Source: Chlorops oryzae
Lineage: Eukaryota > Arthropoda > Insecta > Diptera > Chloropidae
DNA length: 64,000 bases
Direction: 5' to 3'
NCBI GenBank assembly: GCA_020466095.1
Contig: CM035807.1
Coordinates: 50,806,752 to 50,870,751, forward strand
The notes under the pieces are model-generated. The model worked only from the letters and a program-made list of their open reading frames with translations, made no database searches and was not told the DNA's origin. Shown piece after piece: positions 1 through 64,000 of the stretch. Made by a program: the position numbers and the translations under genes. Positions within the stretch are counted from its first letter, which is position 1. Every line of letters begins with the position of its first letter.

Positions 1-565
1 ATCCCAATTAATTAAAATTAAGTAAGATTGTATATTCAAAGTTTTTAAGGAATTTATTTGAAATTAACTTTTTTTTAATATGGATAGTGACAATGAGAGT
101 ATGATAATTCAAACCTCATCACTTTTTTTTTTGTAGTATGTGAAACGTATTAAGCTAAACATTTGAAGGTTTTTTTTTATAAATTTTGAAATTTTCTCTG
201 TTTTGTGAGGGAAAATATGTGAGCAGTCCTTGGCAGTCCATAAAACCTATATAGTAATGAAACTTCATAATGTTGTCTGTTAAGCCCTAATCGAAATTTT
301 TGCGAATTATTGATTAAATTCAATTATCAGAATTACAAAAAGAAGTTCCTCTTTACGCTTGGTTAGAGAATGGCAAGGACAAAAGCGAATTTTTCAACTG
401 GATTGTAAAAAAATTAACAATACCATAGATGAAGAAGCAATGGCAGTGGTTAAGACCCAACAAAAAAGAAAAACGCTTAAGGAAATACTGTAGTAAGTGG
501 CTTACTGCATAGACAAGTTTCGTTACAGCAAAAAATAAAAGAAAATAATGCATATTATATTGGTA
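1..565. other. AT-rich flank, no firm gene
   Basis: This is AT-rich sequence with poly(A/T) runs and no confident feature. A plus-strand frame from about 332 to 492 stays open for roughly 50 codons, rich in Lys, Gln and Glu, and ends at a TAG. It has no recognisable domain and no start codon, so it could be an exon remnant or chance. Confidence 0.4.
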
Positions 566-1020
566 CTTAAAGACTGTCCCAGAAATAACTCTCCTTTTTT
601 TGGGCTATTTATAAAGTGTTATAAAAGTGTTAACTCTAAAGCAACATATCAGGTACCTTAATAAAAAATAAATGTTGCAGATTCCGAAAAAAATACTCAT
701 AAGTAAAATAAAAGAGCTACTGAAAAGATGTCATCTCAACAAGAAGAAAAGCGGAAAGCAATTATTTGCAAATACCTGGAAAATCCAAACACCACGAACA
801 AAAATATCGCTAAGGAAGTTAACGTGTGCGTAAAACCTCGAAAGGACCATAAAACGATACAGACAGCTTATCCCTTTGTCAAAAACACCAGGCTGACGGA
901 GAAAAAATGGTCCAGCAAACCAAGCGGTGTCCCAGAACGTTAAGCGGGTGTTTACTCTGAATCCAGGCACTTCGAATCGTGATACGGAAGCAAAAGCGGG
1001 AACGTCGAAGTCAAGTGTTC
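566..1020 (+). pseudogene. Tc1-like transposon, 5' half with transposase N-terminus
   Basis: This is the left part of a Tc1/mariner-superfamily element. The ORF from 728 begins with an N-terminal helix-turn-helix-like segment (KAIICKYLENPNTTNKNIAK) of the kind that binds the terminal repeats, then loses frame and meets a stop at 943. Further fragments continue to 1020. The stretch 566-727 upstream (with ACTGTCCCAGAAATAAC) is probably the terminal repeat and leader. The element is cut at 1020 by Gypsy element E. The other half of the transposase resumes at 45783, and the reading frame across the two ends matches once the 4-bp duplication is removed. It is a dead copy and the outermost layer of the nest. 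Confidence 0.7.
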
Positions 1021-1498
1021 TGAAATGTCCATTTATTCTTTACTTAAACAAATGTTTATGGTTTAAATAAATTTGTCTTTATTTAAGAGAAAGTGGTTGG
1101 AATTCCTTTACTGGTAAAGGCGGGTGAACGCCTTTGTTCAAATTGGGGCATTGAATGTGTATCGCTTAGAACTAACAATAATTACTTATTCTAGTTTCTA
1201 AACAGGCAGCGATCGATGTATTCGGATCGCTGACTCTATGCGCTGATGGAAAAGGGTAACATGCATTCCGTCGGCGTCGTATTGCACACATTTCATTGTT
1301 AATGACATTTGGATCAGAAATGCCACACATGTACTGCACATGTACTGAGTGTTGCTTTCTTTAAGTGTTCTAGAGTCACAATATTGAGTTGGATCGAAGT
1401 CAAAAGCAATAGGGTGTCGGTTTGCTGCACCAAAGAGAAATCCTGAATAGTAAATGTCATTTGTGTGTCCTTGAAGCAAGTGACCTTTATCCATAACA
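1021..1498 (-). repeat. LTR of Gypsy E (3' LTR)
   Basis: This 478-bp LTR begins TGAAATGTCC and ends ATAACA on the plus strand, that is TG...CA. Its partner at 45602-45778 shares both ends but lacks about 300 bp of the middle. The adjacent purine-rich strand (minus-strand AAAAAAGGGAGG at 1499-1512) is the polypurine tract expected beside a 3' LTR. Short ORFs read inside the LTR are not genes. Confidence 0.8.
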
Positions 1499-2039
1499 CC
1501 TCCCTTTTTTGGGCGAAAAAAACTTTTTTTTTTAAACGAGGGAAAATTTTTTTTTTTTTTTTTGGTTTCTATTTAATTATAGTCTTGTTATTTTTACCGA
1601 GTGACAATAGAATGTATATGTTCTAGATTAAATCGTTATTTTAAAATGCATTTTTAAGTTACCGTATTTAATTTAATGTATCTTAGAGTCTAGTTGTAGT
1701 TTTATGTGCTTATGATTGAATACTTATAAAATGGTTGTTATTATATTTTGAGCGGCCGTTGACTTAGAAAATTCTAGTATACCTTCATTGAGAGAGGTTT
1801 TATATACATAATAATATGATTTATATCTTTAAACTAAAATTGAGATTTTATTTATTTAAAAAAATTATTTTAAGCGTATTTTAATCTAATTTTATGTACA
1901 ATTATGGATTTTGAATTCATACCAATTTTTTAGTTACCCATTGTGTTTGTTTGAAGTACTTTATATAGACCCTTAAATAAGTTGTCCAATTCGTGACCTG
2001 CTTCATTTTCAGATATACCGTATCATAAATTTTTATGGT
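1499..2039 (-). other. 3' end of Gypsy E, polypurine tract and decayed tail
   Basis: After the polypurine tract this AT-rich stretch has no open frame. It lies where the integrase C-terminus, and env if there was one, would end. Nothing recognisable remains. Confidence 0.5.
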
Positions 2040-2945
2040 TTAATTTTTGCTAATTCCAAAAGTTCAGTAGCTCTTTTTTGTGCTGTTTGAAGTTTAAATT
2101 TTAATTCTGAATTATAGTTACCAACACTATAAATGGGATCGACTTTTCCGTTTTGCGTGAAATCGTATTGATTAACTGATTAACCAAATACTAGTTCAAA
2201 TGGTGTGTAACCATGTGGTGTCGATGGTGTGGTGTTGTAGCAATAGGTGAAATATTTAAGCCAATGATCTCAGTCAAGTTTATTTATATTTATGTACGAT
2301 CTAATGTACTCATTGAATGTTCTATGAGATCGCTCTACTGTACCTTAGGTCTGGTGGTGGTATGATGTTGAAGTTTTGTTTTGAATTTTTAGAACATTGC
2401 ATATTGATGAAAATAGATTGTTCTTGAATTCTGTACCCATATCTATCAAAATTTCATTTACAAGTCCGTAAGAGAGTATGTAATTTTGAACTTTTGCTTG
2501 AGCTATAATGTCGGCTAATTTATTTGGAATTGCTACTGTTAGAAGGTATTTTGCGAGATCGTAAATTATGGTTAGTGCGTATTCGTTACCATTGAATGAT
2601 TTGGGTAAAGGGCCTACTGTGTCGATTTGTATTAATTCAAAGCCTTGACTGATGTATTAGTTTTTACAAGAGGTTCTACATGATTGGTACCAATCAAATT
2701 TTTTCCAAAAATAATGCCTTTTTATTTTTGCTAGTAGTCGTTTAATCCCAGGATATCCTCCAAAAACCGGATCAACATAATATTTTTGTGATAATTCTTG
2801 TTTTTGGTCAGGTGAAGTATTTTCAGTTATTAAAGGTTTTATTGCAATGGTTACCTTTTTTAATTTTTTGTTGCCTATACTCTTAAATTCCTCAACGTCG
2901 ACGTATTGAAATAGACTATCGTTTCTCGATATTTTTATAGATTCG
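2040..2945 (-). pseudogene. Integrase of Gypsy E, broken
   Basis: This is the integrase of a Ty3/Gypsy pol polyprotein, the enzyme that joins the element's DNA ends to chromosomal DNA. Read on the minus strand, the linker and zinc-binding segment lie near 2700-2900. The catalytic core follows, with Asp in an IDTVGPLP motif (about 2620), a second Asp in an IDMGTEF motif (about 2440), and Glu in VERSHR (about 2335). A C-terminal segment HGYTPFELVFG sits near 2200. Several in-frame stops interrupt it. Its N-terminal edge is fused directly to LTR A at 2950. The matching upstream RNase H lies at 10038, which shows that element A split this pol gene. Confidence 0.8.
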
Positions 2946-2949
2946 AAAC

Positions 2950-3823
2950 TGTTAGGATACAGAGTGCAAAGCGCTCAGACGGGTGTCGAGGGTATAACCG
3001 AACCCTTATCCCTACTTTCAAATACAGGTTCCAAAGCTCTCAGACGGAGTCGAGCGTATAATCGCACCTATATTCCTATTGCCGAGATACAAGCACTCCG
3101 ACAGTGTCGAACGTATATTAGTCCCTATAGTATCCCTTTATAAAAATGAATAAGAAAAGGATTAAAGTTTATCCCTTTATTTTTATTGAACAAATCCTTT
3201 CTCTGGCACAAGTTTACACTTCGGAATTTACTCTCTAGTCGGCGTGGCCTCTAAGTGGGTACGCACGTTAGAGTTGAGACATCAAAACCAGTCTGCTCGT
3301 CCAGTGGACGCTGCTCCGTTTTAATTGGGAAATAGTTCTGATCCTGCATTTCCCATGATCCGTGACCTTCGTTTATTTTGCCAAATTCCTCCTTGCATAG
3401 CTTTCAATGTGTCGCGTATGTATTCCCGTTGTTGTTGTCCTATTTTAATTCCACTCACTGATACTTATGCTGTCGTCGTTCTTGCCCTGGATCCGCTTTG
3501 AGCACGTACAATCCTCTGCATCCAGCTTCTTTAGTTGCTGCATCACTTTATGATTTGCAAGCTCGTGCCTTCCTTCATGTCATTTGGCCGTCTGCGTCTA
3601 TCGTCATCGTCGTTCCAAAACCTTTCAGCTCTCGTTCACTTGTTTATTTGTTTTGAATATTATCGTCGCCCAAATGTCAGTTTCATGTTTCAATCACTTG
3701 CCTTCTTGCTTTGGTGATCGTGGCAGGGGTCTTTTGCATAGCGGTTGTAGCTATGCATTCATTAATGAAGAGAAGAACAGAAACATGGGATAGGGAATAT
3801 CCGTGCGGTTGTGACTCACAACA
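2950..3823 (-). repeat. LTR of Gypsy A (3' LTR)
   Basis: This 874-bp LTR (plus strand TGTTAGGATACA to CTCACAACA) has three imperfect direct copies of a motif around AGCGCTCAGACGG...GTCGAGCGTATAA at about 2970, 3034 and 3091. The same motif recurs in the other A LTR and in LTR D. The polypurine tract (minus strand AAAGAGGGCAGGGA, 3824-3837) abuts it. Confidence 0.88.
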
Positions 3824-4544
3824 TCCCTGCCCTCTTTGGAGAAAATCGCTACTTTAGCGATGTTCAGAATCTTTAGGCTGGATAAGTCTGTTGGTATTTT
3901 GTTCTTTGTGTTGTTTACCGCAACTGATGTTGTTGTTGGTTTAAAATTTCTTCTAATGTTTTTTATTTTGTTGTTTATTTCAAGACGAAACAATGTGTTG
4001 AAATCATGTTGCCGCTGTTGCTTTGGCGGCAAGCCGTTTGGCGTACATATATATATTTTTTTTTTTATTTGCAGGTGCAAGTGATTCGGCATTGAACTTG
4101 AAAACACAGACGACCAATGTTGGAAAGTTTGTTTCTGGATGCTTATATTGTTTCGGGAGGCAATTTTTCTCCCTACTCTCCCCTTCTTGCTGTTGATGTG
4201 CGTTCTTGTTGATAGTGTTCATTTCTTGGTCACTTTGATCCAGGGCAGATTTGATGTTATCGTGTGGTAGACTTATTGCTGATGATGTGTTGGAGTGGTG
4301 GCCGCGGCGCTTACAATTTATTTCAATTACATAGATTATATTTCTTCCTAAAAAAAAACTTCCATTTGGTTTGGCTTAGTTTAAAAAACTCTTATTACTA
4401 TTTAAGTTTTTAATTGTAGACAAAAAATAATATATTTTTTATTTATTTTTTTTTTAATTTTGAATTCCTTTGTTAAAACGATAGATAAATTGTTTTCTTT
4501 TTAATTCTAAATAAGTTTTTAATATGCAAAAAAAATATTGAAAT
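3824..4544 (-). other. 3' interior of Gypsy A, no gene
   Basis: This region is polypurine tract followed by AT-rich sequence with homopolymer runs. Short frames exist on both strands but none resembles pol or env. The minus-strand ORF at 3751-4107 runs into the LTR and is not convincing. Confidence 0.5.
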
Positions 4545-5880
4545 ATTTATTTATTTATTTATTTATTACGGCTTTTCCAGCCTTATTCCAAAATTTAAAC
4601 TATTCCATAGACATTATGTAATGCTATCTTATATTTAATGACTTCGTGTAATCCATTAGATGTTTTTTAAATAAATTAATTTCACTATTTTTTACATGGT
4701 CGGGTAGTTCATTAAAGCATTTTAACCCTTTGTAAAAAATACTGTTTTTTTCCGATTCCGCTTTGTAAAGAGGCAATTTGAAATTATTTCTTTGTCTTGT
4801 GTTTATGTCATGTATTTCATAAATAAACTTTATATTTGTTCTAAGATAATCAGGCAAATACGCATTGCTTTATTTTGCAGCTTTTGTAGCTTTTCAATTT
4901 GAGTATCTTTAATAATAAAGAAAATTGTGGGACAACAGATAAAGTGTGGTTCAACTATAGACCTATAAACCTTTGTTTTATAGTATCTATTAACATATTT
5001 ACAGGTTCTTTTGATAAACCATATTTTGCTAGCTATTTTATTGATTGTATAATTGATATGATCATCAAATTTCAATTGATCATCTATTTGAATACCCAGA
5101 TACTTTATCTTCTGTACTCTTTCAATTTCTATATTATTTATTTTAATACTTTCAATATCATTGTTTCTCTTCCTTGTTATAAACATGAAGTTAGTTTTAT
5201 CGATATTTATTTTTAATTTGTTTGCACAAAGGCAAATATAAAGGGAATCTAAATCAACTTGTAATTTTTCTTTTATTTCACGTTCATTTGTACCACTGAT
5301 CGAAATTAATGCGTCATCCGCAAATAATTTAATTGAAGCATATTTCAGGGCTAAGTTAATATCATTAATATATATATTAAATAAAATTGGCGCCAGAACA
5401 GAGCCTTGAAGCAGGCCGATTTCGATATTTAATTCTTCCGAGACTTCCAAACCAATTACTGTGCTTTGTATACGATTTGTTGAAAAACTTTTAAACCATT
5501 TCAACTCCATACCTCTTATGCCGATGGCAAATAATTTATCCATTAATATTTTTTGGTCTATAGTTTCAAAAGCTCTTTTAAGATCGACGAACACAGATAT
5601 TATCGAATATCTATTGTTGAGTTCTTCTTTCCATTCTGCTATGACCTTATTTAATGCCGTCTCACAAGAATGTTTCTTCCTAAATCCTGACTGTTGAGGT
5701 AACATTATCTTATTGATCTCTAAATATTGCACTAATTGTCGTTTTACTACGATTTCTAAAATTTTTTCGTCACCGGGTAATGTGTTAATTGGACGTATTT
5801 CTTATGCTTTTGTAGTATTTTTTACTTTTTTTATTGGGACTATAAATTATTATTGGAGAATTATTTTATACGTTATAAGT
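4545..5880 (-). pseudogene. CR1-like non-LTR retrotransposon fragment (reverse transcriptase)
   Basis: This is a 5'-truncated non-LTR element. Minus-strand ORFs 5732-4830 and 4857-4624 form one reverse transcriptase broken by a frameshift near 4850. Visible RT motifs are RPINTLP near 5790, SGFRKKHS near 5690, FVDLKRAFETID near 5595, a degenerate LLQGSVLAPILFNIYINDI near 5400, and the catalytic LFADDALI near 5315. The element ends in a (TAAA)n tail on the minus strand at 4545-4568, as for CR1/L2-like lineages. No endonuclease domain is present, which is common for 5'-truncated copies. It lies inside Gypsy A, between its pre-protease ORF and its 3' LTR. Confidence 0.8.
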
Positions 5881-6174
5881 TCTAGTTCCAGGGTTGAGTA
5901 ATACCTTTTGATACACATCTTTTTCCTCTCCATATATATATATATATATATAAGATAAAAATAAAACCAAAAACTGGTGCCCATCTTCGTTTCTACTTTT
6001 TGCAATTTCTGCAGTTTTTTCCCTTAGTGTTTCTACTTTTTGGGAATGAAAATAAAATATTAAATGTGCCTTTTCATCCAATTTTGATGGTTCAAAAATT
6101 TTTGAAGTTCCAATTTCTCTGTTCATAACTGGTATATCACTTACGTAAAAGTGAACCACGACATTGTCGTTCAA
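5866..6174 (-). pseudogene. Gypsy A gag-pol linker ORF
   Basis: This 102-codon minus-strand ORF of Gypsy A lies downstream of the CCHC region, where G has the stretch before the protease. A segment around SKLDEKAHLIFYFHSQK is similar to PSKTDEKVHLVTFFHSHN in element D (38481-38720). That supports both being fragments of the same linker region in related elements. A (TA)n microsatellite at about 5933-5952 disturbs its end. Function is unknown and no catalytic motif is visible. Confidence 0.5.
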
Positions 6175-6448
6175 ATTAGTCCTTTGTTTTTTTCTTTTTT
6201 AATAAACATTCTTTTTTACTGTCTATTTTTTCAGTTTAAAGATTTTAGAATCTTCTTCTACATCTTCTAAGAGTAATTTTGAAATTTCTAGCTCCTCTAA
6301 TTTATATTCTTCCTTGTTATCTACGAATTTTACTTTCTTTATATTTGAGGAGACTAGATTAGGCCTATAAATTTTGATATTAAATTTGGCATTCCGGTCT
6401 ATTGGCCGAGACCGGGCCCCTGGGAGTTTCCCTGGCTAACATTTCCTT

Positions 6449-6995
6449 GCTGTTGCGCATTACACAATCTCGCTATATGCCCCAATTGAGAGCATTTGTA
6501 GCACCGTACATTAATGCGATTATTTTCAGGGAAATTTTTTGTGAAACTATTTGACCCACTTTGGTTGTAGGACTTAGAATTCTCTGCTATGTTTGTATTA
6601 AAATTTTCATCTCCGCCTTGTTTTGCGTTCTGGTTAAATGGTTCTCTATTTTGCTGCTAAATTCTGTGTACATTATTGTTTTCGACCTTATTCCAACAAA
6701 AAGGTGTGCTTTAATGACCATTTATCCTACAAATATTGCAAAACAAGGTTTTCATTTTATTGAAACATTTTTCTTCTGTATGACCCGTCCTTTCGCAATA
6801 TGTACACATTTCTGTAGGACACATAGCTTTATAATTTTTGTTGCAATGTGCGCTAAATTGGTGTCCATATTGGGCACAACTGTTGCAAAATGGCGTTTTT
6901 TTTTGTGGCACAGACATCCCAAGTCTGTCCTTCTAAATTGCAGAAAAAAAACTTAATCATTTGTGTTCCTACTAAGGGTGGCTTGTTCAAATAAT
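6449..6995 (-). pseudogene. Nucleocapsid-like CCHC knuckles of Gypsy A
   Basis: This is the RNA-binding part of a gag polyprotein. The minus-strand ORF 6917-6711 holds C-x2-C-x4-H knuckles (CNSCAQYGH, CTYCERTGH, CNICRINGH). A further knuckle, CYKCSQLGHIARLC, lies at 6462-6503 in another frame, and a degenerate first one sits near 6950. The arrangement matches the five-knuckle gag of provirus G. Frameshifts separate the knuckles, so the region cannot be translated as one protein. Confidence 0.7.
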
Positions 6996-7074
6996 GTTTA
7001 AAATAATTATTTTTGTCATTTTCTGCATGTAGGTCTTCTGACTCTTCTGCTTATTTAATGAGGTCTGCGAGTGG

Positions 7075-8250
7075 TTAATCTTTTGAACCTTCAAGCATAT
7101 AAGGATCCTTTACACCGAAAATGAACTTATTAGTTGCCAGTTTTCTATATTCGCTAAATGCCGACAATGCCTCTACATTGTTCCATGATTTTTTAATTAC
7201 CACTTCTGCTTCATTTAATAAAAATTCCAATCTGCCACCAAATGCTGATGCTCTCTCGTCATTCTGTTGATATGAGCTTGCTATTTCTGAACTTATAGTT
7301 TCAAGGGCTCGTTTTTTTAAAAATTCAATTTTTATCAAATCACAAAGTTCATCTAAGATACTAATTGATCTATGGCTTACTTTCAAGTAGGCCGTACCTG
7401 TTAATCTGTTTTTTATGCATTTTATAACGTCTATTATGTTAAAGTTGCCCACAACGCTTTTAAGCAACTCTTTTCCAGTGACAATTTGATCAACTTCTAA
7501 GCTCAACTCTTGATTGTTTGACCCCGAAAAGTATGGTACAAGTCGATTGACCTTTTCCATTAATTCATCCACTTGTGGTGGATTCGCCATGGTTATACTT
7601 ATTGATGGCAAATTTAGATTTGTGGGTGTCATGGAATTTTCTGTGTCAGTAGCTACGTTTGAGCTTGTTGAAAGAATGAGATTATTCGTGTTTGTTCTGG
7701 TTTTTCGTACTGGGTTAGGGCTTGGAGAATTAGCGGTGTCACATACGTTTTTCAGAGCGACTCTCAAATCTCTTACTTCCTGTTTCAAAGGTCTTAATTC
7801 TTCCTCGCTTTCCTTTAAACTCTCTTTGTCCTTTTCTACTGTCCATGCTAACTCGTTTCCGACTTCTTTACTCAGTGCTTCTTTTAAGTCCTGATTATCT
7901 TTTTCCGATTCGTCAATTAAATTATTCTGTACGTCAATCTGTTTTCTTAGGTTTTTGCACTCTTTCGTTAAACCACGAATCGTTTGTTCTAGTAATTGAA
8001 TATTTTCTTCAGTGGCTTGTTCCGACGCACCCACTGTATTTTTTACTTGATTGATCAAAAACGTTGCTTCTCCAATTCTCCAAAAATGCCCTCACACTAT
8101 TTGGTCTTTTAACAATTGAGAAATTTCCTTACTCAGATATGCTTCCATTACTAGTTCTCTTGCTTCTCTCAAAATTATTTCTGAATCGTACTCGAACTCT
8201 TTTAATTTTTCTTTTAATTTTTCTTTTAGTGATTCTTGTTCTTTGGCCAT
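7075..8250 (-). pseudogene. Gag of Gypsy A, one nonsense codon
   Basis: This is the structural gag protein of element A. Translation from the ATG at 8250 gives a charged, coiled-coil-like N-terminus, then an in-frame TGA near 8088, then an open frame to 7075. The core shows VPYFSG followed by a helical region (IKCIKNRLTG, DELCDLIKIEF). It aligns by eye with the G gag core (VPFFSG, CVKERLLGDAY, DEVCELLKSLY). The nucleocapsid region follows at 6995-6449. The frame is otherwise largely intact, so only a few lesions separate it from a functional gag. Confidence 0.8.
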
Positions 8251-8924
8251 ATGGCTTGATCAATATATTGATATTTAAGTCAAAAAATATTTCTAACAGA
8301 CAGGATTCAGCACTATCAAATTGAATAAATTCTTATGCACTCAACGTTTCAATTTTCTTGTTTTCCGAATTCATTTTTGCTTTTTCGACTTCTGCTATTG
8401 GGTTATTTCTGCGTTAAACTGCTACCGTTGTGTTTTTATTTAATTAAAATACTTTTTATTTCACTTTTCTTTTGCCAGACAGAAAGGATTTTTCAAAATT
8501 AATAAATACAAACAAATACAAAAAAAAAATTTCGTTGTGCTTTACCATGCAATCTTGCCACGAATTATTCTTCGGATTTCTTTGGTAGCAACTAGTTGCT
8601 GTTTAAAACTGGCACAGTTCCAATTCAATGCGATTTATTGTAGCCCTTCATGCATGCACACTTAAGGTGATCAATTTCTTCACAGTTGCCTCCAAGGTCC
8701 TTCTGCTAAGATATACCGGCACCTATGGTTTAATAACGACCGCCGCCAGTATAGGCTCAGCTCTAAAAACTACAAAATGCTATGCGGTTAATGTTCTGCA
8801 CGTCGGTGATAACTAGTTACCGTTTAAAACTGTCACAGTTCCAACTAAGCAAAAACCCGCAGAGTTTACTTGCAATTTTCTTGTAAAAACTTATTGGAGA
8901 ACTTTGTTCGAATCCAACTGAAAG

Positions 8925-8952
8925 TCAGTCGAATACCAGCTGCGCCAATTAA
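8925..8952 (-). promoter_or_regulatory. Primer binding site of Gypsy A
   Basis: On the minus strand, directly after the LTR, the sequence reads TTAATTGGCGCAGCTGG. The TGGCGCAG core is what is expected for a tRNA 3' end (tRNA-Ser-like, as in insect Gypsy elements), with imperfect complementarity beyond it. The tRNA identity is inferred from memory of related elements. Confidence 0.6.
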
Positions 8953-9833
8953 TGTTTGGATACAAAGTGCAAAGTGCTCAGACGGGTGTCGAGCGTATAA
9001 CCGCACCCTTATTCCTACTTTCAAATACAGGTTCCAAAGCGCTTAGACGCAGTCGAGCGTATTACCGCACCCATATTCCTATTGCCGAGATACAGGGTAC
9101 CAAGCGCTCAGACAGTGTCGAGCGTATATTAGTCCCTATAGTATCCATTTATAAAAATTAATAAGCAAAGGATTAAAGTTTATCCCTTATTTTTATTGAA
9201 CAAATCCTTTCTCTGGCACAAGTTTACACTTCGGAATTTACTCTCTAGTCGCCGTGGCCTCTGGGTGGGTACGCACGTAAGAGTTGAAAATTCAAAACCA
9301 GTCTGTCTGTCCAGTGGACGCTGCTCCGTTTTTATAGGTAAATAGTGCTGATCCTGCATTTCCCATGATCCGTGATCTTCGTTTATTTTGCCAAATTCCT
9401 CCTTGCATAGCTTTCAATGTATCGCTTATGTAGTCCCGTTGTTGTTGTCCTATTTTAATTCCACTCACTGATACTTATGCTGTCGTCGTTCTTGCCCTGG
9501 ATCCGCTTTGAGCACGTACAATCCTCTGCATCCAGCTTCTTTAGTTGCTGCATCACTTTATGATTTGCAAGCTCCTGCCTTCCTTCATGTCATTTGGCCG
9601 TCTGCGTCTATCGTTATCGTCGTTCCAAAACCTTTCAGCTCTCGTTCACTGGTTTATTTGTTTTGAATATTATCGTCGCCCAAATGTCAGTTTCATGTTT
9701 CAATCACTTGCCTTCTTGCTTTGGTGATCGTGGCTGGGGTCTTTTGCATAGTGGTTGTAGATATGCATTCATTCATGAACAGAAGAACAGAAAGTTGGGA
9801 TAGGGAATGTTTGTGCGGTTGTGACTCACAACA
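8953..9833 (-). repeat. LTR of Gypsy A (5' LTR)
   Basis: This 881-bp LTR is closely similar to 2950-3823 along its whole length, with scattered substitutions and small indels, so A is older than provirus G. It carries the same three repeats of the GCTCAGAC/GTCGAGCG motif (about 8971, 9036, 9100). ORFs seen in the same places in both LTRs (3535-3793 and 9545-9803) reflect this repeat, not genes. Confidence 0.88.
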
Positions 9834-10037
9834 AAACCTTCTTTCCCAACTAATGTTTCAAGCTTGCAAAATAATTGATCAAGTTCAATATTTTTATAAG
9901 CAAATAAGCTTTCAAATTTCATTTCAATTATTTTTCTTTTTCCATGCAATAATGTTATAAATTAGGAGGAAATTAAATCATTTTCAATATTGGTGCACCT
10001 TTGAGTTAGGAGTTTTAGGCTTGGTATCTGTTTTACT

Positions 10038-11902
10038 TCATGTGTCGTACACGTGCTTTGCATTGTGAGTGTAAGTAACTAAATTTTTAAAGTCAGGTGC
10101 TTGGGGAGTTGATTTGGATCTAGTAACTACTTGAGTAATTGCTGAATTTTCTTCTTTAACTCGCTTGAAATCCCCGAGATCATTGCGAGATAAGGCGTCT
10201 GCACCGCAGTTGTCTTTGCCTTTTATATATTCTATTTCAAAGTCATATTCTTCGAGGTCAAGCCTCATTCTGGTGAGTTTAGATGATGGATTTTTCATTG
10301 CAAATAGATATGTGAGTGGCGTATGATAGCTTTTTATCAAAAATTTAGTACCATAGATGTAAGGCTTAAAAACATTTATCGCCCAGTGTATGGCTGTATG
10401 CTTGATGACTGATTTGTTGGATTCTCCCTGTGTAAAGGGTTTTGAACCGAAATCTATAAGTATGCCATTATGGCTTTGGCTTAGAACTGCACCACAAGCA
10501 ACTTAACTTGCATCTGTTGTTATGCAAAAAGGTTTTTCGAGGTTTGGATATTTAAGAATCCTTGGAGATACCAAGGATTTTTGAGGTACTGAAATGCCTT
10601 TTCGCATTATGTACTCCAAACAAATGTGCATTTTTTCCTTGCCAATTTAGTGATATGAGAAGCATGGTGCGAAAAATTTGGGATGAATCTTCTGTAATAG
10701 TTGACAAAAGCAACGAATCGTTGACATTGGTCTGCATTTAAAGGTTTGGGATATAAAACAATTTTTTCAAATTTTAAGTCATCTGGCAAACTGCCTTGTT
10801 CTGTGCATTTAAGTCCTAAAAATGTTACTTGGGAATTAAAGAATTTACACTTATCTGGGTGAAGGTTTAAGTTTGTTTGTCGGCAAATGTCGAAAACTGC
10901 TTTTAGATTGGTGAGAATGTGGTTTTCCGAGCAACCTACTACTATGAGGTCATCCATATACATTAATGTTCTATTTGGACCTAATCCGGAAAGAGCAATG
11001 TTCACCATTAGTTGAAAAGAATTTGAAGCTCTTTTTAAACCAAATAGTAGTATCTTGAATCTAAATGAGCCTTTATCTGTGGAGAATGAAGTTATACCCA
11101 ATTCCATTTGGTGAAATCCTGATTTGAGATCTAAACATGAGAAGTTTTTTACGCGTCCTAATTGATCGAGCATGTCGTCAATTCTAGGAAGTGGGTATTT
11201 ATCTGATGCGAGTTTTTTTGTTATCTGTCTATTGTCTACTACGAGCCTAAATTTTTTTTGTTGAGTTCGGTAAAGAGTTTTTAGATACTAACAGTATAGG
11301 GCTGTTGTATTCGGATGTCGAAGGTTCTACGATATTATCTTTAATAAGTTTGTCTATATTTTTGTCAATTTCTGGCTTGTGTGAGTGTGAGGTAATCTGT
11401 AATTTTTCATGAAGACTGGTGTTTTATTCTTTAGTTGTAGTTTTTGCTTGTAAAAATGATTAAAAGTGCAAGGATCAGTCTCTAACGCAACTACATCAGT
11501 ATAATTACGGCATAGATTGTCTAGTTTTTCTCGGTGTGGTATAGGACAGTTTTGAGTGATTTTATTGATTTTTTTTCGTTCTTGCGTTTCATTTAATTTG
11601 GTTAAATTTACCATAAGATAATTTGATGATTCGGTTTTAATATCATAATCCTTGACAAAAACGTCTTTGCCCTTTGTATTAATTATTCTGACATAAGTGT
11701 TTTTATAATCGACATTGGTGTTTCCTATTGTAATTCCATCTGCTTATTCTTGATTTGGGATAAGAAAATGTGATTCGGTTGAATTGACGTGAATTTTTCT
11801 AATGACTTCCGCTCTAGCTGGTATAGTAAGTACATCTTTTGTTGGAGAGTCTAAAATTTCTACTTCTAAATGACCTTCCATTGAGCGTGGTTTCTTTTCT
11901 GG
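10038..11902 (-). pseudogene. Reverse transcriptase and RNase H of Gypsy E, broken
   Basis: This is the central part of a Ty3/Gypsy pol, which copies element RNA into DNA and degrades the RNA strand. On the minus strand from 11902: a post-protease region with KDVLTIPARAEV and YVRIINT (11880-11620), the RT N-terminus (11614-11240), the RT palm with LDLKSGFHQME (about 11130) and the catalytic YMDD at 10949-10960, then FVNYYRRFIPNF (about 10680), and the RNase H C-terminus with YIKGKDNCGADALSR (about 10200). Frameshifts separate ORFs 11614-11354, 11173-10607, 10737-10552 and 10340-10038. No protease active site of E was found. The pol continues as integrase at 2945 on the far side of element A. 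Confidence 0.85.
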
Positions 11903-11904
11903 TC

Positions 11905-12213
11905 TTGTCTGTTCTTGTATGTTCTTGTCTTTTCTTGTCTGTCATTGTCTGTCATTGTCTGTTCTTTTCTGTTCTTGTCTGTTCTTGTCTGTTCTTGTCT
12001 GTTCTTGTCGGTTCTTGTATGTTCTTGTCTTTTCTTGTCTGTTCTTATCTGTTCTTGTCTGTTCTTGTCTGTTCTGGTCTTGTCTGTTCTTGTATGTTCT
12101 TGTCTGTTCTTGTCTGTTCTTGTCTGTTCTTGTCTGTTCTTGTCTGTTCTTGTCTGTTCTTGTCTGTTCTTGTCTGTTCTTGTCTGCTCTTGTCTGTTCT
12201 TGTCTGTTCTTGT
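11905..12213. repeat. 10-bp minisatellite (TGTTCTTGTC)n
   Basis: About 30 tandem copies of TGTTCTTGTC, with single-base variants such as TGTATGTTCT and TGTCATTGTC more frequent on the left. The array lies between the post-protease region of E and the LTR fragment of element D. All long ORFs here are products of the periodic repeat and should not be annotated. Confidence 0.95.
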
Positions 12214-12238
12214 GGTCTCAAAATAACATGCCATCGTA

Positions 12239-12505
12239 TGTAAGTGTGTCCTTAGTTATGATACTTCTGCGTACGTTAAAAATATAGACTTCACTTTAGT
12301 TGTTCTTGTTGGTGATCGGTGATCGTTGGCTTAGGTTGATTGCATAAGCGTTCTCGCTGTGTTATTCAAGCGCTTGTTGTTGTTGTTTTATCGACGGCTT
12401 TTTTTTAAGCCTGATGTGCACTTTGTTGTTTTGCTTTACTTTGGCGATCGTGTAGATGGAGGAAGCAAAATATGTTTGTGAGTCTAAGTAGGATCGCGAC
12501 TCACA
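12239..12505 (-). repeat. Partial LTR of Gypsy D (3' LTR)
   Basis: From TGTAAGTGTGTCC to GCGACTCACA this matches 41293-41307 plus 43784-44190, but it lacks roughly 150 bp in the middle and everything corresponding to 40714-41292. The truncated edge abuts the minisatellite side. Confidence 0.75.
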
Positions 12506-12696
12506 ATTTCCCCCCGCCCCCTCGGAAAAGTGGAGTGCTGTCATATATTGATGTACGGATCACCTTCAGATAAATAGCACTTATATGGATTCTAATGTTG
12601 CAAAATTTTTATATAAAGACGGCTGCTACGGTTGTTTATTTTAACGGCTGCTGCTGGGACTGGTATGCTGCACGTTAAATGATGTAAGGCCCTTAA
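12506..12696. other. 3' interior of Gypsy D
   Basis: Polypurine tract, then non-coding sequence with short repeats of the words CGGCTGCT and GGTTGT. These words recur at about 13350-13400 on the far side of the piggyBac MITE. Confidence 0.5.
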
Positions 12697-13196
12697 CCCT
12701 GCTACTACGTTAGAAAACAAATACACATGTTATGTTCGGGTCATATTTTGACCCCCCACATTTTTCTCTTGAGAAAATTCAAATTTGTACATTTAAAAAA
12801 TACTTTTAAGGCTTGTGATCAATGCAATATATCGTTGTTTGAGTGATTGTGTGTCGGTGTGACGGACAAACAGGTTTTTTGCAAGATATGCACTCAGTAA
12901 AGGTCTTTTTTTCCTTTTTAGACGGGCAAAATTTGCACCTTCGTTTAGTCACTGCTGTAAACGAAGTCCAGCTAAAAATGATAGAGGGTCATAAAATGAC
13001 CCGAACATGATATGCGTAAACACTTGCAATAAAAAAATTTCTAAGCCTAAGATGGTGATAAAACTAATTGAATTCAATATATTTCAACAATTGATGCACT
13101 GAGTAGTAAGAACTTTCAATTATATTCCACCAGTTAGAAATCCGGTAATGTTAAATACGATTTGGGTCATCAAAAGACCCTAACGTAGTAGCAGGG
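12697..13196. mobile_element. piggyBac-type MITE
   Basis: This 500-bp non-autonomous element has perfect 17-bp terminal inverted repeats (CCCTGCTACTACGTTAG) and TTAA duplications at 12693-12696 and 13197-13200, the piggyBac signature. Subterminal inverted copies of ATGTTCGGGTCATATTTTGA lie near 12733 and 12990. No coding potential is present. It sits inside element D. Confidence 0.9.
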
Positions 13197-13200
13197 TTAA

Positions 13201-13928
13201 AGTGCCAATTTTCAGAACCATTTGCCAGAGTTGTTGCATTAATGGCTGCATGCTATGATTGATGTGTTATGCGCTGACTGCCTTTAAGGCTGTTATATTG
13301 ACGTTGTATGCTTCATTGTACGCTAAGGCTGTGATGTTTCCAATAAATATATAAACGGCTGTTACGGTTGTGCATATAAACGGCTGCTGTTGCGGCTGGT
13401 GCACTACTAAAACTGTTATATTGCAGCCCCCTACCTTTTTTGAGAAAGAGTTGTTATCGAAATCATTGAAGAGATATTCGTAATTGTTGCCTTCCTGTTG
13501 TAATAGTTTTAGTTTATGCTGGTGACGTACTCGAAACCCGTTGAACTATGTCTATTGTATTTCTACACATTTTCCTGATTTTATAGTTGCTTATTTTTTC
13601 AAAAATTCATATATCTAAAACCTTAAAATATAATTTCAATGGAACTTTTTTCTTTCTTTTTTACAATTTCGTTTTGTGTTCTTTATCTTTCTTAATTAAC
13701 ATTTTATTTTTATCGGTTTTTAAAAGGTTTTTTAATAAAATTTGTTTTAAACGATCCCTTCCTTTCTCTTTGAGGAAAGTTGCAAATTTACTCTTTTTAA
13801 AATTTCTTTCTTCTATAAAATCTTGTATAAAATTTTTTATATTTATTTATAGTTTAATGAAAAGCTTCGATTTTATTAATTTTTCATTACATAAAAGTCG
13901 AACATTTCTAAAGTTAAGGTACATATAT
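13201..13928. other. Interior of Gypsy D, AT-rich
   Basis: Non-coding sequence that becomes strongly AT-rich after 13560. The ORF on the plus strand at 13587-13937 is low complexity and crosses into the LOA element, so it is not a gene. The sequence continues at 36176 after the LOA insertion. Confidence 0.5.
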
Positions 13929-14253
13929 GGGGGTTAAGGCTCATTGGCCATGTTCACACGTTGACGTGACTGACGAACCAGAGGGAGTCCACGACGCCCT
14001 AAGACCGACCATACGTGACGAAGAGTCACATCCTGCTCGAGGTGCCCCTGCGGGTCACACAAGCTTCCTGGGATAATGTCTTCTGTATTGCACAGTGGAC
14101 ATCTCCCTGGAAGCTTGTGTAACTGTGCTAAATATGGCGGATCTAGAGAGGAAAACTCGATAAAACCCGTAATCCTAAAGGTGTTAATCGTCACCGTGCC
14201 TACAGGATGGATGTTGCAACGTTACTGCCTCGCAAACGGCGTACTCCAGATAC

Positions 14254-14545
14254 ATGGCGACCTCTGGTTTTATTAAGCCTTCCCGGAGCATGAGGCTTGT
14301 GCAACAAATTTTTGGCGATTCCGAAGGGCAGCAATTGCCCACTGGAATCAATGAACAAATGGAGACTGCACCAATTCAAATGGAATCTATTCCAACAGGA
14401 GTGGAGCAATCTTCAGTAGGGGCTCAACCTAACCAAATGGATGTAGATCCTACCGGGCAGGTAGAGCGAAGACGAGGAAGACGCCTTGCTTGCTTCCCCG
14501 TCCAAAGACAGAACTGGCAAGATGCCGAAGCCTGACAAAGCTTGT
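14254..14545 (+). pseudogene. LOA ORF1, 5' part
   Basis: This is the N-terminal part of the LOA ORF1 protein, expected to bind element RNA. It opens with ATG at 14254 and reads a low-complexity Gln/Glu/Pro-rich segment. The annotated frame stops at 14535, but another frame running through MPKPDKACG continues exactly into ORF1 on the far side of the hAT (19308 onward). A frameshift before about 14500 therefore separates the start from the body. The hAT inserted at 14553 in its coding sequence. Confidence 0.65.
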
Positions 14546-14809
14546 GGGGCCGACAGGCCCGGATTTAGAAATGTGCCGCCCCTAGGCAGTTGCCAAAATT
14601 GCCGCCCCTCCCCTTTCCCGCCATCAAAATTTCTTTAATGGTAGAATTAGTTTGGTACGAATAGTTTTTTAATCAATAAAGTGCATTTTTCTAAGACAAA
14701 CTATTTTATTTCATTATAATCAGTAGCCTTATAATAATGAGGTATATAACTTGATGTCATTCAACAATACCATTATTTATGATATTATATTTTGTACAAA
14801 AACCACTGC

Positions 14810-17419
14810 TCATTGGCTCAAATTTTTACGTCTCGTTTTTTGAATGGCAAAGTCATTGATAATGTCATCACAATCTAGAGACATGAGCAAATCTGATTCT
14901 ATAGTTAACAAAGCAAGTGCATTTAGTCGTTCCGCAACCAGTTGAGATCTCAAATAGTTTTTTACTCGCCGCAGCACGGAAAATGATCGTTCAGCGCTAC
15001 AATTTGATACGGGTGTGCAAACAAGCATTCGGTACGCTATATCAACATTCGGAAAAACTGTGTAGAGCTCATTATTTCTTAATAATTTGAGCAGATCCAT
15101 AGGAGAATTTTTTCCCATGTTCTTTTTGGCGCAGTAACTTTTGAATAAAATCATTTCATTTGCGAACGATGCTTCGATGTCTTGATCGTAGAAATTTATC
15201 AACTGAGCTGATTTTTCACGAATTTCTTCTTTATTCAAACAATGCATATCTGTAATGACTGAAAATTTCTGATAAAGGACTCTATACGCTTTTTCTCTTT
15301 TTCGTAATTCCGATAAAATTTTGTCTAAAATGACGTTGAAGGTATTTATTCTAAAGTTTTCCCGACCAACAAGTTCAATTTCCCCATCCCTCGATTCATC
15401 GCATCTAAGTTTTCTTGTCTTTTTTCGCATAGTTGCCGTTTTGTATTCTTGGTTTTCGGAAACAGCGAGCGCTTTTTTTTCATAAGAATCAAAATCTTCA
15501 CGCGTATCACTAATCATTTCGTTCAAACCTTCAAAAAGTTCAATTACCTCATCGATCGTTGTATTGACATTTTGTAATTTTTTACTCACAGAATTTAGGG
15601 AAGATAAGAGAAAGCTCCACAACTGTTGCATAAACGCAGTTTCTAATAATTCAAGTTGTTGTCGAATACCAAAGGCTTCGTTTCGCGTCACACATTTTTC
15701 AGTGAGATCATTTTCTATTTCTTCTAAAGCTGAGATGACTTCTGGAAAATGATGTTCAAGAGCGTGAACGGCATCATCTCGAGCTGACCACCGTGTGGCT
15801 GACAGTGACTTCACAGTAATTATGCGTTGAGACTCGGAGTTTTCACAGTGTTTTATCAAGATTTCCCAGCGGTGGGTTGATGCAGAAAAAAAATTGTAAA
15901 CATTTTGGATCGTTGCAAAATACGTTACGGCCATTGGACAACTTTCGGCCGCATGTTTTCCAACTAAATTCAAAGAATGAGCCGCACAAGGTGTATAATC
16001 GGCGTATTTGTTGATTTCTTTGATTCTCGCTTGAAGCCCTGTGTACGGCCCAGACATGTTTGCAGCAGTATCATACGCTTGTCCTCGACAATCGTTGATG
16101 TTGATGCTAAGGGTTTCGTACGTTGACAAAATAGCATTTTCAAGATTCTTAGCTTTGTGTCCTGGATTTTCGATGAATTGAAGGAAACGCTCCACAGGTA
16201 CTCCATCTTCTTTCACATATCTTATGATCAATGACAGCTGATCCACATGAGAAATATCAGGAGAAGAGTCGACAATCATCGAGTAATATTTGGCTAACTT
16301 GATTTCTTTGACGATTTTGTCTAGGACTTTTTTCCCCAGAAGCTCGATGAACTCATTGCAAATCGTTTTTGATAAATAATTTGTTCTGCCGCTACCTTTA
16401 TTCCCAAATCTGGTAATGTGTTCAGCAATGAATGGATCGAACTGAGCAATCAATTCTAGTAGCATCATGTAGTTGCCATTATGTTGTGAACCGAATTTTT
16501 CGTCGTCACCTCTGAATGGAAGTCCCCGAGAGGCCAAACTTTTTATTACAGCAACGACTCTTCTTAAAACGTTTCTCCAGTAAGAAATTTCTTGCTCATA
16601 TAAAAGTGTGATGTTTGCATCGATTCTTCCTTGTATCTTGGCTCTGTCCTTGAATTGAATACTGCAATCATGATGAGCGTTAGAATTTTCGTGATGTGTG
16701 ATGCGATGTCCAACATTCTTCCAGTCGTTGAACCCATCGTTGGCAAAAGACGATTTATCCCCAAATAAAAGGCATGGAACGCAATAAATTCTGCCTTTGC
16801 TAACGGAGTAGGCAAGCCATGGTCGGAGAGTTTTTTCGCCGTTTAATAGTGTTCGATAAAAAAAGAAGCTGCAAAGTAGCGCATGCAGTCATTATATATC
16901 CTTTTTGAATCAGAAAAATCAGCATTGATATTCTGATCGAAACCGTTCCGAGTTATTTGATCACGAAGTTCATCATTGATAATCCATGTTCCCGGATCAG
17001 TTAGATCATTTATTGGTAATTCTTCGCAAGGAATATTGGCCGCGTTCTCAGTAGGTGAAATATCTCTGTCATCTGTCATTTCATGTTCTTTCATTTCTGT
17101 GTGCGATTCGAACATGGAATCAGAGTGATTTTCATGCTGACAAATGGAATCTGCAAAAATAAAAAGAAAGAGTATTTTTAGCGAAAAGTGACAAAGTTTT
17201 CGATAGTGTGGTGAAAGAACTGAATAAATAAATGACAACAATACCTTCTAGGTAATCGTAAGCTTCGAAAACTTCTTCTTCAACTTGTTCGGAATTCGTT
17301 TTTTTGAAAAACGTATTTAACTTCGGAGTTTTTGCTAAGACTTCTTCATTTTTCTTCGATTTTTCTGCCGCCCGTTTGCGGTACTCAGCCCCGCTGAACC
17401 TTTTACGGTTGTCACTCAT
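14810..17419 (-). pseudogene. hAT transposase (ZMYM-like, TTF zinc finger and dimerisation domain)
   Basis: This enzyme excises and inserts the hAT by cut-and-paste. On the minus strand, exon 1 starts at ATG 17419 and ends at 17245. A 94-nt intron (17244-17151, GTATTG...TTTTTGCAG) is followed by exon 2 from 17150, and the frame is kept across the junction. A TTF-type zinc finger region lies at about 16830-16680 (YCVPCLLF, WKNVGHRITHH). The DUF4371/RNase H-like core follows (HVDQLSLIIRYV near 16230, CAAHSLNLVGKHA near 15970), and the C-terminal hAT dimerisation motif (NCSAERSFSVLRRVKNYLRS) lies near 14970. One frameshift near the T-run at 16859-16865 is the only clear lesion, so a sequencing error or a very recent mutation is possible. 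Confidence 0.85.
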
Positions 17420-17516
17420 GACAAAACGCAGCGTTGAATAAAGTCGTATATCCAAACTTCTAGGAACAAAACTAAGGTTAATTTTGGCTGCAAGTGTAAA
17501 TTGTACTACGATGGTT

Positions 17517-18210
17517 AACCCTCTAATGCATAATTTTTTGTTTTTAACGGTAATTTTTTTGTAGAGTAATTTTGGGTCGAAACGAAAAAATTTCTTATCC
17601 GTTTTGAATTCGGTGGTGTAGTTTCGGAGAAATCGGTGAAAATATCAAACCCGCCAAAAGGCGGACCTATGCATTCTCATCAAAAATTTTAAGTGCTTGC
17701 ACTTTTGTTTGTTAGAAATGGAAAACCATTTTTTATTGAATATGAGCAGAAGAAAGGCTAACAATTGTTATGAAATAAAAAAAACATTTATTTTTGGATG
17801 AATTACAAAGATTAACTTTACATTTCGTACAGAATGCATGAGTTTCAGAGTTGCAACCAGGCAATTTACACTCTGTTTTTCCAGATCGCTCTAAGAACTC
17901 ACACCAATGACCGATCTGGTCATAACGAATATCACAAGCTGAGAAATAGCTTCGCTTCGAATTTGATGGAGCTTGAACTGGAGATGCTGAATGAGATAGT
18001 GGTCGCCCGCGTCCACGCGGTTGAATAGAACCAATCATGCAGAGAGTTTCAGCCACTTCAGAACGAAAGTTAGGCAATTCGCGACATGATTCTTAAAACG
18101 AAGTAAGAAGTCAAAATCATTAGACACAGAAAACGTGAATCTCTTTGCACCTCAGAAGAGAAAAAATTTTTCCTGGAATGCATGACTCCGCCTTTTGGCG
18201 GGTTGCAGTT
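17517..18210 (-). pseudogene. piggyBac 3'-end relic inside the hAT
   Basis: TTAACCCTCTAATGC at 17516-17530 has the form of a piggyBac end with its TTAA target. The minus-strand ORF 18077-17733 carries the C-terminal cysteine-rich domain of piggyBac transposases (DIRYDQIGHW, then CKLPGC...AFCTKCKVNLC). Inverted CCGCCAAAAGGCGG palindromes occur at about 17653-17667 and 18188-18202. The rest of the transposase and the other end are missing. The same end sequence (GCATTAGAGGGTT) appears at 48601 beside another piggyBac copy. Confidence 0.7.
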
Positions 18211-19293
18211 CCATGCTCTTTTATTATATTTCTTTTATTATTTTTGCTTACAATTCCTTTCTAGAAGAAAGAGAATAAAAATTCTAACTTTCCAGTATTT
18301 TTTTTAGTTCGCGATTGTCACAATTTATGCTTTTTTTTCACAATTGAAAATCTCGTACTTACAAAAAACAATTTTTACGTCCGAATTCGCTGAACTTTGC
18401 CTTTGAAATGACGCAGCTTAAAAACGAAATGTGCTAGAGCCATATGGTGAAAAGCAAAAACAAAGCGCAAAGTCTGTTTGACAGTTTGAAAAAAGCGCGG
18501 TTAAAATCAGATGTTTTCTTATAACTTCTTTGTTTTCCAACCGATTTGGAAGAAATTTGGTTTTCTAATAACGTTAAATATATGTTTATCATTTTTAGTT
18601 ACCGAAAAAAATTAAAAAAAATTTTTTTTTACTTAAAAGTTAAAATAAAATTTTGAAAATTCAAAAAACCCAAAAAAGTCAACTTTTTTCAAGTTTAAAT
18701 GCCTATAGCTCAAAAACTAAGAAACCGATTGTAACAAATGATATATCGTTGCAAAGGGGAAAGTTTTCTGCTTCATGCTGATAAAATTTTATTTTATTTA
18801 GACAAGCCGTTTTGGAGTTATTTGGCAAAATTTCATTAAGTAACCAAAAAACACGTTTTTTGCCCATATCTCAAAAACTATTCTTTGGAAAAAAAACGGA
18901 TGCCATTTTCGTGATCAGCGACCCCAATTTAGTCTAAAAACCATCATTTCGTCTCTGCTCTTTTTTTTTGTAAACTAGTGTAATCATCAACCACCAATGT
19001 TCAAAAATAATCACAAAAGAGGTTACATTTCTTTTCACAACGCACTGTAGGAGAAATAACATGATTTTCGATATATAAATCTATCGAATATTCGATACTA
19101 AGTCAGTATCGAGACTTGTATTGTATAAATCGATTTTTTCTCGATTTAGGCATTGATGATGTTGGTACGCGTGCCAACAAACCAGGCGGGAAATTCGATT
19201 CCCACGAATTAAACAAATTTTCGAAGTTTCCGCAAAAATTTGCCGCCCCTCAGATCTTGCCGCTCTAGGCGACTGCCTACAATGCCTGCATGG
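18211..19293. other. hAT 5' interior, non-coding
   Basis: AT-rich sequence with words such as CTCAAAAACTA repeated near 18708 and 18871, and an ATCGATATTCGAT-rich patch near 19070-19140. No coding region, and it probably includes the transposase promoter side of the element. Confidence 0.5.
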
Positions 19294-19307
19294 TAAATCC
19301 GGGCCTG

Positions 19308-20432
19308 GGGGCCGAGCGCAGACGGCAAAAGTTCTACGTCTCTAAAGGACTGTGCCTTGACGAAGCCAAAAGGCTGGCTAAGCTGCCAATGGCTGAGGGA
19401 AAGAAAGAGATGGCACTGTCTCTACAAGCGGCGAAGAAAAGGGACCGATCTGAGGGCTCATTCACTACGCCACCACAGAACACCCCCAAGAGGCAGATGG
19501 GACCGCCCGACGTGAGGTCCGAAGCTGGAAAGCACCCGGGAACACTAGTTGCACCAGCAAAGGAGCCCAAAGCCTCTAAGGTGGTGAAGTCGGCTAGCGC
19601 AGCGGGCATCAGGATGGGGATTATGCCGTCGGACTATCCCCATACCACCTGGTCCACGCAGCAGCTCTCCCAAGTACAGGGAGCCATCCTGGACAGAGTG
19701 CGTCAATTGAAATCGGGCTCAATGAAGCCCTCCTTCAATGGATGTGCTTTCAGACCAGGATGGTTGTCTGTAATCTGTTCGGGTCCTGAGACGGCAAACT
19801 GGCTTAAGGTCAACCTAGGAGCCTTATCGCCGTGGAAGGACGCCAAACTCAAACTTGTGGAGGAGAAGGACATCCCTCGTCCACAAATATTTATAGGATA
19901 TTTCCTAGAGAGGCAGACAACCTCCAACGAAGATATCCTATCTTTAGTCCAAGGCCAAAACACCGGCCTAAGGGTCGCAGACTGGCGGGTGCTCAACAGG
20001 GCGCACAAAGGTGCCTCAATAGAGCTAACGCTGTCAATGGACCCTATCTCAGCCAAAAACCTGACTGAGATGGACTACAAGATAAACTACGGCTTTGGCA
20101 GGGCGAAGATTCACCCGAAAACCAAGGCCGTAGCAAGCGGTGGTGATGCTGTCCCAAAGGCATCCGAAGAGCGACCTAGTTGCTCACGGGAAGCCCAGAG
20201 CTCGGGAACAAATACAGCTCCAGCATCACAGGAGAGCGCAGGACGTAACCGTCCCCCTCCAACATTCACCCCATCTTCACCGGCTCCCATCGCCAAGCCC
20301 TTTCTACGCCCACCTGTGAACCCATACCCAGGGCGTAGAGGGCAAGGGCGAGGTAGGACACAGGAAGAAAGAGTGATGGCATCCGGTAGGAGCAAGAAGG
20401 TCGCTAAACGCGCCTTCAAGGTCACGGAGTGA
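19308..20432 (+). pseudogene. LOA ORF1, main part (DUF4780-like)
   Basis: This is the body of the LOA ORF1 protein. The frame starts inside the hAT end, so the real coding part begins at about 19308. It runs from GAERRRQKFYVSKG through a conserved region of about 170 residues (YPHTTWSTQQLSQVQ, FRPGWLSVICSGPETANWL, DWRVLNRAHKG) that resembles DUF4780 proteins of insect elements. A Pro/Ser-rich linker and a basic C-terminus follow. No zinc knuckle was seen. The stop codon TGA (20430-20432) is followed two bases later by the ORF2 ATG, which suggests termination-reinitiation. Confidence 0.75.
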
Positions 20433-20434
20433 CC

Positions 20435-22275
20435 ATGCTCCCAAGAAAAATCAAGGCCATACAAGTGAACCTCCACCATGCAAAGGCGTCCTCGGATGTC
20501 CTAAGCAGGAGGTTCACAAAAGAGGGACTGGACATAGCACTTGTCCAGGAACCCTGGGTTCACGGTGGGACCGTCAAAGGCCTCAACCTTCGCGATGGTA
20601 AGTTAATACTTGCCAAAAATCACTGCAGACCTAGAACTGCAATCATCATAAGGAACAAAATTAACTTTCTTCTCATTTCAGAGCTTTTTTCACAGGATCT
20701 GGTGGCAGTAATTGCAAAGATCCCTACGCTCAGGGGAGAACAAGAGGTGGTGCTAGCGTCGGCCTACCTTCCTGGAGACAGCGATCTAATACCCACAAGG
20801 GAACTATTGACCCTAGAGGAGTACTGCAGAAGGAGGAACCTCAAATGGCTAGTCGGTTGTGATGCAAATGCCCATCACACGACATGGGGTAGCACCGACA
20901 TCAATTTAAGGGGTGAGTCATTATTAGAATATATTATTAGTAAAAACATAAATATTCTAATCCGGGGTAGCGAGCCGACATTTGTTAATGTCACAAGGGG
21001 AGAGGTCCTTGACTTAACTCTCTCCAGTCATAACTTGTTGTCTGTTATCTCAAACTGGCACGTCTCAAAAGAAGTCTCTATGTCAGATCATAAACATATT
21101 ATGTTCGACATAGATGCTCCTACAGAGGAGTTCCAAGTTTACCGTAACCCAAAGAAAACCAATTGGGAAAATTTCCGCTTCTGTGTAGAACAGAAGATAA
21201 ACTGCTCAGATAGTGCGATTAATTCGACCTATGAGCTTGAGACAGAAGCTAAACTTCTGCAGAGTAGTCTCAAACAAGCGTTCGAGAAGAGCTGCCCGCA
21301 GAAAGCCAAAAAGGCGCAAAGGGACGTCCCCTGGTGGAACAAAACACTTGAGAAGCTCAGGTGTAGCACCAGGAAGCTCTTCAATAGGGCAAAGCGAACA
21401 GGCGACTGGACCGCCTATAAGGCAGCCCTTACAGAATACAATAAAGAATTGAGAAAATCCAGAAGGGCCACATGGAGGGAACACTGCAGCAGAGTGTCAA
21501 ATCTCCCTGATATGTATCGCCTCCAAAAGGCTCTTGCGATGGGTCACTCAAACGGCCTCGGTACCCTCAGGAGGCCAGATGGTAGTTTTACGTCAACGAT
21601 CCGTGAGACAGGAAGACTCTTGTTGAAAACTCACTTCCCTGGCTGCGTTCCTGCGTTTGAACGTCCTTGCCAAACAGCTGGCATAACAAATGCAGCAAAT
21701 GGTAGAGCCAGAAGTCTTGCGGGGAAAATTATTATCTCCCATACGGTACAGTGGGCAATTTCAACTTTCAGCCCATATAAATCGCCGGGCCCGGACGGCA
21801 TCCGCCCATGCCTGCTTCAGCAGGGTAATGGGCTTATTACAACTCCACTGGTGAGAATATTTAAAGCCAGCTTATTAATGGCTCATATTCCATCAAACTG
21901 GAACGAGGTGAATGTAGTGTTCATTCCCAAACTGGGGAAAACAAATGAACACAGTCCTAAGGCCTTCAGGCCTATAAGCCTCAGTTCCTTTTTCATTAAA
22001 ACAATGGAAAAACTCATTGATCAGTACATAAGACGAGACTGTCTGAAGTACCAACCACTGAACAAACAACAATTTGCCTACCAACCTGGTAAATCAACTG
22101 TGACTGCCATACACAGCCTCACTACTATAATAGAAAAGGCTATACTGGCAAAGCAAATAGCCCTCTGTGCATTTATAGACATCTCGGGGGCTTTCGATAA
22201 CACCTCTTTCGAAGCTATCGAAACAGCCATGTACCAAAAAACTATCCCACCCCTAATAGCTAATTGGATACTAAA
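20435..22275 (+). pseudogene. LOA ORF2: endonuclease and first half of RT
   Basis: This is the first part of the LOA polyprotein that nicks the target and reverse-transcribes the RNA. The first ATG is at 20435 in TGACCATG. The apurinic-like endonuclease spans about 20450-21110, with VNLHHAK, LVQEPW, GCDANAHHTTWGS and the SDHKHI histidine motif. RT begins near 21740 (SPGPDGI, KAFRPISLSS) and reaches the first catalytic Asp block CAFIDISGAFDN near 22165. The mariner inserted at 22278 within the RT. This portion is uninterrupted. Confidence 0.85.
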
Positions 22276-22277
22276 TA

Positions 22278-23565
22278 TTAGGTGTAGTAAAAAGAAATCC
22301 ATTATTTTTCCAATAGATGGCGTTATTTATCTGCATCTCGCGTTGTATAAGTCCGATCGTGTTCCGCTACGGGTCATTAGAAAGATGACAGTTCCTACTA
22401 AAAAAGCTTTTTTGACACTTTTTTGATTGATTGATTCAGTTTTGTTTGAGAGCTTGTCAAAGATGGACATCAGCAAAGAGAAAATTCGCTACATTTTACA
22501 GTTGTTCTTCGATAAGGGAGAAAACGCAAGCCAGGCGGCTGAAAATGTGAATAGCGTTTATGGACCTGATACTGTAACAGCCAATCATGCGCAATTTTGG
22601 TTTCGTCGATTCCGTTCCGGTAACTTCGATGTCAAGGATGCACCACGCACTGGAAGGCCAATTGTCGAAAATGTCGATAAAATCATGGAAATTATCGAGT
22701 CCGACCGTCATGTTAGCACTGTTTCGATTGCAAAAGAGCTAAAGATTGCACAAAAAACCGTTTGGAACCATTTGAATAAGGCTGGATACACAAAGAAGCT
22801 CGATGTATGGGTGCCACACGAGTTAACGCAAAAAAACCTCATAGACCGAATTTCCATCTGCGAATCGCTGCTGAACCGCAACAAAATCGACCCATTTCTG
22901 AAGCGGTTGGTGACTGGTGATGAAAAGTGGGTCACTTACGACAACGTCAAGCGAAAACGGTCGTGGTCGAAACACGGTGAACCGGCGGAAACGGTGGCCA
23001 AGCCAGGATTGACGGCCAGGAAGGTTTTGCTGTGTGTTTGGTGGGATTGGCAGGGAATTATCTACTATGAGCTGCTCCCATACGGCAAAACTCTTAACTC
23101 GGAACTCTACAGTCAACAATTGGACCGTCTGAAGGAAGCAATCGCCCATAAGCGGCCAGCTTTGGCCAATAGGAGATGAATTGTGTTCCATCAGGACAAC
23201 GCCAGGCCACACACATCGATAGTGACTCGCCAGAAGCTCCGGGAGTTTGGTTGGGAGGTTCTTCTGCATCCACCTTATAGTCCGGACCTGGCACCAAGTG
23301 ATTACCATCTGTTCCTGTCCATGGCGAACAATTTTGCTGGTGAAACATTCGCTTCAAGAGAGGCTTCTGAAATTCGACTGTCTCAATTTTTTGCTAATAG
23401 GAACGAGGGCTTCTATGAGAGAGGCATAATGAAATTACCTTTAAAATGGCAACAAGTTATCGAACAAAACGGCGCATATTTGACCTAAATCGGGTCATTC
23501 TAACTATCTTAAATAAAGCCCTCAATTTAATGCAAAAATAATGGATTTCTTTTTACTACACCTAA
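22278..23565 (+). mobile_element. mariner element (irritans/Himar-like)
   Basis: This 1,288-bp element has about 32-bp terminal inverted repeats starting TTAGGTGTAGTAAAAAG, identical between the two ends as far as read, and a TA duplication (22276-22277, 23566-23567). Removing it restores the LOA RT frame. The size and structure are those of a full-length mariner. Confidence 0.95.
22463..23488 (+). pseudogene. mariner transposase with one stop codon
   Basis: This is a cut-and-paste transposase of the mariner family, close to Himar/irritans in sequence. The first ATG in context is 22463 (MDISKEKIRYIL). The N-terminal paired-type DNA-binding region has helix-turn-helix motifs (ENASQAAENV, STVSIAKELKIAQKTVWNHL). 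The DDD catalytic residues are visible in VTGDEKWVTY (about 22913), FHQDNARPHT (about 23193) and YSPDLAPSDYHLF (about 23280). One in-frame TGA at 23177-23179 interrupts it, and everything after it is open to the TAA at 23488. Otherwise it is intact. Confidence 0.92.
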
Positions 23566-23567
23566 TA

Positions 23568-24717
23568 TATTGAAAAACAGGAAAATATCCACTGAATTAG
23601 GAGGTGAAAATCAGTCGATCAATGCAGCTAGAGGTTGTCCTCAAGGCGGAGTACTTTCTCCGCTACTATGGATACTAGTCATTGACGATCTCCTCAACCA
23701 CCTTCAAGAGCAGGGATTTGCAGCGCAGGGCTATGCAGATGACCTCGTCATTTGTGTAGCCGGTTGGGATGACATTACCATCACATCTCGCATGCAAACG
23801 GCCCTTCAACTGGTAACAAACTGGTGTGATGAAAAGGGTCTCACTGTTCAGACGAACAAAACAAAGCTAGTGCCCTTTACTAAAAGGACTAAGACCAATC
23901 TCTTTAGTCCCACAATTCTGGGCAACTACATTCAATTCAGCGATGAAGCCTCCACTCTGGGAGTGATCCTAGACAGAAGGCTGAGCTGGAACTCGCACCT
24001 AGACCATGTTGTCAGCAAAGCCTCAAAGGCGCTTTATGTGTGCCAAAGGCTCCATGGCAAGACGTGGGGAATTTCCCCACGAATGGCATATTGGTCTTTC
24101 ACTACGATTGTTAGACCAATAATTACTTATGCTGCCTTTGTATGGTGGCCAAAGGTCGGACAAAGGACCGTGGAAGCTAAACTGGGCAAGCTACACAGAC
24201 TAGTGTGTGGGAGCATCACAGGGGCAATGAAAACCTGCCCCACAGATGCACTGGGTGTCATCACCGGCATCCCCCCTCTCACTATCCAAATTCAGAGAGA
24301 GGCATGTGCAACCGCTTTAAGATTGCACAAAGTCCTAAATCTCAAAAGTGGGGATTTTCAAGGGCACCTCTCGATATTGTTGAATGTATCTGAGGACCCA
24401 ATAATGAAGATGCCAGACCGAATACAACGTATATTGCGTTTTGATTGCAAGTACAAGGTAATAATTCCTGAACGAAGTGAATTCAAAAACGTCTTACTTC
24501 ACATAGAGAAAGGATCACAAATCTGATACACAGATGGATCCAAACTTGAAAATGGAAGTACAGGTGCAGGCATCTTGGGACCTAGATTCCAGAAAGCAGT
24601 ACCAATGGGTCTATACCCAACCATATTTCAGGCAGAATTATATGCGATTGAAATCTGTGTCCGCGAATGTCTGGAGAGGAAGACAAAGGGGAGCAGTATC
24701 CATATAATGTCTGATAG
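23568..24717 (+). pseudogene. LOA ORF2: second half of RT and start of RNase H
   Basis: This continues the LOA polyprotein after the mariner. It contains the RT block GCPQGGVLSPLLW (about 23633), the catalytic YADD in AQGYADDLVICV (about 23726) and the thumb region (LGVILDRRLSWNSHL, about 23955). An in-frame TGA at 24523-24525 lies just before the RNase H start YTDGSKLENGS, a single lesion. RNase H is then interrupted at 24717 by provirus G. Confidence 0.85.
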
Positions 24718-25301
24718 TGTTGTGAGTTTCCCAACATTGTGATAGGTCAAACGGGCGATCTTGCAATTATTTATGTTTATCGCGCGGTGAACGAGCATAT
24801 CAGCATTATGACCAAGAATATTGGAATAGGTCAGAAACTCGAGAAGGCAATGGCTTACGCTCGCAGTGCCGTTCGCTGTTCGCTTACGCCCGCAGCGCTG
24901 TTCGCTGAGACTGAGCAAGCAAATGGTCGTTTTGGCCAAAAATGCAAGCACGCATTTTAACGGTGTTCAGAACAGCACGCGCGATAATTGTGCAATACAG
25001 ATGGCCAAATTAGCACACCAAATATGCTAAATCAAGTGTATGTTGCAATAACAATGTCGAAAGAGCAAAAGATGTCGCAAGAACGATTTCGACATCACAG
25101 GCAGAGAACAGCCGACAGCAGCAGATAAACAACTATAAAAGATTCGTTCGAACTCCAATCGGGAGTTGGTATTTTTTCGTCTTCGATTACATTAACAACG
25201 CCGTATAGTGTTTAAGATTGTTTATCAATAAAGTATGAGTATATAATAACGAAAATTCCTGCGTTTCTTATTTTCACCAGACAAGGAAGAGACACCTAAC
25301 A
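24718..25301 (+). repeat. 5' LTR of provirus G
   Basis: This LTR runs TG to CA. TATAAAAG at 25135-25142 and an initiator-like AGTT about 25 bp later mark the promoter. AATAAA at 25228-25233 is the candidate poly(A) signal. GTTCGCTG/CCCGCAG repeats lie near 24870-24905. The only difference from the 3' LTR that I found is C versus G in the GATTCGTTCGAAC/GATTGGTTCGAAC word. Confidence 0.95.
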
Positions 25302-25303
25302 TT

Positions 25304-25320
25304 TGGCGCAGCCGGTTAAC
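25304..25320 (+). promoter_or_regulatory. Primer binding site of provirus G
   Basis: TGGCGCAGCCGGTTAAC lies two bases after the LTR. The TGGCGCAG core fits the 3' end of a tRNA with CCA, tRNA-Ser-like as in related insect elements, with weaker match beyond. Elements A and D share TTGGCGCAGC-type sites. Confidence 0.75.
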
Positions 25321-25467
25321 CAGATCACGTTCTATAACAGTATCCGGTAAGGACCTAAATAAATTAAGGAAGTTCTGTCTGTTTCTGGTGATTCCTAGAG
25401 ACGAGGGTCCTGGATAAATTACAGACATCGAATCGCATTATCTGCTTTAAGTGGACAGACGCTATAG

Positions 25468-27204
25468 CAGGCCCAAGTGTTTAATACCAGGGAAGAGGAG
25501 TTCGATATCCTTTTAGAAAATATCGCGAAATCGTCGGAACCTTCTAAGAGCGCAGAAAGAGAATTAGAAAAGCTGCAAGAGGCGAATAAACTGCTAAAAG
25601 CAAAAATTAAACAATTGAAAAATTCACTGCAACAATCAGACACCGTGTTGGTAGAGCAACAGGCTGAGCTAGAGAAGCTGAAGGCTGGGTCGGAGAGCAA
25701 AGGACAAGTTTCTGACAGGGTATCGGAGGAAGAGCGAACAATCGAGCGTCAAAGAGAGCAGATTAAGCTCCTCAAACAGAAGCTGAACCAAGTAACTAAG
25801 GAAGAAACTACAAATATGAACCCGCAAGATAATCCTATTAAGACATCGATTTCGAACGAAAATAGACAAGCACTGCCGACACCACCACCACCACCCCCGC
25901 AGTTAACAAATCATCAAACACCATCTAGTATAGCTAACGAGATCCAAGCTTTAATACATACACACCCGGCGACCACCTCACTGCCCGCGCAACAACAGTC
26001 GCCGTTGAGAGGATTTAAAGAAAAGCAAACATTGCTGCATCCGTCCTTACGACCACCTCAACAGAATATAACGCCTCAAACGTCGATTGGGAGTTTTTGG
26101 GAGGACGAATTGACAAATCTGCAACCACAGCTGTTAGTTAACAGTATTAGCAATCCGAAAATACCACTCACTAAGATATTGGAGCTAGTGAATCGATGCG
26201 TTCCTTTTTTCTCTGGAACAGAGGGTCCGGAGCTGAGCGTTGACTTGAAAAAACTTGTCGCAGGATGCCAGATTCTCAAAAACACGTTGAAGAATAGCGA
26301 TCAAAGAGAAGCGGCAAATTGTGTGAAAGAGCGACTCCTGGGCGACGCATATAGCAGGCTAGGCGACCGAGTTTTCTCAAGCATCGACGAAGTATGCGAA
26401 CTTTTGAAATCTCTTTATACTCGAAGAAGGGAGCTGGAAGATATAAGAGAGGAATTGGCAGCATGCAGGCAAGGCATCAAGGAAACTGTTCGTCAATTTG
26501 GAACTAGAATTGAGGGCTTGCTGGAGGAAGTTAGAAAAGAGGTTAACGAGCCACATGGGAAAAGCAGATTGATGGTATTTTTCCAGGATCTGGCTGTTAG
26601 AACATTTATTGCAGGACTCAAATCTCAAGCATTAAGGAACCTCTGCATTGGAAGAGAAAATAACTCATTGGGTCAACTGGTAGAAGCAATAGAAAAAGGC
26701 CAAAGATACCATATAATAGATGAAGGCAGTGTAAATATGGTGAAGGCAACTGAAAGCGAAATAAACGTTTGCTCGTTCTGCAAAAGGGGAGGACATTTTT
26801 ATGCAAACTGCACGACTCGATTGAACACGCCATTCTGCAAGGCATGTGAGACCTACGGCCATGAGGAAGTTTACAAGTGCCGAAAAGAAACCTCCAATTT
26901 CGAAACACGCATAGATCAGCAGAACAAAAGGCCAAAATGCGATTTCTGTCATACAATGAGGCATACGGATAAAGAGTGTCGTAAAAGACTAAAATCGCTC
27001 TACTGCAAGGTTTGTGAAAGCCCAGGGCACGTGGAGAATGTGTTCTGCAGAAAGACTTTAATGCCTCCTGAAGGGTCGGCTCAGCCCAGAAGGCCGGGGG
27101 TATTAATATGTTTCGAGTGCAAGCAAGAAGGACATATAGCTCGAAACTGCCCCAGACGAACGGGAGCTCCACAGGGAAACTCCCATGCCCCCAGTCAACA
27201 CTAA
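25468..27204 (+). CDS. gag: Gag polyprotein of provirus G
   Basis: This is the structural protein forming the particle and binding RNA. The frame is open from just after a TAG at 25465-25467. No ATG occurs before the coiled-coil segment, and the first in-frame ATG is near 25816. The start is therefore uncertain: non-AUG initiation, loss of the ATG, or an undetected upstream exon. It reads a long coiled coil (about 25490-25800), a Pro-rich linker, the capsid-like core (VPFFSG near 26199; DEVCELLKSLYTRR near 26390), then five zinc knuckles at about 26770, 26836, 26938, 27004 and 27111. The knuckles alternate C2C4H4C and C2C4H5C. The stop is TAA 27202-27204. Confidence 0.88.
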   Translation, partial: QAQVFNTREEEFDILLENIAKSSEPSKSAERELEKLQEANKLLKAKIKQLKNSLQQSDTVLVEQQAELEKLKAGSESKGQVSDRVSEEERTIERQREQIKLLKQKLNQVTKEETTNMNPQDNPIKTSISNENRQALPTPPPPPPQLTNHQTPSSIANEIQALIHTHPATTSLPAQQQSPLRGFKEKQTLLHPSLRPPQQNITPQTSIGSFWEDELTNLQPQLLVNSISNPKIPLTKILELVNRCVPFFSGTEGPELSVDLKKLVAGCQILKNTLKNSDQREAANCVKERLLGDAYSRLGDRVFSSIDEVCELLKSLYTRRRELEDIREELAACRQGIKETVRQFGTRIEGLLEEVRKEVNEPHGKSRLMVFFQDLAVRTFIAGLKSQALRNLCIGRENNSLGQLVEAIEKGQRYHIIDEGSVNMVKATESEINVCSFCKRGGHFYANCTTRLNTPFCKACETYGHEEVYKCRKETSNFETRIDQQNKRPKCDFCHTMRHTDKECRKRLKSLYCKVCESPGHVENVFCRKTLMPPEGSAQPRRPGVLICFECKQEGHIARNCPRRTGAPQGNSHAPSQH

Positions 27205-27217
27205 GGGGCTGGGGGGC
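27174..27217 (+). promoter_or_regulatory. -1 ribosomal frameshift signal (gag to pol)
   Basis: GGGAAAC at 27174-27180 sits in the gag frame as G GGA AAC, a canonical X XXY YYZ slippery site. Six bases later GCCCCCAG (27187-27194) can pair with CTGGGGG(G)C (27209-27217), giving a strong stem of at least seven pairs. The gag stop lies in its loop. Pol lies in the -1 frame and is open from upstream of the slip site. Confidence 0.8.
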
Positions 27218-30062
27218 ATTGCAGGGCGCCGAGCCTACGCCTGCATATGAAAGAAGAAAAGTAAACAATGGCTCAGAAGGAGATACTTCGAGAAGAGTTG
27301 ATGATAGTAAAGTCAACAATGGAGGAAAAAGGGTGAGGTTTAATGATAGAAAGGATGTATTAATCATTCCGAGAGGATATGAATCTAGAAAAGGACTGCG
27401 GCGATATGCACGAGGAGGTATATCAAAAGAATATTTGGCGAAATTGGAAAGAAATGAAAATTTTACTGTAACACGTTTAGATAGCGACGAGAGTGCCGAA
27501 GTAAATGACGCATTTGTACGGATACCCTGTAGGGAAGCCGTTAACAGTGAGCTCATTTTACTCGTGGACTCTGGCGCAGATTCTAGCCTTATAAAACTAA
27601 AATCCCTAAAAAAGGACACACCCATAGACACCAGCAAGCGCAAGGCGTTATCTGGCGCGTTCAGTGGGGAGATAATCACCGAGGGGTCAGTAAAAATTCA
27701 GCACGAAGAGGTGAAAAGGCTACAGCTGAGATTACATGCTGTCGAATTAAACCAAGGATTGCCTGCGGATGGCATCCTGGGGCGAGACGTTCTTTGGAAC
27801 CGTGCGTTAATTGATTCAGTTCAAAAGGAATTAATTTTTATTGACAATACACAGCAATTGTGTGTCCTCCAACTGCTGCCTAAACAAAGACAGAGGAACT
27901 TGTGCATGGTAATGGCAACTTCGGTTCCTGCGAGGTCGGTGAAAATAGTGCCATTACAATTTGAAATGGAAAACTCAACAGTAGTAGTAGAAAAACGGGA
28001 ATTAAGTACAAATATATTCATTGGAGGCGCGATCACAGAAGTACGCCATGGCATCGGATATGTGCCCGTGCTAAACGCCAGCGAGCAGGATATAGACATA
28101 GGGGCCACAAGAGAAATCCCATTTTCAGACATAAAAGATTTCACGCAGAACGGAAGCCCCAACATAAATATGGCACAAAGCCACGAAGGCAACCATAGGA
28201 TACTTAAACTGTTGGAAACAGTAATAACAGACGAAAATTTAAATAAGGAGGAGAAGGAGTCAATAGAGCGTATTGTTGAGGAATTCCAAGACGTGTTTCA
28301 GTTGGATGAAGAACCCCTTACACAAACCAAAGTCCTTACTCACGAAATACCAACTCTACCAGGAGTGGCACCTATAAATAGACGTCAGTACAGGTTGCCA
28401 GAGGCGCACAAAGCAGAGGTAGGCAAACAGGTACAGCAAATGCTGGAACAAGATGTGCTTGCACCTAGCGTATCTCCCTGGAATTCTCCAATCATTCTAG
28501 TCCCGAAAAAGGCAGGACCGAGCGGCGAGAAAAAATGGAGATTAGTTGTCGATTTCAGGTCACTTAATGAAAAAACGTTGAAGACAGTTTTCCCAATTCC
28601 ACGCATCGATGAAATCTTGGACCAATTGGGATACAGTCGATATTTTTCAACTCTCGATTTGGCCAGCGGCTATCATCAAGTCCTCGTAGACCCAAAAGAC
28701 AGAGAGAAAACAGCTTTCAGCACTGGAACAGGGCACTACGAGTTCAAGCGTAAGCCATTCGGATTGTGCGGAGCACCAGCCACGTTCCAACGTATTATGA
28801 ATACGGTACTCACAGGTCTACAGGGTATGGACTGTTTCGTATATTTGGACGACGTGGTAGTGTATGGCAGAAGCCTTGAACAACACGAAGAACGACTGAA
28901 ACGAGTGCTTTCTGCGCTTAGAGAAAATAACTTGAAGTTGAAAACGGAAAAATGCCAATTTTTAAGACGAGAAGTGGTATACTTGGGCCATAAATGCTCC
29001 GAAACAGGTGTCCTGCCGGATCCTGGTAGAGTGAAATGCATAGAATCCATTAAAGTGCCGAAGAATGTTAAGGAGCTCCAGTCATTTTTGGGCTTGGTCA
29101 ATTACTACAGAAAATTCATTCCTAACACTGCAAAGCTCGCGCTCCCGCTCAACAACCTACTCAAAAAGGGCGTTAAATTTGAATGGAACGAGTCTTGTCA
29201 GGTAGCCATGGAAACTTTGAAAGCAGCAATTATTAATCCACCAATTTTAAGATACGTCGATTTTTCGAAACCATTGTTGCTAACGACGGATGCAAGCGGC
29301 GGAGCTTTTGGTGCGGTGCTTTCACAAGAAGATTCAGGGAAGGACTATCCTGTTTATTTTGCAGGCAGATCTTTAAGCGACACCGAGCAACGAAACTCCA
29401 CCATCGAGAAGGAATTTTTGGCTATCGTATGGGCAACCAAAACATTTCGTTCCTACCTGCTGGGCAGGAAATTCACCGTGTTTACGGACCATAAGCCCCT
29501 CAAGGGGATAGCGAACCTGAAAGATCAAACTTCAAGGCTGGCACGTTTTCGACACAAACTCTCTGAGTACGATTTTGAGATTTGCTTTAAGCCAGGAAGG
29601 GAAAATCTAAATGCAGATGCTTTAAGCAGACTACCTCTGAAAATAGCGGTCATCACGAGAGCCGCAGCAAGGAACAACCCGAAAGAAGTAGCGGAGGGAC
29701 AACAGATTCAAAATCAGGAAAGCTTAGACGAAGATTGTAACGAGGATAATGCCCACGTAGACTCAGCACAATTTCTCACCAACCCTAAGGATATTGCTGA
29801 GGTCCTTCATAAATTTCATGATTCCCCTCTTGGAGGACACAGAGGGGCACTAAAAACGTTTTTCAGAATAAGGAGGCAATTTAAGTGGACGGGAATGCAG
29901 GCACAAATTAAGCAATATGTCCGCTCATGTCAGCTCTGCCAAAAGAACAAAAGTGGAAAAAACGACAAACAACCAATGGTGATCACGGACACAGCACATC
30001 GTCCTTTCGACAGAGTATTTCTAGATAGTCGGGCCCTTACCCATTTCTACAAATGGAAATAA
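27175..30062 (+). pseudogene. pol: Pol of provirus G: protease, RT, RNase H, integrase N-terminus
   Basis: This is the enzyme polyprotein reached by frameshift from gag. The frame is open from 27108, but functional use begins near 27180. An aspartic protease has DSG at about 27565 (LLVDSGADSSLI). RT includes DFRSLNEKT (about 28552), LDLASGYHQV (about 28655) and the catalytic YLDD at 28842-28853. RNase H starts at TTDASGGAFGAV (about 29284) and ends in ADALSRL. The integrase HHCC zinc region lies at about 29805-29945 (HDSPLGGH...CQLCQ). A frameshift near 30020-30030, just after the first catalytic Asp region, ends the frame at 30062. Confidence 0.9.
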
Positions 30063-30063
30063 G

Positions 30064-30880
30064 TATATCCTGACGTTTCAAGACGATTTTTCAAAATACA
30101 TGGCCTGCGTCGCAATAGCGGATGCGGAAACACATACAGTGGCAAGAGCCTTTTATGCGGAAATCATCGCCAGGTTTGGCATTCCCAGAATATTAGTCAC
30201 GGACAACGGAACCAACTTTACGTCGAATTTATTCAAAAACGTCTGCAAAATAATGGGAATCAAGAAGTTAAATACAAGCCCATACCATCCTCAAGCAAAC
30301 GGTGCCTTAGAGCGCAGCCACCGTCCACTGGCCGAATACCTGAGAAGTTTTTCAAACGAGGATGCCTCAAATTGGGATAGTTGGCTCTGTCGTGCAATGC
30401 ACGTGCATAATAACACGGTGCATACATCAACTAAACAATCACCAACGAGAATCCTTTTGGGATTCGACATCGATATTCCCACTAACTTAAAAGGGGACGC
30501 GAGTCCTTTATACAACTTTGACGACTACGACAAAATAATGAAATTTCAAATTCAGCGGTCACACGAGCTTGCCAGGAAGCACTTAATGATGGCAAAACAT
30601 CACGCAAAGGAGCGCTATGATAAGGGCAAAAGAGCAACAACATTTCGACCAGGAGAAAAGGTTCTTCTAAGAAATGAGACACGCAAGAAAAAATTTTCCC
30701 CATTATGGGAGGGACCTTATACAGTGACCAGTCAATGTGAAATTGTCCAATAAGGGAAAAGAGAAGGTCGTTCATCAAAATTTGGTCAAACGTTTCCACC
30801 AGCGTTTCCTAACGCATAAGTCGTCCAAGCGAAAACAAAATCCGCCCAACCTTGAGCTTAATTCTGTCCTAAAGAACTGA
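30064..30880 (+). pseudogene. Integrase core and C-terminus of provirus G, two frameshifts
   Basis: This is the rest of the integrase in another frame. It includes the second catalytic Asp (TDNGTNFTS, about 30199) and catalytic Glu (ALERSHRPLAEYL, about 30310), followed by a GPY/F-type module (FSPLWEGPYTV, about 30694). A second frameshift near 30735-30750 moves the basic C-terminal tail into a further frame, which closes at a TGA about 30880. With LTRs this similar, the two indels are either recent or assembly errors. Confidence 0.85.
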
Positions 30881-30975
30881 AAATTGATAAGCTTATTTAA
30901 AAATAAAATAAAGAATAATAAAAAAAAAAAAAATTTTTTTTTTAGAACGAATGACTGTAATATGAAGATTTTTTT

Positions 30976-32520
30976 ATGTTATTTATCGTAATGCAGAGGT
31001 TTTTGCAGAAACAGTTATATGAAAAAAAAAAAAAAAAAAAAAGAAATATATATAAAAACAAATTTCAGATTTCATTTCTAGGTTTCTGTTGCCTAATGTC
31101 GGTATCTGCAGCCTACCAGCACCTGTATATAGAGCGAATTGAGGCAAATTTGGGATTTGCGGAAGTAAACATGGGAACAGTCGAAGTGGTCTCGAGATTT
31201 GACTACATCCTTCACAAAGTCGATCCAGCGGAGATTAGGAATATACTCGACACATTCTTAGAAGCAGAAAAGGCGCTAGATAACTCCATCTACGACGGAA
31301 TAATTTCCGCCCAAGCAGAATCTATAAACTCGATATTGCACACACTAACTCCAAGCAGAATGAAGAGGGGATTATTTGACGGTATTGGTACCGGCATAAA
31401 GTGGGTTTTCGGTACAATGGATGCAAACGACAAACAAGCAATCGAAGAACACTTCGACGTCATCGATCGCAATAACCACAACCTCATCGAGAGGTCTAAC
31501 CAACAAATTCAGATTAACAATAATTTCAGAGACTCGATCCAAAAGATCAAAACCCTTGTCGAAAAGGATCAACGACACTTCGAAGATCTATATAAGAATT
31601 TCGTTAATCTTACCAATGAGCTAGTTGCAGATGAGATAGCGATTAGATTGCTTTTCAAAATTCAATTGTTGAAAAACCAGGCTGAAATAGTTCAGCAAAA
31701 CAAAGCCGCAGCCAGGACAGGCATACTCCACCCGGGCATATTATCCATAGAGGAAATAAAAAGGTTTAATATTGGGTTCGAGAAATTGAAGGGAATCTCC
31801 TTAGGCGTGGCAACGTACGACGAAAAAATTATTCTTTTCATTATGAAGGTCCCATCGGCAAACAAAACGGTCACTAAAATCCTAATTATCCCAGCACCGA
31901 ACCAACAACAGATGCAGATTAAGGCGGAAATTGAAACGGTAATAGAGATGGATAATATCACGTACTCATTTGAAGCAGGAAAATCAATTTTTGAACTAAA
32001 ACGAAGCCGGCACTGTGCTGTGACAGGAAAGTGTACCCTATATCGGAATGATAGACAAGAAGTCATAGAATTAGAAGATAATATCATTATCTTACTAAAC
32101 GGAAATAGTTCATTGCTAAATAGTACATGCGATTCCAGACGCATGCCTTTAACCGGAAATCTTCTGATATCCTTCGAAAATTGTACAGTGCAAATGGGGA
32201 AATTACGTTTCTCCTCACGTGTCATGGGCTACAAACAAATATTTGTTATTCCAAAGGGACGCAAACCAGTTCTTACAACCGATATCCCGAATTTCCAGGA
32301 TCTCGTTCTTAGCCAAGACGAGGCAACAAATGAAATCCAGGAGTTAAAATTCCATGGAAAGGTACAAAGTTTAACAGGGGTAGCTATTACAATATTTACC
32401 ACAGTGGCTTTGATAACCATATGCTGTTTGGTTAAACGAAGGAAATCATCGAAGAAGAGGGGGGAAAATGTAACCGAAGAAATAATCTCCAAATATAGTT
32501 CTACGCCTGAAAAAGCTTAA
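30976..32520 (+). CDS. env: Envelope glycoprotein of provirus G (baculovirus F-like)
   Basis: This intact 514-codon ORF lies in the errantivirus env position. Such proteins mediate membrane fusion and derive from the insect virus F-protein family. The ATG at 30976 is followed by a Lys-rich stretch and a hydrophobic signal-like segment (residues about 30-46). A basic cleavage-type site RMKR is at residues 128-131, with a Gly-rich hydrophobic fusion-peptide-like stretch after it. Several Asn-X-Ser/Thr sites occur. A transmembrane segment lies at residues about 463-485 with a short basic tail. A poly-pyrimidine tract ending in AG at about 30930-30945 could be the acceptor for a spliced env RNA. 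No stop or frameshift was seen. Confidence 0.88.
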   Translation: MLFIVMQRFLQKQLYEKKKKKKRNIYKNKFQISFLGFCCLMSVSAAYQHLYIERIEANLGFAEVNMGTVEVVSRFDYILHKVDPAEIRNILDTFLEAEKALDNSIYDGIISAQAESINSILHTLTPSRMKRGLFDGIGTGIKWVFGTMDANDKQAIEEHFDVIDRNNHNLIERSNQQIQINNNFRDSIQKIKTLVEKDQRHFEDLYKNFVNLTNELVADEIAIRLLFKIQLLKNQAEIVQQNKAAARTGILHPGILSIEEIKRFNIGFEKLKGISLGVATYDEKIILFIMKVPSANKTVTKILIIPAPNQQQMQIKAEIETVIEMDNITYSFEAGKSIFELKRSRHCAVTGKCTLYRNDRQEVIELEDNIIILLNGNSSLLNSTCDSRRMPLTGNLLISFENCTVQMGKLRFSSRVMGYKQIFVIPKGRKPVLTTDIPNFQDLVLSQDEATNEIQELKFHGKVQSLTGVAITIFTTVALITICCLVKRRKSSKKRGENVTEEIISKYSSTPEKA

Positions 32521-32574
32521 AGCGGAAAAGCCGCATAATCAAACACAATTTTTCTTTTTCTTTTCTTTTTCTCA

Positions 32575-32580
32575 TTTATT
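32575..32580 (-). terminator. Poly(A) signal of the antisense Ulp1-like gene
   Basis: Minus-strand AATAAA (plus TTTATT) lies about 32 bp past the stop codon of the antisense gene, in a region free of other coding sequence and convergent with the end of env. Confidence 0.6.
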
Positions 32581-32611
32581 TAGATATATAATTAACCTAA
32601 GGACAACAAAT

Positions 32612-33550
32612 TTAATTCCCTAGCCTTCGCACACTTTCGCATCCAAGACGAGATAGTTTAATAACGAAATAATCACCTAACAACTGCACGCGCTGCTTAC
32701 GGGTACTTCCTTTCGTCCACTTAGCACGAAGTCTCTCAAAGTAAGGAGCCAATGTCTCACGAGAGGGCAGAGAGGCTCTAGGCTGCCGTATAAATACATC
32801 GCGGGCTAACTGCAGAAGAAACGACCGCGTTATTTTGCTCTCCTCGGGACTAAACGAAGCATGGTGGGGCTGGAAGGATGCCCCTGTGGTCAAAGCAGTG
32901 GCAACTCGTTCAGCAAACATCACGATGAACAGGCCACAATCCGATCCATTCCGTTGCTGTGGACACGGGAGATATAGAGAGGCCATTGTACCCACCGAAT
33001 ACACCCTTTTGCCTATCCCAAAAACCTTATCGGCTTCCCGTTGTAGAAAATTTCGTAAACAGCTCGAGATTCCCACCGTGTCGTGGGGCTTAAGTGAATC
33101 CAAAATATATATTACGGGCCAGCTGATAACGGCCAACATCCAATGGTTGTTCTCCAAGAGGGGCACAACCAATACATCGTAACTAAAAATATTTACACGA
33201 CGTGTGCGACTGTCCAACTGCAGAGAAAGGTGAGGAGGGATGCCATCAGTGCAGCTATTCAACTGTTTCGTTAAAGGGTATAAATATGTATCGAATAAAT
33301 GCACACGGCAGGACGATGGTTTCAAACAATCGGTCAGAGCCCACCGCAGGAAAGCATTCACGTGGTTATCGCTAAACCACATCCCAGTGGAAAGACGTTG
33401 GACATCGGTTTCCGTAAGTTCGAGACTTCTCAAAACTGATCTTTTTCGAAGCTAAAATTAAGTAAAAGGGAGTTAATATGTCAGGAGGAACGTAACTAAA
33501 ACTAAGCTTACCATTGTGCGATTTTTTGGGGTTGAAACGGTAGAGTACAT
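32612..33550 (-). CDS. Ulp1/SENP-like (C48) cysteine protease, antisense in provirus G
   Basis: This is a predicted SUMO-type (or ubiquitin-like) protease. Exon 2 (33451-32612) has no ATG before LSTGMWF and is blocked upstream by an in-frame TAG. A 60-nt intron (33511-33452; GTAAGC...TTAATTTTAG) joins it in frame to exon 1, whose ATG is at 33550 (39 coding nt). The predicted protein is about 292 residues. The catalytic set of the family is complete: His in NNHWMLAVI, Asp in YILDSLKP, Gln in PCPQQ and Cys in NGSDCGLF. The CPQQ-x-NGSDCG pattern and the HW.LAVI..P spacing are closest to SENP6/7-type members (from memory). The gene is opposite to env and pol, directly after env, with its own poly(A) signal. 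It could be host-derived cargo or a nested insertion, but no TSD or terminal repeats were seen around it. Confidence 0.85.
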
Positions 33551-33746
33551 AAGTTTCTTTCAGGTGGAGGGATAAAACACAGAATACACGTTTTCAGACT
33601 GTCTACGAATGACTGACCCGATAATAAAAGCTAACCTACCAATAAAAGGCCAATTAACGTTTACCTTTGCACATTTTCGGCGTTGAATTTCAAGCGCAGT
33701 TCATTGAAACAAATATTTCAAAAAAAAAAAAAATAAATAAAATGAA

Positions 33747-33777
<31 letters not shown>

Positions 33778-34848
33778 TAATAAAAAGGGGAAATTCATGA
33801 CTTGACATTTTGAGGACGTGTTAAAATATGTTATATAGCTAGCAACTAACCTACTCACCTAAACTAACAATAACATTTTAATTTCACGCAAGGCACAGCT
33901 AAAAAAAAAAAAAAAAAAAAAAGCATTTGCCAATATACTTTTTCAAGTATATACGCACATGTTTAGACCAGATGAAGACCTTGTGACCAGGTAGAAAAAT
34001 TAATCAATGGTTATGTGTTATTTTCTCAAATCAAACTTCTCATAACCCAAACGTCATAAATATATATATACTAGAATCGAAGCAAGAAGAATTTCGGTAA
34101 CTTCAAGAAAACGATCAATGTCATTCAACTTTGTATTAAAATCATCTCAGTTAACTTTACAAGGCCAAAGTCAATTCGAAAAATGAACAAATATACGTAT
34201 GCTCAAACATTACATCCACAATCGAAACAAGAAGAATAAAACGATCAAGTTCTTTCAACTTTGAATCGAATTCAGCTCGGTTAACTTTGCAAAGTCAAAG
34301 TCAATTGGAGCAAACCAAAAGAAACACAAAGAAACAAAACAAAAACAATTGTTCCTATACGTAAATATAACTTTTGCGCTAATAATGAATTATTTAATGA
34401 AATGAAAATGCTAAGTAAGCGTTTCTGCATTCATGAAAAAACAAAAAGAGAGAAAGAAAAATAATAATACAAAAAAAAAAACCAACAAAAAAAAAACCAT
34501 ATGTTTAAGTTTTTAAAACGCTTTAAATTTTTAAGCACTTAGAGTTTTTAAGATATAAATTAAAAATTGTTTAAGATAAGTATCCCTAGAAAATAAGTCA
34601 ACGAATCCAGGAAACGGATACGATTATCTCGGCACCAGAGAACACCTTAACAACTAGGCGCTACTACACCAACACGAACAACGCAACTATCAAGGCCGCA
34701 CGGCTCTCTCTCCTGCCTTTCGGAAATGACTACTTCGGATTCATCGAAGGATAACTATGTCCCGTCTTGCACCTAGAACCCCAAGCAGAAGAAGAAGCTC
34801 ACACATTTCCTCAACACCGACTCCTAACCCCCTTAAAACATGTTCTTC
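33551..34848. other. Non-coding 3' region of provirus G
   Basis: A-rich sequence with poly(A) runs (33720, 33900, 34470), an (AT)n microsatellite at about 33747-33774, and two related 90-bp blocks near 34085-34175 and 34225-34310 (AATCGAAGCAAGAAGAAT / AATCGAAACAAGAAGAAT). It probably holds the promoter of the antisense gene on the minus strand. No coding region is convincing. Confidence 0.6.
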
Positions 34849-34862
34849 AAAAGGGGGAGGGA
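34849..34862 (+). promoter_or_regulatory. Polypurine tract of provirus G
   Basis: AAAAGGGGGAGGGA directly precedes the 3' LTR, as required for plus-strand DNA priming. Confidence 0.9.
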
Positions 34863-35446
34863 TGTTGTGAGTTTCCCAACATTGTGATAGGTCAAACGGG
34901 CGATCTTGCAATTATTTATGTTTATCGCGCGGTGAACGAGCATATCAGCATTATGACCAAGAATATTGGAATAGGTCAGAAACTCGAGAAGGCAATGGCT
35001 TACGCTCGCAGTGCCGTTCGCTGTTCGCTTACGCCCGCAGCGCTGTTCGCTGAGACTGAGCAAGCAAATGGTCGTTTTGGCCAAAAATGCAAGCACGCAT
35101 TTTAACGGTGTTCAGAACAGCACGCGCGATAATTGTGCAATACAGATGGCCAAATTAGCACACCAAATATGCTAAATCAAGTGTATGTTGCAATAACAAT
35201 GTCGAAAGAGCAAAAGATGTCGCAAGAACGATTTCGACATCACAGGCAGAGAACAGCCGACAGCAGCAGATAAACAACTATAAAAGATTGGTTCGAACTC
35301 CAATCGGGAGTTGGTATTTTTTCGTCTTCGATTACATTAACAACGCCGTATAGTGTTTAAGATTGTTTATCAATAAAGTATGAGTATATAATAACGAAAA
35401 TTCCTGCGTTTCTTATTTTCACCAGACAAGGAAGAGACACCTAACA
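34863..35446 (+). repeat. 3' LTR of provirus G
   Basis: This 584-bp copy of 24718-25301 differs by one base in my comparison. The ORF seen at 34767-35105 runs across the LTR edge and is not a gene. Confidence 0.95.
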
Positions 35447-35450
35447 ATAG

Positions 35451-36081
35451 CCAGGCTGCTCTTCTAGCCTTAAGGGCTGTTAACATCTCATCTGGACTAG
35501 TAGAGAATTGCCTCAATCTCCTCAATGACCTCGGGAACCACAACAAAGTAACACTTTGGTGGGTCCCAGGCCATGAGGGCTACGAAGGGAACGAAAGGGC
35601 AGATTGCCTCGCCAAACGGGGAGCTCAAAGACGCCTCATCGGGCCTGAACCTTTCTGTACACTTCAGAAGTCATACTGTGCAGAATTACTCAGAAATTGG
35701 GAGGATAAGTGTTTTCATACTTCCTGGATGAAATCAAAATGTCAAAGACAGGCCAAAAGATTCATCACTCCCAACAAACTAATCTCCAAGAGATTACTGT
35801 ATCTCGGAAGAAAAGATTTAAAGATCCTTACCGAATACTTCACAGGGCACTGCAAATTGAGATATCATCTCAAAAAGATAGGCCTATCGAACGAATCGAA
35901 ATGCCGGTTCTGTGAAATGGATGAAGAAACGCCAGAACACATTCTCTGTGACTGTCCATCTCTGGCCAGCCGCAGAATCCTCAACTTTGGGGAGGCGCTT
36001 GTCGCCCCCTACAAATTTTGGTCTGTCTTAAAACCGTCCACAGTGCTCAAATATATAAAGAGCCTAAGGATAAATAATTAA
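35451..36081 (+). pseudogene. LOA ORF2: RNase H end and C-terminal CCHC-like motif
   Basis: This is the last part of the LOA polyprotein. It resumes with SQAALLALRA and the RNase H block WWVPGHEGYEGNERADCLAKRGA (about 35560-35630). A linker follows, then a cysteine-histidine motif, CRFCEMDEETPEHILCDC (about 35901-35954), typical of the C-terminus of LOA, R1 and jockey-group ORF2 proteins. It ends with TAA at 36079-36081. No stop was seen within this part. Confidence 0.85.
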
Positions 36082-36143
36082 GACAACCCTGGGGGTAGCA
36101 CAATAGATTCATTATGGGTCGCGGTGCGCACAGAGCCCCCATC

Positions 36144-36162
36144 TAATAATAATAATAATAAT
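36144..36162 (+). repeat. (TAA)n tail of the LOA element
   Basis: About six TAA/AAT units end the element directly before the 13-bp target duplication. This supports target-primed reverse transcription of the LOA RNA. Confidence 0.85.
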
Positions 36163-36175
36163 AAGGTACATATAT

Positions 36176-37459
36176 TTTTTATTATTTTTTTTCATTTTTT
36201 ATCTTTTATCATTAAATTTCATATTTTCTTTTATAATTATTTTTTTCTCTCGCTTATTTGTCTTAAATTATACTTTCACTTTAAGAGTTTGAAAAAAACA
36301 ATTAATTTATTCAAAAGTTTTTGTTACCTTTATTTTGAGGTTTTTGTCTGCGAATATTATTTTTTTTTCCTTTTTTCCATTTTACATATATAATTTGCTT
36401 TTCTATTTCTTAATAATTTCTGGTAACATTCCCTTTTATTTGGTGAATGGTTTTAAAATACTTATAATTTGTTTCCTTTTTTGTTTTTCATTTGATTATA
36501 TATATGTATATAATTTTTATTTGAATATATAAGTTTATAAAGATTTTTCTTCCATTCTTTTTATTTTAAATTTTTTAACATGGTTCGATTTTTTATTGAA
36601 TGAAGTTTTAATTATTAGTGATAAAACTGATTTTAAAGTTAAATTAGTGCGTTTTTTTATCATATAGGTTATATTTTTTTGTGTAATTACATTTTTTTTT
36701 ATAAGTATATATTTTTTATATGAATTCATTTGATCTTCTTTTGAATTTTTAATTTTTACGATTTATTTTTTCTTCTCTTTTTTCTCAAATAATTTGTAAA
36801 TGACTTTATCTAACCGCAAAAATACCTATGTTTTCAAGGTATTGCCTTGAATTGGACGTCTTCTGAGTATAAACAAATATTTTGCAAATATCTGTATTTG
36901 ATTGCTTATACTTACCAATGTATTTTACTTTGCTTAATCTACCGGCTCGGTATCGCTTTTTTTGGTCCGACTTCTTGGTTAACCTAAAAAATAATTAAAA
37001 TACAGATTATGTGCCCTGATTCGCTCCTGGTTCTTTCAAAGTCGTGGCGCTCTTTACCCATAAAGGAACGCTTACAATATGGGATTAAACCGATGTTGAC
37101 AAAATTTTAAAATTTTTATGTTTAATGTTTTAAAAACACTTTTTGTTTTGAAGCAGTAAAAAAACCGAAATTTAATATTATTATAAGATAAAGTAAAGAT
37201 TATAATAAGATAAAGTAATCAAATCTTCCTCATGCTCTTTGACTCTTCATTCAGTAGTTAGTAATCAAATATCAACTCAACTCACTCTACTACCATACCG
37301 TTTTTCGGACTCATTATTTTAGAACTTAATTACTCCGAAAACCATTAGCTGGCAAGTGTGGAAAAAAAGTACTAGTAACGAGATATTTCCATCAGTAACG
37401 AGACGTTATTGATTACTGACTACAGTAGTCGTTACTTTTTACCGAATAGTAACGATATT
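36176..37459. other. Interior of Gypsy D, very AT-rich
   Basis: Resumes the D sequence of 13928. It is about 80% A+T with poly(T) runs and only low-complexity frames. Between 37370 and 37460 the words AGTAACGA and TCGTTACT recur in both orientations, which could be the edge of a small element. No RT or integrase similarity is visible. Confidence 0.5.
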
Positions 37460-38256
37460 TTACAACTCTATTATATTAATTTGCAAGAATTTTAATTTAG
37501 GTTTTCTTTGTTTGAAAACAGACCCTTCTACAAATTTCTTATTTAGTACTTTTATTGTGAAGAAAAACACTTGCATTACATTCGGACTTTTGAAATACTC
37601 GTACAACGTCAGCTCTCTTACCTCTGATTCTTCATTTAGATTTACTTTTTCAACTGATACCTTCTCATGGGCATTTCTATTTCTATCTGGTGGGTTTCCT
37701 TTCAAAATATCTTGAACTACTTCTTTATTACCATTAGTACCATCTCTTCTAGTACCACAAGAATTATTCTCGACCTTCTCGTCGAATTCAACTTCTTTAT
37801 TACTATTTTTACCACAAAAATTACCCTCGAACTCCTCGTCGAACTCATACTCCAATACATTCGAATTTTTATTCACAACATCCCCACCGCTAGATAGTCC
37901 CTTTTTATCATTAATTTCTTTTTTCTGAAATTCCTTGTAGTTCAACACTAATTTCTTGCAAATCGGTGCCACTTTCGCTTCCCTCGCTTTGATCGTAACT
38001 GCCTCTGCAATACAAATCTTATCGATGTTGGGAACGACGAGTTGAAGTGAATCTGATTGACTTAGCTCTGAAGCATAATCTCTACGTTTTTGTGAATGTC
38101 TATATTTTCTCCAAATTTGCTTTTTCCTGAATCGTTTAAGCTAGTTCCGTTTCTTAGCACTTCTGGCTTAATCAAACTTTTATCCGACCCAGTGTCCACT
38201 AACAAGGTAACCCCATCATTTACACACGAAAATACTACAAATATGTCGTCTGACAC
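37460..38256 (-). pseudogene. Protease and post-protease region of Gypsy D
   Basis: This is a fragment of a retroelement aspartic protease. The minus-strand ORF 38256-38062 shows the active-site motif LLVDTGSDKSLIKPE (about 38190-38210). After a stop, a further frame (38050 to 37460) continues with VVPNIDKICIAEAV and an acidic, Asn/Lys-rich stretch with no family match. The protease motif parallels LLVDSGADSSLIKLK in provirus G. The following RT is not found, so D lost most of its pol. Confidence 0.6.
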
Positions 38257-38480
38257 TGACTCCGAACTTTCGATGTTAAGTGCAGATTCATTATAGTTAC
38301 TGACTTTTTTCTATTTAATTGTTTTCTATGTTCATCACAGATTTTATTAGCCCAAACACAGCTTACTATGGCCTTTTCGATTCAAAAACTTAAAATGAAT
38401 AACACAAAAGATATCGATATAAATAAAAGTTTTAGTATATCTTCGTTTTTATTCATCAAATTTTCAATCCTTTTGCCTTC

Positions 38481-38720
38481 TTAAGCTGGTTCTGTTTTAT
38501 TATCTACCTGACAAAGAGATATGATACTTTCTCTGTCTTGCCCCTTTTCTTCATTTTTCTCATTTAATATTGAAATATTATGGGAATGAAAAAAAGTTAC
38601 TAGATGAACTTTTTCATCTGTTTTAGATGGAGGCTTATACTCCAATAACTTTTCTTTTTTACTCTCAATATTTTTTACTTTTTTTACAAACTCCCAAGTT
38701 AATTTCTTCTTCGACTCCAA
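38481..38720 (-). pseudogene. Gypsy D linker ORF
   Basis: This minus-strand ORF of 79 codons has two similar lysine-rich halves. Its segment DEKVHLVTFFHSHN resembles DEKAHLIFYFHSQK of Gypsy A at 5866-6174, so it probably belongs to the gag-pol linker of D. Gag itself is not recognised in D. Confidence 0.45.
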
Positions 38721-38873
38721 AATTTCGAAAATCTTTCTTAAGTTTCAACAGATTTTTCTTTTTACTTTCTATATTCTTTACTCTATTATATTCGGGGCCT
38801 ATCTAAATCTTCAAAGAAGGTCTTATGTCCTGATGTTTTGAAAAATGACATTTGATTTCTGATCCATTAATAC

Positions 38874-40024
38874 TAGGGATGCCAATTTTCGTCATTTTTG
38901 TAATCCCGGGATTTCGGGATCTTAAAAAAAAATCCCGGGATTTTCGAGACTAATCCCGGAATTGAATCGCATATGGGGCATTCCATTTTACTTCGACAAC
39001 TTTTTTTTTTTGAAGTGTCCGAATCTTTCCAATTTTTTTTTGTATAGCACCTCTATACGTGTATCAAATAATGTGAAATTTTAAGCTTCCAAAAATAACG
39101 GGTTTTCTTGATACAGGGTGCGGAAGTTTGCAAAATTTACAAATTTTGAGCAAAGTCAGTGACACTTAATGCTCATAACGTAGGCAAATATCATTCGATT
39201 TATTAGAACAGGGGCAATTTGGAAAGCCATTGAAACAGCCTTTTATATACCAACAAAAAAAAATTTTTTTTTTAACTATATTTTTTTTTTTTTAAGATCA
39301 AAAGTAAATTTCAAATTACATCAATGACCGGGACGCTTCTAATTTTTTTTAATAATTTCGAAATAATGCTGGTTTTATTACCTTTAAAATTATTTATAAA
39401 AATTTGTGGGCCGTCAAAGGTTTCTTATAAGAACTTAAAAAGAGCAAGCGAACCTCACGTTTTTCCTATGCCAAAACCAACGCTCTGTTTTCGTAAGCTT
39501 AAACGTACATTTATTTATTTCACCAAATTCACGGAAATATGTTTGGATATGTACTTCAAAAGGAACATTCAATAATTTGCCATTTCTCATGGTACGGCTT
39601 TAATGTTTTTTGACTCTTTCGATATTGAGGCCTTATAAATTGTAGCGTCGTTTTTTGAAATGGAGTCAAACATGGAAAATACGTAAGAATTTTTTTTTAG
39701 TTGCAACTTACATGATGTTCTACTGTAAATGCTCATGGTCGGATAAATACGGACTTTCTTCAAATTTGGACAGCGCGGTACAAGCTTAACTGAACATAGA
39801 GTCAGCTGTTTATCTTGCATAAATAAGTGTTGCATGCGTGTTCTACTTTAGATCAAATGTCACTTCATTACAAAGGGATTTTGTTAAGTTTAGGTTTGCT
39901 TAGGTCAGCTTAGGTTTGAATGTGGAAGAAAAGAAATGTATCCCGGGACTTACATCTAGTGATCTCGGGATTTTCGGGATAAAAAAAAGGGCAAAATCCC
40001 GGGATCCCGGGATTGGCATCCCTA
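38874..40024. mobile_element. hAT-type non-autonomous element (1.15 kb)
   Basis: Terminal inverted repeats TAGGGATGCCAAT / ATTGGCATCCCTA and an 8-bp TSD ATTAATAC (38866-38873, 40025-40032) identify a hAT derivative. Both ends hold repeated AATCCCGGGATT palindromes (38912-38960, 39955-40010). The interior is AT-rich without a transposase. Confidence 0.92.
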
Positions 40025-40032
40025 ATTAATAC

Positions 40033-40713
40033 TAATTCTACTACATATAAATTTGCGTAGATTATTGATATCTAAGTGGCTTTTCCCTTCGAACTACATT
40101 TTGACTATGATTACCAATATGCAAATAACCAAGCAATTCTTATTTTGATCTCGCAATTTAACGGTAACAGCGAAACAAATTTTTTATTTAATTTTTTTTG
40201 GACTAACCATTTTCGTTTTAATTATTCTGCGTTGGACAGCTACCGTTGAAATTATTTAAAAACTTATTTCACTTTTTTGGTGGATATTTATTTTAGAAAG
40301 TGTTGGTATTCTTCAAAAAAAAAATATATGTTTTTTTATACAAACGTTTTACTATACAACAAATTATGTTCGGCTTTCTTTGGTTGTGCAGGAACACTGT
40401 TTAATATTTGCAAAGTTCCAAATCAAGGCGATTTTGTTTGTTCATATACGTTTAAAATTTAATTTCAGTTTTTTTAAAGTTTTTTCTTATTACTAGATAT
40501 ATTGACAAGTTTTTCTTGTAAATATAATCTGTTTTTAAAAATCACAATCGCTCATGCAATTTTAAGTAGGTAAAGCAAAAACATTGTTTAAAACTTGCCA
40601 TCTTCCAACTTATTAATTACACACGATAAATAATTTTCTTCAAGTACTTTCAAAAAACTGTGTTCGTACTCAACTGAAAGTAAGTCGAATACCGGCTGCG
40701 CCAATAAATTTTG
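40033..40713 (-). other. Leader of Gypsy D with primer binding site
   Basis: AT-rich non-coding leader. At 40690-40713 the minus strand reads TTGGCGCAGCCGGTATTCGA, almost the same as the PBS of Gypsy A. No gag reading frame is recognised. Confidence 0.6.
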
Positions 40714-43700
40714 GGATATAGGGTTCCCAGCGCTCAGACGGAGTCGAGCGTATAATAGTCCCTGTATTCCTCTAAAATATTAAAACATGAAGCAAATATG
40801 ATTTAATCCTTTATTTATTTAATAGCTGAATCCTATACTTTCAATACAAATATACTTACTACTTTAAACAAACTACTTCTTCGTCGTGGCCCTTGGGTGA
40901 GTACGTGTGCAGAAGTCCCGTTCAAATCATCTTGGATCGATTTTTATATAAATGACCCTATATTCCTACATAAGGGTACCAAGCGCTCAGACAGTGTCGA
41001 GCGTTTAATTGTCCCTGTATTCTTTTAAAATATTAGCACATGAAGCAAATAGGATTTAATCCTTTATTTAATAACTGAATCCTACACTTTCAATACAAAT
41101 ATCCTTACTACTTTAAACTAATTACTTCTACTTCGTGGCCCTTGGATGAGTTCGTGTGCAGAAGTACCGTTCCAATCATCGTGGATCGATATTTATAGGG
41201 CGAAATTGCTTTGATGACACTTTCTATCTGTTCAATGGTTGTAGGTTGAAATCGATGCGCTGGCATTTTCGGTAACCGCTGTATTACATATTTGTAAGTG
41301 TGTCCATTAGGGCTGCTCTTAATTCCCGAAATGGAATTTCAATCGGTCTCAGGGTCCAGAAGTGTTCCATTGGACATGGAGGAGAAACGTGAGAAATTTG
41401 GAAGCAATCGGATAACGGGAACCCGTGGCAGTTTTCAATTGAAGTTTGGGAAATTGGCAAAAATAGAGAGGAAACGGCCCTTAACTCCCCACAAGGCGCC
41501 CCTACGGATATATAATGTATGGCCAACCCCCATTATTTTTTTACTCCGAACATTTTTTCTGAACAAACCTACCCCCTATCTCCCCTCCTTAAGGGGGCTC
41601 CCATACAAAAATAATTTTTTAAAAACTTTTCCCCCCATCTTCCTAACTAGCCCCAGAGTGCCCCTAGAGGAGTCAAATGTATGACCGACCCCCCTTAACT
41701 TTGTCCCCCTAACATTTTTGCGGTACAAAGTGACTCCTATCTCTCCTCCTATGTGGGGCCCCCATATAAAACTAGCTTAATTTTATCAAAATTTAATGAA
41801 AACTGGCCGTCACTACAGTCGAACCTGCCCTAGAGAGATGATATGTATGACCGACCCCCACTATTTTTTTACCCCAAACATTTTGTTCAAACACACCTAC
41901 CCTCTATCTCCCCTCCTAAGGGGGTCCCCCATACAAAATTACCTTAATTTTATCAAAATTTCATACAAAAGGCCGTCACTACAGTCAAACCCGTCCTAGT
42001 GGGATGAAATGTATGACCGACCCCCACTGTTTTTTTACCCCAAACATTTTCTTCCAACACACTTACCTTCTATCTCCCCTCCTAAGGGGAGCCCCCATAC
42101 AAAATGACACTTAAATTTAAAAAAAATGCCTCACGAACTTCAATCTATAATATAGATGCCGTAGGAACAAGAACGAGCATGTTCAGCATGCATATTCGAA
42201 AAATTTACAAAATTACCTTTTAAACGAGCCTAATATGAAGAATATTGGATTAGTTTTTGGTGTATTTTAATAATATGATATATTTTATTACCTTTTTTTT
42301 TAAACTGAATTTTGGGTTCCATCCCCTAACTGGCCAAATAATGACCCTAGTAGAAAAAAATAAATTTTCCAGTCAAATGCCGCAAACCTCAATCTATGAC
42401 GAGTTTTTTGAGACTATAACCATTAAAATCGGTTTGTGGTTTCTATTCATAAAATTAATTCAAAACAAATATTTTTTGAAACGCATTATTCACTGTTTTT
42501 ACTGTCTCTCTCGGTCTGTACGCATGGCTCTCTCGGTCTGTACGCATGCAAAGACTCAAGAAACAAACGTAAAAACAGTGAATAATGCGTTTCAAAAAAT
42601 ATTTGTTTTGAATTAATTTTATGAATAGAAACCACTAACCGATTTTAATGGTTATAGTCTCCAAAAACTCGTAATAGATTGAGGTTTGCGGCATTTGACT
42701 CGAAAATTTTTTTTTTCCTACTAGGGTAATTTTTTGGCCAGTTAGGGGATGGAACCCAAAATTCAGTTTAAAAAAAAAGGTAATAAAATATATCATATTA
42801 TTAAAACACACCAAAAACTAATCCAATATTCTTCATATTAGGCTCGTTTAAAAGGTAATTTTGTAAATTTTTCGAATATGCATGCTGAACATGCTCGTTC
42901 TTGTTCCTACGGCATCTATATTATAGATTGAAGTTCGTGAGGCATTTTTTTTAAATTTAAGTGTCATTTTGTATGGGGGCCCCCCTTAGGAGGGGAGATA
43001 GAAGGTAAGTGTGTTGGAAGAAAATGTTTGGGGTAAAAAAACAGTGGGGGTCGGTCATACATTTCATCCCACTAGGACGGGTTTGACTGTAGTGACGGCC
43101 TTTTGTATGAAATTTTGATAAAATTAAGGTAATTTTGTATGGGGGACCCCCTTAGGAGGGGAGATAGAGGGTAGGTGTGTTTGAACAAAATGTTTGGGGT
43201 AAAAAAATAGTGGGGGTCGGTCATACATATCATCTCTCTAGGACAGGTTCGACTGTAGTGACGGCCAGTTTTCATTAAATTTTGATAAAATTAAGTTAGT
43301 TTTATATGGGGGCCCCACTTAGGAGGAGAGATAGGAGTCACTTTGTGCCGCAAAAATGTTAGGGGGACAAAGTTAAGGGGGGTCGGTCATACATTTGACT
43401 CCTCTAGGGGCACTCTGGGGCTAGTTAGGAAGATGGGGGGAAAAGTTTTTAAAAAATTATTTTTGTATGGGAGCCCCCTTAAGGAAGGGAGATAGGGGGT
43501 AGGTTTGTTCAGAAAAAATGTTCGGAGTAAAAAAATAATGGGGGTTTGCGATACATTATATATCCGTAGGGGCGCCTTGTGGGGAGTTAAGGGCTGTTTC
43601 CTCTCTATTTTTGCCAATTTCCCAAACTTCAATTGAAAACTGCCACGGGTTCCCGTTATCCGATTGCCTCCAAATTTCTCACGTTTCTCCTCCATGTCTA

Positions 43701-44190
43701 TTGGAACACTTCTGGACCCTGAGACCGATCAGAAACTCGCTACAAAATTTCTCCATAGAGTTAAGAGCAGCCCTAGTGTCCATAGTTATGTTATTTCTGC
43801 GTACGTTAAAAATATAGACTGCACTTTAGTTGTTGTTGTTGGCCGAAAATGTCACTGCCCTGATGACTCGCTGAATAGCCCGCTGTTGTTGTTGCCATTA
43901 TGCAACAGCTAGCCTTGATATTACCGTTCCCTTAGCGTACGTGGTTGTTGCTAGCCATGGAACTTCAGGCACGACCTTGGCTTTGTTATTCTTTCTTGGA
44001 TCGGTTATCGTTGGCTTAGGTTGATGGCATAAGCGTTCTCGCTGTGTTATTCGGACGCTTGTCGTTATTGTTATAACGACGGCTTTTGTTTAAGCTTGAT
44101 GTGCACTTTGTTGTTTTGTTTTACTTTATCGATCGTGTAGATGGAGGAGCCAAAATATGTTTGTGAGTCTAAGTGGGATCGCGACTCACA
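40714..44190 (-). repeat. LTR of Gypsy D (5' LTR) with tandem duplication and an insertion
   Basis: The LTR begins TTTTGGGATATAGGG at about 40714 and ends GCGACTCACA at 44190. The first part is a tandem duplication: units of about 250 bp at 40728-40979 and 40980-41207 share GCGCTCAGAC, GTCGAGCGT, TTTAATCCTTTATTTA and GTGTGCAGAAGT words. The palindromic element 41308-43775 interrupts it. The boundary on the internal side is uncertain by a few bases. Confidence 0.7.
41308..43775. mobile_element. Large palindromic (foldback-like) element with 8-bp TSD
   Basis: This 2,468-bp inverted repeat has arms of about 1.2 kb that meet near 42530. Each arm has the same series of CCCCTCCTAAGGGG-, CCGACCCCCACT- and CCATACAAAA-rich blocks. 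The ends read TAGGGCTGCTCTTAA and its complement. The TSD GTGTCCAT (41300-41307 and 43776-43783) suits a hAT-type integration. ORFs in one arm reappear mirrored in the other (41796-41999 and 43072-43275) and are not genes. Confidence 0.93.
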
Positions 44191-44560
44191 AAAGTTCGTT
44201 TTCAATGCCTTACATACCGATTGCGCTGAATAGGTTTTTGCTAAGTGGAGTGCCATACCATCTGCTACGTATGCACACTCAAGCTGTTGAGCGAGCGCGT
44301 CTATCTGTTTAGCGTTCTCGCTGTCGCTCTTGCTGCCTTGTGCTCAGTAGTCTGGCTGAAATGTTCTGCGATGAATCAGAATTTACGTTGGTTATTAGTG
44401 TCTTTTTTATTTGTTCTATTGTCGTTTCGTTCGTAAGAAGTCTGCCTGCGTGTTGAATCAACTTGGTTTTAACCAATGATTACACTGTTTAAAAGATCTA
44501 GTGCATTAATGAATTGCGATAAATTTTCTGCCTCGCCATCAAAATCAGGCATTGATTATT
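44191..44560 (-). pseudogene. Gag fragment of Gypsy E
   Basis: This is part of the E gag. The minus strand reads PDFDGEAENLSQFINALDLL near 44540, then after a frameshift LIQHAGRLLTN...STRQQER, and after another QIDALAQQLECAYVADGM...AKTYSAQSVCKALKTN up to 44191. The motif order resembles gag proteins of the insect Gypsy group. It ends abruptly at the LTR of D, and the remainder (nucleocapsid, protease) is not found on the other side. Confidence 0.65.
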
Positions 44561-44645
44561 TTTAGGATGATGTATTTAGGACAAATTTAATGCTTGGGGG
44601 TGCAACCCTAGTATAAGAATTTTTCAAATTACTTTTTAATAATGA

Positions 44646-44867
44646 TTAGATTCCAAGGATAATATCAAGTGCTGAAATGCCGATAACTACATCCAATGCA
44701 TTTATTCCTGATTCTGTTGATACCTTTATATTTTGAATGGTTCCTGTCTGCAAATTAATTTTTTCTTCTAATCTTTCTATATCATTGTCGTTACTTTCTT
44801 TGCCTATTTCATAGCCAGCGGCGGCTATCAATACGAAATTAAGGGCTTTTTTCCACCACGACGACAT
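44646..44867 (-). other. Small ORF in the Gypsy E leader
   Basis: A 73-codon minus-strand frame with a short hydrophobic N-terminal stretch (KKALNFVLIAAAGYEIG) and an amphipathic helix. It lies between the primer binding site and recognisable gag and could be the gag N-terminus in a broken frame. No family match. Confidence 0.35.
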
Positions 44868-45173
44868 AATAATTTAAATTTAGTATTTGGAAATTTCAAA
44901 ATTTTGTCTATTTGGAAATGCTAGACATGAATTTTAGCCGGCAAAAGAATTTATAAACGTTTCAAGTGGCTTTTGAGAAATCGATAAAAATTTTCAAAAA
45001 TAAAATTTTATTCTCTTCTTTTTAACAAAAATTTATTATTATTTTGAATTTCACTATAATTTGTTTTTTTTTTCAAATGGACATGCTTTGGAAAAAAATA
45101 GGTTTTAATAGCGGCAAATAAACGCCTTTATGCTATTTATTAGTTGTCAGCAGGGTGCTTTGCAGCACTCCTT

Positions 45174-45455
45174 TTATAGAGGGTAGCCCCTGTTTCTCCA
45201 ATTCTCCAATATCTTCGGGTTGGTTGTGTTCTCAGCCTGACTGATGAGGGAAGCTCTCAGGCGTCTATGTCTCGTGTTCACGCCTCCGCGTCGCTTTGGT
45301 TTGTTAAGTATCGGGATCCTGGTTAGTTTTTCTTCTTCCCGTTTGGTTTTGTCCTCAGTGGTCCTTATGTGCCGATGACGGTATTCTTCAATCGTTATCG
45401 GCTTAAGTCCAGCCGTAGAATTCTCGTCTAATGATTGCTGCAACGTCTTGATCAT
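45174..45455 (-). other. Basic ORF in the Gypsy E leader
   Basis: A 93-codon minus-strand frame rich in Arg, Lys and Glu, close to the 5' LTR. It may be a leader or gag N-terminal relic of E. No domain recognised, and expression is doubtful. Confidence 0.3.
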
Positions 45456-45582
45456 TGGATAATTTTTTTTTCGTCCACAGGGAAAATTATAAGTTTCGTT
45501 GTCGACTACCAGGATTGGTAGTGTCCTTTTTGTTGTTTAATAAAGCAACGGTTGTTACTCTCTGCATCCTGTTGTTTGTCCA

Positions 45583-45601
45583 GGATATGGCAGGATCGCC
45601 A
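45583..45601 (-). promoter_or_regulatory. Primer binding site of Gypsy E
   Basis: On the minus strand the sequence next to the LTR is TGGCGATCCTGCCATATCC. TGG at the LTR edge is expected for a tRNA primer. The tRNA species cannot be named from the sequence alone. Confidence 0.55.
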
Positions 45602-45778
45602 TTAAATGTCCTTTTATTCTTTACTTAAACAAATGTTTATGGTTAAAATAAATTTGAGGGTGTCGGGTTGCGGCACGAAAGAGAAATGCTAAATAGTAAA
45701 TGTCATTTGTGGATGACTGAAGAATAATGCTTGTAGGAAATGTGTATGACTTGAAGCAAGTGACCTTTATCCATAACA
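45602..45778 (-). repeat. LTR of Gypsy E (5' LTR), internally deleted
   Basis: Only 177 bp compared with 478 bp at 1021-1498. The two outer parts match, while the promoter-bearing middle is missing. It starts TTAAATGTCC (TG mutated to TT) and ends CCATAACA before the TSD GTTC. Confidence 0.8.
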
Positions 45779-45782
45779 GTTC

Positions 45783-46135
45783 AAAAGATTACAAAATTTT
45801 ACTAAGGAGCTATAAAGTACAAAAGGTACTTGATAGGTCAGAAAAAAAGGACGCCGAAGCTAAGAGGTGGGCTCGAGAACTGTATCGCGATTACCTGCCC
45901 AAATTTGACTGCGTGATCATGGGCGATGAAACGTTTTGCAAAGCGGATTTCAAGCAGTACCCTGGACACTGACGCTAGAAGGAATTTGTGACGGATCGCA
46001 CAATCAACACCAAAATTTACATCTCAGAGCATCTGGAGCGTTGTTTACTGCCATTTATATGTCAGCACTAAGGTTTAGTGCTATTTTGGTCTGACCTAGC
46101 AACATCTCACTACGCCCAGAGATGCAAACGTTGTA
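45783..46135 (+). pseudogene. Tc1-like transposase, catalytic part
   Basis: This is the second half of the outermost Tc1-like element. It continues in frame from position 1020 (SSV to QKITKF). It shows RWARELYRDYLPKFDCVIMGDETFCKADF with the first catalytic Asp near 45925, a stop near 45972, and LLPFICQH...LFWSDLATSHYA with the second Asp near 46100. The C-terminal third and the 3' terminal repeat are missing, and the sequence changes to a piggyBac relic at about 46140. Confidence 0.75.
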
Positions 46136-46144
46136 AGCAATATA

Positions 46145-48616
46145 ATGGATTGCCATCTGGATTCAACTGATACCACTATTTTATCTTCGCGGAAATCAAT
46201 TAATATTGTGTTGCAAGAGGAAGGAGGTCCAGTTACTCCAACTTCGGGTTTGCTTAGTGGTACCACAAGTGAATTCCGTAATGATTTGCCTGAGCTGAAA
46301 TCAATTACTTGGCAAAAAAAATGTCTTCAACTTCATGGAGTGGTTTTTAGTGGTCAAAAAGATGTGCCCTAATATTTTAAATCTTTAAAAACACCTTATG
46401 AGTGCTTTACGTATGTTTTGACAGAATATTTTTTGGGGGTTATTTCAGTCATTTTGTTCCATTTGGTGTAAGGTGTTTACTTTCAGTTTTAAGTTGGACA
46501 AATGAATGTGTATTCTCACCAAAAGGAAATTTCAACGAACTTCCAAACTGATAATGCAGAACTTCGAAAATTCATCGGTATTTTACTATTTATGTCTGTT
46601 TTCCATTATCAGAATTTTCGCGCATATTTGGGTAGGCATAGCTTGGAACCAGTGCGAGATGCAATGACTCGCTACCGTTTTGAACAACTTCGAACCTACT
46701 TACACTTTAACGATAATTCCCTGACGGTCAAAGAAGGTGCACCTGGTTACAATCAGTTATACTAAATAAGACGTATCATCAAACATTTTAACGAAAGATT
46801 CATAACGGCTCCAATGCTGCAGAGGCTTTGTGTCGATAAACAAATGGGCCTTACGAAAATGCAAGGTAATCCCATATGCCAATACATGCCGGCTAATCCA
46901 CATAAGAGGGGATCACAGCTATCTGCGCTATGCGATTCGCACGGGTTTTCCTACGCTTTCGAAGTTTATTCTGGAGCTGGAGATAATGTCGTTTTTAAAA
47001 ACCACCCTGATTTTGAAGCAGCTTTCCACGTTGTTGTTCGCTTGGTTAAGAACATTCCTATCACTACAAAGCACATAGTATTCTTCGATAACCTTAATAC
47101 TTCTCTGCGTTTGGTCGTTTATCTCAAAAGGCGCGGTATATTGCTTGGGTACAGTTCGTCCAAATCGTGTCCCGAAAATAAAGCTGTCATCTGATGTTGG
47201 CCTTGAATCGTAAAAAGTGGAACGTGGCTATGCTGAAGAATTCGTTGGCACACCATTCGGTGTTGATGTAAGCAACGTTTTGTGGCGTGACACTAAAACC
47301 GCCCGACTCCTTTCCACATACATAGGCCCGAAAATTTTTGCATTACAAAAAACTAATACTCATTCGTCGGAAGTCTCACTTTGGGATCGCAAGTTAAAAC
47401 GAAATGTGGATATAAATTTCCCAGAAATAATACACGAATACAACAAATACCTGGGCGGAGTCGATTTGATGGACGGGCTGATCGGTCGATACCGCATCCC
47501 AATAAGGACGAGAAAATGGGCCACGCGTATTTTTTTCATTTACTGGATGTAGCAATGGTCAATTCCTACATTCTCTATCACCGGTTACACCAAAAAGCCT
47601 CAAAGTTTTCGAACAGAAGAAGCAGAAACACTTAGTTTTACTAGTCATGCTCCAAAACGGGGTCAACCTTCTTCAACCACGCCTCTGCCAAAACTCAAAA
47701 GACCTTATTTTCCTCCGGATGATATTCGATTTGATGAAAAAGGTCAATGGTGCATCTTTGGTGACCAACCCAAAAACTATTTGTAAAATGCCTGCCTGCA
47801 AAACGGATACGCAAGTTTTTTGTGTAAAATGCCACAAAAGAATATAAATGAACGTATAACAAAGTTCGAACACAATCAAATGCCTTACTGTAATTGTTTT
47901 TCTATTATTTAATAAACTGGAAAATATTTTGTTTCTTAAAATTTTATTCATTAATTTTTTTGTATGCGCTAATGCCCAAGTCCGTCTACAGACGGGGTCA
48001 ATATTTTTACCATAACACGTGAACCGAGCTCTATAACGAAAAAATAACTCCAAATTGGTTTTTCTCCACCCAAAATTAGTCTTATCGGATTGTTCGTTCT
48101 TCGCCGTGGCCGCTACGCAGCCGAGCCTCTAATGCACGGCGAAAGAATCGTCCTAACAACTACTTTTTTTTTCTGCAGCGCTAGGTTCTCAGAAATCTCC
48201 TTCCCACTGACAAGTTGAGAGAGCTAGTGAGCTCGCCTTCCATTGTTGTCGTGAGAGCGCGCCCCGCCGCTCCGCAGTTAAAAACAAATAAAATAACACA
48301 AAAGAAGAAAAAGAAAGAACAAAAAACAATAATAACTTGAACTAGTTTTCCGCCAAGAAGGCAACCCCCTTTTTATATTTTATCACCGGTGAATTCACCT
48401 TTTTGTATTCTTAATTTTAAGTGGGCCAAGAAGGCCATTGCTAGTTAAAAATTAATTATGAAGCCTTTACTCGCATCGCGCAATCGCCGGCAAATTAAAC
48501 CCCACCATCTATCTATCGTCTTCATTGCACAAACATGTACGTCTCCTACTCTATTGTCCCTGATATTAACACTGATTTTTTCAGTCCAAAAAAAAGTGTG
48601 GCATTAGAGGGTTGCC
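46145..48616 (+). pseudogene. piggyBac transposase relic
   Basis: This is a decayed piggyBac-family transposase that would cut and paste at TTAA. Pieces in order: ITWQKKCLQLH (about 46305), LRKFIGILLFMSVFHY (about 46562), RYRFEQLRTYLHFND (about 46672), the DDE region with GDNVVFKNH and HIVFFDNL (about 46980-47095), YNKYLGGVDLMDGLIGRYRI (about 47440-47495), and the C-terminal cysteine-rich domain CKMPAC...FCVKCHKR (about 47787-47845). Frameshifts or stops occur near 46372, 46765, 47194 and 47552. The 3' end GCATTAGAGGGTT at 48601-48613 matches the piggyBac end seen at 17516, so an LTR-like repeat (48091-48571) lies inside this element. Confidence 0.85.
48091..48571. repeat. LTR-like repeat copy 1
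   Basis: TG...ACA-bounded sequence of 481 bp (TGTTCGTTCTTCGCC to GATATTAACA). Flanks CGGAT and CTGAT are a possible imperfect 5-bp duplication. It shares most of its length with copies 2 and 3, including AACTAGTTTTCCGCCAAGAA and TCACCGGTGA. No internal retroelement coding sequence lies next to it, so a solo LTR is the best guess. Confidence 0.55.
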
Positions 48617-49196
48617 TAAAGTATCTATGAAAAAAATTTAAATTTTTTATAAAAATATCGCTGGATCCGATTCTCCGGAAGCGCCTCGGAAAATAAGTTG
48701 GGTTGCGGTGAACATGATAAAGGGTAAACGGATCATCTGAGAAAAAAAAATGTTTAGGAAATGAAATTGAATCCCGAGGTAATATCGTGGCCCTCTTTTT
48801 TTTAATTTCTTTGAACTTTTTTGAAACACAAAATGCGATATTCGCATAAAAATTGAGGTGAGTTAACTTTTTTTTAAATAGGAAAACAATAAAAAATAAA
48901 AAAAAGCCACGATGTTACCTTCGTATTTATATGTAAAAAAGTTTACAAAATTTTAAATCGATCAGTCATGTAGATTTTGCAGCATTTCCAAAAAACCGAT
49001 TTAAAGTTTTTTCCCCGAACAAATGCAGGTGGGCTAATGGCTTTGAAACGCCGTATCTTCGTATCCGCTATCACGAAATTTTTACGCAACACTCTTAAAA
49101 TATTGTATTCAGAAAAAAATAATATAAAAAATCTACCGAAATTTTTTATTTTTAACTATACCATCCCCTTACATTTTTGTTAAAAATTAATAGAAG
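48617..49196. other. AT-rich repeat upstream of copy 2
   Basis: From about 49005 to 49196 this matches 50485-50676 (CCCCGAACAAAT, GGTGGGCTAAT, TATCACGAAATTTTTAC). The region 48617-49000 is AT-rich with no gene. Confidence 0.5.
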
Positions 49197-49702
49197 TGTC
49201 CGTTTTTCGCCGTAGCCGCTATGGGGGCGAGCCCTTAATTGAACCGATTCAACGAAACGTTTCTCTCTCGTTCAACAACTTGGTCTCCAGCGAAGACGGC
49301 GAAGTCTTTGATCGCTACCGCTAAGACGCGCCTCGCCGTTCCGCTAATGCAACAAAAACCATAAGTCAATGTGTTCGATCAATTTAGGTATCCCGCGCGC
49401 ACTCGGATCGTTATAAACTAAAAAGTAAAAAACAACTATAACTCAAAAAAACAAAAAAAAACATAAATTTGAACTAGTTTTCCGCCAAGAAGGCTATCCC
49501 CTTTTTTTATTTAATCACCGGTGAGTTCACCTTTTTGCGTTCTTAATTTTAAGTGGGCCAAGAAGGCCATTGCCAATTAAAGATTAAATATCAAGCCTTT
49601 ACTCGCGTCGCGCAATCGACGGAAAATTAAACCCCACCATCTATTCATTGTCTTCATTGCACAAACAGGTACCTCTCCTACTCTATTGTCTCGACATTAA
49701 CA
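49197..49702. repeat. LTR-like repeat copy 2
   Basis: 506 bp from TGTCCGTTTTTCGCCG to CGACATTAACA. It is the fullest copy of the family at 48091 and 50677. No TSD was found. Confidence 0.55.
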
Positions 49703-50317
49703 TTTAGCGATCCCACCAGGAGCCTGGAACCAGCTTCGGTGGACCAATCTTTGTGGAAAGGTGGAAAAAGTCCGACACGTGTACCTCGCCTCTGACCTTC
49801 GTACGCCCTGTTGCATTTTCAAGGGCACCGACGATCAAAGCGCGCACAGCGTATCATATATTGGAAGCGTGGACAATCCCTTCCCCCTCAGCGTCCGCGT
49901 TTCATATTGCTAACGTACCCGTTGCTATTTGGCGTTAACGGTGGTTTTTTGTGGAAGGCAAATAGAGTGACAACAACAACATAGCGACCTAGCGGCTTGC
50001 AGTCTAATTGTCGCTTCCTCGTTCCCTTCACTTGAGAACAAAGAGAGGGTGTCGGCCGGTCAGCGAATTGTTTTTTTCTTTTTCGGTTGTCTGAAAGTCT
50101 TTGCGAATCGGTTTTCTTTCTTCGCTTAGTCCTTCGTTGTTGGAATCTCGTTAGAATTTCAAACAGAGAAGACACGAGTTGGTCCATATATCAACCGCCC
50201 TTGGTGTTCATGAGTGCAGATATAGGTATATGCATACAACCATACTTATTGCGTAGGTCAGTTTCGGCATCGTGTGCCGAAATTTGCTATCAATCGCGTT
50301 AAGCAGTAGCGAGCGCA
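49703..50317. other. Moderately GC-rich unassigned stretch
   Basis: Less AT-rich than its surroundings (CCTGGAACCAGCTTCGGTGG; CTCAGCGTCCGCG) and seen once in the window. Short frames run on both strands (for example 49888-50187 minus, Arg/Lys-rich) but none has a domain. It could be a leader of a retroelement or a host fragment. Confidence 0.4.
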
Positions 50318-50480
50318 CATTTGATGGACGGGCTGATCGGTCGATACCGCATCCGAATGAAGACGAGAAAAGTGACCACGCCTTTTTTTTCATTTACTGG
50401 ATGTAGAAATGGTAAAATTTAATTCCGAATATCAATTCGATTTGATGAAAAATGTCATTGGTGCATCTCTATTGACCGAA
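50318..50480 (+). pseudogene. Second piggyBac fragment
   Basis: LMDGLIGRYRIRMKTRK and a following FDLMKN-like piece match 47460-47780 of the first piggyBac relic with an internal deletion. It is followed by the same repeat family, so it is part of a local duplication or a second insertion of the same composite. Confidence 0.65.
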
Positions 50481-50676
50481 CCCAAAAAAAAATTTTACCC
50501 CCCGAACAAATTCGGGTGGGCTAATCGCTTTAAAACGCTGAATCGTCGTATCGGCTATCACGAAATTTTTACACAATACTCTTAAAATGTTGTATTCAGA
50601 AAAAAAATAAATAAAAAATCGACCCAAAATTTTTTTCAACTATACGATCTCCTTAAGTTTTTGTTATTAAAAGAAC

Positions 50677-50936
50677 TGTCCGTTTTTCACCGAAGACGTA
50701 GGCGCTATTGGGGGCCCCTTAATCGAACCGATTCAACGAAACGTTTCCTCTCTCGTTCAAGCTCGATCTCCATCGAAGACGGCGGAGTCTTTGATCGCTA
50801 CCGCTAAGACGCGCCTCGCCGTTCCGCTAATGCAACAAAAATCACAAGTCAGTGTGCTCGATCGATTTGGGTAACCCCTGCGCGCTCGCTCCGTAATAAA
50901 GGTACGTCTCCTATTTTGGTGTCCCCGACATTAACA
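50677..50936. repeat. LTR-like repeat copy 3 (internally deleted)
   Basis: Starts TGTCCGTTTTTCACCG and ends CCGACATTAACA like copy 2, but lacks about 250 bp of the middle. Its upstream flank also matches that of copy 2. Confidence 0.55.
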
Positions 50937-51735
50937 AGATGAATAAAACTTTGATTTGAAAATCGTTTCAGTGACTGCTTTATAGAAATTTTTATTTAAT
51001 TCGCTATATCGCTAACGTGAACGATATCGATAACGTGAACACCCTTGGTTGTAATTAGTTCACGTTACCGCGACTGCACTGTATGTTGATTTCAATGTAA
51101 ATACTTCTAGATTTAACGCTACAGCAAGTTCAACTAGTGATTTACTAGTTCTTTACTAGTGCAAAAGCTACCAGTACTAGTTCTTTTCTATACCCCATAT
51201 TGAATTCTATAGAAAATCGACATTAAATATGCATAGAAAAGCACTAGTGCAGTTTGCATCAGTATAGTACTACTCCGTTAAACGGCAATATGATGAATTT
51301 GCACAAGTTAAATACTAATGATTTCGCAGACAAAATTACTAGTTATTGGGGGTTTTTGGCTTAAAATGAGCTCAAAATATCGAATGATTAAAATTTTTGA
51401 CTTTTTGACTAGTGAAAAGAAAATCCTTAGTTGCACATGCTAAAAGGTAAATGAAAATGAAATTCTGAAGAGTTTTCATGTAAGAAATGTTCAGTAATTA
51501 ACTTTTGTCACTCTCACTGCGTTATTGACTTTTAAAAACTTTGAAAATCGCCCTCTTGCTACGCTTGCTTGCATTTTTCCAATTTTAGGAAATTGAATCG
51601 GAGACTTGAATCTAAGCTCAAGTTCCAAACCGCGTTGAAATATCTCGATAAACTCGGGTTTTTGAGAATTTTTTGATTTTGATAACAGACCACACCAGTT
51701 CTGTGGTACCATGGTATAATGGACCAATCGAGCAA
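50937..51735. other. Repeat-rich non-coding stretch
   Basis: GTTCACGTTA / TAACGTGAAC words occur in inverted orientation at 51015-51070. From 51120 to 51360 ACTAGT words are frequent. Positions 51540-51720 resemble the dispersed repeat at 59140-59600 and 54690-54780 (GAAAA...CGCCC, CACGC, TTTTCCAATTTT). No gene. Confidence 0.5.
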
Positions 51736-52291
51736 AGGGTATATCACTATGAGCATAGTGATTCTGCCCCGGAAGCCGATTTCAACTTTAGTTGTTTTGC
51801 TGTTTAGGTAAGTGCAAAACATTTATTTTTCGGGAAGTTTTCGCTCTCGATCCTCTATAGTCCTTGAATATCATTGAAAAAGGGGGTTTTTTAGACGCGA
51901 GACGCATATAACCAGAAACCACTTTACATGGCAGCGCTAAATTCAAAAAAGCTTTCGTTTCATTTGTATAAAAGCTTTTGTGCGAAAACGCGCAACAAAC
52001 GACCGCAGCCTCGCTTACGATGTGATCGGCTTGGCAGACCAAGACCGAATGAGCTTTGAACGCACGATACTTTGTACGAGAAATTATGAATGAAAAAGTT
52101 ATAATTTCGTAAAACCCGAATTTAATATTTTTCTTTCAATATTTATTTACATGTTAATGCAAAAATTGGTTATTAATAATTAAAAACACCATCAATATTA
52201 CCATTTAAAGATAATCATTGAATAGCATGGGAAACAACAATTTCTCGCTCAGTGACGTCACAAACTAAATTTTCGGCTGTCAGAGAGAGCC

Positions 52292-52732
52292 TTAAAATAG
52301 CGGTACTGAAGTGGCGCTATCTTGTTTTCTTGTATCATGATATGATGTATGGTTGTTGATGATGTCCTCCCGCGATAATGCCTGTACTCCAAAATGGTAT
52401 GGTAGAACATCCGTAGTGAAACATCTAATTATTTGGCTGCAGTATTTTGATACCAATTGCTCACACTGTAGACCTAAAATGCTCGAAATAAGTCGGTTGG
52501 AATTACCCGTTGTCATTTTGATGAAAAATACAACTAGAGCTTGAGTTACAGTGCGACTGCAAGAACTTCGCATTGATGTGAACATATCTCTAAGCTCGAT
52601 GATATTTTCCCAACTGAGTCCTGTGAAAACTCTTAGCTGCTGCTCCGGCATGGAAAAATCTACAATCTGGTCCACAAGTGATGTGTTCACATATGACAAT
52701 ACGGAAAAATCATATTGATGGATACCAATCAC
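52292..52732 (-). pseudogene. Transposase fragment (Harbinger/ISL2EU-like N-terminal region)
   Basis: This 146-codon minus-strand ORF reads LRVFTGLSWENIIELRDMF, then SRTVTQALVVFFIKMTTGNS and SSILGLQCEQLVSKYCSQI. That is the helical region preceding the DDE core in ISL2EU-type and other DDE_4 transposases (from memory). The frame stops at 52292 before any catalytic Asp. The following sequence is degenerate, so it is inactive. Confidence 0.6.
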
Positions 52733-53157
52733 AGGTATACCCGAGAAGTATGCAACATTTTTTTAACTTCCATTTAACATTTTTAAGGATGTTGCAGGCG
52801 CCTGAGCGTATTGGAAAACAGCATACTTAATCCTGGTGTAAAACTCTATTTTCGAGAATTTGAATTAAGATAGTAGCATACCTCGACCAAAAAAAAAAAT
52901 TGTCATGGAAAAATATCCTTCCACGGGAGCATGTATTGGTTTAAGCAAAATTACCTGAAAAATATTATTGTAATATTTTTTGAGTAATTGTTTATATATA
53001 TGCTTTTGAATGAACATTCTATATTTATTGTTGTCTTAGATATGATTTTTTTTAAATTTTCTCTAAAAAACCCCCTTTTTCAAGGATATTCAAGGCCTAT
53101 AGGGGATCGAGAGCGAAAACTTCACGAAAATTAAATGTTTTGCACTTACGTATACAG

Positions 53158-53911
53158 CATATAGTACTATAGGTCTAACTGTCGACGTCGAAAGGCCTCT
53201 GCCGCTAATAAGAAACTCCCCATTAGGCCGGGATAGGAAACTCAACTCTTCGAGAAATTCACCAAAAAGCTACCAACAAAAACCTTAAGCAGGAATAGGA
53301 AATTCAACTCTTTCGAGAAATTCACCAGAAAGCTACCAACAACAATACGGGCAGACAAAAAGTGGCACTATGATGCCACTTGCAAGAAAATTATAAAAGA
53401 AACACGGCGTCGGCTCTGTTTTTTATATTGCTTGAAAAGTTCATAATTGAAACTTTACTAAATGTATTACGATATGTTTTTGCTCAATGTGCACGAATGT
53501 GTTCATTTTGTAATAAATTGACAAACATTTTTGACTACGGCTACGAATTTGATTGTACATAGAATTTAGTATTTTCGCTGAAACAGTGTGATCAAAAAGT
53601 TGTGGACAGGGTAGAACTAAAAAAACAATTTATTTTTCTCCTTGATATTGAGTTTCCTTGATTAGTTTTATGTTTTTCAAGCTTTTCATATCATTTTATG
53701 ATTTTGGTAGATATTTTATATGTAATGAACTCGAAAATCCCCCAAAATTAAAAATAAAAGTGGCAGTGCATTTCACCAGAGCAGAGCTAAAGATTTCGCT
53801 GCCATATCGTGCTTCTCTTTTCCTCATGCTATATGCCTATATTGAAACAGCGTAGCTCTAACACATTGCAGGGATTAGGAAGAAGAAGAGTTAGACCTAT
53901 AGTTCTATATG
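53158..53911. mobile_element. P- or hAT-type non-autonomous element (754 bp)
   Basis: Terminal inverted repeats begin CATATAG(T/A)ACTATAGG and extend to GTCTAACT (23 bp, one mismatch). An 8-bp TSD GTATACAG lies at 53150-53157 and 53912-53919. It sits inside the right arm of the DDE transposon, and removing it restores the arm. No transposase is present. Confidence 0.85.
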
Positions 53912-54059
53912 GTATACAGCAAAACAATTAAAGTTGAAATCGGCTTCCGGGGCAGAATCACTATGCTTATAGTGCTATACCCTTTTTGGAGAGAATGCTG
54001 AATGCTAAATGCTATACATAGATAGGCACGCTGGACTAGTTTTGTAGTGCACTAATCAT

Positions 54060-54665
54060 TTCACTATCACTATTTTTTTAGTGGTAGTGGGATTAATATA
54101 TAATTACCCATATATGGTTAGTGGTTGTTAAGTAAAAGAATTGCACTACCACTACATGGGTAGTGGTATTTAAATTCGAAATTGCACTATCACTACATGG
54201 ATAGTGGTATTTAAAATCGAAATTGCACTATCACTACTTTTTAGTGGTAATTGAAAAAATATTGCACTACCACTGAATGTAGTGGAATTAAAAAAAAAAA
54301 AACACTATCGCAAAAAATGTAACCATGAGTTGTCCCCAACTAGGCACGAACCCCCACTCTATACATTTAACCACATCGCTATAGCCAATAGCTTACTCGC
54401 TGCAATATAAGGCCAGTTAATGATTCTTATGTTAAACGCACTAAAAAGGAGTGGTAGTGAAAGTTTTTTTCAATTACCACTCAAATGTAGTGGTAGTGCA
54501 ATTTTTTTTATTTTTTTCAATTACCACTAAAAAGTAAAGATAGTGCAATTTCGATTTTAAATACCACTACCCATGTAGTGGTAGTGCAATTCTTTTACTT
54601 AACTAGCACTAACCATATATTGGTAATTAAATATTAATGCCACTACCACTAAAAAAAAATATAAA
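54060..54665. repeat. Palindromic array of AGTGGTAGTG words
   Basis: A nearly perfect inverted repeat with arms of about 220-240 bp (54060-54300 and 54445-54665) and a loop of about 145 bp. The arms are built of short words CACTACCACTA, TAGTGGTA and GTGGTATTTAAA that also repeat directly. The loop is different sequence with tRNA-like A- and B-box words on the minus strand. It may be a foldback element. No TSD was identified. Confidence 0.85.
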
Positions 54666-54805
54666 GAAAGCATAGATGCCAACTTTAGTTTAAGTCCCAT
54701 TTGAATTTCAGATGTACGAGACAATTTTCGAAAAACTTCCTTTTGACCACTTCCACTTTTCCAATTTTTTATATAACAATTGACCAATTAATATATATCG
54801 ACCCA

Positions 54806-55290
54806 TAACCGCCAAATTGACGGAAGTGATTTTTTTTTCCTAAATTGACTTTTTGATGAAAATATCGCACACCCTCTTCTAAGGTGACAGAACTCAAAAA
54901 TCGTCAATTTCCAGTTAACATATGGAACATGTTCATAGTTCACCTCTCTAGCTGCACGAAAAATTCTATTCCGTTTTGGTTATTATAAAAAGCCGAAATA
55001 TCCCGTCAAGGCCTTTCTACTTGCTTTGCTTGACACTGCGACGCATTTTGTTTTTTGCGTTTTCTGAAAAATGAGAAATTTTGAGTTGTGTCACCTTAGA
55101 AGAGGGTATGCGATATGATCTATAGCCTGAAACTCATCACCTAGTAAAATATAACGATGATAAGCTCAATATTAACGGAGATATAGCACTATAAAATTTA
55201 TAATTTGTACGGCAGTCAAAGCAAAGAAGTTCAGAAAAAACGTTCTCTTGTAAAATTTGCTTTTTGTCGCTTACGTCAATTTGGCGGTTA
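54806..55290. mobile_element. MITE-like element with TAACCGCCAAATTGACG ends
   Basis: Inverted ends TAACCGCCAAATTGACG at 54806 and CGTCAATTTGGCGGTTA ending at 55290. A second inverted pair (CCCTCTTCTAAGGTGACA near 54871, TGTCACCTTAGAAGAGGG near 55089) lies inside. About 485 bp and no coding capacity. The target duplication is unclear, so the class is open. Confidence 0.65.
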
Positions 55291-55610
55291 GGGCTCAATA
55301 CGTCCACATATGAATTTTCATCATCATATCTTACCCCTAAAAATTGTTGTTATCGAGACCGGTATATAAATTTTTGTTTACTTTTTATTTTAGCTTTTAC
55401 TAATGCAGTCCACTACTCCTTATATCGATTGATTGTCTGGCCCTGGATTCCGAGGTATAAATCTTACGGCACTTTAACCAAATTTGTCGCATATGTTGCC
55501 TACACATTGAATTAACGGCGAATTTCTGGTATTACTTCTTTTGAAATTAACACATGCATCGTCTACTTAAAAGACGTTATCACGTCAAAAAATCATCAAA
55601 TAAGTAGCAT
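55291..55610. other. Intergenic, downstream of imp4
   Basis: AT-rich. A plus-strand frame at 55264-55515 has no domain and starts within the MITE end. Nothing else is seen. Confidence 0.4.
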
Positions 55611-55616
55611 TTTATT
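55611..55616 (-). terminator. Poly(A) signal of imp4
   Basis: Minus-strand AATAAA about 20 bp after the stop codon. Confidence 0.6.
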
Positions 55617-55635
55617 ATACTTCATGCGGCAACAT

Positions 55636-56345
55636 TTATTCATTTTCGTCTTCTTCCCAACCCTTCACGTCTGACAAAGCATATTTTTTTACAGTAGTGT
55701 TCATGTATGGGCGGAAAACCCACTCAGTTGTAGCAGCATCGAATATATCTAAAGTTCCCATCTTTATTTGGTACAATTTAAGTTGAAACCTTGGGCCCAC
55801 TTCATTTAGTTCCAACTCCTTCCCAACATACTGGTAAATGTGATGACGAAATGATATGTAATCGTCATTCGTCGCGAATGTCATAACTCTTTTCGAAGTT
55901 TTTTTTGGAACCGGGAAAAGGTGCTTCAATATCGATTCCGTACGCTTACCCAATTTGGTTTTAAAGTTGTGAAATATAAGATGAGGGGTTTGTTCACTTA
56001 GTGTGCCTATATTTGGCATTTCGTGACGCATCACAGTCCCAGAAATGCTAAAAAAGGCTGTAGGACCATGAGGTAAATGACAAATAATTAAATTATCCGG
56101 CGTTCCCCGGTACTCATGAACAAAAATTAAATCTGTTATATTATTTGATCTACAAGAGTTCATGATTTGCTTGATGTCATAACGGCCACGGTTAATTTTT
56201 TGTGCGTTTGGAATTATTAACTTCAACTCTTTAACAAACATTTTTAATCTTGCTGACGGCTGATGAGATGTTGTTAACATCACTTTGGGATTGTCACATC
56301 CAGAAAATTTATATTCGTCGTCCGAAAAATTGTCTTCTGCGTTAT
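55636..56345 (-). CDS. imp4: IMP4 (U3 snoRNP protein, Brix domain), 3' exon
   Basis: Imp4 is a nucleolar protein of the small-subunit processome that helps pair U3 snoRNA with pre-rRNA for 18S maturation. This exon encodes about 235 residues. It starts at an acceptor (TTTCTTTACAG, AG at 56347-56346) and enters with a split codon. Visible in order: an acidic lead, GCDNPKVMLTTSHQPSARLK, the Brix core (KELKLIIPNAQKINRG, DLIFVHEYRG, CHLPHGPTAFFSI), NFKTKLGKR and FPVPK, then ELNEVGPRFQLKLYQIKMGT and a C-terminal GWEEDENE. The whole Brix domain is intact. The N-terminal 60-80 residues expected for the family are not found in the window, so the 5' exon lies further right, past the Tc1 element, or outside. 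It is the only clear host gene here. Confidence 0.93.
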
Positions 56346-56698
56346 CTGTAAAGAAATTGAAAAGCTTAATTAATTGCATTGCTTTTGAGTATCCTTCATA
56401 CAATTCAACCAAAAACTATGAGACTTTGTCAAATGGAGAGGGGGTGGGGTTTTAAAAAATGTATGTCATCCAGAATGTAAGGAATGTAAAAAATTTCAAG
56501 AGTTCAAGTTCAAGTACAAGTTGTGTTCAAATTCAAAAAAAAATTGTGTTCAAAACACGATGCCACAAAATGTAGTGGACGAATCCTTTTGAAATTTTCA
56601 AACTATTGGACACTGAAATTGAACAAAAAAAAAAAAACAACTATTCAGCGCTCAACAACGTTTTCTAGAGGCGCCTCCGTAGATTCACTGTCATGGAG
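56346..56698 (-). other. imp4 intron (start) with short repeats
   Basis: AT-rich, with GTTCAAGTTCAAGTACAAG-type repeats near 56500. No upstream imp4 exon could be read here. Confidence 0.5.
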
Positions 56699-57018
56699 CA
56701 ACTGCGATCAAAATAATAGTAGTGCACCTAACCAAAACTGAAAAGTCTGAAACAATGCATTTGTAAAACAAAATTAACAGTTTTTTTATTTGTATTATTT
56801 ATTTTATACAATGTTTGGCATGTTGTTAACCCATTCGAGTAAAGAAAATTTTAAGTCAAAAAAAACCCTTGAGTTCTAGGAATATGATCATAGAATGACT
56901 AAATATGGAATCTAAAAAAAAAATAACACAGTTTTCATTTCAGTTCAGAAAGTATGAAAAAGTCGATTAATTCTATATTTTTCCACAACTGGAGTTTGTC
57001 TTTCATGTTCTCTTCATA

Positions 57019-58013
57019 TTAGTATTTGGTTGCATGTCCCTTGTTCCTTATAACAGCAGCACAGCGTCGATGCATCGAGTCGACTAACTTCTGGCATCTT
57101 TTCACAGGTATGGAGCCCTAAGCCTGCTTCACAGCTTCCCAAAGTTCCGTGTTATTGACTGGTTTACAATCAGAAACTGCCTTCTTTACATCGCACCATA
57201 AATTTTCGATCGGATTTAGATCTGGGGATTGTGGGGGCCAGTCCATAACATTAATATTGTTGTTCTCGAACCATTCCTTTGCTACTTTGCTTGTATGTTA
57301 AGGATCGTAGTCCTGCTGGAAGCACCAAATCAGTGGCATTTCTTCGCTGGCGTAAGGAAGCATTACATCCTCCATTATTTTAAAGTACACATGTCGATCC
57401 ATTATGCCTTTTATCCAATAAATTGGTCCCACTCCATTATAAGAAAAGCTTGCCCAAATCCTGATACTCGATCCGCCATGTTTAACAGTTGTTGTGCTAA
57501 ACTTTGGGTTGTACTCAGAATTAGGTGGTCGACGGACATATTGACGAGACCCTTTTCCACCAAAAAGAACAATTTTTGATTCATCAGACCATAAAATATT
57601 GCGCCATTTCTCAACTGGCCAATTTAAGTGCTCCTTTGCAAACTTCAGTCTTTTTTTATGTGGTTTTTCGTTAGCAATGGCACTTTTCTCGGGCTGCGAG
57701 CAAACAAGTTATTAGCACGCAAGCACCTACGAATAGTTTGGATGCTTGCCTCCACATTCAGTTCATCCTTTATGACTTTAGCAGATGCAAAAGGTTTCTG
57801 TTTAGCATACTTTACGATTCGCTTCACCAATTTTTGCGTCATTACCGAACGTCGACCACGTGTTTCGGGAAGCGCTTTGAACTTTATTGCATTTCGAACC
57901 ATTGTCGGTGAGCAACCGACGATATTTTGCACCTCCAAATATATTTTACCTTCTGAAATTAATTTTTTTATCAGATCCCGCTTCTCAATAGAGCAATGCC
58001 TGCCTCGACCCAT
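57019..58013 (-). pseudogene. Tc1 transposase, broken
   Basis: This is a Tc1-family DD34E transposase. From ATG 58013 (MGRGRHCSIEKRDLI) it shows two helix-turn-helix regions (EVQNIVGCSPTMVRNAIKF; SAKVIKDELNVEASIQTIRR). A frameshift near 57650 follows, then LWSDESKIVLFGG with the first Asp (about 57590), QQDYDP plus a stop and HTSKVAKEWF with the second Asp (about 57300), and SPDLNPIENLW with the Glu (about 57200). It ends near TKY at 57021. At least one frameshift and two stops make it non-functional. Confidence 0.88.
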
Positions 58014-58078
58014 TGTAGAACAAAACCTATAAACTTTTTTTTTTTAATCAGACATTTCAGTACAAAACAAATAATTTT

Positions 58079-58316
58079 GGCCCCTATTATGAATGGCGAC
58101 TGTCAACAAAGTTGATAGTTGATACTTTTTGTACGGGCCATAAAGTCGTTCGTCGCAGGTGGACGGAGTTGATACTTTTGAAATAAGTAAAGACAAGCAT
58201 GGTCTACAATGTAAATAAGTTTCAACTGAGTCCACCTGCGACAAACGACTTTATAGCCCGTACAAAAAGTATCAACTATCAACTTTGTTGACAGTCGCCA
58301 TTCATAATAGGGGCCT
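58079..58316. mobile_element. Hairpin MITE inside the Tc1 element
   Basis: A 238-bp inverted repeat: GGCCCCTATTATGAATGGCG at 58079 mirrored at 58316. The arms are over 90 bp, include GTTGATAGTTGATACTTTTT, and are separated by a short loop. It lies upstream of the Tc1 transposase start. No protein. Confidence 0.8.
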
Positions 58317-58605
58317 TTACCTTATTTTAACCCTTTTTTCAAAAACAAATATCGGAATATAAATATTTCGAAACGTCTTCACTGCACTACTATTATTTTA
58401 ATCGATGCAAAAGTCAACAAATTCCACGAATGGCAAATTACAAGAACAACAACAAAAGGTATAGAAACGAAACAGTACATTTATTGTAGTTCTGTTTATG
58501 CTTAACGAAATGAGGCTAAAAAGAATTGAAAAGATGACAAACAAACAAAATACTACAGCTAACAAATATTAAATAGTAGCACTACTATTATTTTGATCGC
58601 AACTG

Positions 58606-59044
58606 TATTTATCGAAATTTTTATGTTATCATTCCTTAAGGCTGGGATCAAGGAGGCACTAAATTATCTTTGTAGAGTTTGCCATATATTTGACGCGATA
58701 GACTTCAGCTGTGATTTTTTTTACATTTTCTTGTGATGACTTGCGTATTTGCGCCCCCACCAAACGATTTCCGATTGGAGACTTCTGGAACAAAAACATT
58801 TTCTTTTAATATGTCTAACATGAATCCGTTGCCGGAGTCCCAAATATATTATTTTTAAAATCCCCCATACAACAAAGGGCCACAATAAATATATGAAAAA
58901 GAGAGCGTTATAAAAATATCCTTATCCTCATTCGCAATTTCGAAAATCTACAGCCCTACAAATTATTGAAAAAAATTTTCACATTATAAATAACTTATTT
59001 TTCTATTCTAAGCAAGTAAGGGTGTTATAGTCAGTCGATCCTGA
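58606..59044. other. Intergenic stretch with one candidate exon
   Basis: Apart from the candidate exon at 58659-58784 there is no clear feature. AT-rich. Confidence 0.4.
58659..58784 (-). other. Candidate terminal coding exon, unknown gene
   Basis: The minus strand has an acceptor-like TTTTTGTTCCAG (AG at 58786-58785) followed by an open frame of 41 codons (SPIGNRLVGAQIRKSS, then VKKITAEVYRVKYM) to a TAG at 58661-58659. Composition and the acceptor suggest a real last exon. No family was recognised. Chance remains possible at this length. Confidence 0.35.
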
Positions 59045-59725
59045 CAATAGAATACCCGACACAAACCCACATGTTCAAATAATTTGTAATATCAAGAGGT
59101 GTTTAAGCCCATAAGGGGCCCCATATATTGACCTTTGTTAAATTTCTTTATGAAAAACGCCCCTTCGCCACGCTAAGTTTCATTGAAATATTTCGAAAAA
59201 GTCTGATTTTGAGGCAGTTTCGGGATTTTTTTTTACAGACCCTAGTACTAGAGGTACCCTTAAAAATAGACCGATCGAGAAATTTTTGGGGTGGATGTTT
59301 ATTGCTATCAGGGAAGCACACGTGCCAACTTTTGTTCTAGACCCATTTCAATTTCGGTTGTAGGAGACAATTTTCGAAAAACGCCCTAATGCCACGCCCA
59401 CTTTTCCAATTTTTGGAAATCATATTACGTGCATTTAAATATATTCAAATATCAAATTTCATCAAAATATCTTGAGACTTCGATTTTAGAGCAGTTTTTG
59501 TGATTTTTGTGCCAGACCCTAGTACTGGAGGTACCCCTAAATTTTATCAAGATAGCTCAACCTCTTCGATAAGAAAACTGTATACAGACAGACATCTCCT
59601 GGTGACGCTGATCATTTCTATATATATTTTATATGGTCTATCTCGACTGGTTTTTGGTGTTACACACAACCGTACAAACGCAATATCCACGCTCGACACA
59701 GAGTGTGTCGGGTATAAAAAAAAAT
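59045..59725. repeat. Dispersed repeat with CCCGACAC ends
   Basis: The left edge AATACCCGACACAAA and right edge GTGTGTCGGGTATAAA are inverted. Inside, two copies of a block with GAAAAACGCCC...GCCACGC and ACAGACCCTAGTACTAGAGG / CCAGACCCTAGTACTGGAGG occur at about 59149-59260 and 59376-59530. Related words occur near 51540 and 54720. It is a non-coding dispersed repeat, class unknown. Confidence 0.6.
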
Positions 59726-59740
59726 TGATCATTGTGCTAA

Positions 59741-60104
59741 ATAAAGTAAATTTAAATATCTATGGTTTATTGGATTTTAAAAGCTTCCCCTTCGTTGGTG
59801 GGGAAAGGGGGTCCTCTTTAAAGGGGGAGGGGCGTTGCTGAGTGGTTTTAAACAAAGTTCAGGGTCGTGGGTGATTTCTGTTCACAGATTCGGGTAAAGC
59901 ATACCAAACAATATACTACAGGGTACTGCTATTCTCCAGCATCAAGTGAATATTCCTTTTGGATTAATAGATTTAAAAATGCCTTTAAAAAGGGGCGTGC
60001 CACGCCTATTTTTGATAAATTCTAAAAGAGGAAGTAATTAAGTATACTATTGCATCAAAGGTTTTCTAAAATTACATATTGCTTAGTCAAAAAAGGAAAG
60101 GCTT
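59741..60104. other. Non-coding stretch
   Basis: GGGGAAAGGGGG and AAGGGGGAGGGG runs near 59800-59835, otherwise AT-rich. No gene seen. Confidence 0.4.
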
Positions 60105-60310
60105 TTTATTCAGGCTGGAAAAAATAAAAAGCCAAGAATAACGATTACTCAGGCTGGAAAAAATAAAAAGTTCAGAAAAACGGTTATTTAGGCTGACTAA
60201 AATAAAAAGCCTAGAATAAGTATTATTCGGGCTGAATATAACAAACGGCAAAAAATATCGGTTATTCCGGCTGAAAAAAATTTACGTCTTAAAATAACAG
60301 TTATCAAGTG
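60105..60310. repeat. About 48-bp tandem repeat (4-5 units)
   Basis: Imperfect tandem units of the form AGGCTGGAAAAAATAAAAAG followed by CC-AGAATAACGATTAT, starting near 60105, 60150, 60198, 60228 and 60268. Divergence increases to the right. Confidence 0.8.
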
Positions 60311-60829
60311 ACGTTTATCTATAAACATTATAACCGTTACGGTCCCTGGTTAAAACCATATATTTTTTGTTAGAGCGTTGCCCCATGATGAAAAAAAAAA
60401 TAAGTTATTTAATTAATCTGTTTTCGTAACGAAAATGAATTTAAATTTGTTCTCCAAGCCTTTTTTAGATAACTTTTAAATATGGTATAGAAATCTACAA
60501 ATCAATACACATATCAAATCAATCTATATAAAAGAATAATATAACATCCATAGGATTTGTATATTTTTCGGACATTAATATTTGCCAAATATTCGCATAA
60601 GATTTTGCGAATGCGAATACGAATGTCCAGAAATATGTGAATACTCGCGAATGCGAATACTCGCAACATCACTACTTTACATTCATTTTTACAACACTGA
60701 ATTAGCTTGCCCTGGAGATGAGCTCGCCCTATCAATGCGAAAGCCCATTTAGCAAGCTTATATCGCACCTATTTATACCCGACAGTCTCTGTCGAGGGTG
60801 TTTTGATTTTGTGTGGCTGTGTGTACGAG
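60311..60829. other. Non-coding stretch
   Basis: GCGAATGCGAATAC words repeat near 60608-60660. The minus ORF 60768-60514 has no domain. No gene supported. Confidence 0.4.
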
Positions 60830-61003
60830 GGCGGTTCAATAAGTACCCGTGTTTGACGACAGAGGGCGTCCCTGAGGGAAATTGGTGTTATCGTCGTGTG
60901 CTGCCATCTATCAAACGGCTGCCAACCAAATTTCAGACTGCTGGATGGGTTCAATTGGATTTGGCAACCATTCGAGTAACACGTGTTTCGTGATTTTCGC
61001 TAA

Positions 61004-61751
61004 TGCTATGTTCCCACTAGGCCGGGTTAGGGTTATCGGCGAAACCCAGGGTTTCAAATGTCAAAAAGCATTAAAAAAAATCATCTAACCCGAAAATAAA
61101 CCCCGGGTTAACATTTAACTCTGAGGTTAGCGCAGAGTTGCATTTGAAAATTTCAGTTACATTTGCTAACACCGAATACAAAAACCAGGTTAATATTTAA
61201 TACGGCACTGACAGGGAAGCTTTCCCGTGCAGCAAATGAGAGGTGAAGGATGTGTTTGGAAATGTTAATTTTGATCACAGGTCTTGGAACATTTTGTGAT
61301 GCCGCTTTCATCATTAGCTCCATTAATCTCTTTATGTTCCTGCGGTTATTGCAATGGTCTTCTAATATTATTGCTTCAATATTCCTTTGGCTTTTTCAGC
61401 TTCTTTAAACATTTCTAATAAAGCAAATTCCATTTTTATTTGCAATTTCTCGATGATATAGTATATCAGATATACCTTGCGCGTTTTATATACTTATAAC
61501 TCCCAAGCCGGACATTATTGCATGCATGTAATGAAAACAGCGGCCATCTTCTAACAAACTTCATTAACAGTTAGGGTTAGTAATGGGAGTAGCCGCAGTA
61601 TGAATTTTCACCACTTCGGAAGTAGTGCAGAAGTAGTCAACTTTCCGGCTTCATATGACGTTAGTAAACCCTAACTCGCTTGAAGCTGATATGAACGCTT
61701 TGAGTTAACGTATCGGGTTAAGAACTTAACCCCTATAGTGAGAACATAGCA
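61004..61751. mobile_element. MITE with TAA duplication (Harbinger-like)
   Basis: Ends TGCTATGTTCCCACTA and TAGTGAGAACATAGCA (one mismatch) with a 3-bp duplication TAA (61001-61003, 61752-61754), which suits PIF/Harbinger-type integration. GGGTTA words cluster near both ends. No coding region. Excision would restore the mariner leader. Confidence 0.8.
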
Positions 61752-61755
61752 TAAG

Positions 61756-62281
61756 ATGGAAAAAGAGCAATATCGTTCGGTAATTCGCTTTTTGTTTTTG
61801 GATGGGAATAAATGCGAGATAAAAACAAAGTTGAATGCAGTTTATGTGGACACTTCGCCATCTATGACCACAGTTAGATATTGGTTCAACGAATTTAATC
61901 GTGGACGAACATCTGTTTTCGATGAGGAGCAACCAAGGCGCCCGGCGGACGTGATTACCGAGGAAGTTATTCACAAACTCCACGACATGATTCTCGCTGA
62001 TCAACGAACGAAAGTGCGCGAAGTAACAGAGGCCGTAGGTGTGTCGACCGGAACGGCAATTAGTATTTGACGCGATAGGTTGGCGATGAAAAAATTGTCG
62101 GCCCGATGGGCGCCGAGATTGCTCACGGTGTACAACAAACGGATACGGCTGTTAACTTCGAAGCAGTGTCTGGAGCAATTTAAGCGAGATCTGAAGGAGT
62201 TTTTGCGTCGAGTTGTAACCGTTGATGAAACCTGGATCATTATACACCAGAAACGAATGATCTTTTGGGATGCGAACGGCG
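61756..62281 (+). pseudogene. mariner transposase, N-terminal part
   Basis: This is a mariner-family transposase. ATG 61756 starts MEKEQYRSVIRFLFLDG, followed by a paired-type DNA-binding region (SMTTVRYWFNEFNRGRTSVFDEEQP) and the linker (LADQRTKVREV, LSARWAPRLLT). The first catalytic Asp is in VTVDETWI (about 62220). A TGA near 62070 breaks the frame. It ends at FWDANG, where the Transib-like element entered. Confidence 0.88.
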
Positions 62282-63331
62282 CACAGTGGTCCCTCAGAAA
62301 TTCTATGCGGCCATATTTCGAAAAAATGAACGATGTGCCCACCCTTAAAATTGTTCTCAATGTGTTGTATGATGTTCAAGGCAACTGGTATCGCATGTGG
62401 CAACTGTATCAATGTTGGAATTAGTTGCCGTACCAACGAAGTAACGGGGCAATTGGCACAGAGAGCCGGTTCCGTGATAACGTGTGTGTTTTTAAAACTT
62501 CGCGCAACGGGTTACTTATGGGCTAATGAACCTTATGTTTATATAACTGAATAGGGTTTTTCTCGCTGATTTCAAATCTATATTTGTTTTTTTATTTTGA
62601 TAATTTGCAACCCGAATATTAAGATTTTCAAGAAAGTACTTTTTCTACAATTTCATTTTTATATAATTGGGTGTGTAAAAAAAGGTGAAGGTTTGCTAAA
62701 AAATGTAACTTCACACATTTCTTCCTTGAGGTGTGTATATTGACCACCACTTGTTACCTGTTGCTAGTTTTTGCTCATTTTGGAGAAAACACTATAAATA
62801 TGTCGAAAAGTACACTTTAAAAGCGTAAATTAGCGATTTTTGCTCAGAGTTTTTTTCATCAGACTATTTTTATTTTTGTTTTGTGATTTCACTTCCACTC
62901 GCGGTATGGGCGGTTTTGGGTTAAATAGATGGCAAAAGTGAACTTAGGCGGTTCGAAAACATACAATTTCATACCCCACATGATTTTTTGAGTCTTTTCG
63001 AATGTTACCCCCAACCCATAGGAGCCTCTTTTGGGTTTTGGGTTAAAAAGATGGCAGAAATGAATTTAGGCGGTTCGAAAACATACAATTTCATACCCCA
63101 CATGATTTTTTGAATCTTTTCGAATGTTACCTCCCACCCATAGGAGCCCCTTTTGGGATTTGGGTTAAATAGATGGCAGAAATGAATTAAGGCGGTTCGA
63201 AAACATACAATTTCATACCCCACATGATTTTTTTTGAAAATTAAACAAAATATGGATTCAGAGCCTTCGAAAACCCCCATGTATAAAATTTCAGTTTTTT
63301 GGCCGCGTAGAATTTCTGAGGGACCACTGTG
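62282..63331. mobile_element. Transib-like non-autonomous element
   Basis: Ends CACAGTGGTCCCTCAGAAAT / complement and a 5-bp TSD CGGCG (62277-62281, 63332-63336). CAC-starting ends with a 5-bp GC-rich duplication are typical of Transib elements (family knowledge). The inverted repeats run about 30 bp with one mismatch. The interior has a 122-bp tandem repeat and no transposase. Confidence 0.8.
62905..63230. repeat. 122-bp tandem repeat
   Basis: About 2.7 units with GGCGGTTCGAAAACATACAA starting at 62947, 63069 and 63191, each followed by TTTCATACCCCACATGATTT. It lies in the interior of the Transib-like element. The minus ORF 63376-63005 is a product of this repeat. Confidence 0.9.
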
Positions 63332-63540
63332 CGGCGTCATCCTGATAGATTTTTTAGAAAAAGGAAGAACGATCACTGTACAATATTACAGTGAGTTATT
63401 CGACCGCTTCGACAAAAACCTCAGGACACACGGCCGCATTTGGCGAAAAAGAAGGCGTTGTTTCACCACGATAACGTACCAGCACATTTATCCAGAGTTG
63501 TCTCCGCTAAACTGCATGAATCGCGTTGCGAAAACCATTT
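63332..63540 (+). pseudogene. mariner transposase, C-terminal part
   Basis: Continues from 62281: VILIDFLEKGRTIT, YYSELFDRFDKNLR, then a degraded region where the second catalytic Asp (HHDNAPAH-like) is read only out of frame (TTITYQHIYPELSPL). Frameshifts make it non-functional. Sequence similarity ends near 63540. Confidence 0.7.
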
Positions 63541-64000
63541 TTAAGTTATTTTGGTTTTTTCTACATCAAAAACTATTATGTTTTGATTGGAGGAATCAAT
63601 TGTAGTTATAGGCACAGGAGTAATGTCTGCAAGGGAACTAGAAACTATACTTTTAGAAGTGTTGTTGGAGCATTTTCTTTATTGGTATACGTTTTTATTA
63701 CACTGACGGAGTGCCATCTTTTCCTCTCGAATTAGATTTTCAAATCAGAAAATTGGCCTACACCTGGCTGTAGACTAGTACACTGGTCCAGATTGTCACC
63801 ATCTTGTGCACTTTTCCTACCGGAACGTTGTGTAGCTCGGCTTGGGCCAGATTAATTTCGGTTTGTGTCGCGACTTATCGATGATGGTGGAGATTAGAGC
63901 CCTGCATGGGTATGCCTTTTCGCGTATTTGAATACATTCACATGTTTACGAAAACATCATTGTACTAATTCAAGCGACATGAACACAGTAAGCATTGCCA
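63541..64000. other. Right edge, no firm gene
   Basis: No element ends or domains recognised. On the minus strand, 63865-63755 is open and reads NLAQAELHNVPVGKVHKM, which may be coding-like but has no match and no start. Confidence 0.4.

What the first reader, a model, noticed from the sequence alone, without database searches (positions are those of the whole stretch)
32612..33550. Intron-containing Ulp1/SENP-like protease gene carried antisense inside a young errantivirus-like provirus
Seen: between the intact env and the 3' LTR of provirus G, on the opposite strand, there is a 292-codon gene with the full His-Asp-Gln-Cys set of C48 proteases (NNHWMLAVI, YILDSLKP, PCPQQ, NGSDCGLF). Exon 2 alone lacks an ATG and is blocked by TAG. 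A 60-nt intron (33511-33452) with a good donor and acceptor connects it in phase to an ATG at 33550. AATAAA lies 32 bp past the stop. Known: Ulp1/SENP proteases remove SUMO, and the SUMO pathway helps silence transposons in fly germlines. Inference: because the intron is antisense to the viral RNA it would survive retrotransposition, so the gene can travel as cargo with its own promoter and could counter SUMO-dependent silencing or process a viral protein. I know of no described insect LTR element with this arrangement. It would also explain the unusual 10.7-kb length.
Basis: partly seen in the sequence, partly recalled or inferred. Interest (0 to 1): 0.93.

Follow-up and report, generated by a model that had tools for sequence, protein, structure and literature searches.

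The report
SUMO-protease gene inside retrovirus-like elements
A family of virus-like jumping elements in this genome carries a gene for an enzyme of the kind that strips the SUMO tag from proteins; in some elements the gene runs backwards with a conserved intron and in others forwards without one, so it looks like a lasting viral tool rather than a stray host gene.

Summary
Confirmed and extended. The provirus (24718-35446) has 584-bp LTRs with one mismatch, a 4-bp duplication, gag, a broken pol and an open env. Downstream of env, antisense, lies a C48 (Ulp1/SENP) gene (Pfam 1e-16; nearest solved structure SENP7). It is not private: the genome search scored 139 matches. In 17 of 18 loci L009-L026 the gene is antisense to env; the 18th shows no env. 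In more distant lineages it is sense: after env (L027, L028, L057) or between integrase and env (L029-L031, L056). The intron recurs in 17 of 18 antisense genes, with the shared start codon directly before the donor (33514-33512), not at 33550; sense frames need no intron. Fourfold-site A/T skew follows the viral strand in both orientations (19 of 19, 5 of 5). Against the three more distant comparable loci dN/dS is 0.22-0.35. Catalytic His, Asp and Gln are kept in 27 of 27 loci, Cys in 25. So: a long-resident accessory gene under selection. Transcript, activity and target (SUMO-dependent silencing is my guess) are inferred; host and donor are unknown.

The parts
24714..24717 (.). target-site duplication ATAG, left copy
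24718..25301 (+). 5' LTR, 584 bp, TG...CA
25304..25315 (+). primer-binding-site-like TGGCGCAGCCGG (primer tRNA not tested)
   Evidence: sequence; role recalled
25477..27204 (+). gag frame: zinc knuckle 3e-5, weak Retrotrans_gag 0.001 (below cut-off)
27108..30062 (+). pol: protease, reverse transcriptase, RNase H, integrase zinc domain; frame interrupted at its end
30100..30753 (+). integrase core (PF00665 2.3e-8), in another frame than the rest of pol
30976..32520 (+). env (PF07253 Gypsy env 5.8e-18; PF12259 Baculo_F 4.8e-6)
32575..32580 (-). AATAAA behind the antisense gene
32612..33451 (-). exon 2 of the Ulp1/SENP-like gene, 279 codons plus stop; residues H103, D118, Q165, C172
33452..33511 (-). 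60-nt intron GTAAGC...TTTTAG, same place in other antisense subfamilies
33512..33514 (-). shared start codon ATG at the end of exon 1
33551..34862 (.). noncoding 3' region, presumed to hold the antisense promoter (not tested); matched in the close copies
34849..34862 (+). polypurine tract AAAAGGGGGAGGGA before the 3' LTR
   Evidence: sequence; role recalled
34863..35446 (+). 3' LTR, 584 bp
35447..35450 (.). target-site duplication ATAG, right copy

Best explanation
The gene is a long-resident accessory gene of a group of env-bearing gypsy (errantivirus-like) elements, coding for a C48 cysteine protease of the SENP/Ulp type. SHOWN: protease family and conserved catalytic residues; presence in several insertions and several element lineages; three arrangements (antisense after env, with an intron behind the start codon; sense after env; sense between integrase and env); viral-strand base composition in either orientation; purifying selection between subfamilies. 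INFERRED: in the antisense lineage an mRNA is made from the opposite strand starting in the 3' region, spliced and polyadenylated near the short gap before env, and gives a protein of about 280 residues; because the intron is antisense to the genomic RNA it survives retrotransposition. INFERRED: the protein removes SUMO from host proteins, most likely silencing factors such as the Piwi-Panoramix machinery, and so eases repression of the element.
For: Family; profile of 8 members against PDB, best SENP7 2.2e-29. H103, D118, Q165 kept in 27 of 27 loci, C172 in 25 of 27. Spread: 139 scored matches, eight full-length ones at 96% or more, 5 of these 8 without a stop; a sense-type query scored 126 matches, 7 of them 99-100% identical over 314 open codons (4 of the 7 lie off the three large contigs and may be duplicate pieces of the assembly). 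Arrangement. Intron: 17 of 18 antisense genes (many are near-identical copies), in three subfamilies whose intron bodies differ. Strand skew: negative in 19 of 19 antisense loci, 5 of 19 at p<0.05 singly; positive in 5 of 5 sense loci, 4 of 5 at p<0.05; pooled representatives, 3 against 3 chosen by me, Fisher p=2.7e-11 (loci are related); host Brix gene -0.09, hAT -0.06. Selection: window against L016 dN/dS 0.22, L024 0.28, L017 0.35; L016 against L017 0.24; sense L029 against L030 0.07; pN/pS intervals below 1 in 9 of 9 pairs. Function lead: Panoramix needs SUMO to silence in fly ovarian somatic cells, where SUMO joined by a cleavable link is largely removed (PMC13195609, passages).
Against: No transcript, protein or activity data. 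dN/dS is higher in other pairs: 0.61 (L015) and 0.49 (L018) against the window, 0.54-1.03 for six young copies on 11-15 changes each, 0.93 for L016 with L024, 0.84 for L027 with L028; env of L016 and L024 gives 0.06 on near-saturated sites, so the protease gene is less constrained. RT and integrase of L027 and L028 do not share the A-rich skew (RT -0.22, -0.08; integrase +0.09, +0.11). In the L019 subfamily exon 2 itself begins with ATG, so splicing is not strictly needed there. In yeast the Nup84 complex restrains Ty1 transcription through Ulp1 tethered at the pore, so a deSUMOylase can also restrain an LTR element (PMC8585004, abstract). Sister env lineages seem to do without the gene: none within 5 kb of 38 of 39 env matches at 41-49% identity and 11 of 11 at 40% or less, none in L052-L054 (6.0-6.5 kb each). 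The host's own SENP genes could not be searched, so donor and number of captures are unknown.
Confidence: 0.55

Rival explanations
1. The protease acts on the element's own proteins: it removes SUMO from (or trims) Gag, integrase or Env, helping assembly, nuclear entry or integration, not host silencing.
For: Sense lineages place it between integrase and env, next to structural genes, as an ordinary viral accessory gene would lie.
Against: Related env lineages without a detected gene persist. No cleavage or SUMO site was tested.
Confidence: 0.25
2. The enzyme has changed target and removes another ubiquitin-like tag, or ubiquitin, in antiviral signalling.
For: Some C48 proteases act on other ubiquitin-like proteins (recalled). 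Related pol proteins carry ubiquitin-hydrolase domains (P0013, P0081), so tag removal in general may be what is selected.
Against: By sequence the nearest structures are SUMO proteases (SENP7, SENP2, SENP1); SENP8, a NEDD8 protease (recalled), reaches only E=0.86 with the single sequence.
Confidence: 0.1
3. A host SENP gene was captured and is carried without benefit.
For: LTR elements with captured genes are reported in rice and sorghum (PMC3726574, title and start of abstract in a listing). 3 of the 8 closest copies have a stop, and young copies give dN/dS of 0.54-1.03.
Against: Purifying selection between subfamilies, conserved catalytic residues, conserved intron, viral-strand composition in both orientations, seven near-identical open sense-type copies (with the assembly caveat).
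Confidence: 0.04
4. What matters is the antisense RNA (regulation, or double-stranded RNA with env RNA); the protein is incidental.
For: Gene and env converge, with 98 bp between the matches in the intact close copies. Antisense transcripts without coding capacity are reported for other retroelements (PMC7264820, passages).
Against: The same protein family is kept in sense orientation in other lineages, and codons are under selection.
Confidence: 0.04

Closest known systems
Insect errantiviruses (gypsy-type Metaviridae with a Baculo-F/Gypsy env)
   Same: LTRs, gag, pol with integrase, env of Pfam family PF07253, 4-bp TSD.
   Different: An extra C48 protease gene after env (antisense or sense) or between integrase and env. 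Two recent papers on insect env-bearing gypsy elements hold neither the word SUMO nor Ulp1 in the main text (PMC13172572, PMC12992720; term search only).
Plant LTR elements with antisense extra ORFs between pol and the 3' LTR (Grande, RIRE2, Retand)
   Same: An antisense gene between the viral genes and the 3' LTR, in Grande with its own promoter (PMC7264820, PMC11963269; passages).
   Different: Plants; roles unknown, in Retand mostly a Transposase_28 domain and no env-like sense ORF there; the word intron occurs in neither main text. Here a recognised enzyme with a conserved intron.
Bdelloid rotifer LTR elements with extra ORF3 (DEDDy, GDSL, coiled-coil, TM)
   Same: Extra captured ORFs beyond gag and pol (PMC5408684; passages).
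   Different: No Ulp1, SENP or C48 in the main text (term search).
SENP/Ulp SUMO proteases (SENP7 nearest)
   Same: C48 domain with His-Asp-Gln-Cys.
   Different: Short protein with a C-terminal extension shared by element-borne genes of the three arrangements; carried by a retroelement.
Antisense genes of deltaretroviruses (HBZ)
   Same: A gene read from the opposite strand of a provirus; mentioned in PMC11963269 (passages).
   Different: HBZ is a regulator, not a protease (recalled).

Membership tests
Errantivirus-type LTR retroelement | Near-identical LTRs and short target-site duplication | tested here: met
   584 bp, one mismatch, ATAG; seven LTR-paired copies with seven different 4-bp TSDs, of ten pairs read
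Errantivirus-type LTR retroelement | gypsy-order pol (protease, RT, RNase H, integrase) | tested here: met
   frame interrupted in this copy
Errantivirus-type LTR retroelement | env of the Gypsy/Baculo-F type | tested here: met
   PF07253 5.8e-18, PF12259 4.8e-6
Errantivirus-type LTR retroelement | Placement in an RT tree with named errantiviruses | not tested
   no named reference sequences were aligned
Peptidase C48 (Ulp1/SENP) | Family profile match | tested here: met
   1e-16, above cut-off; 7 of 7 relatives scanned above cut-off
Peptidase C48 (Ulp1/SENP) | Catalytic His, Asp, Gln, Cys | tested here: met
   H, D, Q in 27 of 27 loci, C in 25 of 27
Peptidase C48 (Ulp1/SENP) | SENP fold | tested here: inconclusive
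   single-sequence model of mean pLDDT 35.9 is unusable
Peptidase C48 (Ulp1/SENP) | SUMO isopeptidase activity | not testable with these tools
   needs enzyme assay
Antisense accessory gene of an LTR element | Gene on the opposite strand between viral genes and 3' LTR, in several insertions | tested here: met
   17 of 18 loci L009-L026; the 18th without env match
Antisense accessory gene of an LTR element | Antisense transcript from its own promoter | not testable with these tools
   no RNA data at hand

The most novel reading that the evidence does not exclude
Errantivirus-like elements have a swappable accessory slot filled with enzymes that erase host protein tags (SUMO proteases here; tyrosine phosphatase, ubiquitin hydrolases and a macro domain in related elements or pol proteins). 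The SUMO protease counters SUMO-dependent piRNA silencing, and in one lineage it was inverted and runs as an independent, spliced antisense gene whose intron survives each round of retrotransposition.
Probability: 0.4. Interest if true: 0.95.

Novelty: new variant of a known kind. Interest (0 to 1): 0.86.

Why it matters
Invertebrate env-bearing retroelements are mostly described as gag-pol-env with host defence acting on them (recalled); a conserved tag-removing enzyme would be a counter-defence or accessory gene like those of vertebrate retroviruses, and would make the role of SUMO in transposon silencing testable from the element's side. The same gene in both orientations also gives natural evidence on how antisense genes with introns persist in retroelements and on the strand-biased base composition of such genomes.

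Tried and rejected
Private insertion of a host gene or nested transposon into this copy: rejected, the gene lies at the same place in other copies. No convincing terminal repeats were seen around it; of 42 inverted pairs 25 were shown, the long-range ones A/T-rich, such as 32548-32570 with 34440-34462. Chance frame: rejected by the profile match. Relatives elsewhere: none at E<=10 among 1227 candidates of 5.8 billion proteins (the length filter leaves out long SENPs), none confirmed in IMG/VR with the single protein, env, RT or alignments, only matches of E 7 and worse in phages. Search of the host's own SENP genes (PF02902): not completed. Search with the sense-lineage env: not completed.

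Full report
1. The thing itself. Exon 2 of the finding is an open frame of 279 codons plus stop at 32612-33451 on the minus strand. It matches Peptidase_C48 at 1e-16 and, among solved structures, SENP7 best (4.3e-16), then SENP1 and SENP2. The provirus around it runs from 24718 to 35446: two 584-bp LTRs (TG...CA) with one mismatch, a primer-site-like stretch, a polypurine tract and the duplication ATAG. It sits in a LINE: with the flanks joined, minus one ATAG, a frame that I read as RNase H-like (by eye, not by a search) runs across the junction, with one stop some 60 codons upstream. gag, pol and env are as expected for a gypsy element with env, but the pol frame of this copy is interrupted between its zinc domain and the integrase core.

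2. It is not private. The window lies in a 442-Mb genome of 1044 contigs, three of them 173, 118 and 97 Mb. The genome search with exon 2 scored 139 matches of 720 candidates; the tool calls its counts lower bounds. Eight are full length at 96% identity or more, five of these eight without a stop. The LTR search found 42 matches. I read the flanks of ten LTR-paired elements, the window's included: seven show a 4-bp duplication, all different (ATAG, TATC, GAGC, CCAT, AGAC, GGTT, GCAC; the flanks of the AGAC copy are themselves repetitive); three do not at the ends I read (84769027 on C3, and two short elements near 59.34 Mb on C1 whose flanks are identical to each other). The TATC copy lacks most of the gene because a deletion joins the start of env to the 5' part of the gene (L050); the GCAC copy holds a remnant, residues 2-92.

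3. Three arrangements. I fetched 20 loci from the top of the match list, leaving out fragments and one near neighbour. 17 of L009-L026 show the gene downstream of env on the opposite strand (L021 shows no env); L027 and L028 show it after env on the same strand. Of six loci picked from the lower matches, L029, L030, L031 and L056 have it on the same strand between integrase and env; L055 has integrase then the gene, same strand, with no env matched in the 0.9 kb left; L057 has env then the gene, same strand. By coordinates alone, env matches at 57% identity or more have an antisense gene downstream in 22 of 28 cases, none in 6, never sense; at 50-56%: 5 sense, 1 antisense, 3 none of 9; at 41-49%: 1 sense, 38 none of 39; at 40% or less: none in 11 of 11. 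Only 28 of the 139 gene matches have one of these 87 env matches within 5 kb; the env of the sense lineage is too distant (29-32%) to be in that list, and my search for it did not complete. One element can give two env matches. A second gene search from the sense lineage scored 126 of 799 candidates, seven at 99-100% identity with 314 open codons; four of the seven lie off the three large contigs and may be duplicate pieces of the assembly, and only one of them (L029) was checked for its neighbours.

4. The intron. In 17 of 18 antisense genes examined the place corresponding to 33511-33452 reads ATG, GT......AG (L024 does not; the matches of L020 and L025 start later and were not examined; L021 counts as antisense by kinship). 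Many of these are near-identical copies; the independent part is three subfamilies (window type, L016, L019 type) with different intron bodies. The donor is GTAAGC, GTAAGT or, in L017, GTACGC. The ATG before the donor is the shared one; the ATG at 33550 is absent from L016, L017, L019, L021-L023 and L026, and in L015 runs into a stop. I therefore place the start at 33514-33512. In the L019 subfamily exon 2 also begins with ATG, so there the intron is kept although not strictly needed. The sense-lineage frames of L029, L030, L031, L055, L056 and L057 are open from an upstream ATG through the catalytic core; L027 and L028 run on in one frame across that region with one stop each, at different places.

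5. Residence and selection. At fourfold sites the coding strand of the protease gene is T-rich in 19 of 19 antisense loci (skew -0.15 to -0.38; 5 of 19 at p<0.05 singly) and A-rich in 5 of 5 sense loci tested (+0.30 to +0.51; 4 of 5 at p<0.05); L055-L057 were not in this test. env is A-rich in all 23 rows, though not each significantly; RT and integrase of L027 and L028 are near neutral. Related copies are not independent; pooled over three representatives of each kind, chosen by me, Fisher p is 2.7e-11. A host Brix gene and a hAT gene in the window are near zero (-0.09, -0.06). So the gene seems to have long shared the viral genome's mutation bias, whichever way it lies. dN/dS is 0.22 (L016), 0.28 (L024) and 0.35 (L017) against the window, 0.24 between L016 and L017, 0.27 and 0.43 between L015 and L016 or L017, 0.07 between L029 and L030; 0.61 (L015) and 0.49 (L018) against the window; 0.54-1.03 for six young copies on 11-15 changes each; 0.93 for L016 with L024, 0.84 for L027 with L028, 0.40-0.78 within the L019 subfamily; for L019-L023 and L025-L031 against the window synonymous sites are saturated. 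env of L016 and L024 gives 0.06 on near-saturated sites, so the protease gene is less constrained than env. Bootstrap intervals of pN/pS lie below 1 for the nine pairs tested, young copies not among them. The catalytic His, Asp and Gln are kept in 27 of 27 loci, Cys in 25 of 27, the Trp after His in 25 of 27. The eight genes aligned, of all three arrangements, share conserved positions beyond the catalytic core, though L031 is cut short there. In the gene tree the antisense genes are split from all sense genes with support 0.98; the tree is unrooted, so one flip suffices but its direction is open. For env, L027/L028 join L052/L053 (0.89); for integrase they fall among sense-lineage elements (weakly, 0.78), which points to recombination.

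6. Mechanism. Shown: family, residues, arrangement, intron, selection. Inferred: transcription from the opposite strand, splicing, polyadenylation (a signal in 9 of 12 antisense loci, 0 of 2 sense ones), and deSUMOylation of host proteins. The best-founded target is the Piwi-Panoramix step, since Panoramix needs SUMO to silence in ovarian somatic cells, where SUMO joined by a cleavable link is largely removed (PMC13195609, passages). Against a simple rule stands yeast, where Ulp1 tethered at the pore restrains Ty1 (PMC8585004, abstract).

7. What is known. [quoted passage not shown] passages) and extra ORFs in rotifers (PMC5408684; passages). In the listings (no paper), 26, 27, 33, 69, 73, 85 and 117 I saw no errantivirus with a SUMO protease; the listings were read, capped at 8-20 papers each, not the papers, and most subscription papers are not held. 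PMC13172572 and PMC12992720 hold neither SUMO nor Ulp1 in the main text. Hence: a new variant of a known kind (LTR element with an accessory gene), with an unusual enzyme, orientation and intron.

8. A wider pattern, only glimpsed. The L027 frame after integrase carries a protein tyrosine phosphatase (4.3e-71). Of the 120 pol relatives listed I scanned six, five of them picked for unusual domains: P0003 has a tyrosine phosphatase (4e-68), P0013 and P0081 ubiquitin hydrolases (2.7e-33, 2.5e-37), P0059 a macro domain (1.4e-5), P0020 a weak herpes-tegument match below cut-off (0.0011); P0002 has none. Their sources are unnamed. Phosphate, ubiquitin, ADP-ribose and SUMO are all tags on host proteins.

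Noticed in passing
L027:7514-8989 (minus): Errantivirus-like element with a protein tyrosine phosphatase after integrase (PF00102 4.3e-71, motif HCAAGIGRT) besides its sense SUMO-protease gene.
   Followed up: partly
P0003, P0013, P0081, P0059 (scanned): Pol proteins related to the window's carry tyrosine phosphatase, ubiquitin-hydrolase or macro domains; unnamed sources.
   Followed up: partly
L016, L024 against window: Synonymous divergence of the protease gene (0.91, 0.87) is far below that of env (2.69, 2.63) and of RT and integrase of L024 (2.83, 2.11): exchange of the 3' part between families, or extra constraint.
   Followed up: no
L052:1072-1992: Open frame of 307 codons between integrase and env of a lineage without a detected SUMO-protease gene; no Pfam match.
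   Followed up: partly
L031:3456-5468: The protease frame runs on into env as one 671-codon frame in this copy, apparently through a deletion.
   Followed up: no
L014 (C3:72248651-72251797): Two copies of the gene with the 3' region in tandem in one provirus.
   Followed up: no
window 19290-24717 and 35447 on: LINE with a DUF4780 ORF1 (2.3e-48), endonuclease and RT, interrupted by a segment with 56-bp inverted ends (22275-22330, 23513-23568) and by the provirus.
   Followed up: partly
C1:84466924-84475125: Three copies of the sense gene at 3-4 kb spacing; L056 shows RT, integrase, gene, env and then RT again: tandem or nested elements.
   Followed up: no
window 33562-33573: Copy of the polypurine-tract sequence (11 of 12 bases) just upstream of the antisense gene; may be chance.
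   Followed up: no
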